64,000 nt of DNA from the NCBI RefSeq assembly GCF_009363655.1, contig NZ_CP045393.1, positions 3,410,001-3,474,000 of the forward strand. Direction: 5' to 3'. Below are positions 1 to 64,000 of the stretch, in pieces; the stretch's first letter is position 1, and each line of letters starts with the position of its first letter. The translations under genes were made by a program, and so were the position numbers. The notes under the pieces are model-generated. The model saw only the letters and a list, made by a program, of their open reading frames with translations. It searched no databases and was not told the DNA's origin. The DNA is from Roseovarius sp. THAF27 (lineage in GTDB: Bacteria > Pseudomonadota > Alphaproteobacteria > Rhodobacterales > Rhodobacteraceae).

Positions 1-414
1 AGGTGAAACAAGGCGGCGGCGCTTCATCCATTCTGCCTGCGCTTGACTGACAGCGACGACACTGTCGAACAGAGCCAGCGACGTCCGCAACATCGTGAAG
101 AACCTCAGTTTGGAGGGAACGTTCAAAGCGGCGAAGGCCTCTGTGTAGCTGTGTTCCACATGTACGAGCGGTTTGCTGGCATGACGGGCGCGGAACGCGA
201 TAAGTGCCGGAAGTCTGCGCCAGCTGAGGCTGAGGTGCGAGACGATCATATCCGCGTCGCAAATCGGCAAAGCGCCCTTGCGCGATACGACGCGCAGGCT
301 GTGGCGGGCAGATCGGGCCATCATGGGACAGGTCCGGATATGCTGAAGAACACGGTTCACGCCGCCCGGCGTGGCATCATCGACAAGGTGCAGGACGTGG
401 GGAAGGTCGGTCAT
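1..414 (-). CDS. Glycosyltransferase family 4 (GT-B fold), N-terminal 138 residues, cut by window edge
   Basis: The frame is open from an ATG at 414 to the window edge, so only the N-terminal domain is visible. The start HVLHLVDDATPGGVNRVL is the beta-1/glycine-rich loop typical of GT4 enzymes that transfer a sugar from a nucleotide donor, and LVHVEHSYTEAF plus VVAVSQAQ are the later acceptor-domain landmarks of this family. An AGAGAG stretch lies upstream of the ATG. It is the most upstream visible member, on the same strand, of the exopolysaccharide glycosyltransferase run, so it probably acts at the cytoplasmic membrane on the growing repeat unit. The catalytic C-terminal half is outside the window; donor and acceptor cannot be inferred. 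Confidence 0.75.
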   Translation of the reverse strand, partial: MTDLPHVLHLVDDATPGGVNRVLQHIRTCPMMARSARHSLRVVSRKGALPICDADMIVSHLSLSWRRLPALIAFRARHASKPLVHVEHSYTEAFAALNVPSKLRFFTMLRTSLALFDSVVAVSQAQAEWMKRRRLVSP

Positions 415-443
415 GGATCTCTCTCTTTCTTTTTCTTACGAGG

Positions 444-1430
444 TCACGCGCGGGCGGCGCTCAAAACAGAACGGGCAAGCGTCATCGGCAGGTCGCCGAA
501 CTGCGCCGTGGCGTGGGCTGCCAGCAGGGTCGACACGCTGCGCAGCGGCTCTTCGATGAGCGGGCGAGCGGACTCATGGTATGCGCGGGCGAGCAGAGCA
601 CAGGCGGTTTCTCCGTCCCCGCTGCTAACCGCGCGACGGGCAAGATAGCGCAGTTGATAGGCGCGGGCCGCAGCCTCGTATCTGGCGAAAAACTCTGGTG
701 CGGTTGGGCGCAGCTTGCTCACCATGCGCTCCCAGGATGCGAGTTGGGCGTCCACATTGGCCGAGAGCCCGGTGGAATTGACACGGTATTCAGTCAGCAG
801 GCCGGGAACGCCTGCCATGATCCAATCGGTACAAAGGCACAGACGCATCCAGCATTCGATATCCTCGGACTGACGAAATGTTTCGTCGAAGATCCAGTCG
901 CGTTTCATCTCCGAAGCGGGTCGCCAGGCAATCTCTGCAAGCGCCTCGCGACGAATGACCGGGGCGGATCCGTTTCCGATGGGGTTGCGTTTGAAGACAT
1001 GCGCTGGCGTCACGCCGTGGAGGCGGGGGCGCTGCGCATGACCGATGCGTTGGCCTGCGTCATCGATCATCGCCGAGCCAGAATAGCTGATACCCACGTC
1101 AGGCTTTCCAAGCAGGTGATCTACATGAGTGGCAAGCTTTTCTGGCATCCAAAGGTCATCGGCGTCGCAAAACCCGATTACTTCCCCCCGCGCCTCTCCA
1201 ATGCCGCTGTTGCGTGCGCCAGCAAGGCCACGGTTGAACTGATGGAGAACCCGAAACCGGCTGTCCGAGGCGGCGTGAATACTGGCGATCAGAGCTGTAT
1301 CGTCGATCGAACCGTCATCGATGATGACGACCTCGAAATCACGGAATGTCTGTGCGCTGAGCGAGGCAAGCGTCGCAGGGAGTGTGGCGGAGGCGTTGTA
1401 GGCGGGAACGACGATCGTAGCGTAGGGCAT
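444..1430 (-). CDS. Glycosyltransferase family 2
   Basis: This 328-residue protein has the GT-A layout: nucleotide-binding VPAYNASATL at the N terminus, DDGSIDDT around residue 37, and the metal-binding GFCDADD near residue 90, followed by an acceptor region. It should add one sugar to a lipid-linked exopolysaccharide repeat unit in the cytoplasm. The ATG at 1430 was chosen because the GT2 fold begins immediately there and the next gene upstream stops at 1442; a longer reading of the frame would run backwards through that gene. It lies in a minus-strand run flippase-GT2-GT2-GT4. It resembles the neighbouring GT2, suggesting duplication and divergence. Confidence 0.88.
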   Translation of the reverse strand: MPYATIVVPAYNASATLPATLASLSAQTFRDFEVVIIDDGSIDDTALIASIHAASDSRFRVLHQFNRGLAGARNSGIGEARGEVIGFCDADDLWMPEKLATHVDHLLGKPDVGISYSGSAMIDDAGQRIGHAQRPRLHGVTPAHVFKRNPIGNGSAPVIRREALAEIAWRPASEMKRDWIFDETFRQSEDIECWMRLCLCTDWIMAGVPGLLTEYRVNSTGLSANVDAQLASWERMVSKLRPTAPEFFARYEAAARAYQLRYLARRAVSSGDGETACALLARAYHESARPLIEEPLRSVSTLLAAHATAQFGDLPMTLARSVLSAARA

Positions 1431-1441
1431 GGGATAGATCC

Positions 1442-2365
1442 TCAATTGGCAAAAAGATATTGGCGGGTGGGTTCGGGCAGACACGGCAGCAGCAGCGCGG
1501 CGAGCGCGATCAGCCCACCGCGGTGGGCCGGTAGAAGAAAGGCGGAGGCATGCTGGTAGCATCCTTCGAGGACAAGACGCTGCACGGTGGCGGCGGGAGC
1601 ACCGACGCGAAGGGCCCGGCGCGCGAGGTAGCGCAGGTGCACGGCCTCCGCCCGCGGATCGGCGCGAAAGCCGAACCGGGCCGCGGTTTCGAGCGCAGCA
1701 CACCGTCCGGCACGCATTCTGTCGATATCCGCAGACAGGCCACGCGGGCTGAGCCGGTAGAGCACATGATCCGAATCGAGTCCCAAAAGGCGGTGGCCGG
1801 ATCCCACGAGATGGACCAGGAACTCGAGATCTTCGTTGTGAACGAGGTCTTCGCGGAAACCGCCGAGGATTTCGAACGTGTCGCGGCGCAAAGACAGGTT
1901 GGACAGCGTGCAGACCGGGTTCTCGCCGAGCAACGATGGGACGGTCACGTCGCCTGCCGGCACGTGCGAGCGGGTGCGAACGTGACCGGGGTCTTCGTTG
2001 AAAAAACCAACCCGCCCGAAAACGGCCTGAACCTGACCCCTGCCGAGATGTTGCGCAACATCACGCAGCTTGTGACGCTTCCAGATGTCATCGGCGTCGC
2101 AAAAGGCTATGATATCGCCGGTGGATTGCACGATCGCACCATGGTTGCGAGCGGCACTGGGGCCTTTGCGCGGATTGCGCACCAACTTCAGGCGAGGGTC
2201 GGCTTGCACCAAGGATTTGGCGACGCTCCAGCTGCTGTCGGCCGATCCATCCTCCACAAGTATCGCCTCCCAATCGATGAAGCTTTGGTCCTGCAATGCT
2301 GCGATGGTGGCTGGCAGCGTGTGGGCGGCGTTGAAAACAGGAATGACAATGGAAATGCGGGTCAT
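1442..2365 (-). CDS. Glycosyltransferase family 2
   Basis: This 307-residue GT-A fold protein has IPVFNAAHTL at the N terminus, then EDGSADSS and the metal-coordinating AFCDADD. Its ATG at 2365 overlaps the stop of the upstream flippase gene as ATGA, which fixes the start and implies translational coupling; it ends 11 bp before the next GT2 start. The protein shares layout and C-terminal motifs with that neighbour (both end in YLARRA-type helices), so the pair probably adds successive sugars to the same repeat unit. The exact sugar is not predictable. Confidence 0.88.
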   Translation of the reverse strand: MTRISIVIPVFNAAHTLPATIAALQDQSFIDWEAILVEDGSADSSWSVAKSLVQADPRLKLVRNPRKGPSAARNHGAIVQSTGDIIAFCDADDIWKRHKLRDVAQHLGRGQVQAVFGRVGFFNEDPGHVRTRSHVPAGDVTVPSLLGENPVCTLSNLSLRRDTFEILGGFREDLVHNEDLEFLVHLVGSGHRLLGLDSDHVLYRLSPRGLSADIDRMRAGRCAALETAARFGFRADPRAEAVHLRYLARRALRVGAPAATVQRLVLEGCYQHASAFLLPAHRGGLIALAALLLPCLPEPTRQYLFAN

Positions 2366-3594
2366 GACAGGGCGCTCTCGGGGATCGGAGTAAAGGCGAA
2401 TTTCAGGGCCGGACGGGAGAGCAGCAGCATGATGATGCTGGCCGTCACCAAGTAGCCCCAGGCGATGGCGTCGAGGCCGAAGGGAGCAGCGATCACGACG
2501 TTCAGCATGACCGCCGCCGTCAGCAGCACAGTACCTTTGAGTTCCAGCATCGGGCGGTTCTCGGCCCGGTGCCAGCCGGCGGTCGCCGTCCAGAGCATTG
2601 TGGGGATGGCGACAAGGCAAAGGATGGATACCGGTTTCGCCAAGGCGTCCCAGCCCTCGCCAAGCAACAGCGGCACATACCACTCGGCGAGCAGGGCCTG
2701 CAGGATGACTGCGGGTGCCACGATGCCGATGGACAGGGCGAACCCCTGGCGCATGGCCGCGGAACGGTCGGAGTGCGTGCAGAGATGCGGGAAAAGCACC
2801 GCGGCGAAAGCGGCTGAAAAGGAGGAGGCAAGGCTGAGGCCGGCGTTGAAGGCCATGAAATAGAGGCCGAGAATTTCCGGGCCGAGCAGCGCGCCGACGA
2901 TCAGCTTGTCGGCATGCAACCGTGCGGTCATGATCATCTCGGTGCTCAGGATCGGCCAGCCGAACCGAATGAACGGGCGGGTCGCAGCCTTGCCTTGCTC
3001 TGGAGTACTGTGCCACGGGTGCAGGCGGCGCATCGCCACGAGCCAGAAGGGCGCGGTCAGAAACCGTGGCAAGACAAGCGCCAAGGCCGACGGCCACACC
3101 ATTGCGAGAGCCACCGAGATCAGGTTCGCCAGCACGGTCTGCCCACCGGCGATGGCGGCAGTCTGCTTGAGCTTGCCTGCCCTCATGGCCAGCCCCGCCT
3201 GGACCAGCCCGCCGGGCATGAACAGGTACTCGCCAGCCAGGACAAGGATCAGTGTGGCCATTGCAATGTTGCCGGTCAGCGCCCATACGCCACCGGCGAT
3301 GACGCATTGGATTGCGAAAAGACCAAGGCACCAGACCCAAAAGAGGTCACGCGCCCGGTTGCAGGTTGGTACAAGCTCGGATGCCGGGGCGGCGATGATG
3401 CGCTGCCCGATGCCGTTCTGGGTCAGCGACTTCAACAGGTCCCCGATCGCCAGCGCGGCGGCGGCTACGCCTATCTCTGCCACGTCGAGCGTGCGGGCCA
3501 CGGCAATGACGACACCGAGGCGCGACAGCTTGGTCGCGATCTCGGAGGCACCGTAGGCAATCAGGTGGCTGAACATGGAGGAAGGTCTGGGCAC
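2362..3594 (-). CDS. Wzx-type oligosaccharide flippase (polysaccharide transport / MVF superfamily)
   Basis: A 410-residue polytopic membrane protein with about twelve hydrophobic segments, beginning with YGASEIATKLSRLG, the amphipathic first helix usual for PST/Wzx lipid-linked repeat-unit flippases. It would move undecaprenyl-diphosphate-linked repeat units from the cytoplasmic to the periplasmic face for polymerisation. The reading frame opens with GTG at 3594; an ATG six codons inside (3576) is an equally good start, as neither has a clear ribosome binding site. It is the first gene of the minus-strand glycosyltransferase operon and overlaps the following GT2 by 4 bp. Confidence 0.85.
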   Translation of the reverse strand: MPRPSSMFSHLIAYGASEIATKLSRLGVVIAVARTLDVAEIGVAAAALAIGDLLKSLTQNGIGQRIIAAPASELVPTCNRARDLFWVWCLGLFAIQCVIAGGVWALTGNIAMATLILVLAGEYLFMPGGLVQAGLAMRAGKLKQTAAIAGGQTVLANLISVALAMVWPSALALVLPRFLTAPFWLVAMRRLHPWHSTPEQGKAATRPFIRFGWPILSTEMIMTARLHADKLIVGALLGPEILGLYFMAFNAGLSLASSFSAAFAAVLFPHLCTHSDRSAAMRQGFALSIGIVAPAVILQALLAEWYVPLLLGEGWDALAKPVSILCLVAIPTMLWTATAGWHRAENRPMLELKGTVLLTAAVMLNVVIAAPFGLDAIAWGYLVTASIIMLLLSRPALKFAFTPIPESALS

Positions 3595-3785
3595 GGTCGC
3601 TTGGCTTTCATTAAGGTTGGCTATTCCTACCCGCCAATGACACGCCCGTCGCGGGCGCGGCGGGAGAGCAAGACGCCGCTATCGAGTGGTCACCTATCCT
3701 TTCGGGTCACACTTCCACCCGATTGAACGCGTGGAGCGAACAAAACCCTGCATTAGAAAACGCTAAGTTGTACTTAGGAAGAATC

Positions 3786-5000
3786 ATGACTGCTGTTCGC
3801 AAACGCCTGCTCGGCTCTTGCCTGAGCTTCGCCCTCACCGCCGCTTGCGGCGATGCCCCCGCGCCCGAGAACCTCGCGCCCGTCAAGAGCGGAGGCGCGT
3901 ATCAGGCGCAGTACCGCGAGCCACTTCGCAGGTCCGAGGACCAGCCCATTCTGCGGTCAGAGCAGATGAACGCCCGCAAATGCAGACCTGGTCAGGGCGC
4001 AGGGGGCAAGGGCGGCAGCGTCGCCACCGCCGGATTGCGCGGTGAACGCCTGTCGCGGAATGACCTGGTCGATATCAGAATTTCCGACGATGAGACCTTC
4101 AACGGTGATTACGTGGTGTCGCGCGACGGTGACCTGAAACTCCCCTTCCTCCCACCGGTACGCGCGCAAGGGCGTACCACCGTAGACATTGAAGCGCAGA
4201 TCGCACGCCTTCTCGTACGGGAGGGTTTCTACGACGAGGCACCGCGCATCTCTGCGCGTGTCTCCGATTTCGCAAGCGTCAACGTGGCGGTTTCCGGAGC
4301 GGTTTTTGAGCCGCACGCGGTAGAGATCGGCAATCGTGTCGCCGACGACATCGACCGGGCGCGGCAGGCAGCACTCGGCGCGTCCACCGAGGCGCGAAAT
4401 CTTTCGGCAGCGCTGCGCGCGGTTGGCGGCGTTCGCCCGGATGCCGACCTGTCCGCCGTGGAACTGCGCCGTAACGGAACCCGGCATGTCCTCGACATGC
4501 GCGGCGTCTTCGAAGGCCGCAACGCAGTCGATGTTATGCTGCTGACCGGCGACGAGATCAGGGTGCCTTCGCGCCAGTGTTTCCAGGACGACCTGATGCG
4601 TCCCAGCCCGATCAGCCCGCCCGGCATATCCCTGTTCCTGTCGAACCTGACCCAGCCGGCGACCGGCAATGCGCCATCGGCCGTGGGCCGAGAGGTGCGC
4701 GAAGTTCCCTACGGGACGCGGTTCATGCAGGCAGTGGTCAATACCAACTGTGTCGGTGGCGCGCGGGCAACCAGCGCCAAGCGTTCGGCCGTCCTGTTCA
4801 CGCGCGACCCAATCACGGGCGTCTCGACGGTGATCGAGCGCAAGATCGAGGACATGCTGCGCCGCGCGGATCGGGACGATTACGACCCCTACCTGCTGCC
4901 GGGTGACGCGATCGCCTGCTACGACAGCAGTGTCACGAATTTTACCGAGGTTGCAAAGATCGTCGGTGCGGTTGTGGCCACAGGCGCAATCGTCGACTGA
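3786..5000 (+). CDS. Wza-type polysaccharide export outer-membrane lipoprotein
   Basis: 404 residues from the ATG at 3786, which follows an AGGAA box and opens a lipoprotein signal (RKRLLGSCLSFALTAAC; Cys21 is the likely lipidated residue, with Thr rather than Leu at -3). An upstream in-frame ATG at 3723 would put the signal peptide in the interior and is rejected. A poly-export domain follows (VDIRISDDETFNGDYVVS; DGDLKLPFLPPV), then SLBB-like segments. It should form the outer-membrane channel for secreted polysaccharide with the Wzc-like protein at 10528. It is transcribed away from the glycosyltransferase operon; the intergenic region 3595-3785 presumably holds both promoters. Confidence 0.85.
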   Translation: MTAVRKRLLGSCLSFALTAACGDAPAPENLAPVKSGGAYQAQYREPLRRSEDQPILRSEQMNARKCRPGQGAGGKGGSVATAGLRGERLSRNDLVDIRISDDETFNGDYVVSRDGDLKLPFLPPVRAQGRTTVDIEAQIARLLVREGFYDEAPRISARVSDFASVNVAVSGAVFEPHAVEIGNRVADDIDRARQAALGASTEARNLSAALRAVGGVRPDADLSAVELRRNGTRHVLDMRGVFEGRNAVDVMLLTGDEIRVPSRQCFQDDLMRPSPISPPGISLFLSNLTQPATGNAPSAVGREVREVPYGTRFMQAVVNTNCVGGARATSAKRSAVLFTRDPITGVSTVIERKIEDMLRRADRDDYDPYLLPGDAIACYDSSVTNFTEVAKIVGAVVATGAIVD

Positions 5001-5003
5001 TGG

Positions 5004-7502
5004 TCAGGAAAGCGAAGGGTCGGGCAGGTGCGCTCGTGTCTGCCTGGCTGTTTCGATTGCCCGCTCCATACGGTCGCGATCCCCGCTTTCTGCCGCCATT
5101 TCAACAGCGACAAGCGCGTCTCGCAGGTCCGGTTGACCGAATGCAGCGGCGCTGCCGGCCACCTTGTGCGCTTCTGCGGCAATCTCGGACATGTCGTCCG
5201 GTCGGGTTTCAAGCCAGTCGAACAGCGCGTTCGTCTGTGACACATAGCGGGCGGTCAGGCGATCCAAGGTATTCTGTTCCTCTTGCGGAGCGACCGATGC
5301 TTCGACTGCCGATTGCTCGCCGGACGTGAATTGGTTAATAACGCGCACGAGTTCTTCCTCGACAAGCGGCTTTGGAAGAAAGCCAGACATACCAGCCGCG
5401 ATAAAACGGTCCTTGGCCTCTGGCAAAACGTTGGCCGAGAACGCCACGATCGGCACATCTTGGTTAGGACCGTTGCCAGCGCGGATGGCGCGTGTTGCAC
5501 CCAGCCCGTCAAGCACGGGCATCCGTATGTCCATCAAGATGAGATCGAAACGCCCCTTTTCAGCGGCTTCTACGGCCTCCTGGCCGTTGCGTGCCTCGGT
5601 CACCCGGTGACCGAGGCCAAACAGCGTTTCCCCTGCCAGTTCGAGGTTTATCTCGTTATCCTCGACCAACAGTATATTGTGACCTTGAGCTTCGGGATCC
5701 GAGGGTTGCGGATCATCTTCTTCTTCGGGACCATCGACGCAGGTCAATGGCAAGCGCAGCCAGAATACACTGCCCTCGTCTTCTGTGCTTTCGACCCCGA
5801 TCTCTCCGTCCATCGCCTCGACAAACCGGCGGGCAATGCCAAGGCCCAGGCCGGTCCCTGCGGACGCGCCTTCGCCGGTGTTGTCGATTGTCTGAAAGTC
5901 GCCGAATATCCGCTCTTGGTCAGCTTCAGGAATACCAACACCCGTGTCGATCACACGCAAATCCAATCCGCTTTCGCTGCATTCCGCTTCGACTACGATA
6001 CGTCCGTCGCGCGTGAACTTGATGGCGTTGCCGACGAGATTCAGCAGCACCTGTTGCAGACGCGAAGCGTCAATGCGCACCCATGTCGCCGGATCTCCGA
6101 TCCAACCCCATTGAATATGGTTGCCGTTTGCCTCGGCCGCACTGGCCTGCGAGTCCACGATATCCTGTATGAGACGCCCGATATGCACGACCTCCTCGCG
6201 CGGCTCGGCGGCGCCGGCTTCGAAACGCGCGACATCGAGGACGGCATCGACATGATGCATCAACACGCCCCCCGATATGTCCATGTTGCGCACGTATCGG
6301 TCCTGTGTCACCGAGAGCGGTGTCTTCTCGAGAAGAGCGAGGTTGCCAAGAAGCCCATTCAGCGGCGTTCTGATTTCATGTGTCATCATGGCCAGGAAGT
6401 CGGCTTTGGCCTTCTCTCCTGCAAGCGCCTTGTCGCGGGCCTCGACCAGTTCGGTTTCAGCCGCAACACGGTGAGAAATATCACGCAGAAATGCGACAAT
6501 CATCTCGTCCTCGCCCGACTCCGCCATTTCCAATGCCAGCTCGACAGGGAATATCTCACCATTGCGCCGTTTGGCTTCAAGCCGAACCCGGCCTTGGCCA
6601 ACCACGCGCTGCTCACCCGAGACGCGCATGCGGTGCATTCCGGCGTCATGGGCTGCACGGTGGTGGTCCGGCACGACAATATCCGCGATGTTCTTTCCGA
6701 GAACTTCATCTGTTGGATACTGAAAAGTGCGTTCCGCGGCCTTGTTGAAATTCAGAATCCGCCCGTCCAGATCCGCGACAATGACCGCATCCAAGGAGGT
6801 TTCGAGGATGGTATTGAGTCGGGAGTAGGCATCGGCCAGTTCATGGCCCCGGGTTTCCGTTTGCTTGCCCACCCGCCGGGTATGACCCAGCAATACGATC
6901 AACGCCAGTACGAGCGCCGCAGCAATAAGGGCCAGGCGCAACAGGGTGGAGGCGAAGTTTTCACGGCTTTGGTCCGACCGTTCCACAAAAAACTGAAGCC
7001 CCGTGGTTGCGGCCGCGCGCAACAGCGACCTCATTTCATCGGCGGCCTCGCTCAAGGCGGGGAGCGCGGCGCGCAATTCATCGCGAGGTCCGTCGATGAT
7101 CGGGATCACGGCATCAAGCCTGTTTCGGATCGTCGCGATCGATTGCCCAAAAGCCTCAATCTGTCGCAACTCCGTATAGAGCGCACCGGAGTGCAGAGTA
7201 TCTATTCGGCTGTAGAATACGTCAAACTCGACAATCAACTCCTCCAATGCGTCTGGATCTGTGCTTGACTGCGCGGTCTGTACAGCGTTTCGAAAATCAA
7301 GGAACTCAACCTCCGCCTGTGACAGCACCCAGTGGACGTTGTCGGACCGAGCGGAGTTCAGAAAGCGCAGATCGCGGATGATCTCGGAAATCAGGAACGT
7401 GATGGACAGCACGCACAACAAACCAACCAGGACCAGCAAAAGCTGGCCCCGGCGCCATAGCGCAGTGTCGCGTGATCGCTGTTGCGATATGGCTTCAATC
7501 AT
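5004..7502 (-). CDS. Hybrid sensor histidine kinase with PAS, receiver and Hpt domains
   Basis: 832 residues from the ATG at 7502, which overlaps the stop of the upstream gene as ATGA. Order: membrane helix about 20-41, periplasmic four-helix-like sensor about 45-185, second helix about 186-206, PAS about 225-345, dimerisation helix with phospho-accepting H375 in MTHEIRTP, ATPase domain with NLVGNAIKF, receiver with LMDIRMP, and C-terminal Hpt with AHKVAGSAAAFG. The chain H-D-H implies a phosphorelay to a separate response regulator; the only one nearby is the LuxR-type protein at 9798. Translation is coupled to the periplasmic molybdopterin-fold protein, a likely signal partner. It sits inside the polysaccharide locus. 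Confidence 0.93.
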   Translation of the reverse strand: MIEAISQQRSRDTALWRRGQLLLVLVGLLCVLSITFLISEIIRDLRFLNSARSDNVHWVLSQAEVEFLDFRNAVQTAQSSTDPDALEELIVEFDVFYSRIDTLHSGALYTELRQIEAFGQSIATIRNRLDAVIPIIDGPRDELRAALPALSEAADEMRSLLRAAATTGLQFFVERSDQSRENFASTLLRLALIAAALVLALIVLLGHTRRVGKQTETRGHELADAYSRLNTILETSLDAVIVADLDGRILNFNKAAERTFQYPTDEVLGKNIADIVVPDHHRAAHDAGMHRMRVSGEQRVVGQGRVRLEAKRRNGEIFPVELALEMAESGEDEMIVAFLRDISHRVAAETELVEARDKALAGEKAKADFLAMMTHEIRTPLNGLLGNLALLEKTPLSVTQDRYVRNMDISGGVLMHHVDAVLDVARFEAGAAEPREEVVHIGRLIQDIVDSQASAAEANGNHIQWGWIGDPATWVRIDASRLQQVLLNLVGNAIKFTRDGRIVVEAECSESGLDLRVIDTGVGIPEADQERIFGDFQTIDNTGEGASAGTGLGLGIARRFVEAMDGEIGVESTEDEGSVFWLRLPLTCVDGPEEEDDPQPSDPEAQGHNILLVEDNEINLELAGETLFGLGHRVTEARNGQEAVEAAEKGRFDLILMDIRMPVLDGLGATRAIRAGNGPNQDVPIVAFSANVLPEAKDRFIAAGMSGFLPKPLVEEELVRVINQFTSGEQSAVEASVAPQEEQNTLDRLTARYVSQTNALFDWLETRPDDMSEIAAEAHKVAGSAAAFGQPDLRDALVAVEMAAESGDRDRMERAIETARQTRAHLPDPSLS

Positions 7503-8011
7503 TCCTTTATGGTGATCCGATCGAGTTGCCAAATACTGCGAGAGTAGATGACTTCGGTCCGGTAGTCACTGGAAGACGAGAAGGGATAGATCACCCAGAG
7601 CGGTCCCTTGTCACGGCGCGACAATTCCTTGCCGTCCATCGCATAGGCAACGATCGGGCCGCCCTCGGTCGCGTCGGACACCGGGATCGACACGCTGTAA
7701 TCGTTGATCGCGGTCGCCTCGATCGTGCTGCCGTCGGCGCCGAGGTGATCGAGCAGAGTCTTGAGCCGTACGCCTGTAAAAACATGGTCTCCGGGGGTCC
7801 AGATGGTATCGGTTTTGATTTCGCTCTCGCCGAGTGCGCGCAGCATTTCCAAGTCTAAAGTCGCGGCTTCGCCATCATTGGTCATTTCGATATCGCCGGA
7901 AACAGTCAGCAGGACGCGACCCTCGGGCAATGGCAGGCTTTCGGCTTGTGCCGGCAGCGCCCACAGGCTGACTGCAACGACAACGGCCGGGACGACGCGC
8001 AAGAAGTTCAT
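7499..8011 (-). CDS. Periplasmic molybdopterin-oxidoreductase-fold (SUOX-like) protein, likely sensor partner
   Basis: 170 residues with a clear signal peptide (VVAVSLWALPAQA, cleavage near 23). The body resembles the oxidoreductase molybdopterin-binding domain: FTGVRLKTLLDHLGA, NDYSVSIPVSD, and IVAYAMDGKELSRRDKGPL with IYPF. No cysteine able to ligate molybdenum is visible, so it is probably a non-catalytic ligand-binding relative. Its stop overlaps the start of the hybrid kinase gene, arguing that the two proteins work together, perhaps with this one presenting a periplasmic signal to the kinase sensor domain. The partnership is an inference from gene overlap. Confidence 0.75.
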   Translation of the reverse strand: MNFLRVVPAVVVAVSLWALPAQAESLPLPEGRVLLTVSGDIEMTNDGEAATLDLEMLRALGESEIKTDTIWTPGDHVFTGVRLKTLLDHLGADGSTIEATAINDYSVSIPVSDATEGGPIVAYAMDGKELSRRDKGPLWVIYPFSSSSDYRTEVIYSRSIWQLDRITIKE

Positions 8012-8126
8012 TTGATGCTCCTGTATCTTGGTTAATCAGTTTCTCGCATTTCTGCGTGATGTTGTATGCTGGTCATAAGGATCAGCCTTGTATCCGTTCG
8101 GATAGTTCGCCGTCCGACCGGATAGT

Positions 8127-9512
8127 TTAATAAGCGCCCCGCCCGGACAGGACCGCCCGCACCGTCAGGGAAAGCAGCATCAGGTCGAGGATCATGCTAT
8201 TCGATCGGACGTAGGCAACATCCATGTCGATCATCTTGTCGAACCCGATATCGGCGCGACCAGAGACTTGCCACAGGCCGGTGATGCCGGGCCGGACCTT
8301 CAGCCGCTCCAGCGCCGCAGCCGGGTAAGCTGCAACCTCGCGCGGAAGTGCAGGGCGTGGCCCGACAACTGACATGTGACCCAGAAAGACATTCAGGATC
8401 TGCGGCAGTTCATCGACCGAATAGCGACGCAGGAATCGACCAACTCGGGTCACACGCGGATCGTGGCGCGACTTGAAGCAGATACCCTCGCGATCGGACT
8501 GCGACCGTATTGCGGCCAGTCGTTCCTCGGCATCCGTATGCATTGTGCGGAACTTGTAGATCGTGAAAGGAGCCCCGTCGCGACCGACGCGCATCTGCTT
8601 GAAAAGGGCGGGCCCCTTGCTTTCGAGCCTGATAAGAGCCGCGACACAGAGCAGTACGGGCGAAAGAGCCAGTAGAGCCAAACCACTCGTGACCATGTCG
8701 AAGCATCGCTTGCCAATCGCTTCCGGGCCGGCCATCCGCACCGCATGGACGGCAGCGCGACCCAGAAATGCGGCGTTGCCGAGCAGATATCGCTTGGCCA
8801 GGCGCCGCGGTTCTTGCGCGAGACGCCAGATCCATTCCATCCGTGCAGCCCGGACCAGTCTTGGGGCCCGGGTGACATTCCCGGCCAGAAAGTCGAACAA
8901 GGCCCCTACGCCAAGGACCACGCGCGGAGACAGGCCCGGCAGATGCCTGTCTATCCAGATTTCCTGCCGAGGTACGCCCATTGCGACAAGAAGTATATCG
9001 GCGCCGGAGGCATTGATCCGAGCCACGGCGGCGTCTTCGTCGGCGGCGCCATCATAGCCATCGAGCGTACCGGCGACGCGTAAACCGGGAATGGTCGTCA
9101 CAAGTTTCTTTGCCGCTTTGTCTGCCGTGCCGGGGGTCGCTCCGAACAGGAACACGGATAGCCCCCTCCGTGCTGCCTCGGCCAGAAGCGCCGGCGTGAA
9201 ATCCGTACCGTTAAGGTTCTGGGTCAAACCCGCACCGCTCATGCGGGCGGCCAGCTCGACCCCAATGCCGTCCGGTAGGATCAGGTCGGCCCGGCCAAGC
9301 GCGGCGGCATAGCCGCGGTCGCCTGCTCGGACATTCGCGCAATGCGCGTTCAGAAAGAATACGCTCCGCACAGAACCTGAAAGAACGTGCTCCACGGTCT
9401 GTTCAGTCGTCGCATCGACGAGCGGCAAGCCAAGGATGGTTCTGCGGGCGAGCGACGGCGAAACAGGCGTTGCAGCGGTTTCGAACGTTGCGAAAGGGTG
9501 GTGTCGGGTCAT
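8127..9512 (-). CDS. Fused WecG/TagA/CpsF glycosyltransferase and WcaJ-type initiating sugar transferase
   Basis: 461 residues from the ATG at 9512, preceded by GGAGA at the right distance. Residues about 25-245 are a GT26 (WecG/TagA/CpsF) domain with DGIGVELA, NGTDF, GVPRQEIW and EWIWRLAQEPRRL. Residues about 265-461 are a bacterial sugar transferase with the re-entrant helix after KRCFDMVTSG, then KFRTM, RRYSVDELPQ, VGPRP and RPGITGLWQVSGR. The C-terminal half would place the first sugar phosphate on undecaprenyl phosphate, and the N-terminal half would add the second sugar. One chain for steps 1 and 2 suggests substrate channelling at the inner membrane. Upstream in-frame ATGs are rejected for lack of homology and RBS. 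Confidence 0.87.
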   Translation of the reverse strand: MTRHHPFATFETAATPVSPSLARRTILGLPLVDATTEQTVEHVLSGSVRSVFFLNAHCANVRAGDRGYAAALGRADLILPDGIGVELAARMSGAGLTQNLNGTDFTPALLAEAARRGLSVFLFGATPGTADKAAKKLVTTIPGLRVAGTLDGYDGAADEDAAVARINASGADILLVAMGVPRQEIWIDRHLPGLSPRVVLGVGALFDFLAGNVTRAPRLVRAARMEWIWRLAQEPRRLAKRYLLGNAAFLGRAAVHAVRMAGPEAIGKRCFDMVTSGLALLALSPVLLCVAALIRLESKGPALFKQMRVGRDGAPFTIYKFRTMHTDAEERLAAIRSQSDREGICFKSRHDPRVTRVGRFLRRYSVDELPQILNVFLGHMSVVGPRPALPREVAAYPAAALERLKVRPGITGLWQVSGRADIGFDKMIDMDVAYVRSNSMILDLMLLSLTVRAVLSGRGAY

Positions 9513-9797
9513 GTCGGGTCTCCGGGATGAAATTGAGCTTTCCCGGTTCATGCCCTCGCCACCTGTCGCACCGCAATTTCCCGGCCGTATAACCGGGGAA
9601 CGCATTCGATACATCGCGCATCCGGACGCGTATCTAACGCTCGAAAGGCTGTGCGACGCGCTGCATGCGGGGCCGATGCTACCCGGATGGATACATCAGG
9701 TAGCCGGTTTCCCCGTTAATTAATCTACTCAATGCCGTAATCTTGTCTTAAGTCGCGTTTAGATTGCATTAACCGATTCACCGAGGACCAGTTCGAA

Positions 9798-10412
9798 ATG
9801 AGAGTTCTGATTGCCGACGACCATGATCTGCTGCGTGATACGCTCATCGCGTTTCTCAGCGCGGACAATGATATGGAACTGGGAAGCGCGTCGAACTTCG
9901 AAGAGGCGAAACGGCGTATTCGCGAGGATGCGCATTACGATCTTGTTCTGCTCGACTACAAGATGCCGGGCATGAAAGGGCTTGAAAGCCTGTCGGAGGC
10001 GATAGGACTGGAAGGCGGTCAACGGGTCGCGCTGATCTCCGGACAGGCCACCCGCGAAATCGCGGGAGAAGCACTCGGCCTGGGAGCCGCCGGTTTCGTG
10101 CCCAAGACCTTGCCGGCCAAGTCTCTCGTGAATGCGGTCAAGTTCATGGCCATGGGTGAGCAATACGCCCCTATCGATTTCATGAAAGCTCAGGAAGAGG
10201 ACGAACCGCACGCCATGGCAGAGCAGCTGACCAAGCGCGAGCAGGAAGTCCTGAAAGGACTGACCGAAGGCAAGTCGAACAAGGCCATCGCGCGTGACCT
10301 CGATCTGACCGAGCCGACGATCAAGCTTCACATGAAGACCCTCTTCCGCAAGCTGGAGGTCAATAACCGTACGCAAGCGGCCATCGTGGCCCGCGATGCA
10401 GGCCTTTTCTGA
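9798..10412 (+). CDS. LuxR/NarL-family response regulator
   Basis: 204 residues: receiver domain with acidic pocket ADDHD, phospho-acceptor D53 in LLDYKMPG and conserved K in FVPKTLP, then a GerE-type HTH (LTKREQEVLKGLTEG, NKAIARDLDLTEPTIKLHMKTLFRKL). No kinase gene adjoins it; the hybrid kinase with Hpt at 5004-7502 is the natural phosphodonor. It is divergent from the WecG-WcaJ gene and directly upstream of the chain-length and polymerase genes, so it is likely the local transcription activator or repressor of polysaccharide synthesis. The 285 bp to the divergent gene would hold the target promoters. Confidence 0.92.
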   Translation: MRVLIADDHDLLRDTLIAFLSADNDMELGSASNFEEAKRRIREDAHYDLVLLDYKMPGMKGLESLSEAIGLEGGQRVALISGQATREIAGEALGLGAAGFVPKTLPAKSLVNAVKFMAMGEQYAPIDFMKAQEEDEPHAMAEQLTKREQEVLKGLTEGKSNKAIARDLDLTEPTIKLHMKTLFRKLEVNNRTQAAIVARDAGLF

Positions 10413-10527
10413 CAGGGCTCCTGTCCGGAAGGATATAAGGCAGGGCAAAAGCCCCACGTGACCCACCAGTCGCGCAGGCGAATTGCAACAAGATCCGGGA
10501 TAGGGATTTCGGCGAAGGAGATCGCCG

Positions 10528-11970
10528 ATGACCACACGGAACATTGCCTCGACAGATATACCGAAACCGCGCCGCGCCCCGGGCGCCATGCGCAAGCTGG
10601 TGCGCCGTGCGCTCATCGGCGGGGCGCCGACCGACAGCGGGCGGATCCCGCGCTACGTATGGATCTGCGCGCTTGGTCTTGCCGCGATCTGGGCGCCGAT
10701 CACGGGGTATCTGAAAACCGCCGCGCCCAGCTTCGCCAGCCACATGTCACTTATCCTGCCTGGCTCGGGGTCGGCTTCGTCGGTCAACCTTGCCGAAATC
10801 GGGCAGGCCTCCAGCCATGCAAATTCCGCCTTCTCCAGTAACTCGATCAGCCCGACGGAAACCTACAAGCGGCTTCTCGCCGCGGACCGCGTGATCAGGG
10901 ATGCCGCCGGTCGTCTTGGCATCAAGGCCAGAGAATTTGGAAAGCCCCAGGTCAAGCTGGTCGATCAGACGGCATTCATCCACGTCAAGATCACCGGGCC
11001 GGCCCCCGAAACGGCGCAGGCGCGCAATTCCGCACTGCTCAGCGCCTTTTTCGACGAGATTGACCGCCTGCGCAGTGACGAAACGAACAGCCGCCAGACC
11101 GGCGGCCTTGATGCGATAACCGAGTATAAGGACTCAGTGGCCGCGACGCGCGTGGAAATTGAGAAGTTGCGCGCCGAGACCGGTCTTCATTCGGCCGAGC
11201 AATACAATCGCCAGGTCGACGAACTCGATCTGTTGCGCGCAAAAATCGACACTGCCACGGCGGAATACGAGCGTAGCGCGGCGGCTGTTACCGGGCTGGA
11301 AGCCCAGCTGGGAACAGATGCGGAAACGGCCGCACGCATCCTGCGGCTGAATGGCGATGGCGCCTATACTGCACTCATCGATGCAATGGCAGAGGCCGAG
11401 ACAGAATTGGCGCGGGCCAAATCACGATACGGCAAACGCCATCCCGAAGTGCTCAAAGCCCTCGCGGCGATGGAGACTGCCCGGTCCGAGGCCACTGCGC
11501 GTGCCGTGTCCCTAACCGGTGACGCAAGCGCGCTTGAGCGGTCCCTCGATGGTGCCCGGGACGCACTACTGACCGAACTCGTCAGACAGGACGCTTCTCG
11601 CGCCGGTTTGCTGGCCGAGTTAAACGAGCTGCGCGAACTCGTGTCGACCCAGGCCGGTCGAATCGGGGCGTTGGCACCGAAAGCCGCTCGTCTGGAGGAT
11701 CTGCAGCGCGATTTCAACGTGGCCGAAGCCGTGTTCGCATCGGCGATCGCCCGCACCCAGTCCAGCAAAGCCGACGTGTTCGCCTCGTATCCGCTTGTCC
11801 AAGTGCTCGAAGATCCGACCCTGCCCGAAGCCCCGTCTTCCCCGCGCAAGAAACTGGCCATCGCCGCCGGTGCCGCAGCCAGCATCCTTCTGATCTTCGC
11901 TCTGTCGCTCGCCTGGATCCGACGCACCCTGATCGAAAAGCTGATCTCCGAGAAGGGTCGCATGGCATGA
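10528..11970 (+). CDS. Wzc/GumC-like polysaccharide chain-length determinant, no kinase domain
   Basis: 480 residues with a Wzz-type architecture: N-terminal membrane helix about 50-66 (WICALGLAAIWAPITGYL), a long periplasmic coiled-coil region rich in Ala/Glu/Arg to about 430, and a C-terminal helix about 445-465 (LAIAAGAAASILLIFAL). It stops soon after the second helix, so it lacks the cytoplasmic Walker-type tyrosine kinase of full Wzc. It should link the inner-membrane polymerase to the Wza channel and set polymer length. An AAGGAG box precedes the ATG. Its stop overlaps the next start as ATGA, so it is co-translated with the polymerase-like gene. Confidence 0.85.
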   Translation: MTTRNIASTDIPKPRRAPGAMRKLVRRALIGGAPTDSGRIPRYVWICALGLAAIWAPITGYLKTAAPSFASHMSLILPGSGSASSVNLAEIGQASSHANSAFSSNSISPTETYKRLLAADRVIRDAAGRLGIKAREFGKPQVKLVDQTAFIHVKITGPAPETAQARNSALLSAFFDEIDRLRSDETNSRQTGGLDAITEYKDSVAATRVEIEKLRAETGLHSAEQYNRQVDELDLLRAKIDTATAEYERSAAAVTGLEAQLGTDAETAARILRLNGDGAYTALIDAMAEAETELARAKSRYGKRHPEVLKALAAMETARSEATARAVSLTGDASALERSLDGARDALLTELVRQDASRAGLLAELNELRELVSTQAGRIGALAPKAARLEDLQRDFNVAEAVFASAIARTQSSKADVFASYPLVQVLEDPTLPEAPSSPRKKLAIAAGAAASILLIFALSLAWIRRTLIEKLISEKGRMA

Positions 11971-13244
11971 TGCGACCCGAGAACCCGGCCGAGGCCATGG
12001 TTTGGAAGACGATCCTCTGGACCTGGCCCTTCTATGCACTTGGGGCGCTCTATGTGGTCGGGCCGGTGCTGGCGTGGCTCATCGCGGGGTTGGCCGTATT
12101 GTCACTCTACCTTGGGCAGGCGATACGGTCTGACATGCGTGCCACGGGCCCGATCCCGCCTGTTGTCTGGGCATGGATCATCGGGATGCTGGTGATGCTC
12201 GTTGCCTTGTGGGCCGGGCACCTCAATTGGGATCTTGGGCTAAAACAGACCACTAAATCCTCGATCGGCTGGGCAAAAGGATGGGCGCTTCTTGCGTTGT
12301 TCCCGCTGGCGGGCGCCGTTCTCCCGATACGAAGAGAATTGCTGATCCGTGCGCATTGCCGCCTCGGCTTCTGGACGCTCTGCATCGCGCCGGTGCTGCT
12401 TGTCGCCCCCTATGTAGGTTTGCCTGAGCGCATCTGGACCTCGCCCCTGAAGGCTGTTGGCGGTCCGGGGCCTGAATACTTTACGGTCTTCCTGTTTACG
12501 TTCGATCCCGCGTCATGGACGCCCAGATGGCAGTTCTATGCACCATGGTCGCCGTTCGCCGCGCTTCTCGGCGTGGTCATGGTGCTGTTTGCCCTTGAGG
12601 AAAAGGAAGGGCGCTGGCGCGCGGCCGGCATCGCGGCGGGCACCTTGATAATTCTCGCGTCGAAATCCCGTATGGGGCTCGTAGGGCTTTTGGCTTGTAC
12701 GGTAGGCCCTCGGCTGGTGCCTCTGGTGCTTCGTAGCTGGGCGTGGGCTGGACTTGCGGTCTTCACTGCATCCCTTGCCGTCACAGGACCCTGGCTATTG
12801 GAAAAGATCGGCGCAGGCGTCGATGGCTTCAAGTCTGCCCGCGCCGATAGCACACGTGTTCGAGCGACACTTCAACGTATCGCACAAGAGCGCTGGCAGG
12901 AGGACGCACCGTGGTTCGGACACGGCACCGTTCAACCGGGTCCACACTTGGTGGAATACATGCCGATCGGCACGCATCATACTTGGTTTGGCCTCCTGTT
13001 CGTCAAGGGATTGGTAGGGTTTATAGCCTTGGCGTGTCCCTTGATCTGGCAAACTTCGCTCGCATTCAAAGACGCGGCCCTCAGTCCGCGCGGGCGCTTA
13101 CCGCTCGGGTTATGTATGGTCGTCGTCTTGCTCTCCTTCGGCGAGAACATAGAAATCGAGGCATACTTGCTTTGGCCAGCACTGTTGTGCCTTGGAATAC
13201 ATGCCCGTGAATGCAGTCATTCGTTTGTTCAAGGAGTGCCGTAA
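11967..13244 (+). CDS. Wzy/WaaL-like polysaccharide polymerase or ligase, polytopic membrane protein
   Basis: 425 residues with roughly ten hydrophobic helices (for example FYALGALYVVGPVLAWLIAGLAV is split over the first two) and a large periplasmic loop containing FGHGTVQPGPHLVEYMPIGTHHTWF, shown here in part: the HxT/GTHHTW signature is characteristic of the O-antigen ligase/polymerase family. It should join repeat units at the periplasmic face. The start overlaps the stop of the chain-length gene (ATGA at 11967). It is the last gene of the polysaccharide locus in the window; no clear terminator follows it. Polymerase versus ligase cannot be decided from sequence, but the Wzx/Wza context favours polymerase. 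Confidence 0.75.
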   Translation: MMRPENPAEAMVWKTILWTWPFYALGALYVVGPVLAWLIAGLAVLSLYLGQAIRSDMRATGPIPPVVWAWIIGMLVMLVALWAGHLNWDLGLKQTTKSSIGWAKGWALLALFPLAGAVLPIRRELLIRAHCRLGFWTLCIAPVLLVAPYVGLPERIWTSPLKAVGGPGPEYFTVFLFTFDPASWTPRWQFYAPWSPFAALLGVVMVLFALEEKEGRWRAAGIAAGTLIILASKSRMGLVGLLACTVGPRLVPLVLRSWAWAGLAVFTASLAVTGPWLLEKIGAGVDGFKSARADSTRVRATLQRIAQERWQEDAPWFGHGTVQPGPHLVEYMPIGTHHTWFGLLFVKGLVGFIALACPLIWQTSLAFKDAALSPRGRLPLGLCMVVVLLSFGENIEIEAYLLWPALLCLGIHARECSHSFVQGVP

Positions 13245-13656
13245 TTGCGTCTGGTGGCAGTTTGGATCGCCTACTGAGCATAACTATAACCTATTGTCTG
13301 CGTTCTGCCGCAGAATGAATTACGGACGATGCGTTTAAGAAGCACAGGCCTTGGACTTCTGTAATTCAGCCAAACTGAGGCTCATCAAGCTTCGCGCATG
13401 TGCGGTGAAGGTCCGCAATCCGACCGACGACGCCGTTAACATAATGTAGCTTACGGGGGTCGCGTTATTTACTTTGATACATGCCGCGGCGAAACTATTT
13501 TTGAGTCGCGCCGACTGCGCAGCGTAGCACCGGCTAGCGTTCCAAATTTCAGCACTGTCGACAGCGAGAACTGCAGACAGGGTAACGGACCATCTTCTTT
13601 GCGAAAGCGGCGAGGCGTTTGGAATGCATGATTCATCCTCGCCGCCGCCGGTCAGG
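13245..13656. other. 412-bp intergenic stretch without a supported gene
   Basis: This lies between two convergent transcription units (polysaccharide locus from the left, proline-racemase operon from the right) and is less GC-rich than either. A 118-codon minus-strand frame covers most of it and runs into the racemase gene, but has no RBS, no recognisable motif and no start outside the neighbouring gene. I see no tRNA-like fold and no strong T-tailed hairpin. It may hold a decayed gene. Confidence 0.4.
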
Positions 13657-14673
13657 TTAGGTGACCACGAAGCCACGTCCAACTGGATCATTGTCGTCCA
13701 GAAGCCACTTGGCGTAGCCTGTCACCTTCGCAGTTCCCTTTACGGTGGGGATGACCGCCCGAAGGTTTCCGAGCCTCGTCTCGCCGATCAACTCGCCCTC
13801 GAACCTGCCAATTCCGAGCAAACCTTCGGAGCGAATTTGCTCGTGAAGTTCCATCTTCCCGCGCGCCTCGAAGGCGGCCATCATCATAGATGTCCCTGTC
13901 CCACCTGGCGAGCGGTCCAGCTTGCCGTCACTAAAGACGTGAACGTTGCGATAAAGACTGTCTGGGTGGTCTGGCTCTTGCCAGAATGTCGTGAAGTTCA
14001 AACCTTGAATGTGGGGCGCCGTCGGATGAGTGATTTTCATTTTTGCGTTGATCTGGTCCTTCACCATTACGCCCAATTCCGAAAGCATTCGGCCATTCTC
14101 CGGGCCGATGGGCTGGTTCGGATAAGGCCACTTCACAACCGCAAAGAAGTTCCCCCCGAATGTGATGTCAGCCATCACCTCACCGACCTCGGGAAGTGTT
14201 ACCGGCACGTCCTGTGCCAGAACAAAGGCCGGGACATTCTGGAAACGGGTCCAGGCGACCTGGCCATTCTCGCGCCCGACTTCCGACGTGACTGGCCCTG
14301 CCGGTGTCTCGAAACGGATCTTCACGACATCACCGCCGTCATCGTGCACCATGCCATGTGCGACCATAGCCATGGACAGCGCAATGGTGCCGTGGCCGCA
14401 CATTTCCATGAAGTCATCCCCGTCACACCAAAGCATGCCGGCATCAAAATCGGGGCTCGACGGCGGTGTGACAAACACGCCGACCATGTCATGGTGACCG
14501 CGCGGTTCCCGCAGCAAGCCGGTGCGAACGGTATCATAGTGGCGCCGGATGAAGTCGCGCTTGGCGACGATATCCAGACCGTAGGGATAAGGGATCCCGC
14601 CGGGGATGATGCAGGTCGGCTCGCCGTCCGTATGCGTGTAGATCACGTCCAGGAAACGGTTGGGTGTCATCAT
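13657..14673 (-). CDS. Proline racemase / hydroxyproline epimerase family enzyme with atypical active site
   Basis: 338 residues of the proline racemase fold. The first catalytic cysteine is present (C92 in MCGHGT). The second motif, normally DRSPCGTG in racemases/epimerases or with Thr in trans-3-hydroxyproline dehydratases, reads DRSPGGTGTS, with Gly257 where the second general acid/base should be. Loss of one base argues against a two-base racemase and for a one-base reaction such as dehydration/elimination, or a different substrate. It is the last gene of a TRAP operon (dctP-dctQ-dctM-this), 28 bp after dctM, so it presumably acts on the imported acid or imino acid. A GlxA-type regulator divergent from the operon fits amino-acid-derivative catabolism. 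Confidence 0.85.
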   Translation of the reverse strand: MMTPNRFLDVIYTHTDGEPTCIIPGGIPYPYGLDIVAKRDFIRRHYDTVRTGLLREPRGHHDMVGVFVTPPSSPDFDAGMLWCDGDDFMEMCGHGTIALSMAMVAHGMVHDDGGDVVKIRFETPAGPVTSEVGRENGQVAWTRFQNVPAFVLAQDVPVTLPEVGEVMADITFGGNFFAVVKWPYPNQPIGPENGRMLSELGVMVKDQINAKMKITHPTAPHIQGLNFTTFWQEPDHPDSLYRNVHVFSDGKLDRSPGGTGTSMMMAAFEARGKMELHEQIRSEGLLGIGRFEGELIGETRLGNLRAVIPTVKGTAKVTGYAKWLLDDNDPVGRGFVVT

Positions 14674-14701
14674 GATGTCGAAACCTTCTTTCTTTCAGAG
14701 A

Positions 14702-15982
14702 TTAGAGACCGAGGGCGCGCGGGATCCACAGAACCATCGCCTCGGGGAAGAGAATTACGGCGCCAAGCACGAGCAGCATGACCGCAATGAACGGCAGGTT
14801 GGCGCGTGTGAGCGAGAACATGTCTACCTTTGCGATCACACTGGTGATGAAGAGCGCTGCGCCCACCGGCGGCGTCTGTTGGCCGATGCCCCAGCACAGC
14901 ACGACAACCATTCCAAAATGCACCGGATCGATGCCAAGGAACTGGATGGCCGGAAAGAACAGCGGCACGATGATGAAGATCATCGCGATCCCGTCGAGGA
15001 AAGTGCCTGCCACGATCATCACGGCGCTCAGCAGGACAAGGAACATCACCGGCGACAGATCTATCTCTGCCAGAGGGCGCAGGATGTCGTCGGCCAGCTG
15101 TTCGTAGGTGAAGGCAAAGCCCATCACATGTGCCGCAGCCGTGACGAGCATCACCGCGCCGCTGAGGACGGCAGCTTCGCAAAACGTCTGATAGAGCACC
15201 TTAAGCTTGAGGGTTCGGTAGTAGAACATTCCCACGGCGGTGCCGTAAACAACCGCAACTGCGGAGGCTTCGGTGGCTGTGAAAACCCCACCCAGGATGC
15301 CGCCGAGGATAATGGCTGGCATCAATAGAGCCGGCAGCGCCCGGGCAAAGGCTTTCGTTGCGCGGCTCGCCGAGAACGGCGCTTCGACGGGATATCCAGC
15401 GCGGATAGAGATCAGCCAGGCTGTGACGATCAGTGCGATGCCGAGCACGACACCCGAGATCAGGCCGGCGGCAAACAGGGCGCCAGTGGAGATCCCGAGA
15501 TACGCCCCGAGGATGACCATAGGGACACTTGGCGGGATGATGATGCCAATGGTCGAAGATGCGGCCGTCACGGCCCCCGTGAAGGGGCGGCTATAGCCGC
15601 GCTTGACCATCGGATCGATCAGCATGCCGCCAACGGCGGCGGTATCGGACATCGACGTGCCGCTCATGCCCGCAAAGAACATCGACGTGACGATGTTCAC
15701 CGCCGCCAACCCACCGCGCATCTGGCCGACGAGGGTCTTGGCGAATTCCACGAGGTGGCCCGAGATGCCGCTTCGGGTCATGATCTGACCGGCAAGGATG
15801 AACAGCGGAACGGCTAGGAGCGGGAAGCTCTGGACGCCCCTGTAAAGGCGCTGCGCCACGATGAGCTGGTCGACATCGGCAAGCCAGAATATTCCTACGG
15901 CGATCGAGATCAGCGCAAAGGCGATGGGGACGCCAAAGCCGATCAGCCCAAGAAGGACGCAGAGAGCGAGCAAGAGGGTCAT
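14702..15982 (-). CDS. TRAP transporter large permease (DctM type)
   Basis: 426 residues, about twelve membrane helices. Family signatures visible: VPLFILAGQIM, FFAGMSGTSMSDTAA (the conserved MSGSS-like loop) and IIPPSVPMV. It is the sodium-coupled transport subunit that works with the DctQ and DctP proteins encoded just upstream; 9 bp separates it from dctQ. Usual family length is about 425-430, so it is intact. The substrate is unknown but is likely the substrate, or precursor, of the adjacent proline-racemase-family enzyme. Confidence 0.95.
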   Translation of the reverse strand: MTLLLALCVLLGLIGFGVPIAFALISIAVGIFWLADVDQLIVAQRLYRGVQSFPLLAVPLFILAGQIMTRSGISGHLVEFAKTLVGQMRGGLAAVNIVTSMFFAGMSGTSMSDTAAVGGMLIDPMVKRGYSRPFTGAVTAASSTIGIIIPPSVPMVILGAYLGISTGALFAAGLISGVVLGIALIVTAWLISIRAGYPVEAPFSASRATKAFARALPALLMPAIILGGILGGVFTATEASAVAVVYGTAVGMFYYRTLKLKVLYQTFCEAAVLSGAVMLVTAAAHVMGFAFTYEQLADDILRPLAEIDLSPVMFLVLLSAVMIVAGTFLDGIAMIFIIVPLFFPAIQFLGIDPVHFGMVVVLCWGIGQQTPPVGAALFITSVIAKVDMFSLTRANLPFIAVMLLVLGAVILFPEAMVLWIPRALGL

Positions 15983-15991
15983 ATCGGTGCC

Positions 15992-16498
15992 TTAAAGGTC
16001 GACGGAGGTGGTGGAGGTTTTTGACGCTGCCGTAACGGGTTCTTCGCCCCGAGACATCCGGATCAGGCCCCGGATCGTGGTGATCACTGCATCGAGGCAG
16101 ATCAGAACTCCAGCTATGGGTATGGCTGCGTAATACCAGGACGTGGACACTTCGAGCACGTTGGTCAGCTGGTCCGAGAACCGCAGCATCTGCTTGGTGC
16201 CATGCCAGGCCATGATCCAGCCAATGACGCCGATTAGAGCCTGGTTCAGCAGGAATGCCGCACCCCGCATCGGGAATGGCATCCGCGCAAGAAGAAGATC
16301 GACCTTCAGATGCGCACCTTTGCGAAGCGCGAGATAACCGCCGATGAACGTGATGTAGGTCAGCAGCGCAAGCGAGACTTCGAAGCTCCAGCTCAGTGCG
16401 GAATCGAGTGCGTAGCGATAGATAACGGCGAGAAACGCGACGCCTACAGCGGCAACTAGAAGCATCGCGATAACGCCTTCAAGAATTCGGTTGATCAT
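15992..16498 (-). CDS. TRAP transporter small permease (DctQ type)
   Basis: 168 residues with four hydrophobic helices and the DctQ landmarks: an N-terminal helix (LLVAAVGVAFLAVIYRYAL), SWSFEVSLALLTYITFIG, LALRKGAHLKVD between helices two and three, and a C-terminal helix. It supports the large permease in forming the membrane complex that receives substrate from the periplasmic DctP protein. It starts 22 bp after the dctP stop, within one operon. Confidence 0.93.
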   Translation of the reverse strand: MINRILEGVIAMLLVAAVGVAFLAVIYRYALDSALSWSFEVSLALLTYITFIGGYLALRKGAHLKVDLLLARMPFPMRGAAFLLNQALIGVIGWIMAWHGTKQMLRFSDQLTNVLEVSTSWYYAAIPIAGVLICLDAVITTIRGLIRMSRGEEPVTAASKTSTTSVDL

Positions 16499-16520
16499 CG
16501 CGATGCCTCCTTTCTTTGTA

Positions 16521-17504
16521 TCAGGGACGCGCAGCGACGATGGCGTCGATCAGGTCCTGCGCCGAACCAGACTGCTCAGCGGCCCACTCGGTCCAAATGG
16601 CGGAAGACGCATCGGTGAAGGCCGCGATGTCGGCGTCGTTCACCTGCATGCCCTGCTCCTTGAGGAAGCTGACAATCTCGGCGTCCGCCTTCGTGCCTAG
16701 CTCGACCGAATAAGCCTCGGCCGCGTCTCCGGCTTCCATGACAGCCTGTTGTTGCTCTTCAGTGAGGCTCTGGAACTTGTCCTCGCTCATCAGCAGGTAG
16801 GTGACCGTGTAAAGGTGGTTGGTCAGCGACAGGTAGTCCTGAACCTCGTAGAACCGTTGAGACTGGACCCAGATGACCGGGTTTTCCTGGCCGTCAAACA
16901 CGCCAGTCTGCAGCGCCGAATAGAGCTCGCTGAACGGAAGAGGCGATGCGTTGGCGCCGTAGTGGTTGAAGATCTTGATCCGCAGCGCGCTGCCCGGCGT
17001 CCGCATCTTGATGCCATCCAGATCGGCGGGCACGTTGATCGGGCGGACATCGTTCGTGATCTGGCGGAAACCACCTTCGAGGAAAGCAACAGGGCGCAGG
17101 CCCTTTGCAAGCAGCATTTCTTCAATCATCTCGCCGGCGTCGCCATCCAGCGCCGCCTTCACGTGGTCACGGCCGGAAAAGATGTAGGGCAGCGCGGTTG
17201 CTCCAAGTTCGGGCACCACACTGGTAATCGGCGTCTCCACCGTGGCCATGTCGAGTAGACCGGTCTGCATGGATTCCAGCGAGCTTTCCTGATCGCCTAG
17301 GGCGCTGTTGGCGAAGAGATCGATATCGACCGCCCCACCAGTCAGCTCGCCGAGCACCTCGTCGAACCGTTCGACCGACAGGTAGGCAATCGATTGTTCG
17401 TTGCCGGGCATGTTCGCTTTGAACGTATGGTCTTGAGCGGCTGCCGGAAGCGAAAGAGCCAGACAACTTGCGATCGCCGTGACGGATAATATGCGGTTCA
17501 TCAT
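16521..17504 (-). CDS. TRAP transporter periplasmic substrate-binding protein (DctP family)
   Basis: 327 residues from the ATG at 17504 (MMNRILSV...), chosen because AGGAG precedes it and a signal peptide ending LSLPAAAQ begins there. The mature part shows DctP features: MQTGLLDMATVETP, LRPVAFLEGGFRQI and the substrate-binding arginine region KMRTPGSALRIKIF. It captures a carboxylate ligand in the periplasm for the DctQM permease. First gene of the operon; the divergent GlxA-type regulator begins 124 bp away, so the control region lies between 17505 and 17628. Confidence 0.93.
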   Translation of the reverse strand: MMNRILSVTAIASCLALSLPAAAQDHTFKANMPGNEQSIAYLSVERFDEVLGELTGGAVDIDLFANSALGDQESSLESMQTGLLDMATVETPITSVVPELGATALPYIFSGRDHVKAALDGDAGEMIEEMLLAKGLRPVAFLEGGFRQITNDVRPINVPADLDGIKMRTPGSALRIKIFNHYGANASPLPFSELYSALQTGVFDGQENPVIWVQSQRFYEVQDYLSLTNHLYTVTYLLMSEDKFQSLTEEQQQAVMEAGDAAEAYSVELGTKADAEIVSFLKEQGMQVNDADIAAFTDASSAIWTEWAAEQSGSAQDLIDAIVAARP

Positions 17505-17628
17505 TTTCGGTTTCTCCTGTCGGGTCGTTTTTGTATTTGGAAAGGCTAGAAGCAAAAACGACAACAAAATAGAATACCTCGGACATAATGAAGAATGCCG
17601 CAGTCATTTTTCCGGATTGGAGCACGGA

Positions 17629-18654
17629 ATGTCGAATATCAAGGTTCGGTCAAACCGGCCCGGAGGCGGGCGACAGAAGTTCCGCGTGGCGATTCTTCCG
17701 TTGGACAATTTCACTCTCAATGCATTCTCCGGGTTTGTCGACGCGCTACGACTGGCAGCCGATGAGGGTGGGCGCAGTCGTCAGATCGAATGCGGTTGGG
17801 AGATTGCCGGACACAGGACCGTCCAAGCGAGCTGCGGTCTTACCGTAACACCACAAGGGCCGCCACCCGATCCCGCGGAGGTCGACTACATCGCTGTAAG
17901 CGCCGGGAACGACTATAGAGACAGACGACAGCCCGCTTGGTTGGATGCATATCTCAAAGATGCCGCCGACAAGGGCGTGACGCTGATTGGTCTCTGCACT
18001 GGCACCTTCAATATCGCGCGCGCAGGTCTTATGAAGGGTCGCCCAGCATGCGTCCACTGGAATGTCCGGGAAGAGTTCCGCGAACAATTCCCCGGCATCG
18101 AGACTGTGTCAGATCGCATATTCCTCGATGCCAGAGACCGCATCACCTGTGCTGGCTCGACCGGGGCATCGGACCTAGCTCTATACTTGGTGTCCCGTCA
18201 TTGCGGTGCTGAAAGGGCACAACAGAGCCTGCGTCACATGATCCTGAACCGGCAACGGGAATCCTCGGCGCCACAACCTCAATTCGTAACCGACATGAGT
18301 GGTGTGAAGGACGCGGATGTCAGACATGCGATTGGCTTGATGGAGCAGACCCTAAATGCTCCCATCTCTGTCGATGATCTGGCGAAGAAAGTGGGGCTTA
18401 GCACACGCCAGCTGAGCCGTCGGTTCCTTGAATGCGTCGGTCAGCCGCCCTCCAGGTTCTACCGGGTAATGCGCCTTCGATATGGCGCATGGCGGCTTCT
18501 GCACACCACGGACAGGGTCGGACAAGTGGCCGCTGATCTCGGCTTCGCGGACTCCTCTCACTTCTCAAGAGAGTTTGCGTCACTCTTCAACATGACGCCG
18601 AAGAGCTATCGTGCAGCTTCTAGCCAATTGAGCCAAACAATCGACGGAGGCTGA
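17629..18654 (+). CDS. GlxA-type AraC-family transcriptional regulator (DJ-1/PfpI sensor + double HTH)
   Basis: 341 residues from the ATG at 17629, preceded by GGAG; longer in-frame readings extend into the divergent dctP leader. Residues about 20-190 form a DJ-1/PfpI-like domain with the nucleophile-elbow sequence IGLCTGTFNIA; residues about 235-335 hold two AraC helix-turn-helices (SVDDLAKKVGLSTRQLSRRF and VAADLGFADSSHFSREF). Relatives of this architecture regulate carnitine, arginine or betaine catabolism in response to nitrogenous ligands. Divergent from the TRAP/proline-racemase operon, so it is probably its substrate-responsive activator. Confidence 0.9.
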   Translation: MSNIKVRSNRPGGGRQKFRVAILPLDNFTLNAFSGFVDALRLAADEGGRSRQIECGWEIAGHRTVQASCGLTVTPQGPPPDPAEVDYIAVSAGNDYRDRRQPAWLDAYLKDAADKGVTLIGLCTGTFNIARAGLMKGRPACVHWNVREEFREQFPGIETVSDRIFLDARDRITCAGSTGASDLALYLVSRHCGAERAQQSLRHMILNRQRESSAPQPQFVTDMSGVKDADVRHAIGLMEQTLNAPISVDDLAKKVGLSTRQLSRRFLECVGQPPSRFYRVMRLRYGAWRLLHTTDRVGQVAADLGFADSSHFSREFASLFNMTPKSYRAASSQLSQTIDGG

Positions 18655-18846
18655 TCTCGGACGTTGATTGGATAAGACTCAAAATTGATGAGACATCATG
18701 GTCCTCACCCACGAACGTGATCCACCGAAATGTTCAGGAATACGGATGGCCAAAAATGACGCGCATAGCGGACTTTGGCGCAGACCGCAGCAAACGTCAG
18801 ATTTTCGTCCGCTGGGAAATCAATTTGTGAAATGCCGCGAAATCCC

Positions 18847-18869
18847 CTGAACTCGACCTCAGAGTTCAG
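18847..18869. terminator. Candidate bidirectional hairpin between convergent genes
   Basis: CTGAACTC and GAGTTCAG form a perfect 8-bp stem with a 7-nt loop between the GlxA-type regulator stop (18654) and the end of the P1 peptidase gene (18873). There is no long T tract on either strand, so it is at best a weak or Rho-assisted terminator. Confidence 0.35.
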
Positions 18870-18872
18870 ATC

Positions 18873-20030
18873 CTAGTCTTCTATGACGACAGATTTCGCT
18901 TTGGGATCATAAACACCTTCACTTTGCATTGCGCCAAGAAGTTGCGCATGGTCGATGGCTTTGCAGATTTTGCCTGATGGTCGTGTGGTCGGTGTATCTT
19001 CAGCAGCGAACATGGCATTCAGGACGGCCTCTTCTATAGCCTGTACAGCGGCGAGATAGACTGGGTCCAGCAATTCGTCATTGAGTTGTTTGACCGACCG
19101 CCACGGTCCGGAAAGTTGCGGCAGTTCCAGTTCATTGGCCGTGCTAAAAGACATGAAAATGTCGCCCGAGTTGTTCCCGCCGGGAGAGCCGGATCGGCTG
19201 ATGCCGATCGATGCGCGACGCGACAAACGCTCCAATTGGCTAGAGGACAGGGGTATATTGGTCGCAAGGACGCAGATGATCGACCCGCGCTCGGCTTCGA
19301 AATCCGGTAGCCGGTCTTCGGTCATCGTAGCGCCAACCGGCGTTCCAAGTACGGTCAGCCAGGGGCGCAGCCCATGGTTCGCCTGAACAAGCGCCCCCAT
19401 CGTGTAATTTTCGCCGTCAATCTCGATCCGACGCGACGACGTGCCGGTGCCGCCCTTGTACTCGTAGCAGATCATCCCGGCGCCGCCGCCGATGTTGCCC
19501 TCGCTCACCGAGCCGGTATCAGCGGCCGCGATGGCCTTCAGGGCATGTTCCGGCCGCACGTGAAAGCCGTTGATGTCATTCAGAACGCCATCATAGGTTT
19601 CGGCGACGACCGGCATCGCCCATAGGTGATTGTTCTCCCAGGCTTCCGCGTAATGCTCCACGATCCAGCGTGTCGCGCCTTCGTGGACGGCACCGACGGA
19701 GTGGGTGTTGGTCAGCATGACCGGCCCGACGAAATAGCCACCGTCCCGGATCCAGTGGCTGCCTGTCATTTCTCCGTTTCCGTTGAGTGTGAACTGGCCA
19801 GCCAGAACCGGGCGCGGCTCCTTTGCGAAGCCGCGCGGCAGGATAGCGGTGACCCCGGTCTGAACATGCATGTCACTGGTACGCAGCGTCGGATCGGCAT
19901 GCGAGCAAAGCGTCTCGTAGCCAACCAAAACACCGGGAACGTCGGTAATCGCATTATTTGGTCCGGTCTGCCCGAGGAAAGGCAAGCCCGTATCGCGCGC
20001 CCGTGGCTTCGTGGTCGTCACACGTGTCAT
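18873..20030 (-). CDS. P1-family (DmpA/S58) aminopeptidase
   Basis: 385 residues of the DmpA/ornithine-acetyltransferase-like N-terminal-nucleophile fold. Conserved segments seen: NAITDVPGVLVGY, GVTAILPRG, GEMTGSHWIRDGG, NTHSVGAV, EGNIGGGAGMICYEYKGG and the GTSSR segment where the chain is expected to self-cleave to free a serine nucleophile, then RSGSPGGNNSGDIF. Such enzymes remove N-terminal residues from peptides, amides or beta-peptides. It follows potC with a 1-bp gap, so its substrate is probably what the ABC importer brings in or a conjugate of it. Full length for the family; it has no evident signal peptide and should be cytoplasmic. Confidence 0.85.
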   Translation of the reverse strand: MTRVTTTKPRARDTGLPFLGQTGPNNAITDVPGVLVGYETLCSHADPTLRTSDMHVQTGVTAILPRGFAKEPRPVLAGQFTLNGNGEMTGSHWIRDGGYFVGPVMLTNTHSVGAVHEGATRWIVEHYAEAWENNHLWAMPVVAETYDGVLNDINGFHVRPEHALKAIAAADTGSVSEGNIGGGAGMICYEYKGGTGTSSRRIEIDGENYTMGALVQANHGLRPWLTVLGTPVGATMTEDRLPDFEAERGSIICVLATNIPLSSSQLERLSRRASIGISRSGSPGGNNSGDIFMSFSTANELELPQLSGPWRSVKQLNDELLDPVYLAAVQAIEEAVLNAMFAAEDTPTTRPSGKICKAIDHAQLLGAMQSEGVYDPKAKSVVIED

Positions 20031-20031
20031 A

Positions 20032-20862
20032 TCAGGCCTTTCTCGCTCTCATGTAGAGCCCAACGGAAGCGATGATCAGCGAGAATAGCAGCATGATCGT
20101 CGCAATCGCGTTAATCTCGGGTTTGATGCCCCTTCTAAGCATCCCGTAGATGAAGACCGGCAATGTCTGGCTGTCCACGCCAGCGATGAAATAGGTGATC
20201 ACCAGGTCGTCCATCGAGATTATGAAGGCAAGAAGCGCGCCCCCCACGACCCCCGGCATGATCATCGGCAGAGTCACCCGCCGGAACGTCACCCAGGAAT
20301 TCGCTCCCAGATCGGCAGAGGCCTCTTCCAAGGCCTCGTCCATATCGGCGATCCGGGCCGAAACAACTATGAAGACATAGGACACCAGAAAGGTGCAGTG
20401 GCCAATGATGATCGTAAAAACCGACAGCTCGATGCCGACGCTGACGAAGAAGATCAGCAGCGCAATACCCAGCAGGATGTCCGGCATGATCATCGGCATG
20501 AACATCAGCGCCCGGTAGAATGGTTTGAACCGGAAACGGAACCGCGCGATGGCCAGCGCGAGCGCAGTACCAAAGACAGTGGCGACCGCGGTGGTGACAA
20601 GCGCCACGACCAGGCTGTTCTTCACCGCCGCGTAAAGCTGATCAGTGGAATCGAGGTAGAGCGCGGATTCCGTGGCCGCGGAGGTGAAGCCGAAGATCGT
20701 CTTGTACCAGTCAAAGGTGAAATCCTCCCAGATCATCATGTTGACCGGGTTGGAGTTGAACGAGAACACGACGATCAGCAGGATCGGCGCATAGACGAAA
20801 GCAAAGAAGAAGTAGCCATAGATCGGCAGGATGCTGGAACGCAGAAGCTTGCGAATTTTCAT
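20032..20862 (-). CDS. PotC-type ABC transporter permease (polyamine/opine importer family)
   Basis: 276 residues with six predicted helices and the permease EAA loop around EEASADLGANSWVTFRRVTLPMI, given here in part (EASADLGA...G......LP). The N-terminal segment ending FSFNSNPVNMMIW is typical of PotC/PotI. It forms the translocation pathway with the PotB-type protein whose gene ends 3 bp upstream, powered by the PotA-type ATPase. Gene order in the operon is potD-A-B-C-peptidase. The ligand may be a polyamine, or an amino-acid conjugate given the peptidase. Confidence 0.9.
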   Translation of the reverse strand: MKIRKLLRSSILPIYGYFFFAFVYAPILLIVVFSFNSNPVNMMIWEDFTFDWYKTIFGFTSAATESALYLDSTDQLYAAVKNSLVVALVTTAVATVFGTALALAIARFRFRFKPFYRALMFMPMIMPDILLGIALLIFFVSVGIELSVFTIIIGHCTFLVSYVFIVVSARIADMDEALEEASADLGANSWVTFRRVTLPMIMPGVVGGALLAFIISMDDLVITYFIAGVDSQTLPVFIYGMLRRGIKPEINAIATIMLLFSLIIASVGLYMRARKA

Positions 20863-20865
20863 GTC

Positions 20866-21789
20866 TCAGCTCTCCTTCACTTTCGCAGCCGTGGCATATT
20901 CCTCTTCGCGCGTCATCATCCGCACGTAGATCATCAGCAACAACAGAACCGCCGCCATCACCATCATCCCGAGAGCCGAGCCGAAGGGCCAGTTTCGCGC
21001 CGACAGGAATTGCTGCTCGATAAGGTTGCCGATCATCATCACCTTTGCCCCGCCCAGTACCGAAGGCACGATGAAGTTGCCCAGCGACGGGATGAACACA
21101 ATGATCGACCCGCCGACAATGCCCGGCAGCGTGACCGGAAGAATGATCCGGCGGAAGGTCTGAAGGCGCGTTGCCCCAAGGTCAGCCGACGCCTCTACCA
21201 GCGACATATCCAGCTTCTCAATCGAGGCGTAAAGCGGCAGGAACATGAAGGGTATGAACACATAGGTCATGCCGATGACCACGGCGGTATCGGTAAAGAT
21301 CAGATTCAGCGGCTCGGAAATCATTCCGATTTCCATGAGCGCTTGGTTCAGGAACCCAGTCGGCCGCAGGATCAGCACCCAGGCAAACAGCCGGACCACC
21401 AGGCTGACGAAGAAAGGCAGCGTGATCAGGAACAAGAAGAAGTTCTTGCGGCCCTGAGGCATGCGGCTGATCCAGAAGGCAGCCGGATAGCAAATGACCA
21501 ATGACAGGAGGACAGTTGTCAAGGCCAAGCGGACGGAGCGTAGAAAGATCGTCAGATAAACTGGGTCAAATTTCTCGTACCTCGTGTCGGCCCAGCCAAG
21601 GATCCTGCCATAGTTGAGATCGTAGAAATTCCACACCACCCCGCCGTAAAGACCGGGCTCGAGGAAGGAATAAATCACCATTATGGCCAGCGGCGTGATG
21701 AAGAACACGCCAAGAAAGATCGTGGGCGGTGCAAGCAGTCCTAGAAGCGAGAGCATCTTGCGGCCTTGGCTCGTGTCACGCCGTGCCAT
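20866..21789 (-). CDS. PotB-type ABC transporter permease
   Basis: 307 residues with six helices; the cytoplasmic EAA loop is VEASADLGATRLQTFRRI followed by LP. N-terminal extension before the first helix and the long periplasmic loop with YDLNYGRILGW are as in PotB/PotH. The start overlaps the stop of the ATPase gene by one base (TAATG at 21787-21791), implying coupling. Works with the PotC-type permease as a heterodimeric membrane channel. Confidence 0.9.
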   Translation of the reverse strand: MARRDTSQGRKMLSLLGLLAPPTIFLGVFFITPLAIMVIYSFLEPGLYGGVVWNFYDLNYGRILGWADTRYEKFDPVYLTIFLRSVRLALTTVLLSLVICYPAAFWISRMPQGRKNFFLFLITLPFFVSLVVRLFAWVLILRPTGFLNQALMEIGMISEPLNLIFTDTAVVIGMTYVFIPFMFLPLYASIEKLDMSLVEASADLGATRLQTFRRIILPVTLPGIVGGSIIVFIPSLGNFIVPSVLGGAKVMMIGNLIEQQFLSARNWPFGSALGMMVMAAVLLLLMIYVRMMTREEEYATAAKVKES

Positions 21790-22895
21790 TATGCCACTCT
21801 CGCAGACGTGACCGGATGCAGCGCTTCATGCTGAACGAACAGCGTGATGCGTGCTCCCGGTGCCGTGACACCGCCGCGATCCTCCGCCCTGGGGCGCAAG
21901 GTGGCTTTCAGCTCGACGCCGTCATCGGTTTCGACGTGAACGATGTAGTCAGTTCCCACGAACAACACCTGTCTGACCGTTCCCTCGAACCGCAAGGCGC
22001 CTGCATCCCTGGTGCTGTCCATCCGGACGTCTTCGGGCCGTATCAAAAGCTTGATCCTCTCGCCACGTGCGGCGTCGGTCGAAGGCAGATGCGCAACTTG
22101 CCCCGACTCTAGTATCGCGATAGCACCGGCTTCCTTGCGCTCGGAAACGGTCGCACCAAGAAGATTTCCTGCTCCGAGAAAACGCGCGACAAATTCGTTC
22201 CGCGGGCGGCGATAGAGCTCTTCGGGCGTACCGAACTGCTGAATCTTGCCATCTGACAAGACAGCGACCCTGTCCGACATGGTCAGAGCCTCTTCTTGGT
22301 CATGGGTGACAAACACGAACGCAATGCCGACCTCTTCCTGCAGGGTCTTCAACTCCTGCTGCATCTTTTGCCGCAGGTTCTTGTCCAGCGCCGACAGCGG
22401 CTCGTCCAGCAGCAATATCTTGGGCCGCGCCACCAGAGATCGCGCCAATGCCACGCGCTGCTGCTGTCCGCCAGATAGCTGGTTGATCTTCCGATCGCCG
22501 AAACCACCAAGGCCGACAAGCTCCAGCATCTCGCCCACGCGCGACCCGATTTCGGCGCGCTTCAGGCCCGCCACCTCGAGGCTGTAGGCCACGTTGCGCG
22601 CAATCGTTAGATGCGGAAACAGCGCATAGCGCTGGAAGACCGTGTTCACCGGTCGCCTGTGCGGGGGCAGATGAGTGACCGGAGTCCCGTCAATTTCAAT
22701 CGAGCCACCTTCGAGATCCTCGAAACCGCTGATCGTGCGCAGCAGGGTCGTCTTGCCGCACCCCGACGGGCCCAGCAAGGTCACGAACTCATTCTGTTGC
22801 ACATCGAGAGACACGCCGTCGAGAGCGGTAATCGTTCCGCCCTCGGGTGTGCTGTAACGCTTGGTCGCGTCCTTGACGCTTAGAATTGGCGACAT
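21789..22895 (-). CDS. PotA-type ABC transporter ATP-binding protein
   Basis: 368 residues: Walker A GPSGCGKTT, signature LSGGQQQRVALARSL, Walker B ILLLDEPLSALD, switch histidine VTHDQEEALTMSD, then a C-terminal TOBE domain (about 285-360) as in PotA/PotG/FbpC. It energises the PotBC permease at the cytoplasmic face. Usual length for the family. It starts 78 bp after the binding-protein stop; a stable hairpin lies in that gap. Confidence 0.95.
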   Translation of the reverse strand: MSPILSVKDATKRYSTPEGGTITALDGVSLDVQQNEFVTLLGPSGCGKTTLLRTISGFEDLEGGSIEIDGTPVTHLPPHRRPVNTVFQRYALFPHLTIARNVAYSLEVAGLKRAEIGSRVGEMLELVGLGGFGDRKINQLSGGQQQRVALARSLVARPKILLLDEPLSALDKNLRQKMQQELKTLQEEVGIAFVFVTHDQEEALTMSDRVAVLSDGKIQQFGTPEELYRRPRNEFVARFLGAGNLLGATVSERKEAGAIAILESGQVAHLPSTDAARGERIKLLIRPEDVRMDSTRDAGALRFEGTVRQVLFVGTDYIVHVETDDGVELKATLRPRAEDRGGVTAPGARITLFVQHEALHPVTSARVA

Positions 22896-22928
22896 CGGCT
22901 TGGCATCTCCGCTAATTCTCGCTTAAAG

Positions 22929-22955
22929 GGGCGCGACCGGCCGGCCGTCGCGCCC
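22929..22955 (-). promoter_or_regulatory. GC-rich hairpin between the binding-protein and ATPase genes
   Basis: On the transcript strand GGGCGCGAC and GTCGCGCCC form a perfect 9-bp stem around a 9-nt loop (itself the palindrome GGCCGGCC plus one base), directly after the binding-protein stop at 22974. Only CTTT follows, so it is unlikely to terminate fully. Such hairpins commonly protect the upstream message from 3' decay and give the binding protein higher expression than the permease genes. Confidence 0.6.
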
Positions 22956-22973
22956 GCTACTTGTCACAGGTGT

Positions 22974-24011
22974 TTACTGGGCGGTTTTGATCGCGGTCCA
23001 CTCGCGATTGTAAAGCCGCAGGTCCTGTCCTAGGTCGACGAAAATCTGAAGTTTCTCCAGAGTTTCGGCGTCCGGGTAGATCGACTTGTTCTCGGCTATT
23101 TCGTCGGGGATCAACTCTTGCGCCGGGATGTTGGGCGTGCCGTTCATCTGTTGTTCGACATTCAATGCCGCGATCTCGGGGCGCAGGTAGAATTCCATGA
23201 AAGCCTTGGCATTGTCTGCGTTCGGTGCATCCTTCAGAACGCACATGTCTTCCTGGTACATCGTCGCCCCCTCGGACGGGATATAATAGGCTAGTACATC
23301 CGGATTCTGCTGCACGAAGATGTTGGCGCCTACGTACCAATGCGCCGCGGCGACATCACCTGAGGTTACCAGCGGGATGCTGTCGTAGGAAAAGGCCGAT
23401 ACGTTTTCCAGGTTCTCCTTGATGACGTCGGCGGCAGCCACGACCTCGGCCTCGTCGGTGGAATTCACCGATGTGCCGTTCATGATGTGACCAATGCCAA
23501 TGGTCTCGCGCGGATCGTCCAGCAGGACGATCTTCTCACCGCTGGCGGCAAGGTCGAACAGGTCGGCCCAGCTGCTCATCTCCTCGACTTTGGTCTTATT
23601 ATAGACGACGCCCACGTTGCCCCAGGCATAGGGCAAGCAATATTCCGCATTCGGATCGGTCTCTGCACGGATGAATTGCGGGTCGATATTGCTGAAATTC
23701 TCGCTTTGTCCAATATCGGTCTTCGCCAGCAGGCCCAGTTGATACATAATGTCATGCATGTGCACCGATGGAAAAACGATGTCGTATCCCGAAGCGCCCG
23801 CCTGGATCTTAGCAAGCATCTCCTCGTTGCTTCCGTAGGTATCGAGATTGACCTCGATCCCGGTTTCCTCCGTAAAGGCGGTGAGCACGGCCGGATTGAT
23901 GTAGTCTCCCCAGTTGTAGAGATTCAGCTCTCCCTCGGCTTGGGCCACTGTGGTCGTGGCAAGCGCTGCAACCGACACCGCAGCGGTACGAATTGCTGTT
24001 CGTTCAATCAT
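22974..24011 (-). CDS. PotD/PotF-type periplasmic binding protein
   Basis: 345 residues with an N-terminal signal peptide (RTAAVSVAALATTTVAQAE) and the mature start LNLYNWGDYINPAVL, characteristic of PotD/PotF polyamine-binding proteins; GYDIVFPSVHMHDIM, PYAWGNVGVVYN and FMEFYLRPEIA follow. Captures a cationic ligand such as a polyamine or a related amine/opine in the periplasm. It is the first gene of the operon, divergent from the RpiR-type regulator; the 115-bp interval holds the control region. Ligand identity is not predictable by eye. Confidence 0.9.
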   Translation of the reverse strand: MIERTAIRTAAVSVAALATTTVAQAEGELNLYNWGDYINPAVLTAFTEETGIEVNLDTYGSNEEMLAKIQAGASGYDIVFPSVHMHDIMYQLGLLAKTDIGQSENFSNIDPQFIRAETDPNAEYCLPYAWGNVGVVYNKTKVEEMSSWADLFDLAASGEKIVLLDDPRETIGIGHIMNGTSVNSTDEAEVVAAADVIKENLENVSAFSYDSIPLVTSGDVAAAHWYVGANIFVQQNPDVLAYYIPSEGATMYQEDMCVLKDAPNADNAKAFMEFYLRPEIAALNVEQQMNGTPNIPAQELIPDEIAENKSIYPDAETLEKLQIFVDLGQDLRLYNREWTAIKTAQ

Positions 24012-24084
24012 TTTTCATTCCCTGTCGTTGTTCGTTGTGTTCGGACTTTGATTTGATTTGCCAATGGTGTTTTAATAGTATCGT

Positions 24085-24110
24085 TTCTGTCAAAGGTTAT
24101 TATTCTGTCA
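24085..24110. promoter_or_regulatory. Direct repeat TTCTGTCA (x2), candidate regulator site
   Basis: TTCTGTCA occurs at 24085-24092 and again at 24103-24110, 18 bp apart, in the short AT-rich interval between the divergent potD-like and rpiR-like genes and just upstream of the AGGAGG ribosome binding site of the latter. The position suits an operator bound by the RpiR-type protein for autoregulation and control of the transporter. Based on repetition and position only. Confidence 0.35.
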
Positions 24111-24126
24111 TTTCTAGGAGGTTGGC

Positions 24127-24996
24127 ATGAGCAGCGGATTTGCGTCGTTTCCCCAGGGGCCTCTGGGAGATTTCGTAGGAAAACTGGAGAGAGAACTTCC
24201 CAAACTGCCCAAGCAGGAAGCAAAGGTAGCGCAATTCATCTTGCTAAATGTGCAAACCATCGGTCCCGAAACGGGCAAGTCCCTGGCCCAAAGGGCCGGT
24301 GTTAGCGAAATAACAGTGGGCCGGCTGATGCGGAGGCTGGGGTACGGCGGCACCAAGCACCTCAAGCAGCTTCTGCGTGAGCAATTTACGATCGGCGGCC
24401 CTTCGATCAGTCCAAGCGCAGATATCGACAGCAGAATGTCGCAGATCATGGAAGCGGAACTGTCTGCGGTGCGTACAGTCTTTCAGCAAACCGACAACGA
24501 ACACTGGGACAGGGCACGGCGGATCGTCGGCTCCGCCTCTCGGATCTATGTGACCGGCTTTCAATCAGTGCGCGGTCTGGCCGAGGATTTCGCCCGGCGT
24601 CTTTCCATTGCCCGACCCAAAGTGCAATATCTATCGCCCCATGACAGCATGCTGGGTGAATGGCTCGACAGCGACAATAGCGCCACAAAGCACGAATGCC
24701 TCGTAATGCTAGATGTGGTGCCCTACGCAAACGAGGGACAGGCGCTGGCGCGTATCGCCAAGCGGCAGGGGCGCTCGCTCATCGTGGTCTCCGACGAGTT
24801 TTGCCACTGGAGCGCCGAGATTGCGGATGCCTGTCTCTACAGCCCGTCCAATACCGGTATGTTTCTCGAATCCACGTTAGGGATCAACGCGACCCTCGCG
24901 CTGATCGTCGATCATGCTGCCAATGCGTCTACAGGTGAAGCCAGCAAAAGACTGGCCAGTTGGAAGAAGAACGCGCGAAGTCTGAAACTTTTCTAG
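24127..24996 (+). CDS. RpiR-family transcriptional regulator (HTH_6 + SIS)
   Basis: 289 residues, ATG preceded by TAGGAGG. N-terminal HTH (about 20-95) contains LPKQEAKVAQFIL, SLAQRAGVSEITVGRLMRRLG and GTKHLKQ; a SIS-like domain (about 125-270) contains ASRIYVTGFQSVRGLAEDF and LARIAKRQGRSLIVVSD. Classic RpiR SIS domains bind phosphosugars; here the gene faces an amine/peptide-type importer plus peptidase operon, so the effector may be a metabolite of that pathway. Convergent with amiR downstream. Confidence 0.88.
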   Translation: MSSGFASFPQGPLGDFVGKLERELPKLPKQEAKVAQFILLNVQTIGPETGKSLAQRAGVSEITVGRLMRRLGYGGTKHLKQLLREQFTIGGPSISPSADIDSRMSQIMEAELSAVRTVFQQTDNEHWDRARRIVGSASRIYVTGFQSVRGLAEDFARRLSIARPKVQYLSPHDSMLGEWLDSDNSATKHECLVMLDVVPYANEGQALARIAKRQGRSLIVVSDEFCHWSAEIADACLYSPSNTGMFLESTLGINATLALIVDHAANASTGEASKRLASWKKNARSLKLF

Positions 24997-25148
24997 AGTG
25001 TTTTCACGGTAAGATGATCAACTAGCACGCCGACATTTATCTTTCCTATGCAGCTAAAGGGAGAGTACGTAGAATGATTAATTCGACAGTTTTTCCACCT
25101 TCGACGATGGCGCTGCTGAGAAAGCGAGCTCGAACCGGTGGGTTGTTT

Positions 25149-25176
25149 TTGAGCGAATAATGCAAAAACCGCTCAA
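25149..25176. terminator. Inverted repeat between convergent rpiR-like and amiR genes
   Basis: TTGAGCG (25149-25155) and CGCTCAA (25170-25176) form a 7-bp stem. On the minus strand the same stretch also contains GTTTTTG and CAAAAAC, so two mutually exclusive pairings exist. It lies 6 bp past the amiR stop and could terminate or stabilise the amide operon transcript; the U tract is weak. Confidence 0.35.
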
Positions 25177-25181
25177 TATAG

Positions 25182-25781
25182 TTATGTGTCTCCCATATTA
25201 CTGAGGATGCTCTCGGCGTTGATAATCGATTGCGCGATTTCCGTGGTGGTCGTCCTCTTCGCCATAGCCTGCTTCCTGATTAGGTCATAGGCCTCTCGCT
25301 CTGTGATGCCGCGATGACGCATAAGGATGAATTTGGCATCATTCACCTTCTGCACGTTATCGAGCTTTTCACGCAGTTTTGTGAGGTCTTTCTTGAAGCG
25401 ATGTTGTTCCTGTTGAAACCGCCTTGCCATGAGCATGCTGCTGAGCACGCCGGCTGCTCGCACCGGCTTCATCAGAACCGAGTGAGCACCGATTTCGAAA
25501 ATGAGATCAAGAACCGACGGGTTCTCATACCCAATGATCGCCACGACTGATGGTGGCTTTGCATTGTTGCCGATGAAAGTCTTCAGCTTCTGCGCGCTCT
25601 GATCCGTGACATCCACAAAAACGAGGTCGAATTTTTCCGGCAGCGTCTTCGGCACCGGCCACATGTGATCGAAATTGCATCCAATCCTGTTGACCTGCTG
25701 CATCAGTTCGTCTGCGCTACGGTCCCGAGGGTGGACGACGAGCGCATGAAGGTCCCTCAGATCCTGGATCGGATCACTCAT
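25182..25781 (-). CDS. amiR: AmiR-type ANTAR-domain transcription antiterminator
   Basis: 199 residues from the ATG at 25781, which lies inside the end of amiC (8-bp overlap) with GGAGG upstream; the GTG at 25793 is less likely. Residues 1-120 form a pseudo-receiver, 120-150 a coiled coil (KLREKLDNVQKV), and about 145-195 the RNA-binding ANTAR domain (ILMRHRGITEREAYDLIRKQ). In Pseudomonas aeruginosa AmiR is held inactive by AmiC and, when amide is present, prevents termination in the amidase leader. Here it is the last gene of the operon it should control; a matching terminator and hexaloop hairpin are present at 34030-34084. Confidence 0.9.
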   Translation of the reverse strand: MSDPIQDLRDLHALVVHPRDRSADELMQQVNRIGCNFDHMWPVPKTLPEKFDLVFVDVTDQSAQKLKTFIGNNAKPPSVVAIIGYENPSVLDLIFEIGAHSVLMKPVRAAGVLSSMLMARRFQQEQHRFKKDLTKLREKLDNVQKVNDAKFILMRHRGITEREAYDLIRKQAMAKRTTTTEIAQSIINAESILSNMGDT

Positions 25782-26934
25782 TCCGTCGCCCACCTCCAGC
25801 TACCTTCAGCGTTCGGAAACTCCAGTCGTGGATGGCCGGATAGACAAGGTAGGGATCCGGTTTGATGGCACGGCGCACCTTCGTCTCAATGACGAATTCG
25901 CCAGCCTCGTCAACTTTGGCAATCCGCGACTGAAGGTAGGTGTGGTTGTTGTCGGGGTCGATCTTGATCTGCCCTTGCGGCGCGTCGAAGCTGGCCCCCA
26001 AGAGAGCTTCTCGCAGGCATTCCGTGTCGATCTCACCCGTTTCTTCAAGCGCACGGGCGAACATGTGCACTTGGCTGTATGTCGCCTCGCAACAGCTTGT
26101 GACATCAACCGTCGAGCCGAACTTTTCCTCGTATGCCCTGAGAAAGCGGCGGTTCGCCGGCGAATTGATCGAGCGGAAGTATGGCGCGGCCGTAATGTGC
26201 CCGGTCGAAGCTTGTGAACCTATCGCGTCAATCTCTCCTTCATTGGTGGTGAGACTGGCGATCGGGCACTCTCTGCCATTGCCTCCGGCCGCATGGTAGG
26301 CTTTATAAAACTCTATACAGGCCTGCCCGACAACAGTGGAGAAGATTGCGTCCGGTTTCACTGCCATGATATCGTCAACGACCGCGGAAAAGTCGTCAGC
26401 TTTCGCCTCGAGATCGAAGTAAACCTCTCCGGTCACTTCCCCGCCTCCTTGGCGAAGAACATTGCGCATAACACGGTTGGACTCCCTTGGGTAAATATAG
26501 TCAGAGCCAACGAAGTGAATCCGTTTACCATAGGCATTCATCAGGTAATTCGCCAAAGGCACGCTGTTTTGGTTCGGGCAAGCTCCGCCGTAGATCATGT
26601 TGGGGGAGTATTCGAAGCCCTCGTAAAGCGTTGGATAGAAGAAGAGTGCGTTCCGGCGTTCTACGACCGGAAGAACCTCCTTGCGGGAAGATGACATGTA
26701 GCAGCCGAATATCACGCCTATCTTGTCATCAATGATCAGCTTCTCGGCCAGTTCGCCGTATCGTCGAACGACCGATGAGGGGTCATACCGGACAGGTTCG
26801 ATCGGCCGACCGAGGATTCCGCCCCTCGCGTTGATCTGGTCGATAGCCAGCAATGCGCCATTGAGCTGCGACCGCTCGATGATCGAAGTAACGCCTGTCT
26901 CCGAGAAAAGCAGCCCGACCTTCCAACTCTCCAA
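25774..26934 (-). CDS. amiC: AmiC-type amide sensor / negative regulator (periplasmic-binding-protein fold, cytoplasmic)
   Basis: 386 residues with no signal peptide: the chain begins directly with the ligand-binding fold (VGLLFSETGVTS, LAIDQINARGGILGRP). FFYPTLYEGFEYSPNMIYGG is the amide/urea-binding subfamily signature in shortened form YPTLYEG. The lack of a signal fits a cytoplasmic sensor that releases AmiR on binding a short amide. It shares clear similarity with the secreted binding protein at 32748, showing sensor and transporter receptor come from one ancestor. Overlaps amiR by 8 bp. Confidence 0.9.
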   Translation of the reverse strand: MESWKVGLLFSETGVTSIIERSQLNGALLAIDQINARGGILGRPIEPVRYDPSSVVRRYGELAEKLIIDDKIGVIFGCYMSSSRKEVLPVVERRNALFFYPTLYEGFEYSPNMIYGGACPNQNSVPLANYLMNAYGKRIHFVGSDYIYPRESNRVMRNVLRQGGGEVTGEVYFDLEAKADDFSAVVDDIMAVKPDAIFSTVVGQACIEFYKAYHAAGGNGRECPIASLTTNEGEIDAIGSQASTGHITAAPYFRSINSPANRRFLRAYEEKFGSTVDVTSCCEATYSQVHMFARALEETGEIDTECLREALLGASFDAPQGQIKIDPDNNHTYLQSRIAKVDEAGEFVIETKVRRAIKPDPYLVYPAIHDWSFRTLKVAGGGRRNE

Positions 26935-26948
26935 AGATCACATCCCTT

Positions 26949-28085
26949 TCAAAACTGCCGAAACGAAACGGTTTCATCCCGGCATTGGGCTTGGAGTCTG
27001 ACAATGGCACTTCCATCAGGGGGCGAAAAGTCCCCATGGTCGCCAAGCAAATATCCAGCCAGTGGAAATTCAAGATAACGCCGCATTGCCCTGCGAAGTC
27101 CACGAGCGCCAAACCGCTTATCATAGCCTTTTGCTGCGATAAAACCTTTGACGTCTTCCGAGATTTCAAGCCAGAGATCATGCTTTTTCAGGCGTCGGTT
27201 CAACCGCGCCAGTTCCACGTCCACCAATTCCGGCATCTTGTCGCTGCTGATCCAATTAAATGTATCGACATGATCGATCCGGTTTACAAGTTCTGGCGGA
27301 AATCGATCCAGTAGACAGCGCATAACAATATCATGCGCGCGTTCTTTCCTCGGCTTGTGCGCTGCAAGCAGCCGCGACCATAGCGCGCGCGGGCTGAACC
27401 CGCCCACCTCGTCGAGCGCCATCAGTTCCCGGGCTCCAAGATTCGACGACATAAAGATCAGGCTGTTTCTAAACGAATAGGTGCGCTCACCCGACGCTAC
27501 GGTGAGAATGCCGTTGTCGAACACGTTCATCAGCGCCAGAACCACTTCGTTGCTTGCCTTTTCCAACTCGTCGAATAGCACAAGCCCGGGAAGGTTCCGG
27601 GTGCCCTCGATCTTCTCTTGGTCAAGGATCGTGGTGCCTTCCTTTGAGCCGACATAGCCTGGCGGCGCCCCTGTCAAGGCAGCCGCATAGTGCTCCTGCG
27701 AAAGCGTGTTCATGTCGATCCGGCAAAACGCGTCGGCATCCCCGTACATCGCTCGGGCGATGGTGCGGACGGTCTCGGTCTTGCCGACACCTGTCGGCCC
27801 ACAAAAGAGGATGGACGCCAGCGGTTTGCGCGAATCACCGATATCGGCGCGGACCACCTTGAGGATCTCCAGCACCTGGCTGATCGGCTCTTCCTGTCCG
27901 ATGATCGATGCGCGTAATTCGGCCTCGATGTCGGCGGTATCGAATGAGAAACGCGACGCCAGGCCTCTTCCGGGATTGACCCTATTCACTGGGCGCCCGG
28001 TTACACGTGCATTCTCGTCCGCCAAGGCGGCCGCCAGCTTTTCTTGCCTTTGTGTGTCATGCAACCGATCAGTCAGGAAAGGCAT
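26949..28085 (-). CDS. amiB: AmiB, ClpX/ClpB-like AAA+ ATPase of the amidase operon
   Basis: 378 residues from the ATG at 28085. AAA+ core: Walker A GPTGVGKTE, pore/arm region GAPPGYVGSKEG, Walker B GLVLFDELEKA, sensor-1 SLIFMSSNLGA, arginine finger region LLDRFPPELVNRID, sensor-2 KRFGARGLRRAM. This is a ClpX/ClpB-type unfoldase module without N-terminal zinc or Clp_N domains. amiB occurs in the P. aeruginosa ami operon between amiE and amiC, the same place as here, with no settled function; a role in assembling or remodelling amidase or the transporter is speculative. Confidence 0.88.
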   Translation of the reverse strand: MPFLTDRLHDTQRQEKLAAALADENARVTGRPVNRVNPGRGLASRFSFDTADIEAELRASIIGQEEPISQVLEILKVVRADIGDSRKPLASILFCGPTGVGKTETVRTIARAMYGDADAFCRIDMNTLSQEHYAAALTGAPPGYVGSKEGTTILDQEKIEGTRNLPGLVLFDELEKASNEVVLALMNVFDNGILTVASGERTYSFRNSLIFMSSNLGARELMALDEVGGFSPRALWSRLLAAHKPRKERAHDIVMRCLLDRFPPELVNRIDHVDTFNWISSDKMPELVDVELARLNRRLKKHDLWLEISEDVKGFIAAKGYDKRFGARGLRRAMRRYLEFPLAGYLLGDHGDFSPPDGSAIVRLQAQCRDETVSFRQF

Positions 28086-28153
28086 ATTCACTCCATACAA
28101 TAATACGATTGGCGGAGCGGCTCGTTCGGGCCGCACCGCCGGGTCGTGGCGGA

Positions 28154-29197
28154 TCAGTCCGCCTCTTTCTCTTTCTCGCCAGTCGGCAATCCGCCGACGG
28201 GACAACAGGCCACGCCCACAGTCGAACGGGTGAAGGATTCTACATGCAGCCGCGTCTTCTCAGCGTCGTTGACCCAGTTGCGGTAGAACTCGAACGGGCA
28301 TTCCGCCACGCCGTTCTCCCCGTCGCCGGAGGCATGCACGCCGGTATAACCCCGGTGTAGCAGCTTGAAGAGGTGGTTCTGCGACTGGTCGTTGGCCCGC
28401 GCGTCGCGGATTTCCGGGATCGAAAGCTGGGCATACTGGATGCCCATGTCCTCTTCGCCGCATTCCCCGAGCGTGCGCCCGTCGAAGCCGATGATCGCGG
28501 AGTGGCCGAAATAGCTGTAGACCCCGTCGAACCCCGCCGCGTTGGCCACGGCCACGTAGCAGTTGTTGGCCCATGCCATCGCCTTCGACATGATAACCTG
28601 CTGATCCTTCGCGGGATACATGTAGCCCTGGCAGCGCACGATCAGCTCTGCCCCCTTCATCGCGCAATCGCGCCAGATTTCGGGGTAGTTGCCGTCATCG
28701 CAGATGATCAGACTGACCTTCAAGCCCTTCGGACCCTCGGCCACGTAGGTCTGATCGCCCGGATACCAACCCTCGATCGGGTTCCACGGCAGGACCTTGC
28801 GGTATTTCTGCACAATCTCGCCCTTGTTGTTCATCAGGATGAGCGTGTTGTAGGGCGTCTTCTTGGGATGCTCCTCGTGCCGTTCCCCGGTGAGCGAGAA
28901 CACCCCCCAGACATTGGCCTTGCGACAGGCCCGCGCGAAGATTTCGGTCTCGTCGCCGGGAATGGTGGCGGCGGTCTCCATCATCTCGTCTTCGTCGTAC
29001 ATGATTCCGTGGGTGCTGTATTCGGGGAAGATCACGAGATCCATGCCCGGCAGGCCCTTCTTCATGCCGACGAGCATCTCGGCGATCTTCTCGGCGTTCT
29101 CGATCACCTCGGCCTTTGTGTGCAGCCGCGGCATCTTGTAGTTCACGACAGCCACGCCGACCGTGTTGTCGCTGCTTGAAATGTCACCGTGTCTCAT
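28154..29197 (-). CDS. amiE: Aliphatic amidase (acylamide amidohydrolase)
   Basis: 347 residues, nitrilase-superfamily. It matches Pseudomonas AmiE nearly along its length from memory, beginning [20 protein letters not shown]. Catalytic residues are all in place: E59 in FPEYS, K134 in QKYRKVLPW, and C166 in [15 protein letters not shown]. It hydrolyses short aliphatic amides (acetamide, propionamide) to the acid and ammonia in the cytoplasm. It lies between the amide importer and amiB-amiC-amiR, all on one strand. Proline- and Cys-rich C-terminal tail (CCPVGGLP) as in AmiE, which separates it from the shorter-specificity formamidase AmiF. Confidence 0.96.
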
Positions 29198-29249
29198 GGG
29201 TTCGGTCCTTTCCTGTTGATCCCGTGTGGTGGTGGTTTGCCCTGACCCG

Positions 29250-29951
29250 TCAGAAGGTCAGGTGTTTTTCGACAGCCTCTTCGGTAAGGTCGTCGGATTT
29301 GCCGTCGAGAACGACGCGCCCCTTGTCGAGCACGATGAAGCGGTCCGACGCCGCGCGTGCGAAGGTGACGTTCTGTTCGACAAGGATGATGCCGAGGCCG
29401 CGTTCGCGGTTGAGCCGCACGATCGCCTCCTCGATCTGCTTGACGATGTTGGGCTGGATGCCCTCGGTCGGCTCATCGAGGATTAGGATCTTCGGATCCA
29501 TCGCCAGCGCCCGCGCGATCGCGAGCTGCTGCTGCTGGCCGCCCGAGAGGTCGCCGCCGCGGCGGTTGATGAATTCGTCGAGGATTGGGAACATCTCGAA
29601 CAGGTATTCGGGGATGTCGCGTTTGCCGTCGGTGCGCGCGAAGGTTCCCATCAGTATATTCTCGCGGACGGTGAATTGCGGGATGATCTCGCGCCCCTGC
29701 GGGATGTAGCCGATGCCGAGCCGCGCTCGCAGCGGCGTCGCGTAGCTCAGGATATCGGTATCTCCGAAGGCGAGCCCGCCCTCGCAGCGGTCGGTCAGCC
29801 CCATCACAGATTTGAGGAGGGTCGTTTTGCCCACCCCGTTGCGCCCCAGAACGGCGAGGAATTCACCCGCCCCGAGGTCGAAGGACACGCCCTGGATCAC
29901 CGGGCTCTTGCCGTAGAAGGAATAGAGGTCTCTTGCTTGCAGATGTTCCAT
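29250..29951 (-). CDS. Urea/amide-type ABC importer ATPase (UrtE/FmdF-like, LivF type)
   Basis: 233 residues from the ATG at 29951, 2 bp after the preceding ATPase stop. Walker [10 protein letters not shown], signature [15 protein letters not shown], Walker [14 protein letters not shown]; the [11 protein letters not shown] sequence is typical for UrtE of urea and short-amide importers. Forms the ATPase heterodimer with the next-upstream gene product. Co-located with amidase, so amide uptake is the likely job. Confidence 0.92.
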
Positions 29952-29953
29952 GA

Positions 29954-30682
29954 TCAGTGTCCCAGGTAGGCGGTCTTGACGGCCTGGTTGGCCTCGATCT
30001 CCTCGATGGAGCCTTCGGCTAGCAGCGCGCCCTGGTTCATCACCAGGATGCGGTCCGCGACCGTGCGCACGAAGGACATGTCGTGTTCGACCACGATCAG
30101 CGTGTGCGTGGCGCTCAGCGACCGGAAGATCTCGGCGGTGCGCTCGGTCTCCTGCACGGTCATGCCGGCGGTGGGTTCGTCCATCAGGATAAGTCGGCTG
30201 TCCTGCGCGATCAGCATCGCAATCTCGAGCCACTGGGTCTGGCCGTGCGACAGGTTGCCGGCAATCTCGCCGCGCTTCTCCGACAGCCCGACGCGATCGA
30301 GGATTTCCCCGGTGCCGCCCATGTCCGACAGCGCCATCCGTGTGAACGTGCTCCAAAGCCCGGGGCGGTGCGATCGCGCGACCGACATGTTCTCGGCCAC
30401 GGTCAGCTCCTTGTAAACCGACGGCACCTGGAACTTGCGCCCGATGCCAAGCCGCGCGCGGCGAAACTCGAGCATCTGCGAGATTTCCGCGCCGTCGAGC
30501 CGGATCGACCCGCCGGTCGGCTGCGTCTTGCCGCAGATCAGGTCGAGCGTCGTCGACTTGCCCGCGCCGTTTGGGCCGAGCAGGCAGAGGATTTCGCCTT
30601 CGTTGACGGTGAAGCTCAGATTGTCGACGGCGCGCAGGCCGCCGAAGTCGACCAGCAGGTCGGTGACTTGCAGTTGGCCCAT
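29954..30682 (-). CDS. Urea/amide-type ABC importer ATPase (UrtD-like, LivG type)
   Basis: 242 residues: Walker A GPNGAGKST, signature LSHGQTQWLEIAMLI, Walker B LILMDEPTAGMT and a switch VVEHDMSFVR. LSHGQ(T/K)QWLEI is the variant signature of UrtD proteins of urea and amide importers. Starts 2 bp after the UrtC-like gene and pairs with the UrtE-like ATPase. Confidence 0.92.
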   Translation of the reverse strand: MGQLQVTDLLVDFGGLRAVDNLSFTVNEGEILCLLGPNGAGKSTTLDLICGKTQPTGGSIRLDGAEISQMLEFRRARLGIGRKFQVPSVYKELTVAENMSVARSHRPGLWSTFTRMALSDMGGTGEILDRVGLSEKRGEIAGNLSHGQTQWLEIAMLIAQDSRLILMDEPTAGMTVQETERTAEIFRSLSATHTLIVVEHDMSFVRTVADRILVMNQGALLAEGSIEEIEANQAVKTAYLGH

Positions 30683-30684
30683 GG

Positions 30685-31788
30685 TTACGTCTCCTGCTGG
30701 GGTTCGAGTTGCTCGTCAGGGATCGCGGTGCCGGTCTCGCGGCGCGCGGTGCGGCGCGGCGTTGTCAGCCGCTGGCCGATCCCGGTGAGCAGCCCGTAGA
30801 TGCCGCGCGGCATGAACATGACCACCAGCACGAAGATTACGCCGAGCATGAGGTTCCAGCCTTCGACGAAGACGTCCGAAAGCCGCCCTTCGAGCATGTT
30901 GACGATGATCGCTCCGATGGCCGCGGCGATGACGGATTCGCGTCCGCCCACGGCACACCAGATGACGATGGCGAGGCTGAAGGAAACGCCCATGTAGGTG
31001 GGCGACGCGAATTCGAGAACCATCGTGTAGAGCATGCCCGCCCAACCCGCGAGCGCCGCGGAGATGCAGAACACGGCCGTCTGGTAGGTGGCGACGTTGT
31101 AGCCGAAGAACCGGGTGCGGTCCGCGTCCTCGCGGATGGCGCGCAGCACGAGGCCGAACTTGCTGTGGGTGAGGTAGACGCCGATCGCGAGCGCCACCGT
31201 CAGGCAGCCTGCGACGAGGTAGTAGAACACAGTGCTGTAGGGATCGACGCGCCAGCCCATGATCGTGAACTGCGCCAGCCCCGTGAGGCCGTTCTGCCCG
31301 CCGGTCAGCCCCTGCTGGTTGATGACGAGAAGCTGAAATGCCACGAGGAAGGCGAGCGTGATGATCGCCACGAACACACCCGCGATGCGCGCGCGGAACA
31401 TGAAGATCGCGATCAGCCCGCCGATGAAGGCCGGGATCAGAAGCCCCGCGAGGAGGGTGAAGGCCAGCGATTCGAACGGCACCCAGATGAGCGGCAGCGC
31501 GGGCACGTTGTTCCAGCCCATAAAGTCCGGCAACCCATCGCTCGCGCGGAGTTTCAGGTGCATGGCCATCGCGTAGGCCCCCATGCCAAATGTTGCGGCC
31601 TGCCCGAGGTTGAGAAGCCCCGCGGTCCCCCAGGACAGCGCCAGCGCCATCGACACGGTGGCAAGGGCTAGGTAGCGCGCGAAGGTGTTGAGCTCGAACC
31701 CGTCATAGCCCATCAGCGCCGGCACACCGAAGACGATGATGATGGCGAAGAGGGCGAAGGCGGCGAGGTCGTAGTGAAGTCTGGACAT
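30685..31788 (-). CDS. Urea/amide-type ABC importer permease (UrtC-like, LivM type)
   Basis: 367 residues with about ten helices. Features of the branched-chain/urea LivM family: SWGTAGLLNLGQAATFGMGAY, in short LNLGQA.F.GMGAY, and the cytoplasmic loop AIREDADRTRFFGYNV. The C terminus is a charged tail (TTPRRTARRE). Forms the channel with the UrtB-like permease. 12 bp separate it from that gene. Confidence 0.92.
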   Translation of the reverse strand: MSRLHYDLAAFALFAIIIVFGVPALMGYDGFELNTFARYLALATVSMALALSWGTAGLLNLGQAATFGMGAYAMAMHLKLRASDGLPDFMGWNNVPALPLIWVPFESLAFTLLAGLLIPAFIGGLIAIFMFRARIAGVFVAIITLAFLVAFQLLVINQQGLTGGQNGLTGLAQFTIMGWRVDPYSTVFYYLVAGCLTVALAIGVYLTHSKFGLVLRAIREDADRTRFFGYNVATYQTAVFCISAALAGWAGMLYTMVLEFASPTYMGVSFSLAIVIWCAVGGRESVIAAAIGAIIVNMLEGRLSDVFVEGWNLMLGVIFVLVVMFMPRGIYGLLTGIGQRLTTPRRTARRETGTAIPDEQLEPQQET

Positions 31789-31800
31789 CGGAAAGGTTCC

Positions 31801-32670
31801 TCAGCGGCGGGTGTCGGTGGGGAAGAGTCCCCGCGGGCGGAAGCGGATCAGCACGATGATCCCAGCGAGAACGGCGATCCGGCCCAATGTGTCGTTCATC
31901 AGGATCGAGAAGATGGCGGTCGCCTCCCCGATGAGCACGGCTGCGGATGCGGCCCCGATCAGGCTGCCGAGCCCACCGACGATCACCACGAGGAACGCGT
32001 CGACCACGAGGCCCGTGCCCATCGTCGGGATGGTGCTGAAGAGCGGCGTGATGAGCGCTCCGGCAATTCCGGCGAGCCCCGCGCCATAAGCGAAGGTGAT
32101 GGAATAGATGCGCTTGGCCTCGATCCCGTAGCATTCGGAGATGCCGCGGTTCTGGATGACGGCGCGCAGCTTCATGCCGAACTCAGTCCGGGTCATCAGC
32201 AGCCACGTCCCGTAGAGCATGACCATCGACAGCGCGATCACGAAGAGCCGGTAGTTCGACATGATGAGCGGGCCGATCTCGGTATTGCCCGACAGGATGT
32301 CCGGCCCCTTGACGAAGCGCGATTCCGCCCCGATCCCAAGCCGCACGCATTGTTGCAGGATGATGCCGATGCCCCATGTCGCGAGGATCGTGTCCAGCGG
32401 CCGGTGGTAGAGCTTCTGCACCACCGCCTTCTCGATCACCCAGCCGACGAGGCCGACCGCAATGAAGACGAGCGGCAGCGCCGGGAGGATGCCGATGCCC
32501 GCGAAGGTCTGCAACGCCCAGGTCGCGTAGGCGCCCAGCATCACGAATTCGCCGTGCGCGAGGTTGATGACCCCCATCGCGCCGTAGATGATGGCCAATC
32601 CAAGCGCGATCATGAGCAGGATCGACGCCATGCTCAGTCCGGCAAAGAGTTGGTTCGCTAGCACGTCCAT
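31801..32670 (-). CDS. Urea/amide-type ABC importer permease (UrtB-like, LivH type)
   Basis: 289 residues, about eight helices. IYGAMGVINLAHGEFVMLGAY is the LivH/UrtB signature (INLAHGEF.MLGAY visible), and the loop RAVIQNRGISECYGI plus LGSLIGAASAAVLIG follow the family. It is 77 bp downstream of the binding-protein gene with a hairpin between them. Channel partner of the UrtC-like permease. Confidence 0.92.
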   Translation of the reverse strand: MDVLANQLFAGLSMASILLMIALGLAIIYGAMGVINLAHGEFVMLGAYATWALQTFAGIGILPALPLVFIAVGLVGWVIEKAVVQKLYHRPLDTILATWGIGIILQQCVRLGIGAESRFVKGPDILSGNTEIGPLIMSNYRLFVIALSMVMLYGTWLLMTRTEFGMKLRAVIQNRGISECYGIEAKRIYSITFAYGAGLAGIAGALITPLFSTIPTMGTGLVVDAFLVVIVGGLGSLIGAASAAVLIGEATAIFSILMNDTLGRIAVLAGIIVLIRFRPRGLFPTDTRR

Positions 32671-32691
32671 GTAAACGGTCCTTCCCCGTGG

Positions 32692-32719
32692 GTCCGACCC
32701 CCTTGTGTCGGGGCCGGAC
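32692..32719 (-). promoter_or_regulatory. GC-rich hairpin after the amide-binding-protein gene
   Basis: On the transcript strand GTCCG(G)CCCC pairs with GGGG(GT)CGGAC around a short loop, in the 77-bp gap after the binding-protein stop. No U tract follows. As after the PotD-type gene, it probably stabilises the upstream message so that the receptor outnumbers the membrane subunits. Confidence 0.5.
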
Positions 32720-32747
32720 GTTGGTTTCAGTTATGAGTGGATGACCG

Positions 32748-33983
32748 TCAGGCCTTGACGAGACCTTCGCCGGTGCAACTCTGGCCCTCGTAGGCGGCGT
32801 AGGGTTTGGGCGCGATTCGCTCCTGCGATTCCACGATCACCTCGGCTTGGCCGTTGCTCTGCCACTGGCCGATCTTGGGCCAAAGGTGGGTGTGCAGGTT
32901 CTCGTCGATCAGCACCTCGCCTTGCGGCGCGTTGAGCGTGAGGCCCACGGCCGCGTCGCGGATCGTCTCGGGCGTGATGTTGCCCGGGTCTAGCTTCTCC
33001 AGCGCCGCCTTGAACTGGTAGACTTGGAAGTAGGCCGCCTCGGACACGAAATGCGTGACCTGGTCCGCGCCATAGCGGGATTTGTAGGCTTCGACAAAGG
33101 CCTCGTTCTCGGGCGTGTCGTGGCCCATGAAGTAGGGCGCGGAGGAGAAGTGCCCGGCCGCCGCTTCGCCGCCGATGGCTTTCACCTCTACCTCGGACCG
33201 GGTGAGGCTGATCACCGGCATCTGCGCGGGGTCGAGTTCGGCCGCGTGATACTGTCGGGCGAAGGCCACGTCGGAATCGCCCACGACGGTGGCGAAGATC
33301 ACGTCGGGTTTCTCGGACCGGATGCGGTTGATGACCGAGCTGAAGTCGGAATGCCCAAGCGGGACGTATTCCTCGTTCACGACCTCGCCGCCCAGTTCGG
33401 CCAACAGGGTCTTGCAGTAGTTGTTCTCTTCCTTCGGATAGACGTAGTTGTTGCCGATCATGTAGAAGCGCGGGCCGTAATTCTCGATCGCCCAGGCGAT
33501 CAAGTCATCCTGCTGCTGGTTCGGCACGGCGCCGCCATACATGACGTTTCTCGAGCACTCGCGGCCTTCGTAAAGCGTAGGGTACCAGTAAAGGTTCTTG
33601 CGCTGCTCGGTCACCGGCAACACCGCCTGCCGGCTCGCCGAGGTGTAAGAGCCGAAAACGCTGACGCATTTGTCGCGGATCATCAGGCGCCGAGCGCGGT
33701 CTGCATAAGTCGCTGGGTCGGATGCCGGGTCTTCAATTATTGGCCGCAACTGCCGGCCGTGCACCCCGCCGGCGGCGTTGATCTCTTCAATCGCCATCAG
33801 CGCAGCATCGTGCAGAGTGCTTTCCACCACGGCCACGGCGCCGGTCAGTGAAAACAGCAAACCGACGGGAATATCGCCACCCTGCGCGATGGCACGCCCA
33901 GCGGTCGTCAGAAGCGCGGGCGCCGAAAGGGCACCAGCTGCACCGAGAGCACCTACTCCTCCAAGAAAGTCGCGACGTTTCAT
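32748..33983 (-). CDS. Urea/short-chain amide ABC importer periplasmic binding protein (UrtA/FmdD-like, Tat-exported)
   Basis: 411 residues from the ATG at 33983, preceded by GAGGAG. A twin-arginine signal opens it (MKRRDFLGGVGALG, cleavage after IAQ), followed by IPVGLLFSLTGAVAVVE and the amide/urea motif YWYPTLYEGRECSRN, here in part. A longer in-frame reading to 34079 would begin inside the intrinsic terminator and is rejected. It captures amides or urea in the periplasm; the first structural gene of an operon that ends with AmiC-AmiR. Similar proteins serve FmdDEF amide uptake in Methylophilus. Confidence 0.92.
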   Translation of the reverse strand: MKRRDFLGGVGALGAAGALSAPALLTTAGRAIAQGGDIPVGLLFSLTGAVAVVESTLHDAALMAIEEINAAGGVHGRQLRPIIEDPASDPATYADRARRLMIRDKCVSVFGSYTSASRQAVLPVTEQRKNLYWYPTLYEGRECSRNVMYGGAVPNQQQDDLIAWAIENYGPRFYMIGNNYVYPKEENNYCKTLLAELGGEVVNEEYVPLGHSDFSSVINRIRSEKPDVIFATVVGDSDVAFARQYHAAELDPAQMPVISLTRSEVEVKAIGGEAAAGHFSSAPYFMGHDTPENEAFVEAYKSRYGADQVTHFVSEAAYFQVYQFKAALEKLDPGNITPETIRDAAVGLTLNAPQGEVLIDENLHTHLWPKIGQWQSNGQAEVIVESQERIAPKPYAAYEGQSCTGEGLVKA

Positions 33984-34029
33984 TAGGTTGTCTCCTCTGT
34001 TGGTTACGAGCGGCCGTTGAATCGGCAAC

Positions 34030-34075
34030 AAAAAAAGGCCCTCCACCGCGACGTCTTCGTCACGATCGGAGAGCC
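34030..34075 (-). terminator. Intrinsic terminator in the amide operon leader (antitermination target)
   Basis: On the minus strand GGCTCTCC (34075-34068) pairs with GGAGGGCC (34044-34037), one G-U wobble, enclosing an inner stem CGTGACG/CGTCGCG with loop AAGA; seven T residues (34036-34030) follow at once. It lies 47 bp before the start of the amide-binding-protein gene, with no gene upstream on this strand for it to end. That placement, plus an ANTAR regulator at the end of the operon, marks it as a regulated leader terminator. Confidence 0.85.
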
Positions 34076-34084
34076 TCATTGCTC
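34071..34084 (-). promoter_or_regulatory. Candidate ANTAR-binding hairpin P2 overlapping the terminator
   Basis: GAGC (34084-34081), hexaloop AATGAG (34080-34075), GCTC (34074-34071). The loop has A at position 1 and G at position 4, the features described for ANTAR RNA targets, and the 3' arm is the first part of the terminator stem, so the two structures exclude each other. AmiR binding here would free the transcript to continue. The stem is only 4 bp, so protein stabilisation would be needed. Confidence 0.65.
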
Positions 34085-34096
34085 ATGAATTTTTTA

Positions 34097-34112
34097 GACT
34101 CACATTTGAGCC
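34097..34112 (-). promoter_or_regulatory. Candidate upstream hairpin P1 of the amide leader
   Basis: GGCTCA and TGAGTC (one wobble) form a 6-bp stem around AATG, 12 bp before the P2 hairpin. ANTAR targets are normally tandem hairpins. If the last A-T pair opens, the loop becomes AAATGT, which has A1 but not G4, so the match is imperfect. An overlapping alternative, CCTGC/GCAGG (34132-34111), also exists. Confidence 0.35.
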
Positions 34113-34565
34113 TGCAACCATCGTTCAGCAGGGGTTCACATTTTGCAAGAAAATTTTAGTTATTAAAATCTAATAGTTATGCACGAATGCATCACTCGTG
34201 GACAGTTTCGTGTCCTTTTCGAGCTCAAAGGGAAACGGATGCTTGAACAACATTTGCAGTGCTGATGGTAATAAGCTTATCAGCCATCAAATGACGTTAT
34301 TCGAACAACAACACCAACCCAAATCTCAACCCTTGCCAAAAATCACAAACAGCTACGGCATGGGGTGCGAATTACCCGCGTGCAGAGAGGGGCCCGAAAG
34401 GACCCATCGATGATGACCGCAACAGCGGACGATGAAAAAGTTCAAGAAGCAGTCGTTCACTGCGCTTTGCACAGATGGCCGCTCAGCGGGACAAAGCTGC
34501 CGTTGAAGAACTCACTTCAAATGGCGGCTTCTCTTAAACTGACCAACGTATGCAGAGCAAGCGTG
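34113..34565. other. AT-rich intergenic region upstream of the amide operon
   Basis: Must contain the promoter of the minus-strand amide operon. A short palindrome ATGCA-TTCG-TGCAT lies at 34179-34192 and the next 50 bp toward the leader are very AT-rich (TATTAG, TTTAAT, TAAAAT are all possible -10 boxes), but I cannot choose a promoter. Plus-strand frames of 71 and 92 codons here have no RBS and no recognisable motif and are not called. Base composition is clearly lower in GC than the surrounding chromosome. Confidence 0.5.
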
Positions 34566-34776
34566 TCAAAAGAAACGAGCTTCATCAAAAGGGATCAACT
34601 GACTTGCGTCCAATGTCTGTTCTTTTGCATCGACGATTTCTGATTTCCCACGCCCAATTGGAACTACTGAAACCAATTTTCCGTCCCTGCCTATAACGCG
34701 GTAAACAAGACCAATTTGATAAGGGCTCATCTTTAGCTCTGAAGCTTCGAACTTGCGGAAGAACTGTATGCGCGCG
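34566..34776 (-). pseudogene. 3' fragment of an unidentified gene cut by the IS element
   Basis: On the minus strand the frame is open from the exact IS boundary to a TGA at 34566-34568, about 70 codons: it begins ARIQFFRKFEASELK and ends LIPFDEARFF. An internal ATG at 34730 would give a 54-residue protein starting MSPYQIGLVYRVIGRDG, but there is only a weak AAAG box. Amino-acid use looks coding and codon use is AT-richer than the neighbours. I do not recognise the family. No continuation of the frame is found beyond the IS, so the 5' part has been lost or is elsewhere. Confidence 0.55.
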
Positions 34777-34803
34777 TGGACTTGCCCGGTTTTGGTGGAG
34801 AGC
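34777..34803. repeat. IS terminal inverted repeat, left
   Basis: Matches the right end over TGGACTTGCCC (first 11 bases) and GTGGAGAGC (last 9), with the middle mostly mismatched. It borders the truncated gene fragment on its left. Confidence 0.85.
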
Positions 34804-34805
34804 GT

Positions 34806-35672
34806 TTAGCTCACTTCGCGGGCCTTTCGCTCGAATGCTATCGGGCTTTGGAAGCCGAGCGATGAATGGCGTCTGACGGGATTGTAGAACCCGTCGATGT
34901 ATCTGGCGATGGCGTTTTCGGCCTGTTGGCGGGATTTCCAGGCGACCGGCCAGATCAGCTCCGACTTGATGGTTTTGAAGAACGTTTCCACCATTGAGTT
35001 GTCATAGCAGTTCCCGCGCCCGCTCATCGAGATCAAGATGCCACGTTTGCGGAGCCGCGCCTGATAGTCCACCGAGCAGTATTGCGATCCGCGGTCGGAA
35101 TGGTGAACCAGTCCTGGCTCAGGGTTGCGAGCGGCCAGAGCATGGCGCAGGGCTGCGATGGCGAGGTCACGCTTCAGACGATCACTCGTGGCCCAACCGA
35201 CGACGCGGCGCGAGAAGAGGTCCAAGACAATGGCAAGGTAAAGCCAGCCCTCTGCCGTCCAGATGTAGGAGATGTCCGCCCCCCACTTCCTGTCCGGACA
35301 GTCCGCCGCGAAATCTTGTGCCACGAGGTTGGGCGCCACAGGCCAGGCATGTTCACTGTCCGTCGTCCGTTTAAAGCGCCGCTTTTGCCGCGCGATCAAC
35401 TGGTTCTCGTGCATCAGTCGTGCCGTGCGGTGCCGCCCTATCTTGAGCCCCTCATCGACGAGGTCGCGGTGCATGCGGGGACTGCCGTAGGTCCCGTTCG
35501 ACAGCTCAAAGGCCGTTCGAATGTGGGCAAGATGGATCATGTCCTGCTGCTGGCGATGACAGGCAGGGCGGTCCCGCCAAGCGAAGAACCCGCTCTGGCT
35601 GACACCGAGAACATGACACATTCGCCGGATCGGGAAGCTGGCCTTCTCCGCCTCTATGAAAGCGAAGCTCAT
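34806..35672 (-). CDS. IS3-family transposase OrfB (DDE integrase domain)
   Basis: 288 residues from the ATG at 35672, which overlaps the orfA stop (ATGA). An HTH_21-like segment (FELSNGTYGSPRMH) is followed by the rve integrase core with the DDE triad: first D in KWGADISYIWT, second D in LVHHSDRGSQY, E in NSMVETFFKTIK. The functional transposase is most likely the OrfAB fusion made by -1 frameshifting. All motifs are intact, so the element may be active. Confidence 0.95.
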   Translation of the reverse strand: MSFAFIEAEKASFPIRRMCHVLGVSQSGFFAWRDRPACHRQQQDMIHLAHIRTAFELSNGTYGSPRMHRDLVDEGLKIGRHRTARLMHENQLIARQKRRFKRTTDSEHAWPVAPNLVAQDFAADCPDRKWGADISYIWTAEGWLYLAIVLDLFSRRVVGWATSDRLKRDLAIAALRHALAARNPEPGLVHHSDRGSQYCSVDYQARLRKRGILISMSGRGNCYDNSMVETFFKTIKSELIWPVAWKSRQQAENAIARYIDGFYNPVRRHSSLGFQSPIAFERKAREVS

Positions 35673-35953
35673 CGACTTGCGTCTTTCGCGAAGAAGGTTG
35701 CGGCCTTTTTTAAGATGTCGCGCTCCTGCTTCAGAACCGCGTTCTCGCGTCGCAACCGCTTCAGCTCCGCGTGCAGATCGACCGATGCCTCGACCGGCCC
35801 ACCAGCGTCCCGCTCGCGACTGAGCCATCGCGTCAGTGTCGAAAGCCCGATCCCCAGATCTTCCGCGATCTCCCGTCGCGTCCGGCCGCTGGTCAGCGCC
35901 AGCCGCACCGCTTCACGCCGGAACTCCGGCGTCGGTCTGTTTCCGTTTCCCAT
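35669..35953 (-). CDS. IS3-family transposase OrfA (HTH + leucine zipper)
   Basis: 94 residues, ATG preceded by AGGAGGTG. Contains the HTH_Tnp_1 motif (EFRREAVRLAL, EIAEDLGIGLSTLTRWL) and a leucine-zipper-like LKRLRRENAVLKQERDILKK. Near its end the slippery heptamer A AAA AAG lies at 35711-35705 (minus strand), in phase for a -1 shift into orfB. OrfA gives DNA-end recognition and dimerisation. Confidence 0.93.
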   Translation of the reverse strand: MGNGNRPTPEFRREAVRLALTSGRTRREIAEDLGIGLSTLTRWLSRERDAGGPVEASVDLHAELKRLRRENAVLKQERDILKKAATFFAKDASR

Positions 35954-35980
35954 AGAACACCTCCTGGTTCCTCAGTTGGT

Positions 35981-36007
35981 GCTCTCCACTTTTCCAGGGC
36001 AAGTCCA
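35981..36007. repeat. IS terminal inverted repeat, right
   Basis: Read on the minus strand it begins TGGACTTGCCCTGG and ends GTGGAGAGC, pairing with the left end. It lies 27 bp before the orfA ATG, so it probably carries the weak transposase promoter. Confidence 0.85.
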
Positions 36008-36449
36008 CATTCAATCCTTCCTAATCTAGACCAAGCGTCATGGACAAGACCGCGGCTCAATCAAATCCGTCAGGGTGTTTCCTACGAACCCGCCCGTATG
36101 GCCGCCTCCACGGTGAGACAGGGGGGCACCAGCACCCGCGACGAACATTCCGATTTCGCCGATCACGACGTTACCACAGTGGGCATGACCGGAGCCTCTC
36201 TAGATCTGAGCCATTTGGTTTCGGACAATGGTCCATAGCATGGCGGTGTCGGACGACGCGGAAACGACCGTGCCGGTTCTTCGATCAGGCTGAGCGGTCC
36301 GCCACCCGAATGAGAAGCTCGGGATCGACGGCTTTGCCATGTGAAACGTGAATGGGCCCGGGCTTCAGTGTACCACCCGGCTGCGGATGAAACCTTCCAG
36401 CCTTCGATTTTTATCTTTTCTCAGACCATTTCATCCATTAACCATCGAC
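36008..36449. other. 442-bp region between IS and riboswitch, no supported gene
   Basis: Plus-strand frames of up to 103 codons exist but have no RBS or known motif. On the minus strand a 38-codon open stretch (ending about 36290, with GKAVDPELLIRVADRSA) looks coding-like but lacks a start, so it may be debris left by an IS-linked rearrangement. The btuB promoter should lie at the right end of this interval. Confidence 0.4.
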
Positions 36450-36639
36450 TCACTTCGGTTCCCGGCGGTTTTCCGGCGGGATAATAGGGAATGCGGTGCG
36501 ACGCGTCTGGCGTCCAATCCGCAACTGCCCCCGCAACTGTAGGCGGAGAGCGAAGCCGGACCATGTCACTGTCATGCGGCGCATGATGGGAAGACCCGGC
36601 CAAGCATTGACCCGCAAGTCAGGAGACCTGCCGAGGTGA
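36450..36639 (+). ncRNA. Cobalamin (adenosylcobalamin) riboswitch upstream of btuB
   Basis: Closing stem P1 pairs TCACTTCGG (36450-36458) with CCGAGGTGA (36631-36639), one wobble. Core elements are in order: GGGAATGCGGTGCGA, GCAACTGCCCCCGCAACTGTA (shown in its two halves, CCCCCGCAACTG being the consensus), GTCACTG, GGGAAGACCCGGC and the B12 box GTCAGGAGACCTGCC. It should repress the receptor when cobalamin is plentiful, through the downstream ribosome-binding-site pairing. Confidence 0.95.
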
Positions 36640-36717
36640 TCACCCTGTCCGAACGCGGGGCGCGTTTCGACAACGGACTTTCCGTAGCGGTGACGATATC
36701 ACCGTCTGCGGAGTCAC

Positions 36718-36767
36718 CCCTCCAAAGGCACAAACAAAAGCCATCGCGTCACGCGAGATCCGGAGGG
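36718..36767 (+). promoter_or_regulatory. Shine-Dalgarno sequestering element of the btuB riboswitch
   Basis: CCCTCC (36718-36723) is the exact complement of GGAGGG (36762-36767), the ribosome binding site of btuB. A separate strong hairpin (36681-36712, CGGTGA/TCACCG core) stands just before it. No U tract follows any stem, so control is probably at translation start. Confidence 0.6.
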
Positions 36768-36774
36768 ACACGCC

Positions 36775-38718
36775 ATGTCACGCTCATTCAAAGCCGCGCT
36801 TGCGGCATCCACCGCCCTTTTCACCCAGCCCGCCATTGCGCAGGACACGCCATATGACCTCGGAACGATCTTCGTGTCCGGCGGTCTGACCCCGATTGAA
36901 GGCAGCGCCTACGGCCGTGCCGGTACTGTCCTGACCGAAGAGGATATCGAGGATCGCGGGTCACGATATGCGGTCGACATCATCCGCTCGCTGCCCGGTG
37001 TTTCCGTCTCGCGGACCGGCCCCGCCGGCGGCCTGACCCAGGTCCGGATGCGCGGCCACGAAGGCAACCACACGCTGGTCATCATCGACGGCGTGGAAGT
37101 GGCCTCGCCCAGCCAGGGCGAGTACGATTTCAGCGGTCTTCTCAGCGCCGACATCGAGCGCATCGAGGTCCTGCGCGGGCCGCAAACCTCACTTTACGGC
37201 TCGAACGCCATCGGCGGTGTGATCTCGATCACCACCAAGCGCGCGACCGAGCCGGGCTTCAGCGGGCAAGCCGGGTTCGAGATCGGCACCGACGAGACGA
37301 CGCAAGTCAGCCTGGCCTTGCGGCAGCGCACCGAAAAACTTGCTCTGAGCTTTTCCGCGACGCGCCGGGAGACCGGCGGCTATGACGTGTCGGGCCTGAA
37401 TGGCGAGGATGACGGTGATCTCAACGAGACCTACAACCTCAACGTCCATTATTACGCGACCGAAAACCTGACCTTCGGCGGCACGCTACGGCACGTGAAA
37501 AGCGACTCGGACTCCGACGGCCAGATCTACACCGCGCTTACACCTGCCGGACAGATCCTCGTTGATGACTTTTCCGGGTCCGATACGGCCGAGACCTTCG
37601 GCTCCATCTACGCCCAGCTCGACACGTTCGGCGGTCGTTTCAGAAACCGCCTGGATCTGTCTTTTGCAGACATCCAGACCGATCGTTTCAACGGCACCGG
37701 CGCACAGTCGGGCGACACCACAGAGACACGCCAGAAAATCAGCTACAAGGGCAGCGTCGCGCTGGATGGCGGCGCGGTCGATACCGCCCGCCACATCCTG
37801 ACCCTCGGCGCCGAGTGGGAGCGGGAGACGTTCGTCAACAACAACCCCGCCTTCGTCTTCGCACCCAGCCAGCTGATCAAACAGACGCGCGAGCAGACCG
37901 CCCTCGTGGCGGAATACCAGGGCAACCTGACCGACAGTCTTGATGTGCAGGCCAGCGTCCGGCATGATTTCAACGACGAGTTCGAGGATTTTACGACCTA
38001 CGCTGTCGGTGTGTCGTACATGCTGCCCAGTCAGACCACGCGACTTCACGCCTCTTACGGCACAGGCGTCCAGAACCCGACCATGTTCGAACAATTCGGT
38101 TTTTCCAACAACTTCATTGGCAACCCGAACCTGGAACCCGAGCAGAGCGAAGGCTGGGATTTCGGTGTGGAACAACAATTCCTAGGCGGGCGCGGCCTGA
38201 TTGACGTCACCTATTTCGATGACGAGCTGACCAACGAGATCTCGTCCACCGTCGATCCTGGCACCGGCAGCCTGACACCCTTCAACCAGGCCGGAAAAAG
38301 CGACCGCAGAGGCGTGGAAATCGGTGCGACCTGGCAGGTGAACGCGCGGCTGGACCTTGGGCTGAATTACACGTGGCTGGATGCCGAGAACCCCAACGGC
38401 AGCACCGAGGTACGCCGCCCGGAACACGAGGTGCTGTTGCAGCTTGGCTACGACTTCCCCGATGACCGCACGCGGTTCACCATGGACGTGCAGCACGTGG
38501 CGAACAATGTCGATCTGTTCTTCCCGCCCAGCTTCATATCGGTGCCCGTGACCCTGCCGGACTATACGCTTGTCAACGTCGGACTGCGGCACCAGCTGAC
38601 AGATAGCGTCGAAATCTATGGCCGTATCGAGAACCTGACGGATGAAAAGTACCAGGAGGTTCTCGGCTACGAGACCCCCGGCCGCACGGCGTTCTTCGGC
38701 CTGACAGCCACTTTCTGA
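36775..38718 (+). CDS. btuB: TonB-dependent vitamin B12 receptor
   Basis: 647 residues: signal peptide to about 23 (ending QPAIAQ), TonB-box-like DLGTIFVSGG, plug domain about 45-150 (GVSVSRTGPAGGLTQVRMRG in part, IERIEVLRGPQTSLYGSNAIGGVI in part), then a beta-barrel ending FGLTATF with a terminal aromatic as required for outer-membrane assembly. It brings cobalamin and other corrinoids across the outer membrane with TonB energy. Assignment to B12 rests on the cobalamin riboswitch and the btuFCD genes directly downstream (1-bp gap to btuF). Confidence 0.93.
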   Translation: MSRSFKAALAASTALFTQPAIAQDTPYDLGTIFVSGGLTPIEGSAYGRAGTVLTEEDIEDRGSRYAVDIIRSLPGVSVSRTGPAGGLTQVRMRGHEGNHTLVIIDGVEVASPSQGEYDFSGLLSADIERIEVLRGPQTSLYGSNAIGGVISITTKRATEPGFSGQAGFEIGTDETTQVSLALRQRTEKLALSFSATRRETGGYDVSGLNGEDDGDLNETYNLNVHYYATENLTFGGTLRHVKSDSDSDGQIYTALTPAGQILVDDFSGSDTAETFGSIYAQLDTFGGRFRNRLDLSFADIQTDRFNGTGAQSGDTTETRQKISYKGSVALDGGAVDTARHILTLGAEWERETFVNNNPAFVFAPSQLIKQTREQTALVAEYQGNLTDSLDVQASVRHDFNDEFEDFTTYAVGVSYMLPSQTTRLHASYGTGVQNPTMFEQFGFSNNFIGNPNLEPEQSEGWDFGVEQQFLGGRGLIDVTYFDDELTNEISSTVDPGTGSLTPFNQAGKSDRRGVEIGATWQVNARLDLGLNYTWLDAENPNGSTEVRRPEHEVLLQLGYDFPDDRTRFTMDVQHVANNVDLFFPPSFISVPVTLPDYTLVNVGLRHQLTDSVEIYGRIENLTDEKYQEVLGYETPGRTAFFGLTATF

Positions 38719-38719
38719 G

Positions 38720-39574
38720 ATGACGGTGCGGCGTCTCTCCACGGCCCTTGCCGGACCGGCCCTCGCAGCTTTGCTGTGCGGCGCCAGCCCCGTTGCGGCC
38801 GAGGCGCCGCACCGCGTCGTTTCCATGAACCTTTGCACCGACCAGTTGGCGATGATGCTGGCCGCCCCCGGTCAGCTGCATTCGGTGACCTATATCGCGG
38901 CGGACCCCCGCTCCTCGGCCATGGCAGAGCAGGCAAAAGAGCACGTCATCAATCACGGTCTGGCCGAGGAAATATTCCTCATGCAGCCCGATCTCGTGAT
39001 CGCAGGTGCCTACTCGACCCGCGCCACCGTGGCGATGCTGCGCCGGCTGGATATCCCGGTCGTGGTGTTCGATCCCGCCTCCTCGCTGGAAGACGTGCGC
39101 GACCGCATCCTGCAGATGGGCGAGGTACTGCACCGCGAGGATACGGCCCAGGCCATGGCGTCGGACTTCGACACGCGTCTGGCCAACCTGCGCGCCGACG
39201 TGGCGCAGCGGCCCCGTGCCGTACTTTACTACGCCAACGGCTACACCTCGGGGGAACAGACACTGGCGGGCCAGATCCTGACCACGGCGGGTTTCGCCAA
39301 CGCCGCGGCAGAGGCCGGGTACGGATCGGGCATGAAGGTCCCGCTCGAGGTGCTGGCCGTCACGAACCCCGATCTGGTGATCACTTCGCAGCCCTATCCC
39401 GGCGAATCCCGCGCCGAGGCGATCATGAGCCATCCGGTCATCGAAACGCTGCGCCGGACGGGCGAACGGGCCAGCATCACCGACCGCGACTGGGTCTGCG
39501 GCACGCCCTTCGTGCTGCGTGCCATCGAGGAGCTTGCCGCCGATCGCGACGCCCTCTTCGGAGACCGGCAATGA
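38720..39574 (+). CDS. btuF: Corrinoid ABC importer periplasmic binding protein
   Basis: 284 residues with a signal peptide (AALLCGASPVAAEA) and a class III binding fold: RVVSMNLCTDQLAMML, MQPDLVIAGAYSTRA, NPDLVITSQPYPGES and VCGTPFVLRAI. It hands corrinoids from BtuB to the BtuCD complex. Starts 1 bp after the btuB stop and overlaps btuC by ATGA. The tail DRDWVCG has the conserved tryptophan region of BtuF-like proteins. Confidence 0.9.
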   Translation: MTVRRLSTALAGPALAALLCGASPVAAEAPHRVVSMNLCTDQLAMMLAAPGQLHSVTYIAADPRSSAMAEQAKEHVINHGLAEEIFLMQPDLVIAGAYSTRATVAMLRRLDIPVVVFDPASSLEDVRDRILQMGEVLHREDTAQAMASDFDTRLANLRADVAQRPRAVLYYANGYTSGEQTLAGQILTTAGFANAAAEAGYGSGMKVPLEVLAVTNPDLVITSQPYPGESRAEAIMSHPVIETLRRTGERASITDRDWVCGTPFVLRAIEELAADRDALFGDRQ

Positions 39575-40554
39575 GGGCGCTTTTTTTGTCGCTCCTGCTG
39601 GTTGTCGTCGCGCTATTCGCCGCGTCACTTCTGATCGGTCCCGCCGGCATCGGCACCAGGCAAAGCCTGTCTGCGCTCTTTCTGGGCGATGGCGGCCCCC
39701 TGACGCTGGTGATGCGCGAGGTGCGCCTGCCGCGCGCTATCCTTGCCGTGCTCATCGGCGGCAGCCTCGGGCTGGCCGGGGCGGCGATGCAGGGCTACCT
39801 GCGCAACCCGCTGGCCGAACCCGGCCTGATCGGTGTCTCCGGCTCTGCCGCGCTTGGGGCGGTCCTGGCGATCCATACCGGACTGGCGGGTGCGTTCGCG
39901 CTCGGTCTGCCTTTGGCCGCGCTCACGGGCGCCTTGCTGGGCGTGGTCCTGGTCATGTCGCTGGCCGGCCCTCGCGGCACCTCCCTGACCCTGATCCTTG
40001 CCGGCATTGCGGTCTCGGCCCTGGCCGGAGCGCTGACCTCTCTGGTGCTGAACCTCTCGCCCAATCCTTTCGCCGCCAATGAAATCGTCTTCTGGATGAT
40101 GGGCTCGCTCACCGACCGCTCGATGACGCATGTCTGGCTCGCCATGCCCTTCATGGCCGTGGGCTTTGCCCTGCTGGCCGGCCTCGGGCGTGGCCTCGAC
40201 GCGATGACCCTGGGCGAGGATGCGGCGGCGGCCATGGGCATCCGCCTTGTCCGCCTGCGCCTGCTGCTGGTGCTCGGCACCGCCTGCGTCGTCGGCGCGG
40301 GCACGGCGGTCGCAGGCGCGATCGGCTTTGTCGGCCTCGTGGTCCCGCACCTTTTGCGCCCCCTGGTCGGGGCGCATCCCTCCCGTCTGCTCTGGGCCTC
40401 TGCGCTTGGCGGCGCGGCCATGGTTCTGGCCGCCGACATTGCCGTGCGGGTCATCCTGCCCGCTCGCGACCTCAAGCTCGGCGTGCTGACCGCCCTTGTC
40501 GGCGCGCCCTTGTTCCTGCATCTCATCCTGAAGCTGCGAAAGGAACGGATATGA
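39571..40554 (+). CDS. btuC: Corrinoid ABC importer permease
   Basis: 327 residues from the ATG at 39571 (ATGA overlap with btuF). About ten helices; FecCD/BtuC family motifs RLPRAILAVLIGGSLGLAGA (in part), MQGYLRNPLAEPGLIGVS and GAIGFVGLVVPHLLRPLVG are present. It forms the inner-membrane channel with BtuD. A longer reading of the frame from 38776 overlaps btuF entirely and is rejected. Confidence 0.93.
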   Translation: MRALFLSLLLVVVALFAASLLIGPAGIGTRQSLSALFLGDGGPLTLVMREVRLPRAILAVLIGGSLGLAGAAMQGYLRNPLAEPGLIGVSGSAALGAVLAIHTGLAGAFALGLPLAALTGALLGVVLVMSLAGPRGTSLTLILAGIAVSALAGALTSLVLNLSPNPFAANEIVFWMMGSLTDRSMTHVWLAMPFMAVGFALLAGLGRGLDAMTLGEDAAAAMGIRLVRLRLLLVLGTACVVGAGTAVAGAIGFVGLVVPHLLRPLVGAHPSRLLWASALGGAAMVLAADIAVRVILPARDLKLGVLTALVGAPLFLHLILKLRKERI

Positions 40555-41309
40555 GCCTTCTGTCCGTCAAGGACCTCACGGTCGCGTTGCGCAATCGCGA
40601 TGTGCTGCGCGACGTCAGTTTCGAGATCGGGACAGGCGAGTTCGTCGGCCTGATCGGCCCCAACGGCGCGGGCAAGACGACACTGATGCGGGCCGCGCTC
40701 GGCCTGCTGCCCTTCACCGGCTCCAGCAACCTCGCCACCCTGTCGGAAAACGCGCGCGCCAGGCAAGCCGCCTGGATGCCCCAGGCACGCGAGATCGCCT
40801 GGCCGGTAACCGTGGAAACCGTAGTAATGCTGGGTCGCACCCCTTACCTCAACTCTATCCAGAACCCGGCTGACCACGACCGCAAGGCCGTCGACGATGC
40901 ACTCGACTGGATGGAGCTGACCGAGTTTCGCCACCGCGATGCCACGCAGCTTTCGGGCGGCGAACAGGCCCGCGTGCTGATCGCCCGGGCGTTGGCACAG
41001 GAAACTCCGCTGCTTGTCGCGGACGAACCGATCGCCGGGCTGGATCCCGCCCACCAGATCTCCACCATGCAGACCTTCGCGGCGCTTGCACGGACCGGCA
41101 AATCCTCCCTAGTGTCGTTGCATGACCTCGGGCTTGCCGCCCGCCACTGCACCCGTCTGATCATGCTGGGCAACAAGGGGCTTGTTGCGGACGGCAAGCC
41201 CGCCGATGTACTGACCGACCGACGCCTCGCCGAGATTTTCGGCGTGACGGCATGGTTTCAGGACACCGACAAGGGCTTCGTTTTCCAGCCGCTCGAGGTG
41301 CTGCAATGA
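40551..41309 (+). CDS. btuD: Corrinoid ABC importer ATPase
   Basis: 252 residues: Walker A GPNGAGKTT, signature LSGGEQARVLIARAL, Walker B LLVADEPIAGLD and switch SLHDLGLAARH. FecE/BtuD-type. Overlaps btuC (ATGA) and cbiZ (ATGA), so btuB-F-C-D-cbiZ form one tightly coupled transcript under the upstream riboswitch. Confidence 0.93.
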   Translation: MSLLSVKDLTVALRNRDVLRDVSFEIGTGEFVGLIGPNGAGKTTLMRAALGLLPFTGSSNLATLSENARARQAAWMPQAREIAWPVTVETVVMLGRTPYLNSIQNPADHDRKAVDDALDWMELTEFRHRDATQLSGGEQARVLIARALAQETPLLVADEPIAGLDPAHQISTMQTFAALARTGKSSLVSLHDLGLAARHCTRLIMLGNKGLVADGKPADVLTDRRLAEIFGVTAWFQDTDKGFVFQPLEVLQ

Positions 41310-41968
41310 ACGGCGTCTCCCTCCACCGCCCCTGGCTGGAATTCGATCTCGGACAAGAGATGCAGGTGCTTAGCTGGGCCGTCCACAGGCCCGGTCTTGT
41401 CCACGCCCGCCGCATTGTCTGGCGCGAAGTGCGCGACGCGGACCTGACACAGGACCTTGACGCCCATGATTGGCTGCAAGCCGAGCTTGCGGTGCGAAAT
41501 TCCGAGGATGCCGTGGCCGTCCTGACCTCCCGCGATGTTGGCAGCTTCACCCACGCCGTCGCCACCGTTGGCGCGACAGAGGCGCAGGCCGTCGCAACCG
41601 TGGGTCTCAGCAACGCCGAGCGCGTCGGTCACAGGACCGCTCTCGAAGACGAACACTGGGGCACCATCAACATAGCACTCCGCCTCAACCGCCGCCTTAC
41701 CGACGTCGCGCTCATCGAGGCCATGAGCATCGCGGTTCAGGCGCGCACGGCTGCTGTGATGGACGTGGACATGCCACTCGCGCCCGGTCGCGCCACCGGG
41801 ACCGGAACCGATTGCATTGCCGTCGCGGCGCTGCCGGGGCAGACACGCTATGCCGGCCTTCACACCGAAATCGGCGAAGCCGCGGGCCGCGCCGTCTATT
41901 CCGCCGTTCTGGACGGCGCACGCCAATGGTTGGCCACAAGAGGAGAAATGTTCGATGCAACATCTTGA
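41306..41968 (+). CDS. cbiZ: Adenosylcobinamide amidohydrolase
   Basis: 220 residues from the ATG at 41306 (ATGA overlap with btuD). CbiZ family features: VLTSRDVGSFTHAVATVG, TVGLSNAERVG, GTINIALRLNRRLTD and TGTGTDCIAVAAL, RYAGLHTEIGEAAGRAVY. The enzyme removes the aminopropanol tail from adenosylcobinamide (and in Rhodobacter from pseudocobalamin) to give adenosylcobyric acid for re-use. Its co-transcription with the corrinoid importer fits salvage and remodelling of imported corrinoids. Confidence 0.9.
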   Translation: MNGVSLHRPWLEFDLGQEMQVLSWAVHRPGLVHARRIVWREVRDADLTQDLDAHDWLQAELAVRNSEDAVAVLTSRDVGSFTHAVATVGATEAQAVATVGLSNAERVGHRTALEDEHWGTINIALRLNRRLTDVALIEAMSIAVQARTAAVMDVDMPLAPGRATGTGTDCIAVAALPGQTRYAGLHTEIGEAAGRAVYSAVLDGARQWLATRGEMFDATS

Positions 41969-42956
41969 AGCCGTACTGAAGGACGGGCTGAACGACCCGA
42001 ATGCGGGATGGAACATGGGCTCTTTCGGCGCGATTGCAGAATTTCACCAAGTGGCGGGCGATCCCCCGGCGACCGAAGCATCAGCATTGCAGCAGGTCAC
42101 AACGCGCGGCGGCATCCGTATCGACACACTGGATGGCGTCCGGCCAGTTGCCTACGAGACGCTCAGTCCCCGATCCCACCGCTGGACGCAGGCGGTCTCG
42201 CTCTGCCTGCCCGAAGACGCCGCTTCGATGAACCGGCGGGATGTTTTGACCGAACTCGGCCCCGACGCGCATTCGATCCGCGATGAAGACCGAGAGGCGG
42301 TCATCTTCGACATGGGCCTCGCCCAGCCGCAGGTCGATTTCTGCATCCGCACCGCCGACCCGGCGTTGCTGGAAACTCTCCGCGCGAACGCCGGGCGCTC
42401 GCTTTTCGAACAGGACAACCCGGCAATGGGTGCGATCCTGAAGGCGCATCCGCATCGCGTCGCCCTGACCCGCCTTGGCCGGGTCGAAGTCTACCAGATG
42501 ATCGGCGGACCGGACACCGGCGGCACCTCGCCCGAGGGGCCACACACCCATGTGCTGCCCAAGCTGTTGCGTGCCAATCGGACCCATTCCGCCAACACGC
42601 CCATTCCCGACGGCTGGGTGCCCTGCTGTGGCTTTCACCCGAACAGTCCCGTCATGGGACGCCTCGGCGAGGACCAGGACTTTGACGAGACGGCATTCGC
42701 GGCGTTCCAGGCGCTGCTGTCCGATTGGGGCCCCCAGGACTACGTCGACCAGAAACAGCGCGTGTGGACCGCGCTCCGCGAGGCACGTGACCCCGAAACC
42801 TGGGTCGAACCCGACACCCGCGTGGCCCGGGCCGGTCTTCGCAACGCGATCCGACAGTGGCGGCGCCAGCACGGCGACAGCCCTCTGCTGAACGCCTGGG
42901 CGGTTGCGTTCGACCGCGGCGATGCGGACGCCGATCCGGAAAATCCTGGGCACTGA
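41955..42956 (+). CDS. Conserved-looking protein of unknown function in the corrinoid salvage operon
   Basis: 333 residues from the ATG at 41955, preceded by AGGAG and overlapping the end of cbiZ by 14 bp. No signal peptide or membrane segment, so it is probably cytoplasmic. Candidate metal- or corrin-ligand positions are GPHTHVLPKLL (H-x-H) and WVPCCGFHPNSP (Cys pair plus His). The C-terminal third is a charged helical region with WTALREARDPETW and a tail rich in Asp. I do not recognise the family. Translation-coupled placement at the end of btuBFCD-cbiZ suggests a role in corrinoid handling, for example a chaperone or a second remodelling enzyme. Confidence 0.8.
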   Translation: MQHLEAVLKDGLNDPNAGWNMGSFGAIAEFHQVAGDPPATEASALQQVTTRGGIRIDTLDGVRPVAYETLSPRSHRWTQAVSLCLPEDAASMNRRDVLTELGPDAHSIRDEDREAVIFDMGLAQPQVDFCIRTADPALLETLRANAGRSLFEQDNPAMGAILKAHPHRVALTRLGRVEVYQMIGGPDTGGTSPEGPHTHVLPKLLRANRTHSANTPIPDGWVPCCGFHPNSPVMGRLGEDQDFDETAFAAFQALLSDWGPQDYVDQKQRVWTALREARDPETWVEPDTRVARAGLRNAIRQWRRQHGDSPLLNAWAVAFDRGDADADPENPGH

Positions 42957-43048
42957 GCGGTCAGGTCCACGCCGGACCATCCCGCCCTAATTGACGGGTT
43001 GGCAGAGATCTGTATGTCTCTTGGGGCAGACACCAAACGAGAAACCGA

Positions 43049-43387
43049 ATGCCGCCCTCCGCCACTGTTCATTTCTGTCAGAACTGCGGTCCATCAGACC
43101 TCTTGGATCTGCATGCAAAACTGACGGGTTCTGGTCTGGCGAAAACGGTGATGGTCGTCGAACGCGGGTGCATGAATGGTTGTGCCAGTCCGGTTTCCAT
43201 GGCCATGCAGGGCCCGGGCCGGGCCACATACTTCTTCAACGGGGTAGATCCGGCGGCGGATGCAGAAGATATCGTCGCAACCTTGCACGCCTACCTTGCC
43301 ACCCCAGACGGCTGGATCGAGGACGCGCAGCCCTGCGGCAGGCTTAGGTTCTGTCTGGTGGGGCGTGTCCCGGCGCTCAGTTGCTAA
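43049..43387 (+). CDS. DUF1636-like small metal-binding protein
   Basis: 112 residues with a thioredoxin-like ferredoxin pattern of cysteines: FCQNCG at the N terminus, GCMNGCASPVSMA in the middle and a C-terminal FCLVG. DUF1636 proteins are described as predicted metal-binding proteins common near B12 genes. A second family member is at 53038. It follows the salvage operon by 92 bp and its last 11 bp overlap the convergent His-rich gene. Could hold an Fe-S cluster or cobalt; function unknown. Confidence 0.75.
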   Translation: MPPSATVHFCQNCGPSDLLDLHAKLTGSGLAKTVMVVERGCMNGCASPVSMAMQGPGRATYFFNGVDPAADAEDIVATLHAYLATPDGWIEDAQPCGRLRFCLVGRVPALSC

Positions 43388-43874
43388 GCGTGACGGTCCG
43401 CGCAACCGGCGTATCGTCTACGGCCAGCGGCCGGTGATCGTTGCTGTTCAATGCCACTTCCAGTTCTACCTCGCCTTCGGGCAGGGTATCCAGATGCATC
43501 CAGGGGCCATAGACCCGCGCCAGCTTGACGCCGTTGGCATAGACATGGGCATGTCCCTCGCCCGGGACATGGTCACGGCTGGCATTCTCCGGCGAGAACC
43601 GGAAGTTCTCGGTCATGATGTGCAGGTTCCATCCGGCGGACGGATCGGGCGTCACCTCGATCTTTAGCGTCGGCGCATCGGCGCCTGCCGGAACCGACAA
43701 CATGTCGCCGTGATCGTGCATGCCTGCCCCGGCGTGTTGCTCGTGACCGCCATGATGGGCTGGGTCGCCATGATCATGCCCGTCAAAAGTGACACCGTTC
43801 GCCGCGGCGACCGCAAACCCGATGCCCCCGCCGAAAACAAGGCCGATAAGAAGCATTGGAATGGAACGGTCCAT
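43377..43874 (-). CDS. His-rich membrane-anchored periplasmic protein in the cobalt-uptake operon
   Basis: 165 residues from the ATG at 43874. One N-terminal membrane segment (IPMLLIGLVFGGGIGFAVAA) is followed by a histidine cluster (GHDHGDPAHHGGHEQHAG, HDHGD) and a periplasmic beta domain with GHAHVYANGVKLARVYGPW. The cluster should bind divalent metals such as cobalt. It is the third gene after cbtB and cbtA and so under the same cobalamin riboswitch. A periplasmic cobalt chaperone or buffer for CbtAB is a reasonable inference; copper or nickel binding cannot be excluded. Confidence 0.78.
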   Translation of the reverse strand: MDRSIPMLLIGLVFGGGIGFAVAAANGVTFDGHDHGDPAHHGGHEQHAGAGMHDHGDMLSVPAGADAPTLKIEVTPDPSAGWNLHIMTENFRFSPENASRDHVPGEGHAHVYANGVKLARVYGPWMHLDTLPEGEVELEVALNSNDHRPLAVDDTPVARTVTLSN

Positions 43875-43947
43875 GATCGGGTCCAAATTCAGCCTTAACA
43901 AGAAGGCGGGCGCGCAAGGCACGCGCCCGGAATGTGATCTGCCGGTA

Positions 43948-44649
43948 TCAGGCGGTCTGAGCCTGGCCGGCCGCTTCGCTTTCGCGCGACCAGAAGAAAC
44001 CCGCAAAGGCTCCTAGCATGACCCAGGCCGCCAATCCGATCCCAAGCGCGCGCGATGCGAACAAGGCGCCGATTTCTGTCGGCACAGGTCCGGTAAAGAC
44101 CTCGGGTTCCGGCGCACCGATGACATGCGGCGCCAGCAACAGCACCACGGCGGCGCCCCACCCGGCCCAGTTGCGGCTGAACGCGATCAGCCACATGGCA
44201 ATGGCCGCCGTCAGCACGGTTGCGAACCACCAAACTTGGCGCTCGTAGACATCGGCAGCAGCCACGCCCGGAACTTCCGGCGCGAGGGTAAAGCCCGGCG
44301 CAAGGTGCACCGCGACAAACCCGGCAACCCCCCAGATCAGGCCCGTACGCGCGTTTATCGCCGCACCACGGGTCTCGGCCAGCGACATCAGCGCCACCAG
44401 AATCATCGCGTAACCGGAATAGATCAGCATCGTGAAGATGATGCTCAGCCCGTCACGCACGGCATCGAAGCCAGGCAGCTCCGGCGTGGCCGTAACAGTC
44501 GAGTCGGTCCCGAAATGCACCAGCTCGCCGCCTTCATAAAGCTCTGCGTGAAGCAGGACCGGCTGCACGAAAAAAAGCTGCAACAGGGCGATAATCAACC
44601 CTGCGGCAGCGCCAGCGAACAAGGCGCTGGTCAGCAGACGCGTAAACAC
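43948..44649 (-). CDS. cbtA: Cobalt transporter subunit CbtA
   Basis: 233 residues from a GTG at 44649, four bases after the cbtB stop; it then begins (V/M)FTRLLTSALFAGAAAG, the usual CbtA N terminus. An ATG at 44691 would overlap cbtB by 38 bp and add a proline-rich tail not seen in the family. About six helices; histidines in LHAELYEGGELVHFG and AVHLAPGF are possible metal ligands. Works with CbtB in cobalt uptake; regulated by the upstream cobalamin riboswitch. Confidence 0.88.
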   Translation of the reverse strand: MFTRLLTSALFAGAAAGLIIALLQLFFVQPVLLHAELYEGGELVHFGTDSTVTATPELPGFDAVRDGLSIIFTMLIYSGYAMILVALMSLAETRGAAINARTGLIWGVAGFVAVHLAPGFTLAPEVPGVAAADVYERQVWWFATVLTAAIAMWLIAFSRNWAGWGAAVVLLLAPHVIGAPEPEVFTGPVPTEIGALFASRALGIGLAAWVMLGAFAGFFWSRESEAAGQAQTA

Positions 44650-44653
44650 CGGT

Positions 44654-44830
44654 TCAGTGGCAGGGGAAGCCGGTGGCGTGACGCACGTCATGCGCCGCGT
44701 CGTGAAGCGTCCCGGCCTGAACGTGGCCTGCCACGAAGATCACGCCAAGACCCAGCGCGGCGATCGCGAACACCGACACCAGCGCGGAGGCCGATGCGGT
44801 CTGTGTGGCCGTTGCAGTCTTTACAGTCAT
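44654..44830 (-). CDS. cbtB: Cobalt transporter subunit CbtB
   Basis: A 58-residue protein, easily missed by length cut-offs. One membrane helix (LVSVFAIAALGLGVIFVAG) is followed by HVQAGTLHDAAHDVRHATGFPCH; the C-terminal HD..HD.RH..GFPCH pattern is diagnostic for CbtB. GAGGT lies before the ATG at 44830. A GCCTTC/GAAGGC hairpin (44845-44862) sits just upstream of the ribosome binding site, probably part of the riboswitch expression platform. Confidence 0.93.
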   Translation of the reverse strand: MTVKTATATQTASASALVSVFAIAALGLGVIFVAGHVQAGTLHDAAHDVRHATGFPCH

Positions 44831-44879
44831 AGTACTACCTCTTTGCCTTCACACCCGAAGGCCTTGTGGTTTCAGTCGC

Positions 44880-45058
44880 GATCAGCAGGTCTCCTGGCTT
44901 GCGGGTCTTCATCGTCTGGCTGGCCTTCCCGGATTGCTCCAGTGACGTATTCAGCCTGATTCGCCGCCTACAGTTGCGGGGACAGCCACGGAATTGCCAA
45001 GTGTTTTCAGGCGCACCGCGTTCCCTGTTCTCCATCCCGTGCGGAAATGGAACCGATC
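44880..45058 (-). ncRNA. Cobalamin riboswitch upstream of cbtBA
   Basis: On the minus strand the ordered core is GGGAACGCGGTGCGCC, CCCCGCAACTGTAGGCGG, GTCACTGG, CCGGGAAGG and the B12 box AAGCCAGGAGACCTGC. P1 pairs CGATC-type ends at 45053-45058 and 44880-44885. It lies before cbtB, so cobalt uptake is switched off by cobalamin. It is divergent from bluB. Confidence 0.94.
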
Positions 45059-45074
45059 ATCCTCGTTAGTCTAG

Positions 45075-46010
<936 letters not shown>

Positions 46011-46028
46011 CGCGGCATCCCAAGGACC

Positions 46029-46754
46029 TCAAAGGCAGGCCAGCGCGACCCAGATGGCGGTCTCCGAGACCAGTTGCACAGCCCCCAGAACGTCGCCGGT
46101 TTGCCCGCCGATCTTGCGCCACGCCAGCCAGCCGATGGCAAAAGTCACCAGCGCGCAGGCCAACAGCGCCCAGGGCGAAAACACCAGCGCCACGACCGCC
46201 GCAGCCACGAGGACGCCGCGCGCGGCCTTGCTGCGCCCCGCCGCGCTACGCCCCAAGCCGTCCGCGCGGGCCGGAAGCAGGCTCTCTTGGACCGCCACCA
46301 TGGCTGCGCGGCTGAGCATGGCCGCGCCGACGAAGGTCCAAAAGCCGGCGTCGGCTTCGGCCACCGATACCGCCCACAGGGCCGCAGCCACCCCCACCGC
46401 AACCACGCCGTAGCTGCCGATGCGGCTGTCGCGCATGATCTCCAGCGCGTGGGCCTTGTCGTGCCCGCCGCCATGCCCGTCGGCGAAATCCGCCAGCCCG
46501 TCGAAATGCAGCGCGCCGGTGACCAGCGCCATTGCGCCCAGCGCAAGCAGGGCCGAAATCTGCTCGGACGCGCCACTCGCCTCTGCCACGCTAAAAACCA
46601 GCCACGTCAACGCGCCGACAAGGGCTCCCACCGGGACAAAGGCCCACCGAGCGGCCAGCATCGTCGGCGGATCGTCCCCGATCCGCCCCGCCGGAAGCCG
46701 GGTCAGCAGCATCACCGCCAGTTGAAACTCGGCAACGCGCGCACGCAGGCTCAT
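46029..46754 (-). CDS. cobS: Cobalamin synthase (adenosylcobinamide-GDP ribazoletransferase)
   Basis: 241 residues from the ATG at 46754, overlapping the cobT stop (ATGA). Polytopic membrane enzyme with AVMLLTRLPAGR near the N terminus and the Mg-binding GALHFDGLADFADGHGGG, given here in part (FDGLADFADG), then KAHALEIMRDSRIGSYGV. It joins alpha-ribazole(-phosphate) to adenosylcobinamide-GDP at the inner membrane. Called CobV in the Pseudomonas denitrificans naming; not the chelatase CobS. Confidence 0.93.
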   Translation of the reverse strand: MSLRARVAEFQLAVMLLTRLPAGRIGDDPPTMLAARWAFVPVGALVGALTWLVFSVAEASGASEQISALLALGAMALVTGALHFDGLADFADGHGGGHDKAHALEIMRDSRIGSYGVVAVGVAAALWAVSVAEADAGFWTFVGAAMLSRAAMVAVQESLLPARADGLGRSAAGRSKAARGVLVAAAVVALVFSPWALLACALVTFAIGWLAWRKIGGQTGDVLGAVQLVSETAIWVALACL

Positions 46755-47767
46755 TGACCGGACACCCCGGCCTCGGAAAACGTCGCCATCCCGTTGTGAC
46801 AGGCCAGCGCCGAGCGCAACACGCCCAACGCAATCGCCGCGCCCGAGCCTTCGCCCAGCGCCATGTCCAGCGACAGGATCGGCCGCATGCCCAGTTCCGC
46901 CAGAAGCCGCGCGTGCCCCGGCTCGCGGCTGACATGCCCGACTAGGCAATGGTCCAGGAACCGACGGTCGGCGGCAAAAAGCGGCACCGTCGCCGCCGTG
47001 CAGATGAAACCGTCGAGGATGACCGGAATGCGCCGCGCCCGCGCTTCCAGCACGGCGCCACAGATCGCCGCCTGTTCGCGCCCGCCGAGCCGGGCAAGGA
47101 TTTCCAGACCTCTGGCGTCCGAATGACGCGCGCAGGCGCGTGTCACCACGTCGATCTTGCGCGTGACCCCGGCGTCATCCGATCCCGTCCCCTTGCCCAC
47201 CCAAAGCGCCGCCTCTCCGCCGAAGGCGCCCTTGGCCATCGCGGCGGCAATGGTCGAGTTTCCGATGCCCATCTCGCCGAGGATCAGCACACTGACGCCA
47301 GGATCAACGGCCGCAGCCCCTCGGCGCAGGGCGTCCAGCGTCTCAGCCTCTGACATGGCCGACCCGGCAGTGATATCCGCGGTCGGCTGGTCCAACTCCA
47401 GCGCAATCACCGACAGCTCGGCTCCATTTGCGCGGCACAACTGGTTGATCGCCGCGCCGCCATTTTCAAAGTTCGCCACCATCTGCGCCGTCACGTCCTG
47501 CGGGAAGGGGTTGACTCCCTGCGCGCAGACGCCGTGATTGCCGGCAAAAACAAGGGCCTGCGCGCTGGCGATGGCGGGCCGGTCCGTGCCTTGCCAGCCC
47601 GCCATGAAAATCGCCAGCTCCTCCAGCCGTCCCAAGGCGCCCGGCGGCTTGGTCAGGCTGTTCTGGCGCGCCAGCGCCGCCTCGCCGGCGTCTTTATCCG
47701 TTACGGACAAAGACCCGGCAAGCCCGGCAACCTCGCCCAGCGACGAGACGTCAGAAAGAATGGTCAT
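46751..47767 (-). CDS. cobT: Nicotinate-nucleotide:DMB phosphoribosyltransferase
   Basis: 338 residues. Family features: LTKPPGALGRLEELA, VFAGNHGVCAQGVNPFPQ (in part), LGEMGIGNSTIAAAMA, VGKGTGSDDAGVTRK and the C-terminal LDMALGEGSGAAIAL with the catalytic Glu. Makes alpha-ribazole phosphate from DMB and nicotinate mononucleotide. Overlaps cobU by 17 bp and cobS by 4 bp. Equivalent to CobU of P. denitrificans naming. Confidence 0.95.
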   Translation of the reverse strand: MTILSDVSSLGEVAGLAGSLSVTDKDAGEAALARQNSLTKPPGALGRLEELAIFMAGWQGTDRPAIASAQALVFAGNHGVCAQGVNPFPQDVTAQMVANFENGGAAINQLCRANGAELSVIALELDQPTADITAGSAMSEAETLDALRRGAAAVDPGVSVLILGEMGIGNSTIAAAMAKGAFGGEAALWVGKGTGSDDAGVTRKIDVVTRACARHSDARGLEILARLGGREQAAICGAVLEARARRIPVILDGFICTAATVPLFAADRRFLDHCLVGHVSREPGHARLLAELGMRPILSLDMALGEGSGAAIALGVLRSALACHNGMATFSEAGVSGQ

Positions 47768-48281
47768 TCGGCTTCACCTTCATCGGATAGCCCGCCACGG
47801 TCAGCCACACCTCGTCACAGGCCAGCGCCACGGATTGGTTCACGTAACCCGCGGCATCGCGGAACAGCCGGGCCAGCTTGTTCTCGGGCACGATCCCCTG
47901 GCCCACCTCGTTGGTGACGAAAACGACCGGCGCGGCCTGGCTTGCCAGCGTTTCGACCAACCTGTCGGTCTCGGCCTGCCAGTCACTGTCTTCGAGGATG
48001 AGGTTCGTCAACCAGAGCGTCAGGCAATCGACCAGCCGCGGCACGCTGCCGTCGGTGTCCTGCAACGCCCCGGCCAGATCGGTCGGCGCATGAACGTCCT
48101 CCCACGCCGCACCGCGCCGCGCCTTGTGTTTCGCCACGCGCTCGGCCATCTCGTCGTCGCCTGCGTGCAGACGCGCGGTCGCGATATAGATGGCCCGTCC
48201 GGCGGGCTGCAAAGCCATCCGCTCGGCCAATGCCGACTTGCCGGAACGCGCGCCCCCGGTGATGAGTATCGACTTTTTCAT
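47751..48281 (-). CDS. cobU: Adenosylcobinamide kinase / adenosylcobinamide-phosphate guanylyltransferase
   Basis: 176 residues from the ATG at 48281, matching the usual 174-180; an ATG six codons earlier (48299) is possible. P-loop GGARSGKSALAERM at the N terminus, YIATARLHAGDDEMAERV with the active-site region, and FVTNEVGQGIVPENKLARLFRD. It phosphorylates adenosylcobinamide and loads GMP for cobalamin synthase. First gene of the minus-strand cobU-cobT-cobS operon; head-to-head with the phosphatase gene. Confidence 0.93.
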   Translation of the reverse strand: MKKSILITGGARSGKSALAERMALQPAGRAIYIATARLHAGDDEMAERVAKHKARRGAAWEDVHAPTDLAGALQDTDGSVPRLVDCLTLWLTNLILEDSDWQAETDRLVETLASQAAPVVFVTNEVGQGIVPENKLARLFRDAAGYVNQSVALACDEVWLTVAGYPMKVKPNDHSF

Positions 48282-48913
48282 TGCAGCGTGGGAAAGCATT
48301 TTTCGAGGAAAAAAGAAAGCTGAAAGGCGACGTCCTGGAACCCGTTGCGCCCCCCCGGCCAGAGCTTGTCCTGATCCGTCACGCCCCCGTGGCCGATCCG
48401 GGGCATCTCTATGGCCGCACCGATGTCGCGGCCGTCCTCGACGACACCGCGGTCGCGGCGCTCAGAAATCGGCTGGTTTATATCACCCGGGTCATCAGCA
48501 GTCCGGCACAACGCTGCCGCCAGACGGCCAATGCGCTTTTCGGTGCCTGCGAGCAGGACGCACGCCTTTGGGAGCAGGACTTTGGCGCGCATGACGGCTT
48601 GGCCTTTGACTTGTTACCCGACATCGGCGTTTTGGACAGCGCGGCACTCGCGGCGCACCGATCGCCAGGCGGCGAGAGTTTCAACGACCTCTGCGCGCGT
48701 GTGACACCCGCCCTGATCGAGCACGGGCGCCATGCCGCCGCGCACGGCCCGGTGGCCCTGGTCGTCCATGCCGGCGTGATCCGCGCCGCGCTCGGCTTCG
48801 TGACCGGGCACGCCCCCGGCGGTCTGGCATTCGAGGTGGCGCACCTGTCGGTGACGCGCCTGCGCTGCGGCCCCGACAGCCCGCTCTCGGTGATCGAGGT
48901 CAACCGCACATGA
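48281..48913 (+). CDS. Histidine phosphatase, probable alpha-ribazole phosphatase
   Basis: About 210 residues of the phosphoglycerate-mutase-like fold: catalytic ELVLIRHAPV, YGRTDV, ISSPAQRCRQTA, and second histidine LVVHAGVIRAAL. The context supports removal of phosphate from alpha-ribazole phosphate or cobalamin phosphate. No ATG precedes RHAP in frame; a TTG at 48281 is the best visible start and coincides with the divergent cobU start, so the true start is uncertain. Overlaps the next gene by ATGA. Confidence 0.78.
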   Translation: MQRGKAFFEEKRKLKGDVLEPVAPPRPELVLIRHAPVADPGHLYGRTDVAAVLDDTAVAALRNRLVYITRVISSPAQRCRQTANALFGACEQDARLWEQDFGAHDGLAFDLLPDIGVLDSAALAAHRSPGGESFNDLCARVTPALIEHGRHAAAHGPVALVVHAGVIRAALGFVTGHAPGGLAFEVAHLSVTRLRCGPDSPLSVIEVNRT

Positions 48914-49323
48914 GGTATGTCACGATCTGCGGCCATTTCGGAGAATGGCTTCATGGGCGGTTCGGTCCTTCGGGGCAGGTGGCCCTGATCACCTTGGCCT
49001 GTTCGCCGTTGCGTGTCGCGGCCCCGTCCGAGGAGGCCTTGCCTTTCACCGATGGCCGGGCAGTAGCGACCAAGACAGGCGACCTGCGCAGCGACGCCGC
49101 CCTCGCCTCGGACTCCGCGCCTCGCTGCAAAGCGCGACGTGGCCCTTGCGATCCGATGGCCGACCTCGCAAGGGGTCTCGGTACCGTGGGCATGGTGCGC
49201 GCGCATACCGGCTCCACCCGCGGGCTGACCTTTGCGCCGGGAACCAACCCGCCATGCGGCCCATCCGAGCTGCAAGAAGCGCGGCTCAAAACCATTCTCA
49301 GCTTCGATACAGGCCGCGCATGA
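48910..49323 (+). pseudogene. Internally deleted PduX/BluE-type L-threonine kinase (GHMP family) remnant
   Basis: 137 codons where the intact family has about 280-300. The N-terminal part VTICGHFGEWLHGRFGPSG matches the GHMP threonine-kinase start, and the C-terminal part GTVGMVRAHTGSTRGLTFAPG matches the family end, but the ATP-binding glycine/serine loop and central domain are absent and the join (about residues 50-85) is non-homologous. Both edges keep ATGA overlaps with neighbours, so the loss was internal. The intact enzyme makes O-phosphothreonine for the aminopropanol linker. A shortened but expressed protein is possible; kinase activity is very unlikely. Confidence 0.7.
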
Positions 49324-50255
49324 GTTTCGCCCTTATGATGCTGGGCGCCCTGGCCCTCGACCTCGCCTTCGGCTGGCCCGACCGGCTCTACGCCCGTATC
49401 GGCCACCCGGTCACCTGGCTTGGCCGGGCCATCACAATGGCCGAGCACCGGCTGAATCGCGGGTCCCGCCGTCGGCGCCTGTTGGCCGGGGGCGTGACGG
49501 TCCTTTGGATAACCCTGCTCGCCGGCCTGCCCGCCCTGATCGGTCAGGCTATCCTGCCCCATGGGTGGGTCGGTGCGATGATCGGCGCGGTGCTGGCCTG
49601 GCCGCTCATTGCCATGCGCTCCATGCACGCGCATGTAGCCGCCGTCGCACACCCGCTGGCCGCCGGAAACATGCCCGCCGCGCGCCATGCCGTCAGCATG
49701 ATCGTCGGGCGCGACCCGACCAAGCTCGATACGCCGGCCATCGCCAGGTCTGCCACCGAGAGCCTTGCCGAGAATACCTCCGACGGAATCGTTGCCCCGA
49801 TCTTCTGGGGCGTGATCCTGGGCCTGCCCGGCATCGCAATTTACAAGGCCATCAACACGATGGATTCCATGATCGGCCACCGCAACGACCGTTTCGAGGC
49901 GTTCGGCAAAGCCGCCGCCCGGCTGGATGATCTCGTGAACTGGCTTCCCGCCCGGCTGACCGGCCTCATCTTCGCACTGGCCTCGGGGGCGCTTTTTCAC
50001 GCGCTTCACGTGATGCGACGGGACGCGCCGCGGCATCGGTCTCCGAATGCGGGCTGGCCCGAGGCCGCGATGGCCGGTGCGCTGAACGTCCGGCTGTCCG
50101 GTCCGCGCATCTATGACGGTCGTCCCACCGACGAGCCCTGGTTGAACGGCTCCGCTCCCGATCCGACCCCCGAAGATCTGAAACGCGCCTTGTCGCTCTA
50201 CCGGCGCGCTATGGCACTTTGCGCCCTTGTGCTGGTCGGTCTTGCGCTGCTCTAA
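49320..50255 (+). CDS. cobD: Adenosylcobinamide(-phosphate) synthase
   Basis: 311 residues from the ATG at 49320 (ATGA overlap). Polytopic membrane protein of the CbiB/CobD family: LALDLAFGWPDRLYARIGHPVTW in part, GRDPTKLDTPAIARSATESLAEN in part, SDGIVAPIFWGVI and YKAINTMDSMIGHRN. It attaches (R)-1-amino-2-propanol (phosphate) to adenosylcobyric acid. Intact, although the genes for its linker substrate on both sides look damaged. Confidence 0.93.
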   Translation: MSFALMMLGALALDLAFGWPDRLYARIGHPVTWLGRAITMAEHRLNRGSRRRRLLAGGVTVLWITLLAGLPALIGQAILPHGWVGAMIGAVLAWPLIAMRSMHAHVAAVAHPLAAGNMPAARHAVSMIVGRDPTKLDTPAIARSATESLAENTSDGIVAPIFWGVILGLPGIAIYKAINTMDSMIGHRNDRFEAFGKAAARLDDLVNWLPARLTGLIFALASGALFHALHVMRRDAPRHRSPNAGWPEAAMAGALNVRLSGPRIYDGRPTDEPWLNGSAPDPTPEDLKRALSLYRRAMALCALVLVGLALL

Positions 50256-50591
50256 GACCATCAGGACGGCACTCCTGCATCACAACGGCAACGTTGAAAC
50301 AGCCGTTGTCAGGCTGGGCGGCGCCCCCGCCGACTGGCTCGATCTGTCGACCGGCATCAATCCTGAACCCCACCAGGTTCCGCGCATTACCGACGAAGCC
50401 CGCGCAGCGCTGCCGCGCAAATCCGACCTGGCGCGGTTGCTCAATGCCGTGGCAACCTATGAAACTTCCCTTTGCGTGGCCACGTGGAATAGCGTGCAAG
50501 GCGCGCTCCAGGTGGTGCCATGGCTGGCCAAACCGGCCCGCGCCATCGCTATGGCTGGCCGCAACTAGAAGAGGCGATCGGCTCCGCCTGA
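50227..50591 (+). pseudogene. Internally deleted, frameshifted cobC (threonine-phosphate decarboxylase)
   Basis: The N-terminal part is clear: GGAPADWLDLSTGINPEPH and later SVQGALQVVPWLAKPARAI match the start of the PLP-dependent CobC family. The frame stops with TAG at 50566-50568, but in another frame the DNA reads YGWPQLEEAIGSA and TGA (50550-50591), which matches the family's last residues. About 200 central codons, including the PLP lysine, are missing. It ends 2 bp before the convergent cobQ stop, where an intact cobC would. The lost reaction is decarboxylation of O-phosphothreonine to aminopropanol phosphate. Confidence 0.75.
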
Positions 50592-50593
50592 CC

Positions 50594-52039
50594 TCATCTG
50601 GCCAGCGCCAAAAGACCCGCGACATCCAGATGCATCTCAAGATGCGCCGCCAGTTCATCCAGCGTGCGCTCAACCATGGCCTGATACCCCAGATCCGAGG
50701 CATCGGCCCCGTTCGACCCGAGCCAAGCTGCGCGGAACCTGTCATCGCCGAACATCCCGTGCAGATAGCTGCCCGCCACGCGACCATCGACAGACACCGC
50801 CCCCTCGGCCACGCCATCCACACTGGCGAACGGTCTCGCGCGGTCCGGGCCGTCGCTGCGGCCGATATGAATCTCGTATCCGGCAAACGGCAGGTCCAGC
50901 CCCACGTGGTGCGCGTCGACCTGAGCCAGGCTCTTGTCGCCCCCCATGACCGTCTCGATGTCCAGCAATCCAATCCCCGACGTCTCCCCCGGCGCCCCCT
51001 CGATCCCCGCCGGGTCCGAGACCATGCGGCCCAGCATCTGGTAGCCGCCGCAGATGCCCAGCACCCTGCCGCCGCGCCGGTGATGTGCCAGAACGTCGAT
51101 GTCCCATCCCTGCCGGCGCAGAAAATCCAGATCGCCGCGCGTCGATTTCGAACCCGGAATGATGACCAGATCCGCGTCGCACGGCAACACCTGCCCCGGT
51201 TGCAGCATCGTGACACGCACGCCCGGCTCCTGCGTCAGCGGGTCCAGATCGTCAAAATTCGCGATCCGCGACAATTGCAGGCAGACGATGTGAAATGCGC
51301 CCTGAACCGGGCTGTCCGCAATATCCAGCGCGTCCTCCGCCGGCAGCCGCCATGCCTCGGGAAACCATGGCGCCACGCCATAGCCGCGCCAGCCGGTGCG
51401 CGCCTCGATCTCCCGGTAGCCATCCTCGAACAGCGCCGGATCACCGCGGAACTTGTTGATCAGAAAACCCCCGATGCGAGCCGCATCCGCCTGCGGCAGG
51501 ACAGCCTGCGTGCCGATGATCTGCGCGATGACGCCCCCGCGGTCGATATCGCCGCACAGGACCACCGGCACATCCGCCGCCTCGGCAAAGCCCATATTCG
51601 CGATGTCACCCTTGCGCAGGTTGATCTCGGCGGGCGAACCTGCCCCTTCGACGATCACAAGGTCATGTTGTGCGCTCAGGCGGGCAAAGCTGTCCTGAAC
51701 CGCCGCCATCAGCGTCGGCTTCAGGCTGGAATACTCCAGCGCCTTCGCCGTGGTCAGGCGCTTGCCCTGCACGATCACCTGCGCGCCGACATCCGTTTCC
51801 GGCTTCAGCAAAACCGGGTTCATGTCGGTGTGCAAATTCACACCGCAAGCCATCGCCTGAAGCGCCTGCGCACGACCGATCTCGCCACCGTCCGGCGTCA
51901 CCGCGGCGTTGTTCGACATGTTCTGCGGCTTGAACGGTGCCACGCTCAAGCCCCGCTGGCGCGCGGCCCGGCACAGGCCCGCCACCAGCATCGACTTGCC
52001 GACATTCGACCCGGTGCCCTGGATCATCAACGCGGGCAT
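50594..52039 (-). CDS. cobQ: Cobyric acid synthase
   Basis: 481 residues. N-terminal dethiobiotin-synthetase-like ATPase domain ([39 protein letters not shown]) and C-terminal class I glutamine amidotransferase domain with the Cys in [10 protein letters not shown] and the His in GSYLHGMF. It amidates four side chains of adenosylcobyrinic acid a,c-diamide using glutamine and ATP. Full length for the family. Convergent with the cobC remnant. Confidence 0.95.
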
Positions 52040-52103
52040 GGCCGGACCTTTTCACCCGATACTGTCCTCGTGACATTTCCGCCGCCGGCCAGCACAGGAT
52101 CCA

Positions 52104-52727
52104 TCAGAACTCCACGCCTTTCTGGGCCTTGATCCCGTCCCGGAAGGGGTGCTTGACCAGGCTCATCTCGGTCACAAGGTCGGCCGCCTCGATCAGTTCG
52201 GGCTTGGCGTTGCGCCCCGTCAGGCAGACATGCGTCATCGCCGGTTTCTCGTGCAGAAGGAAATCCACGACCTCGTCGATGTCGATATAGTCGTAACGCA
52301 GCGCGATGTTGATTTCGTCCAGTAGCACGAACTTCATCTCTGGGTCGCGTATCTGCTCCTTCGCGATGCTCCACCCGTTCTGCGCAGCGGCGATATCGCG
52401 TTCCCGGTCCTGCGTCTCCCAGGTGAACCCTTCGCCCGAAATGAAGAACCGGCATTCGTCCGAGAACCGGTTGCGCAGAATCTCGGCCTCGCCGGTTACC
52501 CAGTTGCCCTTGATGAACTGCACCACCGCACAGGGCATCCCGTGCGCGATACAGCGCAGAATCATCCCGAATCCCGAAGACGACTTGCCCTTGCCCGGCC
52601 CGGTATGGACCATGATCAGACCTTTCTCCTCGGTCTTGTCCTGCATCATGCGGTCACGCGCGGCCTTGATCTTCTTCATCTTCTCGTTGTGGCGCGCGGT
52701 CTTTTCCGCGTCAGACGGGTCGGACAT
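52104..52727 (-). CDS. cobO: Cob(I)yrinic acid a,c-diamide adenosyltransferase
   Basis: 207 residues from the ATG at 52727, preceded by AAGGAGACG. CobA/CobO/BtuR family: P-loop HTGPGKGKSSSGFGM, QFIKGNWVTGE, FVLLDEINIALRYDYID, LTGRNAKPELIEAADLVTEM in part. Adds the upper adenosyl ligand. In-frame extension to 53081 runs backwards over the divergent riboswitch and is rejected. Confidence 0.95.
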   Translation of the reverse strand: MSDPSDAEKTARHNEKMKKIKAARDRMMQDKTEEKGLIMVHTGPGKGKSSSGFGMILRCIAHGMPCAVVQFIKGNWVTGEAEILRNRFSDECRFFISGEGFTWETQDRERDIAAAQNGWSIAKEQIRDPEMKFVLLDEINIALRYDYIDIDEVVDFLLHEKPAMTHVCLTGRNAKPELIEAADLVTEMSLVKHPFRDGIKAQKGVEF

Positions 52728-52774
52728 GTGACGTCTCCTTGACACAAGGTGGGTTTTCGCAGCATGTCGCACCG

Positions 52775-52947
52775 TGTTGGTGCCTGTGTAAACAGGTGAA
52801 AAGGGAATGTGCAGCGCATCGCGCCAGGCACAGCCGCCCCCGCGACCGTGAAACGGGAAGGTTTCCACCGCCACTGGCGCAATGCCGGGAAGGCCGGAAA
52901 CCGTGGGCCGAAAGGCCCGAAACCGCAAGCCGGGAGACCTGCCAACA
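52775..52947 (+). ncRNA. Cobalamin riboswitch upstream of the cobW-cobN operon
   Basis: P1 pairs TGTTGG (52775-52780) with CCAACA (52942-52947). In order: GGTGCCTGTG, AGGGAATGTGCAGCG, GCCCCCGCGACCGTGAAACGG, in which CCCCCGCGAC is the core, GCCACTGG, GCCGGGAAGGCC and the B12 box AAGCCGGGAGACCTGCC. Downstream CCTCC (53006-53010) can pair with the GGAGG ribosome binding site (53029-53033) of the first gene, suggesting translational control of the ring-synthesis operon. Confidence 0.94.
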
Positions 52948-53037
52948 AGAAGGAACAGACGGACCGGACGGGGTGTGCCGGGCTCGGATGGGTGGCCACC
53001 CGCCACCTCCGCGCGCACCCCCGACATTGGAGGATAC

Positions 53038-53415
53038 ATGAGCACGCCCATCGAGCTGCTGATCTGCATCAAGTGCCGCAAGGGGCAGGAGATCCCCGAG
53101 GACGAGCGCCGCCCCGGCCAGCGCCTCTATGAGGAAGTCACGGCGCGTGCGCTGCCCGACGGCGTCACCGTGACCCCCGTGGAATGCCTGCAGAACTGCG
53201 ACGCAGGCTGCACCGCCGCCATGCGCGGCGGCGAACGCTGGACGTATCTGTACGGAAATCTCGACGAAACGTCGCATCCCGACATGCTGCTGCAAGGCGC
53301 GGTCCTCTATCAACAGACCGACGACGGTCTGATCCCGTGGCGCCAGCGCCCCGAACATTTCAAGCGCAACTGCGTTGCGCGCATCCCACCCCTGACTGCA
53401 AAGGCTGACCAATGA
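53038..53415 (+). CDS. DUF1636-like small metal-binding protein (second copy)
   Basis: 125 residues, ATG preceded by TGGAGGA. Cysteine pattern LICIKCRKG at the N terminus and CLQNCDAGCTAAM in the middle, shared with the protein at 43049; WTYLYGNLDE and HFKRNCVARIPP follow. First gene behind a cobalamin riboswitch and overlapping cobW by ATGA, so it probably serves cobalt handling for the chelatase. No activity is established to my knowledge. Confidence 0.8.
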   Translation: MSTPIELLICIKCRKGQEIPEDERRPGQRLYEEVTARALPDGVTVTPVECLQNCDAGCTAAMRGGERWTYLYGNLDETSHPDMLLQGAVLYQQTDDGLIPWRQRPEHFKRNCVARIPPLTAKADQ

Positions 53416-54464
53416 CCGATCTTGCGAAACTTCCCGTCACCGTCATCACGGGCTTTCTGGGCTCCGGCAAGACGACGCTGGTGCGCCACCTGATGCAGAA
53501 TCCCGGCGGCCGCCGCCTGGCCGTGGTCGTCAACGAATTCGGCGATGTCGGCGTCGACGGCGACATCCTAAAAAGCTGCGCCATCCCCGATTGCCCGGCG
53601 GAAAACATCATGGAACTGGCCAATGGGTGCATCTGCTGCACCGTGGCCGACGATTTCATCCCCACGATCGAGGCGTTGATGGCGCTCGATCCGCGCCCCG
53701 ATCACATCCTGATCGAAACCAGCGGCCTCGCCCTGCCAAAGCCCTTGCTCAAGGCGTTCGACTGGCCAGATATCCGCTCCAAGATCACCGTCGACGGCGT
53801 CATTGCGCTCGCCGATGCCGAGGCCGTCGCGGCAGGCCGCTTTGCCCCCGACGTGGCCCGGGTCGACGCCCAGCGCCTGGCCGATGACAGCATCGACCAC
53901 GAAACCCCTCTGTCGGAAGTCTTCGAGGACCAGATCTCCTGCGCCGACATCATCCTGCTGACCAAGCCCGACCTTGCCGGCCCAGAAGGCGTGGTCAAGG
54001 CGAAGGAGGTCATTGCCGCCGAAGCCCCCCGCCCCCTGCCCGTGGTCGAGGTCGCCGAGGGCGCCGTCGATCCCCGCGTGATTCTCGGGCTGGAAGCCGC
54101 AGCAGAAGACGACATGGACGCTCGCCCCAGCCACCACGACGACCATGACGATCACGAGCATGACGATTTCGAATCCGTCGTCATCGACATCCCGGAACTC
54201 GCCGATCCCGCCGATCTGGTCAGCCGGATCGAAGACTTGGCCAACAGCCAGAACATCCTGCGCGTCAAGGGCTACGCCAGCGTCGCCGGCAAGCCGATGC
54301 GCCTTCTGGTGCAGGCCGTGGGCGCGCGCGTGCGCCATCAATACGACCGCCTGTGGAAACCGGACGAGGCCCGCCGCGGCCGTCTCGTGGTCATCGCCGA
54401 ACATGACGACGTGAATGTCGACGCGATCCGCGCCGTTCTGGCCCCGGCCGAGGCCGCCGAGTAA
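53412..54464 (+). CDS. cobW: CobW, G3E-family GTPase metallochaperone
   Basis: 350 residues: Walker A GFLGSGKTTLV, the metal-binding NGCICCTV, IETSGLALPKP, and a histidine/aspartate tract (SHHDDHDDHEHDD) before the C-terminal CobW_C domain. CobW is thought to load Co(II) for the CobNST chelatase. Overlaps the DUF1636 gene and stands 3 bp before cobN, so it is in the riboswitch-controlled ring operon. Confidence 0.95.
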   Translation: MTDLAKLPVTVITGFLGSGKTTLVRHLMQNPGGRRLAVVVNEFGDVGVDGDILKSCAIPDCPAENIMELANGCICCTVADDFIPTIEALMALDPRPDHILIETSGLALPKPLLKAFDWPDIRSKITVDGVIALADAEAVAAGRFAPDVARVDAQRLADDSIDHETPLSEVFEDQISCADIILLTKPDLAGPEGVVKAKEVIAAEAPRPLPVVEVAEGAVDPRVILGLEAAAEDDMDARPSHHDDHDDHEHDDFESVVIDIPELADPADLVSRIEDLANSQNILRVKGYASVAGKPMRLLVQAVGARVRHQYDRLWKPDEARRGRLVVIAEHDDVNVDAIRAVLAPAEAAE

Positions 54465-54467
54465 GCG

Positions 54468-57400
54468 ATGCACGTCGTCTTCCGCGAAAGCCACGGTCTG
54501 GAGGAAACTGACACCCCCACCGACCTGGGCCAAAGCCCGGCGGACCTGGTGGTGCTGTCGTTTTCCGACAGCGACCTTGGCGCCTTCGCGGAAGGCTGGC
54601 ATCGGCGGCGCGACGGCTTGCCGGGCCTGCGCCTCGCCAACCTCACCGCCCTGCGGCACCCGCTGTCGGTCGACACCTATGTCGAACAGACGCTGACCGG
54701 CGCCAAGGGCATCCTGATCCGGCTCATCGGCGGGGTGCCCTATTGGGAATACGGGCTTCAGCAGGTCCTGGCCCTGGCGCAAGAGAAAGGCATCGCGCTC
54801 GCCGTGCTGCCCGCCGACGGCCGGCCCGACCCGCGGCTCGACGCCTATTCCACCCTGCCCGTCTCGACCCTGCGGCGCCTCGCGGAGCTTTGCGACAATG
54901 GCGGCAGCATCGCGGCACAGGCCGCCCTGCAACAGCTGGCACTGGCCGCAGGCCTCTACGCCGCGCCGGTGCGCGGGGCCAAGGTGCTGCCCATGGTGGG
55001 CGCCTGGACGCCCGAGCACGGTGCCTGCTGCCCGCTCGCAGACCTTCCCGTCGCGCAGACGCGCATCCTGATCGTCTTCTACCGCTCCTACGTGGTGGCC
55101 GCCGACCTCGCCCCGATCGAGGCGCTGATGCGGGCCTTCCAGGCGCGTGGCCATCATGTTCGCGCCCTCTTCACGCCCTCGCTCAAGGCCCCCGAGGCGG
55201 CGGGCTGGCTGCGCCGGCAAGTGCAGGGCTACAAGCCCCACTCCATCGTCAACGCCACCGCCTTTTCCGGCAAGGGCGACAACGGCACCTCGCCACTCGA
55301 CGCAGGCAACGTGCCGGTGTTCCAGGCCGCGCTGGCCACCTCCACCCGCGACGCATGGGACGGCTCCGAGCGCGGCCTTTCGCCTGCCGACCTTGCGATG
55401 CATGTCGTCCTGCCCGAGGTCGACGGGCGGCTGACCGGCGGCACGGTGTCGTTCAAGGAACCCGGCACGCGCGATCCCGATCTGGAGTTTTCCCGCTATG
55501 CGCACCGGGCCGAGCCGGATCTGACCGCGGCGCTGGTTTCTCGCGTGCAAGGCTGGCTCGACCTCGCCGCCAAACCCGCCGTGTCGCGTCACCCTGCGAT
55601 TGTGCTGTCCACATATCCCGGCAAGGACTGGCAGATGGGGCACGCCGTCGGCCTCGACGCCCCCGCCTCGGCCCGCGCCATCCTGTCGGACCTACGCAAG
55701 GCGGGCTACACGCTGGGCGCGACACCGGACGCGCTGGAGGACCGCCTGCTGGCGCGCGACATGCGCCTGTCGCTTGCGGACTACAAGACGCTGCTGGCGC
55801 GCCTGCCTTCCCCTCTGCGCGAGGATCTCTACCTGGCCTGGGGACGTCCCGAGGACGACGCTGATGTCGTGAACGGGGAGTTCCGTTTCGCGGCCCTGCG
55901 TCTCGGCAACGCCATCGTCGCGCTGCAACCCGAACGCGGCACGCCAAAGGCCCGAGATGACGATTACCACGACCTGTCCCGCGTGCCCCGCCATGCCTAT
56001 GTTGCCTTCTACCTCTGGCTGCAAACCCAGGCCGACGCGCTCATCCATATCGGCGCGCATGGCACTCTGGAATGGCTGCCGGGCAAGGCCGTCGCCCTGT
56101 CGCCCGCCTGCTGGCCCGAGGCGCTGACCGGCGCCTTGCCCGTCATCTACCCTTTCATCGTCAACGACCCCGGCGAGGCCGCACAGGCCAAGCGCCGCAT
56201 CGGCGCCGTGACCCTGGGCCACGTGCCTCCGCCGATGCAAGCCAGCGCAGCGCCCGACCGCCTGTCGACGCTGGAATCGCTGCTCGACGAGTTCTCCACC
56301 GCCGACGGGCTCGACCCCCGCCGCCGCGACCGCCTGCAGTCCGATATCCGAGCCGAGGCGCAGGCCCTCGGTGTCGAAAACGACCTGGGTCTCGACCGCG
56401 CCACATCGACCGCCGAGGCGATCACCCGCATCGACCGTTTTGTCTGCGACATCAAGGAAAGCATGTTCGGTGACGGGCTGCACATCTGGGGCCGACCGGA
56501 TACCGACGCGGAACCGATGCAAAACAGCGCCCTGGCCGAGCGGCAATCTCTGCTCGACGCGCTCGACGGGCGGCGCATCGCGGCGGGCCCCTCCGGCTCG
56601 CCCTATCGCGGCCGCGACGACGTCCTGCCCACCGGGCGCAACCTCTTCACCACCGATCCCCGCTCTGTTCCCACGCGGGCGGCATACGCCCAGGGCGTCA
56701 AGCTGGCCGAGGAACTGATCCGGCGTCATCTTCAGGAAGAAGGCGACTGGCCCCGTGGCCTGATCGTCGATCTCTGGGGGTCTGCCACCATGCGAACGGC
56801 GGGCGAGGAATTCGCCATGGCCCTGCATTTGTTGGGCGTCAGGCCAGTCTGGGACAAGGGCTCGGAACGTGTTTCGGGTCTGGAGGTTCTGCCCATCGCC
56901 GAACTCGACCGCCCCCGCATTGACGTCACCCTGCGCGTCTCGGGCCTCTTCCGCGACGTTTTTCCGACGCTCTCGGGCCTCTTCTCTCAAGCCGTGCGCG
57001 CCCTCGAACAACGCGACGAAGCCCCCGACTGGAACCCCTATGCCGGTCACGCCTCCGGCGCGCGCGTCTACGGTCCCGCCCCCGGCAGCTTCGGCCTCGG
57101 CATGGGTGCAGCACCGGAAACCTACACCGCAGAGGCCCGCACCCAGGCGGGCGAGGCCTGGCTTTCCGCCTCCGCCTGGGCGCTTGATGGCGACCACGCC
57201 ACCCGCGACGACGCCGGCATCCGCGCCCGGGTCGAAAACGCCGACAGCTTCGTGCACCTTCAGGATCTGCCCGAGACGGACCTTCTGCTCGCTGCCGACT
57301 ATGCCACGCACGAGGCCGGGTTCGCCGCCGCGCAATCTGTGACCGGCGGTCGGGCCGCGCTCTATCATCTCGACAACACCGATCCCAAGCGTCCCCGCGC

Positions 57401-57743
57401 CCGCACCCTGCCCGAGGAGATCGCCCGCGTCGTCCATGCCCGCGCCACCAATCCCGGCTGGATCGCAGGCATGAAACGCCACGGCTTCAGGGGCGCCGCC
57501 GAAATCGCCGCCACTCTCGACCACATGGCCGCCTTCGCCCATCTCGCGCAGGTCGTCGGCCCGCATCTGTTCGATGCCTATCATGACGCCACGTTGGGCG
57601 ACCCCGAAACCGACGCCTTTTTGCGCGAGGCCAACCCCGAAGCATATGCCGCCATGCAGGATCGGTTCCGCGCCTTGCTCGATGCCGGCCTCTGGCAAAC
57701 CCGCCGCAACGCCATCCTGGCCGGGCTTGAGGACAGCGCATGA
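54468..57743 (+). CDS. cobN: Cobaltochelatase large subunit CobN
   Basis: 1091 residues, somewhat shorter than the roughly 1250 of P. denitrificans CobN but continuous and with both ends recognisable. Seen: PYWEYGLQQVL, NATAFSGKGDNGTSPLD, VLSTYPGKDWQMGHAVGLD (in part), IHIGAHGTLEWLPGKAVAL, YPFIVNDPGEAAQAKRR, VDLWGSATMRTAGEE and LRVSGLFRDVFP. ATP-dependent insertion of Co(II) into hydrogenobyrinic acid a,c-diamide with CobS/CobT subunits not seen here. Overlaps cobG by ATGA. Confidence 0.95.
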   Translation: MHVVFRESHGLEETDTPTDLGQSPADLVVLSFSDSDLGAFAEGWHRRRDGLPGLRLANLTALRHPLSVDTYVEQTLTGAKGILIRLIGGVPYWEYGLQQVLALAQEKGIALAVLPADGRPDPRLDAYSTLPVSTLRRLAELCDNGGSIAAQAALQQLALAAGLYAAPVRGAKVLPMVGAWTPEHGACCPLADLPVAQTRILIVFYRSYVVAADLAPIEALMRAFQARGHHVRALFTPSLKAPEAAGWLRRQVQGYKPHSIVNATAFSGKGDNGTSPLDAGNVPVFQAALATSTRDAWDGSERGLSPADLAMHVVLPEVDGRLTGGTVSFKEPGTRDPDLEFSRYAHRAEPDLTAALVSRVQGWLDLAAKPAVSRHPAIVLSTYPGKDWQMGHAVGLDAPASARAILSDLRKAGYTLGATPDALEDRLLARDMRLSLADYKTLLARLPSPLREDLYLAWGRPEDDADVVNGEFRFAALRLGNAIVALQPERGTPKARDDDYHDLSRVPRHAYVAFYLWLQTQADALIHIGAHGTLEWLPGKAVALSPACWPEALTGALPVIYPFIVNDPGEAAQAKRRIGAVTLGHVPPPMQASAAPDRLSTLESLLDEFSTADGLDPRRRDRLQSDIRAEAQALGVENDLGLDRATSTAEAITRIDRFVCDIKESMFGDGLHIWGRPDTDAEPMQNSALAERQSLLDALDGRRIAAGPSGSPYRGRDDVLPTGRNLFTTDPRSVPTRAAYAQGVKLAEELIRRHLQEEGDWPRGLIVDLWGSATMRTAGEEFAMALHLLGVRPVWDKGSERVSGLEVLPIAELDRPRIDVTLRVSGLFRDVFPTLSGLFSQAVRALEQRDEAPDWNPYAGHASGARVYGPAPGSFGLGMGAAPETYTAEARTQAGEAWLSASAWALDGDHATRDDAGIRARVENADSFVHLQDLPETDLLLAADYATHEAGFAAAQSVTGGRAALYHLDNTDPKRPRARTLPEEIARVVHARATNPGWIAGMKRHGFRGAAEIAATLDHMAAFAHLAQVVGPHLFDAYHDATLGDPETDAFLREANPEAYAAMQDRFRALLDAGLWQTRRNAILAGLEDSA

Positions 57744-58870
57744 ACAGCGCGACACACCCAATCGTCAAGGGCTGGTGCCCCGGCGCGCATCGCCCGATGA
57801 TGTCGGGCGACGGGCTGGTCGTGCGCGTGCGCCCCTTTCGGGCCGAACTGACCAGCGCCCAGACCCTGGCCTTGTGCGACCTGTCGCAGAGCTACGGCAA
57901 CGGCGTGATCGACCTGACCTCGCGCGCCAACCTGCAATTGCGCGGCGTGGCTGAGGCCGACCATCCCGCCCTGCTCACCGCGCTCGACGCGCTCGGGCTG
58001 ATAGATGCAGACCCTGCCATCGAGGGTCATCGCAACATCCTCGTCCCCGCCCGGCGCGATGCGAGCGGGCTGACCGACCGGCTCTATGACCAAATCCTCG
58101 CCACCCTTCCGCAGCTTCCCGACCTACCCGAGAAGATGGGCTTCGCCATCGACACCGGCCCCGACGCCTGCCTTGGCGACGGCTCGGCCGATTTCCGGTT
58201 CGAACTGGACGCCTCCGGCGCTTTGCTCCTGCGCGCCGACAGCGCCGCCAAGGCCCGCCCCGTGACAGAGGCCTCGGCCACATCCGCCCTTCTGGACCTC
58301 GCCCAATGGTTCACCGAGACCGGCGGTCACGCGGCGGGCCGCATGGCGCGGCATCTGGCCACGCACGCCCTTCCCCAGGATTGGACTGTCGCAGAACCGC
58401 GAACGCCGCCCGCCCCAAGCATTCCCGGCCCCGCGCCCGAAGGTTTCATCCTCGGCGCGCCGTTCGGCAAACTGGCTGCCACCGATCTACAGACCCTGTT
58501 GGAAACCACCGGCGCATCGCACATCCGCCTGATGCTGAACCGCCTTTTTCTGCTGTTGGGCGGCACGCCCGGTGACACGCCCTTCGTCACCGAACCCGGC
58601 AATCCGCTCATGTGCGCCCATGCCTGCCCCGGAGCGCCCTTCTGCCCTCAAGCAAGCGTTTCCACGATGGATATCGCCCGCGATCTCGCCCCCCGCGTTT
58701 CCGGCACCTTGCATGTCTCCGGCTGCGCCAAGGGCTGTGCCCTTCCCCGCGCCGCAGACACCACCCTGACCGGACGCGACGGTCGTTTCGACCTTGTCCG
58801 CAACGGAGCCCCGTGGGACACACCCTGCGCACGGGGCCTGAGCCCCAAAGACCTGAACGAGACCCTTTGA
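57740..58870 (+). CDS. cobG: Precorrin-3B synthase
   Basis: 376 residues with sulfite/nitrite-reductase-like halves (DLTSRANLQLRGV is the ferredoxin-like repeat) and a [4Fe-4S]/ sirohaem-type cysteine set, CAHACPGAPFCPQA ... SGCAKGCA. It uses O2 to hydroxylate C20 of precorrin-3A, marking this as the aerobic pathway. A TGATG overlap leads into cobH. Confidence 0.92.
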   Translation: MNSATHPIVKGWCPGAHRPMMSGDGLVVRVRPFRAELTSAQTLALCDLSQSYGNGVIDLTSRANLQLRGVAEADHPALLTALDALGLIDADPAIEGHRNILVPARRDASGLTDRLYDQILATLPQLPDLPEKMGFAIDTGPDACLGDGSADFRFELDASGALLLRADSAAKARPVTEASATSALLDLAQWFTETGGHAAGRMARHLATHALPQDWTVAEPRTPPAPSIPGPAPEGFILGAPFGKLAATDLQTLLETTGASHIRLMLNRLFLLLGGTPGDTPFVTEPGNPLMCAHACPGAPFCPQASVSTMDIARDLAPRVSGTLHVSGCAKGCALPRAADTTLTGRDGRFDLVRNGAPWDTPCARGLSPKDLNETL

Positions 58871-59499
58871 TGCCATACGAATACGAAAAGGACGGCGCGG
58901 CGATCTACCGCGAAAGCTTCGCCACAATTCGGGCCGAAGCCGCGCTGTCGCGGTTCGACCCCGACGAAGAGCCCATTGCCGTCCGCATGATCCACGCCGC
59001 CGGCATGGTCGGGCTGGAAGAGCATGTGCGCTTTTCTCCCGGCTTTGCCCGCACCGCCCGTGCCGCGCTTGAGGGGGGCGCACCGATCTTCTGCGATGCG
59101 CGCATGGTCTCCGAAGGGGTCACGCGCAGCCGCCTGCCTGCCGAAAACGAGGTGATCTGCACCCTGCACGCCGATGGCATCATCGAACGTGCGCGCGAAA
59201 TGGGCAACACGCGCTCCGCCGCCGCGCTGGAACTGTGGCGCCCGAAACTGGCCGGGGCGCTCGTGGCCATCGGCAACGCGCCCACCGCGCTTTTCCACCT
59301 GCTCAACATGCTCGAAGACCCGGCCTGCCCGCGCCCGGCGGCCATCATCGGCTGCCCCGTCGGCTTTGTCGGCGCGCGCGAATCGAAGGATGCGCTCTGG
59401 GCCGATCAGCCGGTGCCCTGCTGCATCGTCGAGGGACGCCTGGGCGGCAGCGCCATCACCGTGGCCGCCATCAACGCCATCGCGAGCCGCGCGGAATGA
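58870..59499 (+). CDS. cobH: Precorrin-8X methylmutase
   Basis: 209 residues from the ATG at 58870 (shares bases with the cobG stop). CobH/CbiC features: YRESFATIRAEA, RMIHAAGMV with the catalytic histidine, GAPIFCDARMVSEGVTR, GNAPTALFHLL and IIGCPVGFVGARESKDAL in part. Moves the C11 methyl to C12, giving hydrogenobyrinic acid. Overlaps cobI by ATGA. Confidence 0.95.
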   Translation: MPYEYEKDGAAIYRESFATIRAEAALSRFDPDEEPIAVRMIHAAGMVGLEEHVRFSPGFARTARAALEGGAPIFCDARMVSEGVTRSRLPAENEVICTLHADGIIERAREMGNTRSAAALELWRPKLAGALVAIGNAPTALFHLLNMLEDPACPRPAAIIGCPVGFVGARESKDALWADQPVPCCIVEGRLGGSAITVAAINAIASRAE

Positions 59500-60227
59500 G
59501 CACGCCGGGCACGATCTGGGGTGTGGGCCTCGGCCCCGGCGACCCCGAGCTTCTGTCGGTCAAAGCCGACCGCCTGCTGCGCAGTGCGCGGAACGTCGCG
59601 TTTTTCCGCAAGGCGGGGCGGCAAGGCCAGGCCCGGCGCATCGTCGAGGGAATGCTGCGCGCCGACGTCACCGAGATCGCGATGGAATACCCCGTCACCA
59701 CAGAAATTCCGCTGACCGATCCGCGCTACAACGAAATTCTGTCCGCATTCTACCAGACTTGCACCGACCGTTTGTGTGCCTTGTCCCAGGCCGGCGAGGA
59801 CGTGGTGATCGTCTGCGAAGGCGATCCGTTCTTCTACGGCTCTTTCATGCACCTGCATTCACGCCTGCGCGACGACTGCCCGGTGCAGGTCGTGCCCGCC
59901 ATCACCGGCATGTCCGCCGCATGGACGGCCACCGACGCGCCGATCACATGGGGCGACGACATCCTTTCGACCCTCATGGGCACCCTGCCCGAGGACGCGC
60001 TCGTCGAAAACATGACGCGGGCCGACGCGCTGGTGGTCATGAAGATCGGCCGCAACATCGAAAAGATCCGCCGCGCCCTGCGCCGCGCGGGCCGGTACGA
60101 TGCAGCCTGGCTCGTGGAATACGCCTCGATGCCCAACCAGACAGTACAGCGCCTGTCCGAGGCCGAGGACAAGATCACGCCCTATTTCTCGATCATCATC
60201 GTGCACGGGCAGGGTCGGCGCCCATGA
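59496..60227 (+). CDS. cobI: Precorrin-2 C20-methyltransferase
   Basis: 243 residues from the ATG at 59496. SAM-dependent tetrapyrrole methylase fold: WGVGLGPGDPELLSVKA, CEGDPFFYGSFMHL, VVPAITGMSAAW and DALVVMKIGRNIEKI. Adds the C20 methyl. ATGA overlaps on both sides place it in a single coupled run. Confidence 0.95.
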   Translation: MSTPGTIWGVGLGPGDPELLSVKADRLLRSARNVAFFRKAGRQGQARRIVEGMLRADVTEIAMEYPVTTEIPLTDPRYNEILSAFYQTCTDRLCALSQAGEDVVIVCEGDPFFYGSFMHLHSRLRDDCPVQVVPAITGMSAAWTATDAPITWGDDILSTLMGTLPEDALVENMTRADALVVMKIGRNIEKIRRALRRAGRYDAAWLVEYASMPNQTVQRLSEAEDKITPYFSIIIVHGQGRRP

Positions 60228-60976
60228 CGGGAAGCGTTTTCATAGCAGGCCTCGGCCCCGGCGCGGACGACCTGGTGACGCCCGAAGTCACCGCAGCACT
60301 TGCCCAGGCCACGGATGTGGTCGGCTACATTCCCTACGTCGCCCGCGTGGCCGAACGCCCCGGGCTGACGCTGCACCCCTCCGACAACCGAGTCGAGCTG
60401 GACCGTGCCCGCCACGCGCTGGACATGGCCGGCGCAGGCAAGCGCGTGGTCGTGGTGTCTTCGGGCGATCCGGGCGTCTTCGCAATGGCCTCTGCCGTTT
60501 TCGAGGCGGTCGAGGCCGGCCCGGCCGACTGGCGCGAGCTCGACATACGCGTCCTGCCCGGCATCACCGCCATGCTGGCCGCCGCCGCGCGCGCCGGGGC
60601 ACCCCTCGGCCACGATTTCTGCGCCATCAACCTCAGCGACAACCTCAAGCCCTGGGCCTTGATCGAAAAACGCCTGCGCCTCGCGGCAGAGGCGGATTTC
60701 GCCATGGCCTTCTACAATCCGCGGTCGAAATCCCGGCCAGAAGGCTTTGCCAGGACACTGGACATCCTGAACGACGCCTGCGGCGACGACCGCCCGGTGA
60801 TATTCGCCCGCGCCGTCAGCACGCCCGAAGAGTCGTTGCGCGTCGTGTCCTTGTCACAGTGTACGCCCGACATGGCCGACATGCGCACGGTCGTTCTGGT
60901 CGGCAATTCCACCACCCGGCTCATCGAACGGCGCGGCGCGCCCATCGTCTATACGCCGCGCGCGGTGGCGCCATGA
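60224..60976 (+). CDS. cobJ: Precorrin-3B C17-methyltransferase
   Basis: 250 residues from the ATG at 60224. Signatures VFIAGLGPGADDLVTPE, VVSSGDPGVFAMA, LPGITAMLAAAARAGAPLGHDF in part, FYNPRSKSRPEG and TVVLVGNSTTR are those of CobJ/CbiH. It performs ring contraction at C17. Its 3' end overlaps the convergent cobK 3' end by 28 bp. Confidence 0.95.
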   Translation: MTGSVFIAGLGPGADDLVTPEVTAALAQATDVVGYIPYVARVAERPGLTLHPSDNRVELDRARHALDMAGAGKRVVVVSSGDPGVFAMASAVFEAVEAGPADWRELDIRVLPGITAMLAAAARAGAPLGHDFCAINLSDNLKPWALIEKRLRLAAEADFAMAFYNPRSKSRPEGFARTLDILNDACGDDRPVIFARAVSTPEESLRVVSLSQCTPDMADMRTVVLVGNSTTRLIERRGAPIVYTPRAVAP

Positions 60977-61698
60977 AGCCAGTCCAGCGCCTCTTCCACG
61001 CTATGCGCCTCCTTGCGGACCGGAATGGCGGGCCGGTCGATCATGATCACCGGCAGGCCAAGCTGCCGCGCCGCGATGATCTTGGCCCGCGCCCCCGTGC
61101 CGCCCGCGTTCTTGGACACGACCAGTTCCGTCCCATGCGCCCGCATCAGTGCCAGATCGCCTTCCAGGTCGAACGGACCGCGGTCAGTGACGACCTGCGC
61201 CTTGGGCAGCGGCACCCGATCCGGCGCATCGACCAGCCGCAACAGGTAGTCGTGCTGCGGCTGCGCGGCAAAGGCGGGCAGGATCATGCGGCCCAACGCC
61301 AAAAAAACGCGCCTGGACCGACCCGACAGCGCAGCCACCGCGCCGGCAATATCCGGCACATGGGTCCAACGATCCTCCGCCTCGGCCTGCCACGGCGCTC
61401 GGGTCAGTGCCAGCAAGGGCGTGTCCAACGCGTCACAGGCAGCCACCGCATTTGCACTCATCTGCGCGGCAAAGGGATGAGTCGCGTCAATCACATGGGT
61501 CACGCCCTGCGCCGTGAGGTGGTGAACCAGCCCGTCCACCCCGCCAAAGCCCCCGATACGCACCGGAAGCGGCTGCGCTGCGGGGGTCTTGACCCGTCCC
61601 GCAAGGCTGATCGTGGCCCGCACGCCCTGCGCGGCCAGCGCCTGCCCCATCTGCATGGCTTCGGTCGTGCCACCCAGCAGCAGAACGGTCGGTGTCAT
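60949..61698 (-). CDS. cobK: Precorrin-6A reductase
   Basis: 249 residues from the ATG at 61698, with GGAG nine bases upstream. NAD(P)-binding start VLLLGGTTEAMQMGQAL, VIDATHPFAAQMSANA, RVFLALGRM and VVSKNAGGTGARAKI belong to CobK/CbiJ. The only ring gene here on the minus strand: inverted between cobJ and cobL, with its start codon sharing CATG with cobL and its 3' end overlapping cobJ. Confidence 0.95.
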   Translation of the reverse strand: MTPTVLLLGGTTEAMQMGQALAAQGVRATISLAGRVKTPAAQPLPVRIGGFGGVDGLVHHLTAQGVTHVIDATHPFAAQMSANAVAACDALDTPLLALTRAPWQAEAEDRWTHVPDIAGAVAALSGRSRRVFLALGRMILPAFAAQPQHDYLLRLVDAPDRVPLPKAQVVTDRGPFDLEGDLALMRAHGTELVVSKNAGGTGARAKIIAARQLGLPVIMIDRPAIPVRKEAHSVEEALDWLHGATARGV

Positions 61699-62881
61699 GT
61701 CTGAGGCTCCGTGGCTGACGATCATCGGTCTGGGCGAAGATGGCCCGGACGGCCTGTGCGCCGCAAGCCGATCCGCGCTGAACGCGGCGGAAATCGTCAT
61801 GGGGCCCGAGCGGCACCTGTCACTGATCGAGACGCCCGCCCGCACGATCCCCTGGCCCGTGCCGTTCGCCAAAGGGGTCGAAGACCTGCTGTCCCTGCGC
61901 GGCGCGCCCTGTGTCGTCCTGGCGTCCGGCGACCCGTTCTGGTTCGGCGCGGGCACGACGATCACCGCACATCTGGACCCGTCCGAATGGCGCGCCCTGC
62001 CAGGACGGTCGACGTTTTCGCTCGCCGCGAACCGCCTCGGCTGGCCGCTCGACCGCACGATCTGCACCGGCCTGCACGCTGCCCCGCTGACCCGCCTGCG
62101 CCCGCACCTGGCCCCGGGCGTGCGCCTGATCGTTCTGCTGCGCGATGGCGATGCGGTGCCAGAGCTTGCGACCTACCTGCGCGACACCGGGTTCGGCACC
62201 TCAGAGGTAACAGTGATGGAGGCGCTTGGCGGCCCACGCGAACGGATCACGCACGCCACCGCCGACGCCCTGTCCGGCGATTTCGCCCACCCGGTCTGCG
62301 CCGCGGTCGAGGTGGCGGGCAACGGCCCCATCCTGCCCCGCACCAGCGGCCTGCCGGACAGTCTGTTTGAAACCGACGGCGTCATGACCAAGCGCCACAT
62401 CCGGGCGCTGACCCTCTCGACGCTGGCCCCCCGACCGGGCGAACATCTGTGGGACATCGGCGGCGGCTCTGGCAGTATCGGGATCGAATGGCTGCTGTGT
62501 GACCCGTCCCTCACGGCCAGCGTCATCGAGCCCCGCGCTGACCGTATCGCGCTGATCAACGCCAATGCCAGCGCGCTCGGCGTCGACCGCCTGAATGTGG
62601 TCGAGGGCACTGCCCCCGCCGCGCTGAACGACCTGCCAAAACCCGATACCATCTTCATCGGCGGCGGTCTGTCGGCACCGCTTCTGGATTTTGTCGAGGC
62701 CATGGACGACGTGCGCATAGTCGCCAACGCGGTCACCCTGGAATCAGAGGCGCTTCTGGCCGATGCCCACGCCCGCCGTGGCGGCGAGCTGCACCGTTTC
62801 GAGGTCGCTCAAGCACAACCCATGGGACGCAAACGCGGCTGGGCGCAGGCCTACCCGATCACGCAATGGAGCTTTCCATGA
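61697..62881 (+). CDS. cobL: Precorrin-6Y C5,15-methyltransferase (decarboxylating)
   Basis: 394 residues from the ATG at 61697; the fold starts at once ([15 protein letters not shown]), so no later start fits. N-terminal CbiE-type methylase ([25 protein letters not shown]) and C-terminal CbiT-type decarboxylase/methylase ([23 protein letters not shown]). No good ribosome binding site is visible in front, and its ATG overlaps that of the divergent cobK. ATGA overlap with cobE. Confidence 0.93.
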
Positions 62882-63234
62882 TTGTCGCCGGGATGGGATT
62901 CACCACCCGCGCCACGCGCGCGTCGTTCCGCGATGCGCTGGCCCGGACCGGCGGCACGCCCGATGCGCTGGCCACCGCACAGGACAAGGCCGATCAACTG
63001 GCGCCCTTCGCCCGCGAACTTGGCCTGCCCCTGCACGCAATACCGCCCGAAGACCTGACGCGGCAAGCCACACAGAGCACCTCCGCGGCGTCCCTGCGCG
63101 CACGCGGCACCGGCTCGGTAGCCGAAGCCGCAGCGCTTGCCGCCGCTGGCCCCGGCGCGACGCTGCTGGCCGCCCGCTCGATTTCAACCGACCGCATGGC
63201 CGCCTGTGCCCTGGCCCAAGGAAAGACCCCATGA
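62878..63234 (+). CDS. cobE: CobE/CbiG-C-type cobalamin biosynthesis protein
   Basis: 118 residues from the ATG at 62878 (ATGA overlap with cobL). [37 protein letters not shown] in part, and [21 protein letters not shown] in part match the CobE/C-terminal CbiG family, whose exact role in the aerobic pathway is unsettled. Coupled by ATGA to cobM. Confidence 0.9.
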
Positions 63235-64000
63235 CCGTTCACTTCATCGGCGCCGGCCCCGGCGCGCCCGATCTTCTGACCCTGCGCGGCCGCGATATCA
63301 TCGCGTCCTGCCCGGTCTGTCTTTACGCCGGCTCTCTCGTACCCGAGGCGGTGCTGTCGCATTGCCCCGACGGCGCGCGTATCATCAATACCGCACCGCT
63401 CGATCTCGACCAGATCATCGCGGAAATCCAGACCGCCCATCGGGCCGGCCACGATGTGGCCCGCCTGCATTCCGGCGATCTTTCGGTCTGGTCGGCCATG
63501 GGCGAACAGATGCGCCGGCTTCGGGCCCTCGACATCCCGGTTTCGGTCACGCCCGGCGTGCCGGCCTTCTCCGCCGCCGCCGCGGCATTGGGCACGGAAC
63601 TGACCTTGCCCGGAATCGCGCAATCCGTCGTGCTGACCCGAACGCCCGGTCGCGCCTCCTCGATGCCCGCGGGCGAGACGCTGTCCAACTTCGCAGCCAC
63701 CGGCGCGACCCTCGCCATTCACCTGTCGATCCAGAACCTCGACACCGTTACCGCCGACCTCACACCGGCCTACGGCGCCGACTGTCCGGTCGCCGTGGTC
63801 TACCGCGCCTCCTGGCCGGATCAGCAGATCATCCGCGGCACGCTCGACGATATCGCCTCCCGCCTTGGCGGGAACATAACGCGCACCGCACTGATCCTGG
63901 TCGGCCCCGCGCTGTCAGGCGAAGGGTTCGACGAATCCTGCCTCTATTCCGTGGATTACGACCGCCGCTACCGGCCCCAAAGCGCCGACAGCCCATGGTC
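63231..64000 (+). CDS. cobM: Precorrin-4 C11-methyltransferase, cut by window edge
   Basis: 256 codons are visible with no stop before the window ends, so the protein is nearly complete (usual length about 250-265). [48 protein letters not shown] in part, [22 protein letters not shown] in part and [11 protein letters not shown] identify CobM/CbiF. It adds the C11 methyl. Remaining genes of the route (cobA, cobB, cobF and chelatase cobST) are not in this window. Confidence 0.94.

Follow-up and report, generated by a model that had tools for sequence, protein, structure and literature searches.

The amide operon in the window (the 64,000-nucleotide stretch of Roseovarius sp. THAF27 DNA analyzed here) is headed by a leader that, judging from sequence comparison, is very probably an AmiR-controlled transcription antiterminator for the whole operon. 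The leader has the layout of an ANTAR target: two hexaloop stem-loops (P1 and P2), a suitable linker, and exclusion of an intrinsic terminator by P2. A first-pass annotation of this DNA had placed an ANTAR-type switch at the head of the operon, and this proposal was supported by co-varying stems, a layout kept in 23 of 24 leaders, a model searched against held-out leaders, and the presence of a sole ANTAR protein. An AmiC–AmiR switch would thus stand ahead of both uptake and breakdown, an arrangement conserved over many Roseobacter-type genera.

The ami operon and its leader

The operon begins with the gene of a substrate-binding protein and ends with amiR (Table 1), and the intergenic gaps between the two are at most 77 nt, given the starts that we chose. 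It has the components expected for AmiC–AmiR regulation, as an AmiR with AmiR_N and ANTAR domains adjoins an AmiC sensor and an aliphatic amidase is encoded within the operon. AmiR was the sole ANTAR match in the genome (4.46 Mb, 99.95% complete), leaving it as the one ANTAR protein available to act on the leader; its closest named relative was AmiR of Roseovarius pacificus (93% identity), and its true start is more likely at 25781 than at 25793. An ATG at 34079, inside the terminator, opens a 443-aa in-frame version of the binding protein that runs through the terminator, and gene callers may wrongly pick it. It is probably not the true start because aligned homologues begin at the ATG equivalent to 33983.

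Table 1. Genes of the ami operon and elements of its leader in the window
Feature	Position	Strand	Remarks
Candidate promoter	34120..34148	-	-35 TTGCAA (34148-34143), 17-nt spacer, -10 AACGAT (34125-34120)
P1 hairpin	34096..34113	-	AGGCTC-AAATGT-GAGTCT, 6 bp; hexaloop with A1 but U4
P2 antiterminator hairpin	34071..34084	-	GAGC-AATGAG-GCTC; hexaloop with A1 and G4
Intrinsic terminator	34030..34076	-	5′ arm includes the P2 3′ arm; seven T at 34036-34030
Substrate-binding protein, amide/urea-type ABC	32748..33983	-	First gene of the operon; Peripla_BP_5; best NCBIfam UrtA, under cut-off
UrtB-like permease	31801..32670	-	TIGR03409 above cut-off
UrtC-like permease	30685..31788	-	TIGR03408 above cut-off
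UrtD-like ATPase	29954..30682	-	TIGR03411, slightly below cut-off
UrtE-like ATPase	29250..29939	-	TIGR03410 above cut-off for 29250-30002; start 29939 is our choice
AmiE aliphatic amidase	28154..29197	-	NF009802, 713.8 bits against a cut-off of 427
AmiB, AAA+ ATPase	26949..28085	-	AAA_2 and ClpB_D2-small; named from operon position; start is our choice
AmiC amide sensor	25774..26934	-	Closest solved relative AmiC 1pea, E 6.9e-110
AmiR ANTAR antiterminator	25182..25793	-	AmiR_N and ANTAR domains; AmiR 1qo0_D, E 3.2e-29

The leader spans 84 nt from the start of P1 to the end of the T-run, with a linker of 11 nt between P1 and P2 (5–14 nt across the leader set). The strong terminator with seven T residues and the P2 hairpin sharing its 3′ arm with the terminator 5′ arm, both claimed in the first-pass annotation, were found on the minus strand. 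The terminator does lie upstream of the binding-protein ATG, with 46 bp rather than the claimed 47 separating it from the end of the T-run; this interval contains the ribosome site. The further remark that the terminator has no gene to terminate was nearly right, but an IS3-family transposase gene (34806-35828), on the same strand and upstream of the ami promoter, ends ∼730 bp upstream of the terminator. The published 13-nt eut consensus, AGCAANGRRGCUY, had a single exact match genome-wide, and this was P2. Elsewhere in the window, three cobalamin riboswitches lie within ∼17 kb at 36439-36649 (+), 44867-45072 (-), and 52761-52960 (+), scoring 128.6, 111.4, and 91.9 bits, respectively; the first is followed by a frame at 36775 whose translation looks like a TonB-dependent receptor.

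The window leader folded to −47 kcal/mol, compared with a mean of −32.39 kcal/mol (SD 3.85) for shuffled sequences (z = −3.79), and none of 200 shuffles was equally stable. The P2 3′ arm sat in the terminator pairing in all 23 full-leader folds, showing that the P2 and terminator pairings are mutually exclusive, and forcing P2 to form cost 11.4 kcal/mol in the window and 7.3–19.2 kcal/mol over the 23 folded leaders. When the P1–P2 segment was folded alone, P2 formed in 22 of the 23 (not in L084) and P1 formed as a hexaloop in 19, with a tetraloop P1 in the window, L068, L082, and L084. Because the last loop position is a U, the window P1 may adopt a tetraloop: it can gain an A1–U6 pair, and folding favored this form. 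L076 has no good T-run, with its terminator failing the T-run test, and its P1 was not kept in the full fold.

The candidate promoter ends 6 nt upstream of P1 and carries 7 of the 12 consensus letters. Of 20 aligned leaders, 18 have TTGC at the −35 position and all 20 have the final T of the −10 element, while leader-by-leader promoter scoring placed a −10 element within 5–8 nt of P1 in only 14 of 23. A simple consensus scan called neither a promoter nor a terminator on the minus strand at the leader. We also considered a sigma-54 reading of the TTGCA box and dropped it, as inspection by eye found no GG element at the correct upstream distance.

Conservation and specificity of the leader

Leaders were collected by searching family, order, and GTDB genomes for the binding protein and AmiR. 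Among 32 loci with the binding protein ahead of AmiR, we removed seven duplicates and L118, L158, and L159, where the importer is distant and no leader was seen; L083, whose sequence breaks off before reaching the leader, was also dropped. The addition of L052 and L079, in which AmiE comes first, brought the set to 24 unique leaders including that of the window, 22 before the binding protein and 2 before AmiE. At each of these 24 loci, the leader and the AmiR gene belong to a single same-strand gene run. The P1–P2–terminator layout was present in 23 of these leaders; in the exception, L081, P1 contains a mismatch and was not found, with P2 and the terminator present.

A covariation search in related genomes had been suggested in the first-pass annotation as a check, and its outcome was that the stems co-vary. 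In an alignment of 23 leaders (22 distinct), 98.2% of the stem cells were paired, compared with 87.5% in shuffles, and pairing fell to ≤48.6% when the 3′ partners were displaced by 1–3 columns. The covariation score was 0.432, as against 0.194 (SD 0.022) for shuffles, and 29 cells were changed on both sides, as against 7.5; neither value was reached in 500 shuffles. Five pairs were changed on both sides, four in P1 and one in P2, compared with 2.8 in shuffles, a count reached by 7 of 500. P1 was paired in 97.7% of cells over the 22 distinct leaders, its top two pairs being invariant and its lower stem varying with compensation, and P2 was paired in 98.9%. P1, which had been thought to fit only loosely, is therefore a conserved, co-varying 6-bp hairpin.

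These data bear on the possibility that the element is an ordinary terminator shielding the operon from upstream read-through, such as that from the IS3 transposase gene, with the P2 hexaloop being incidental. The same-strand transposase gene does end a short way upstream and the terminator stem is strong on its own, but we consider this explanation very improbable: the stems are paired with compensation, loop size and A1 are kept in 23 leaders, and a conserved promoter-like element lies directly upstream of P1. In addition, the 46 bp before the gene, ribosome site included, would leave little room for another promoter.

The specificity of the antitermination leader was examined using two trained models and two descriptors. 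The 12 leaders used to build the R2 model exclude the window and the two leaders nearest to it on the tree (L066 and L074) but include L063 and L065, themselves fairly near relatives of the window. Over the whole genome of the window, the best R2 match was the window leader, with 45.6 bits (E 9.8e-9), and the next place reached 15.9 bits. It recovered 9 of 13 held-out leaders (the window, L062, L064, L066, L067, L069, L074, L079, L052, L080, L081, L082, and L084), missing L080, L081, L082, and L084, and gave nothing above 14 bits on 14 further type-B loci (described below). R1 over 384 family genomes yielded matches in 22 genomes at E ≤0.01; seven exceeded 40 bits, all at ami operons, and the other 15 scored ≤24.6 bits. 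As all seven top sequences belong to the R1 model and were thus found by construction, R2 is the fairer test.

The strict descriptor, which uses no trained model and requires two A1 hairpins with an overlapping terminator, was run on 69 sequences (1.31 Mb, or 2.62 Mb on both strands), mostly neighborhoods of ami loci, and found 24 places, each within or next to an ami operon. It recovered 19 of the counted leaders and missed four (L076, L079, L082, and L084); the other places were two in L080, one in the AmiR/binding-protein gap of L101, and two new ones in L072 and L073. A looser descriptor was found in 1 of 60 shuffles of the window leader, with the real score reached in none, and in 46 of 1440 shuffled leaders overall, with the real score reached once (L082); L076, L081, L052, and L079 have no real score within its limits. 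No Rfam family passed its gathering score at the leader, the best weak match being rli56 (22.1 bits versus 47). The weak matches look like chance, and we rejected a known Rfam family as the identity of the leader.

Loop position 4 and related loci

The first-pass annotation had assumed hexaloops with A1 and G4 and had named homologous leaders without a conserved hexaloop as contrary evidence; loop size and A1 held up, and G4 did not hold as a general rule. All 23 leaders had A1 in the loops of both P1 and P2, although the scan that produced this count demanded A1. A scan without this demand, allowing loops of 4–8 nt, gave solutions in 21 of 24 leaders. P2 was unchanged in 19 of the 21, the exceptions being the window and L068. 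For P1, 15 leaders gave the hexaloop as before, three (the window, L068, and L084) gave the stem as before but closed to a tetraloop, and three (L078, L081, and L082) gave a different hairpin. G4 was found in only 5 of 23 P2 loops (the window, L067, L074, L082, and L084; also in L081, outside the counted set) and in 2 of 23 P1 loops (L068 and L148). The window therefore has G4 in P2 and not in P1, departing from the published pattern of G4 in both loops. Over the 23 leaders, loops without G4 had A or U at position 4, never C.

In the accepted outgroup leaders (L080, L081, L082, L084, L085, L086, L090, L101, L105, L126, L056, and L153), P2 carries G4, a call made partly by eye on loci related by descent. 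Exceptions to a clean split between clades are L167, from another family, with the P2 loop AACAAG, and L079, with AAGAGG. On the protein tree, as rooted by us, G4 seems to have disappeared close to the root of the clade and is present again in three lineages (the window, L067, and L074), so position 4 looks free to drift. AmiR of the type-A set keeps the counterparts of EutV E160 (as E or D), Y164, M172, and R175 whatever the loop, and AmiR of the clade is without counterparts of EutV R142, K143, and K147; the groups compared for AmiR residues and loop position 4 are related by descent. As far as the sequences indicate, AmiR of this clade apparently accepts A, U, or G as the fourth loop base.

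The departure at position 4 could also mean that the antitermination switch is worked by another factor, an RNA-binding protein or a small molecule, with AmiR acting elsewhere. Most relatives break the known ANTAR rule at this position, and AmiR–leader binding is a prediction. Even so, the leader and AmiR share one gene run and strand in 24 loci, AmiR is the sole ANTAR match and keeps the four EutV counterparts named above, and no Rfam family exceeded its gathering score at the leader, and we consider this very improbable, the least probable of the alternatives.

A third alternative, which we regard as unlikely though less so than the other two, concerns P1 alone: AmiR would act via P2, and P1 would lie outside the signal as a stabilizer of the 5′ end of the leader RNA. 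According to work on the EutV structure, the minimal binding motif is redefined to be one hexaloop, and the window P1 lacks G4 and is able to close to a tetraloop. However, the kept A1, the invariant top two pairs, and the compensating lower stem of P1 are as expected of a bound loop, and the linker stays at 5–14 nt throughout.

Returning to control by AmiR through both hairpins, we found additional leaders that may belong to the same system. Second P1–P2–terminator leaders are present in Paracoccus thiocyanatus (L072 11190-11310) and Pontibaca salina (L073 11090-11200), about 500–600 bases past amiR; a 60-codon frame and the gene of an amidase-signature enzyme (PF01425, 416.7 and 394.1 bits) follow. 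These leaders were the best R1 matches there after the main leaders (26.7 and 22.3 bits), and all four hexaloops have A1, which the scan demanded, and none has G4. In genome G523, a weaker candidate with a strong terminator (L233 2860-2950, -) is directed away from the ami operon and faces frames that read as permease-like and hydrolase-like; its P1 loop has G4 and its P2 stem a mismatch. By eye, none of the four remaining weak R1 matches had a terminator overlapping P2. The phylum-wide AmiE search (26 of 349 genomes) gave 20 loci, nine of which passed the start filter, including the window's own; L167 from this search has a likely leader. In Pseudomonas and Variovorax AmiC–AmiR loci, with gaps of up to 450 nt before a gene, we found no convincing leader.

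In the type-B loci of other proteobacteria (L085, L086, L105, L126, and others), the order is amiC–amiR–leader–importer. An A1 hexaloop P2 adjoining a terminator was found in 8 of 22 type-B AmiR/binding-protein gaps, in L080, L085, L086, L090, L105, and L126 by scan and in L056 and L153 by eye; the other gaps had 7-nt loops, different hairpins, or none. The scan without the A1 demand agreed in four of the eight (L080, L090, L126, and L153); for L085, L086, L105, and L056 it picked different hairpins. By eye, the gaps of L085, L086, L088, and L096 share a P1-like hairpin of the form C-C, AAxGxT loop, G-C-C, with a recurring C–C mismatch beside the loop-closing pair. Arhodomonas aquaeolei (L080 4400-6900) has two separate A1/G4 dual-hairpin leaders, one before amiC and one before the binding protein.

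We give about an even chance to the broader reading that AmiR in the Rhodobacterales no longer requires G4, reads A1, loop size, the top stem pairs, and any position-4 base but C, and governs a small regulon missed by G4-demanding searches. If true, this regulon would comprise the importer–amidase operon, in some species a second amidase, and perhaps a permease, and the leaders would offer a naturally occurring set in which to follow changes in the RNA specificity of an ANTAR domain. Natural leaders that break the accepted A1/G4 rule make what the ANTAR domain reads in RNA testable with natural partners, and they suggest that searches requiring G4 overlook real targets.

Proposed mechanism and comparison with known systems

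In the mechanism that we propose, transcription would start approximately at P1 and stop by default about 84 nt further on, at the terminator. Amide binding by AmiC would free AmiR, as is known for P. aeruginosa, and the ANTAR domain of AmiR would grip first the hexaloop of P1 and then that of P2 as each emerges. The held P2 would occupy the 5′ arm of the terminator, allowing polymerase to read into the genes of the importer, amidase, AmiB, AmiC, and AmiR. Since AmiC and AmiR are encoded behind the leader, some basal read-through would be needed. This chain rests on work on P. aeruginosa AmiC–AmiR and E. faecalis EutV; AmiR binding, the amide response, and the start site are inferred, and the sequences themselves show the anatomy of the RNA, its conservation, and the availability of one ANTAR protein. 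AmiR of the window has an AmiR_N domain, unlike EutV; AmiR is held by AmiC, and EutV is switched by phosphorylation.

The window shares with P. aeruginosa amiEBCRS the AmiE amidase, a leader with a terminator, and AmiC and AmiR, which have solved P. aeruginosa relatives. In the available parts of the published accounts, the P. aeruginosa leader lies before amiE and is described in PAO1 as a 100-nt RNA, AmiL (PMC9045362), similar in length to the 84-nt window leader, and early 3′ ends were observed in it (PMC8297930). The window leader instead stands before the genes of an ABC importer, and amiE is the sixth gene. The regulators already lie behind the leader in P. aeruginosa, so autoregulation is not new as such. 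Both P. aeruginosa hexaloops are said to have A1 and G4 (PMC3369931, in part), whereas the window P1 and most loops of its relatives lack G4, a comparison of leaders by description only. Another report describes a plasmid-borne operon that combines amiE, amiC, and amiR with genes of an ABC transporter, and the text consulted mentions no leader (PMC13209695). Among the open-licence literature matches listed, we found no leader before an importer and no G4-less ANTAR targets in this clade, which is weak evidence.

The E. faecalis eut leaders bound by EutV, as far as the source available in part describes them (PMC3369931), share with the window leader two hexaloop hairpins, the overlap of P2 with the terminator, and the exact 13-mer match, and their linkers of 5–12 nt are comparable with the 11 nt in the window. 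In the same account, the eut substitutions G32A and G56A lower induction and binding; most relatives of the window leader carry A or U where eut needs these G residues. A1 and G4 were restated as conserved in some 400 known ANTAR targets (PMC8164766), and the flipped G4 was the sole base-specific contact in the EutV structure (PMC8934654), both according to the portions available. The type-B loci resemble the window in having a hexaloop P2 adjoining a terminator before the same kind of importer. They differ in that their regulators lie upstream of the leader, whereas those of the window lie behind it, and in that the accepted type-B P2 loops keep G4.
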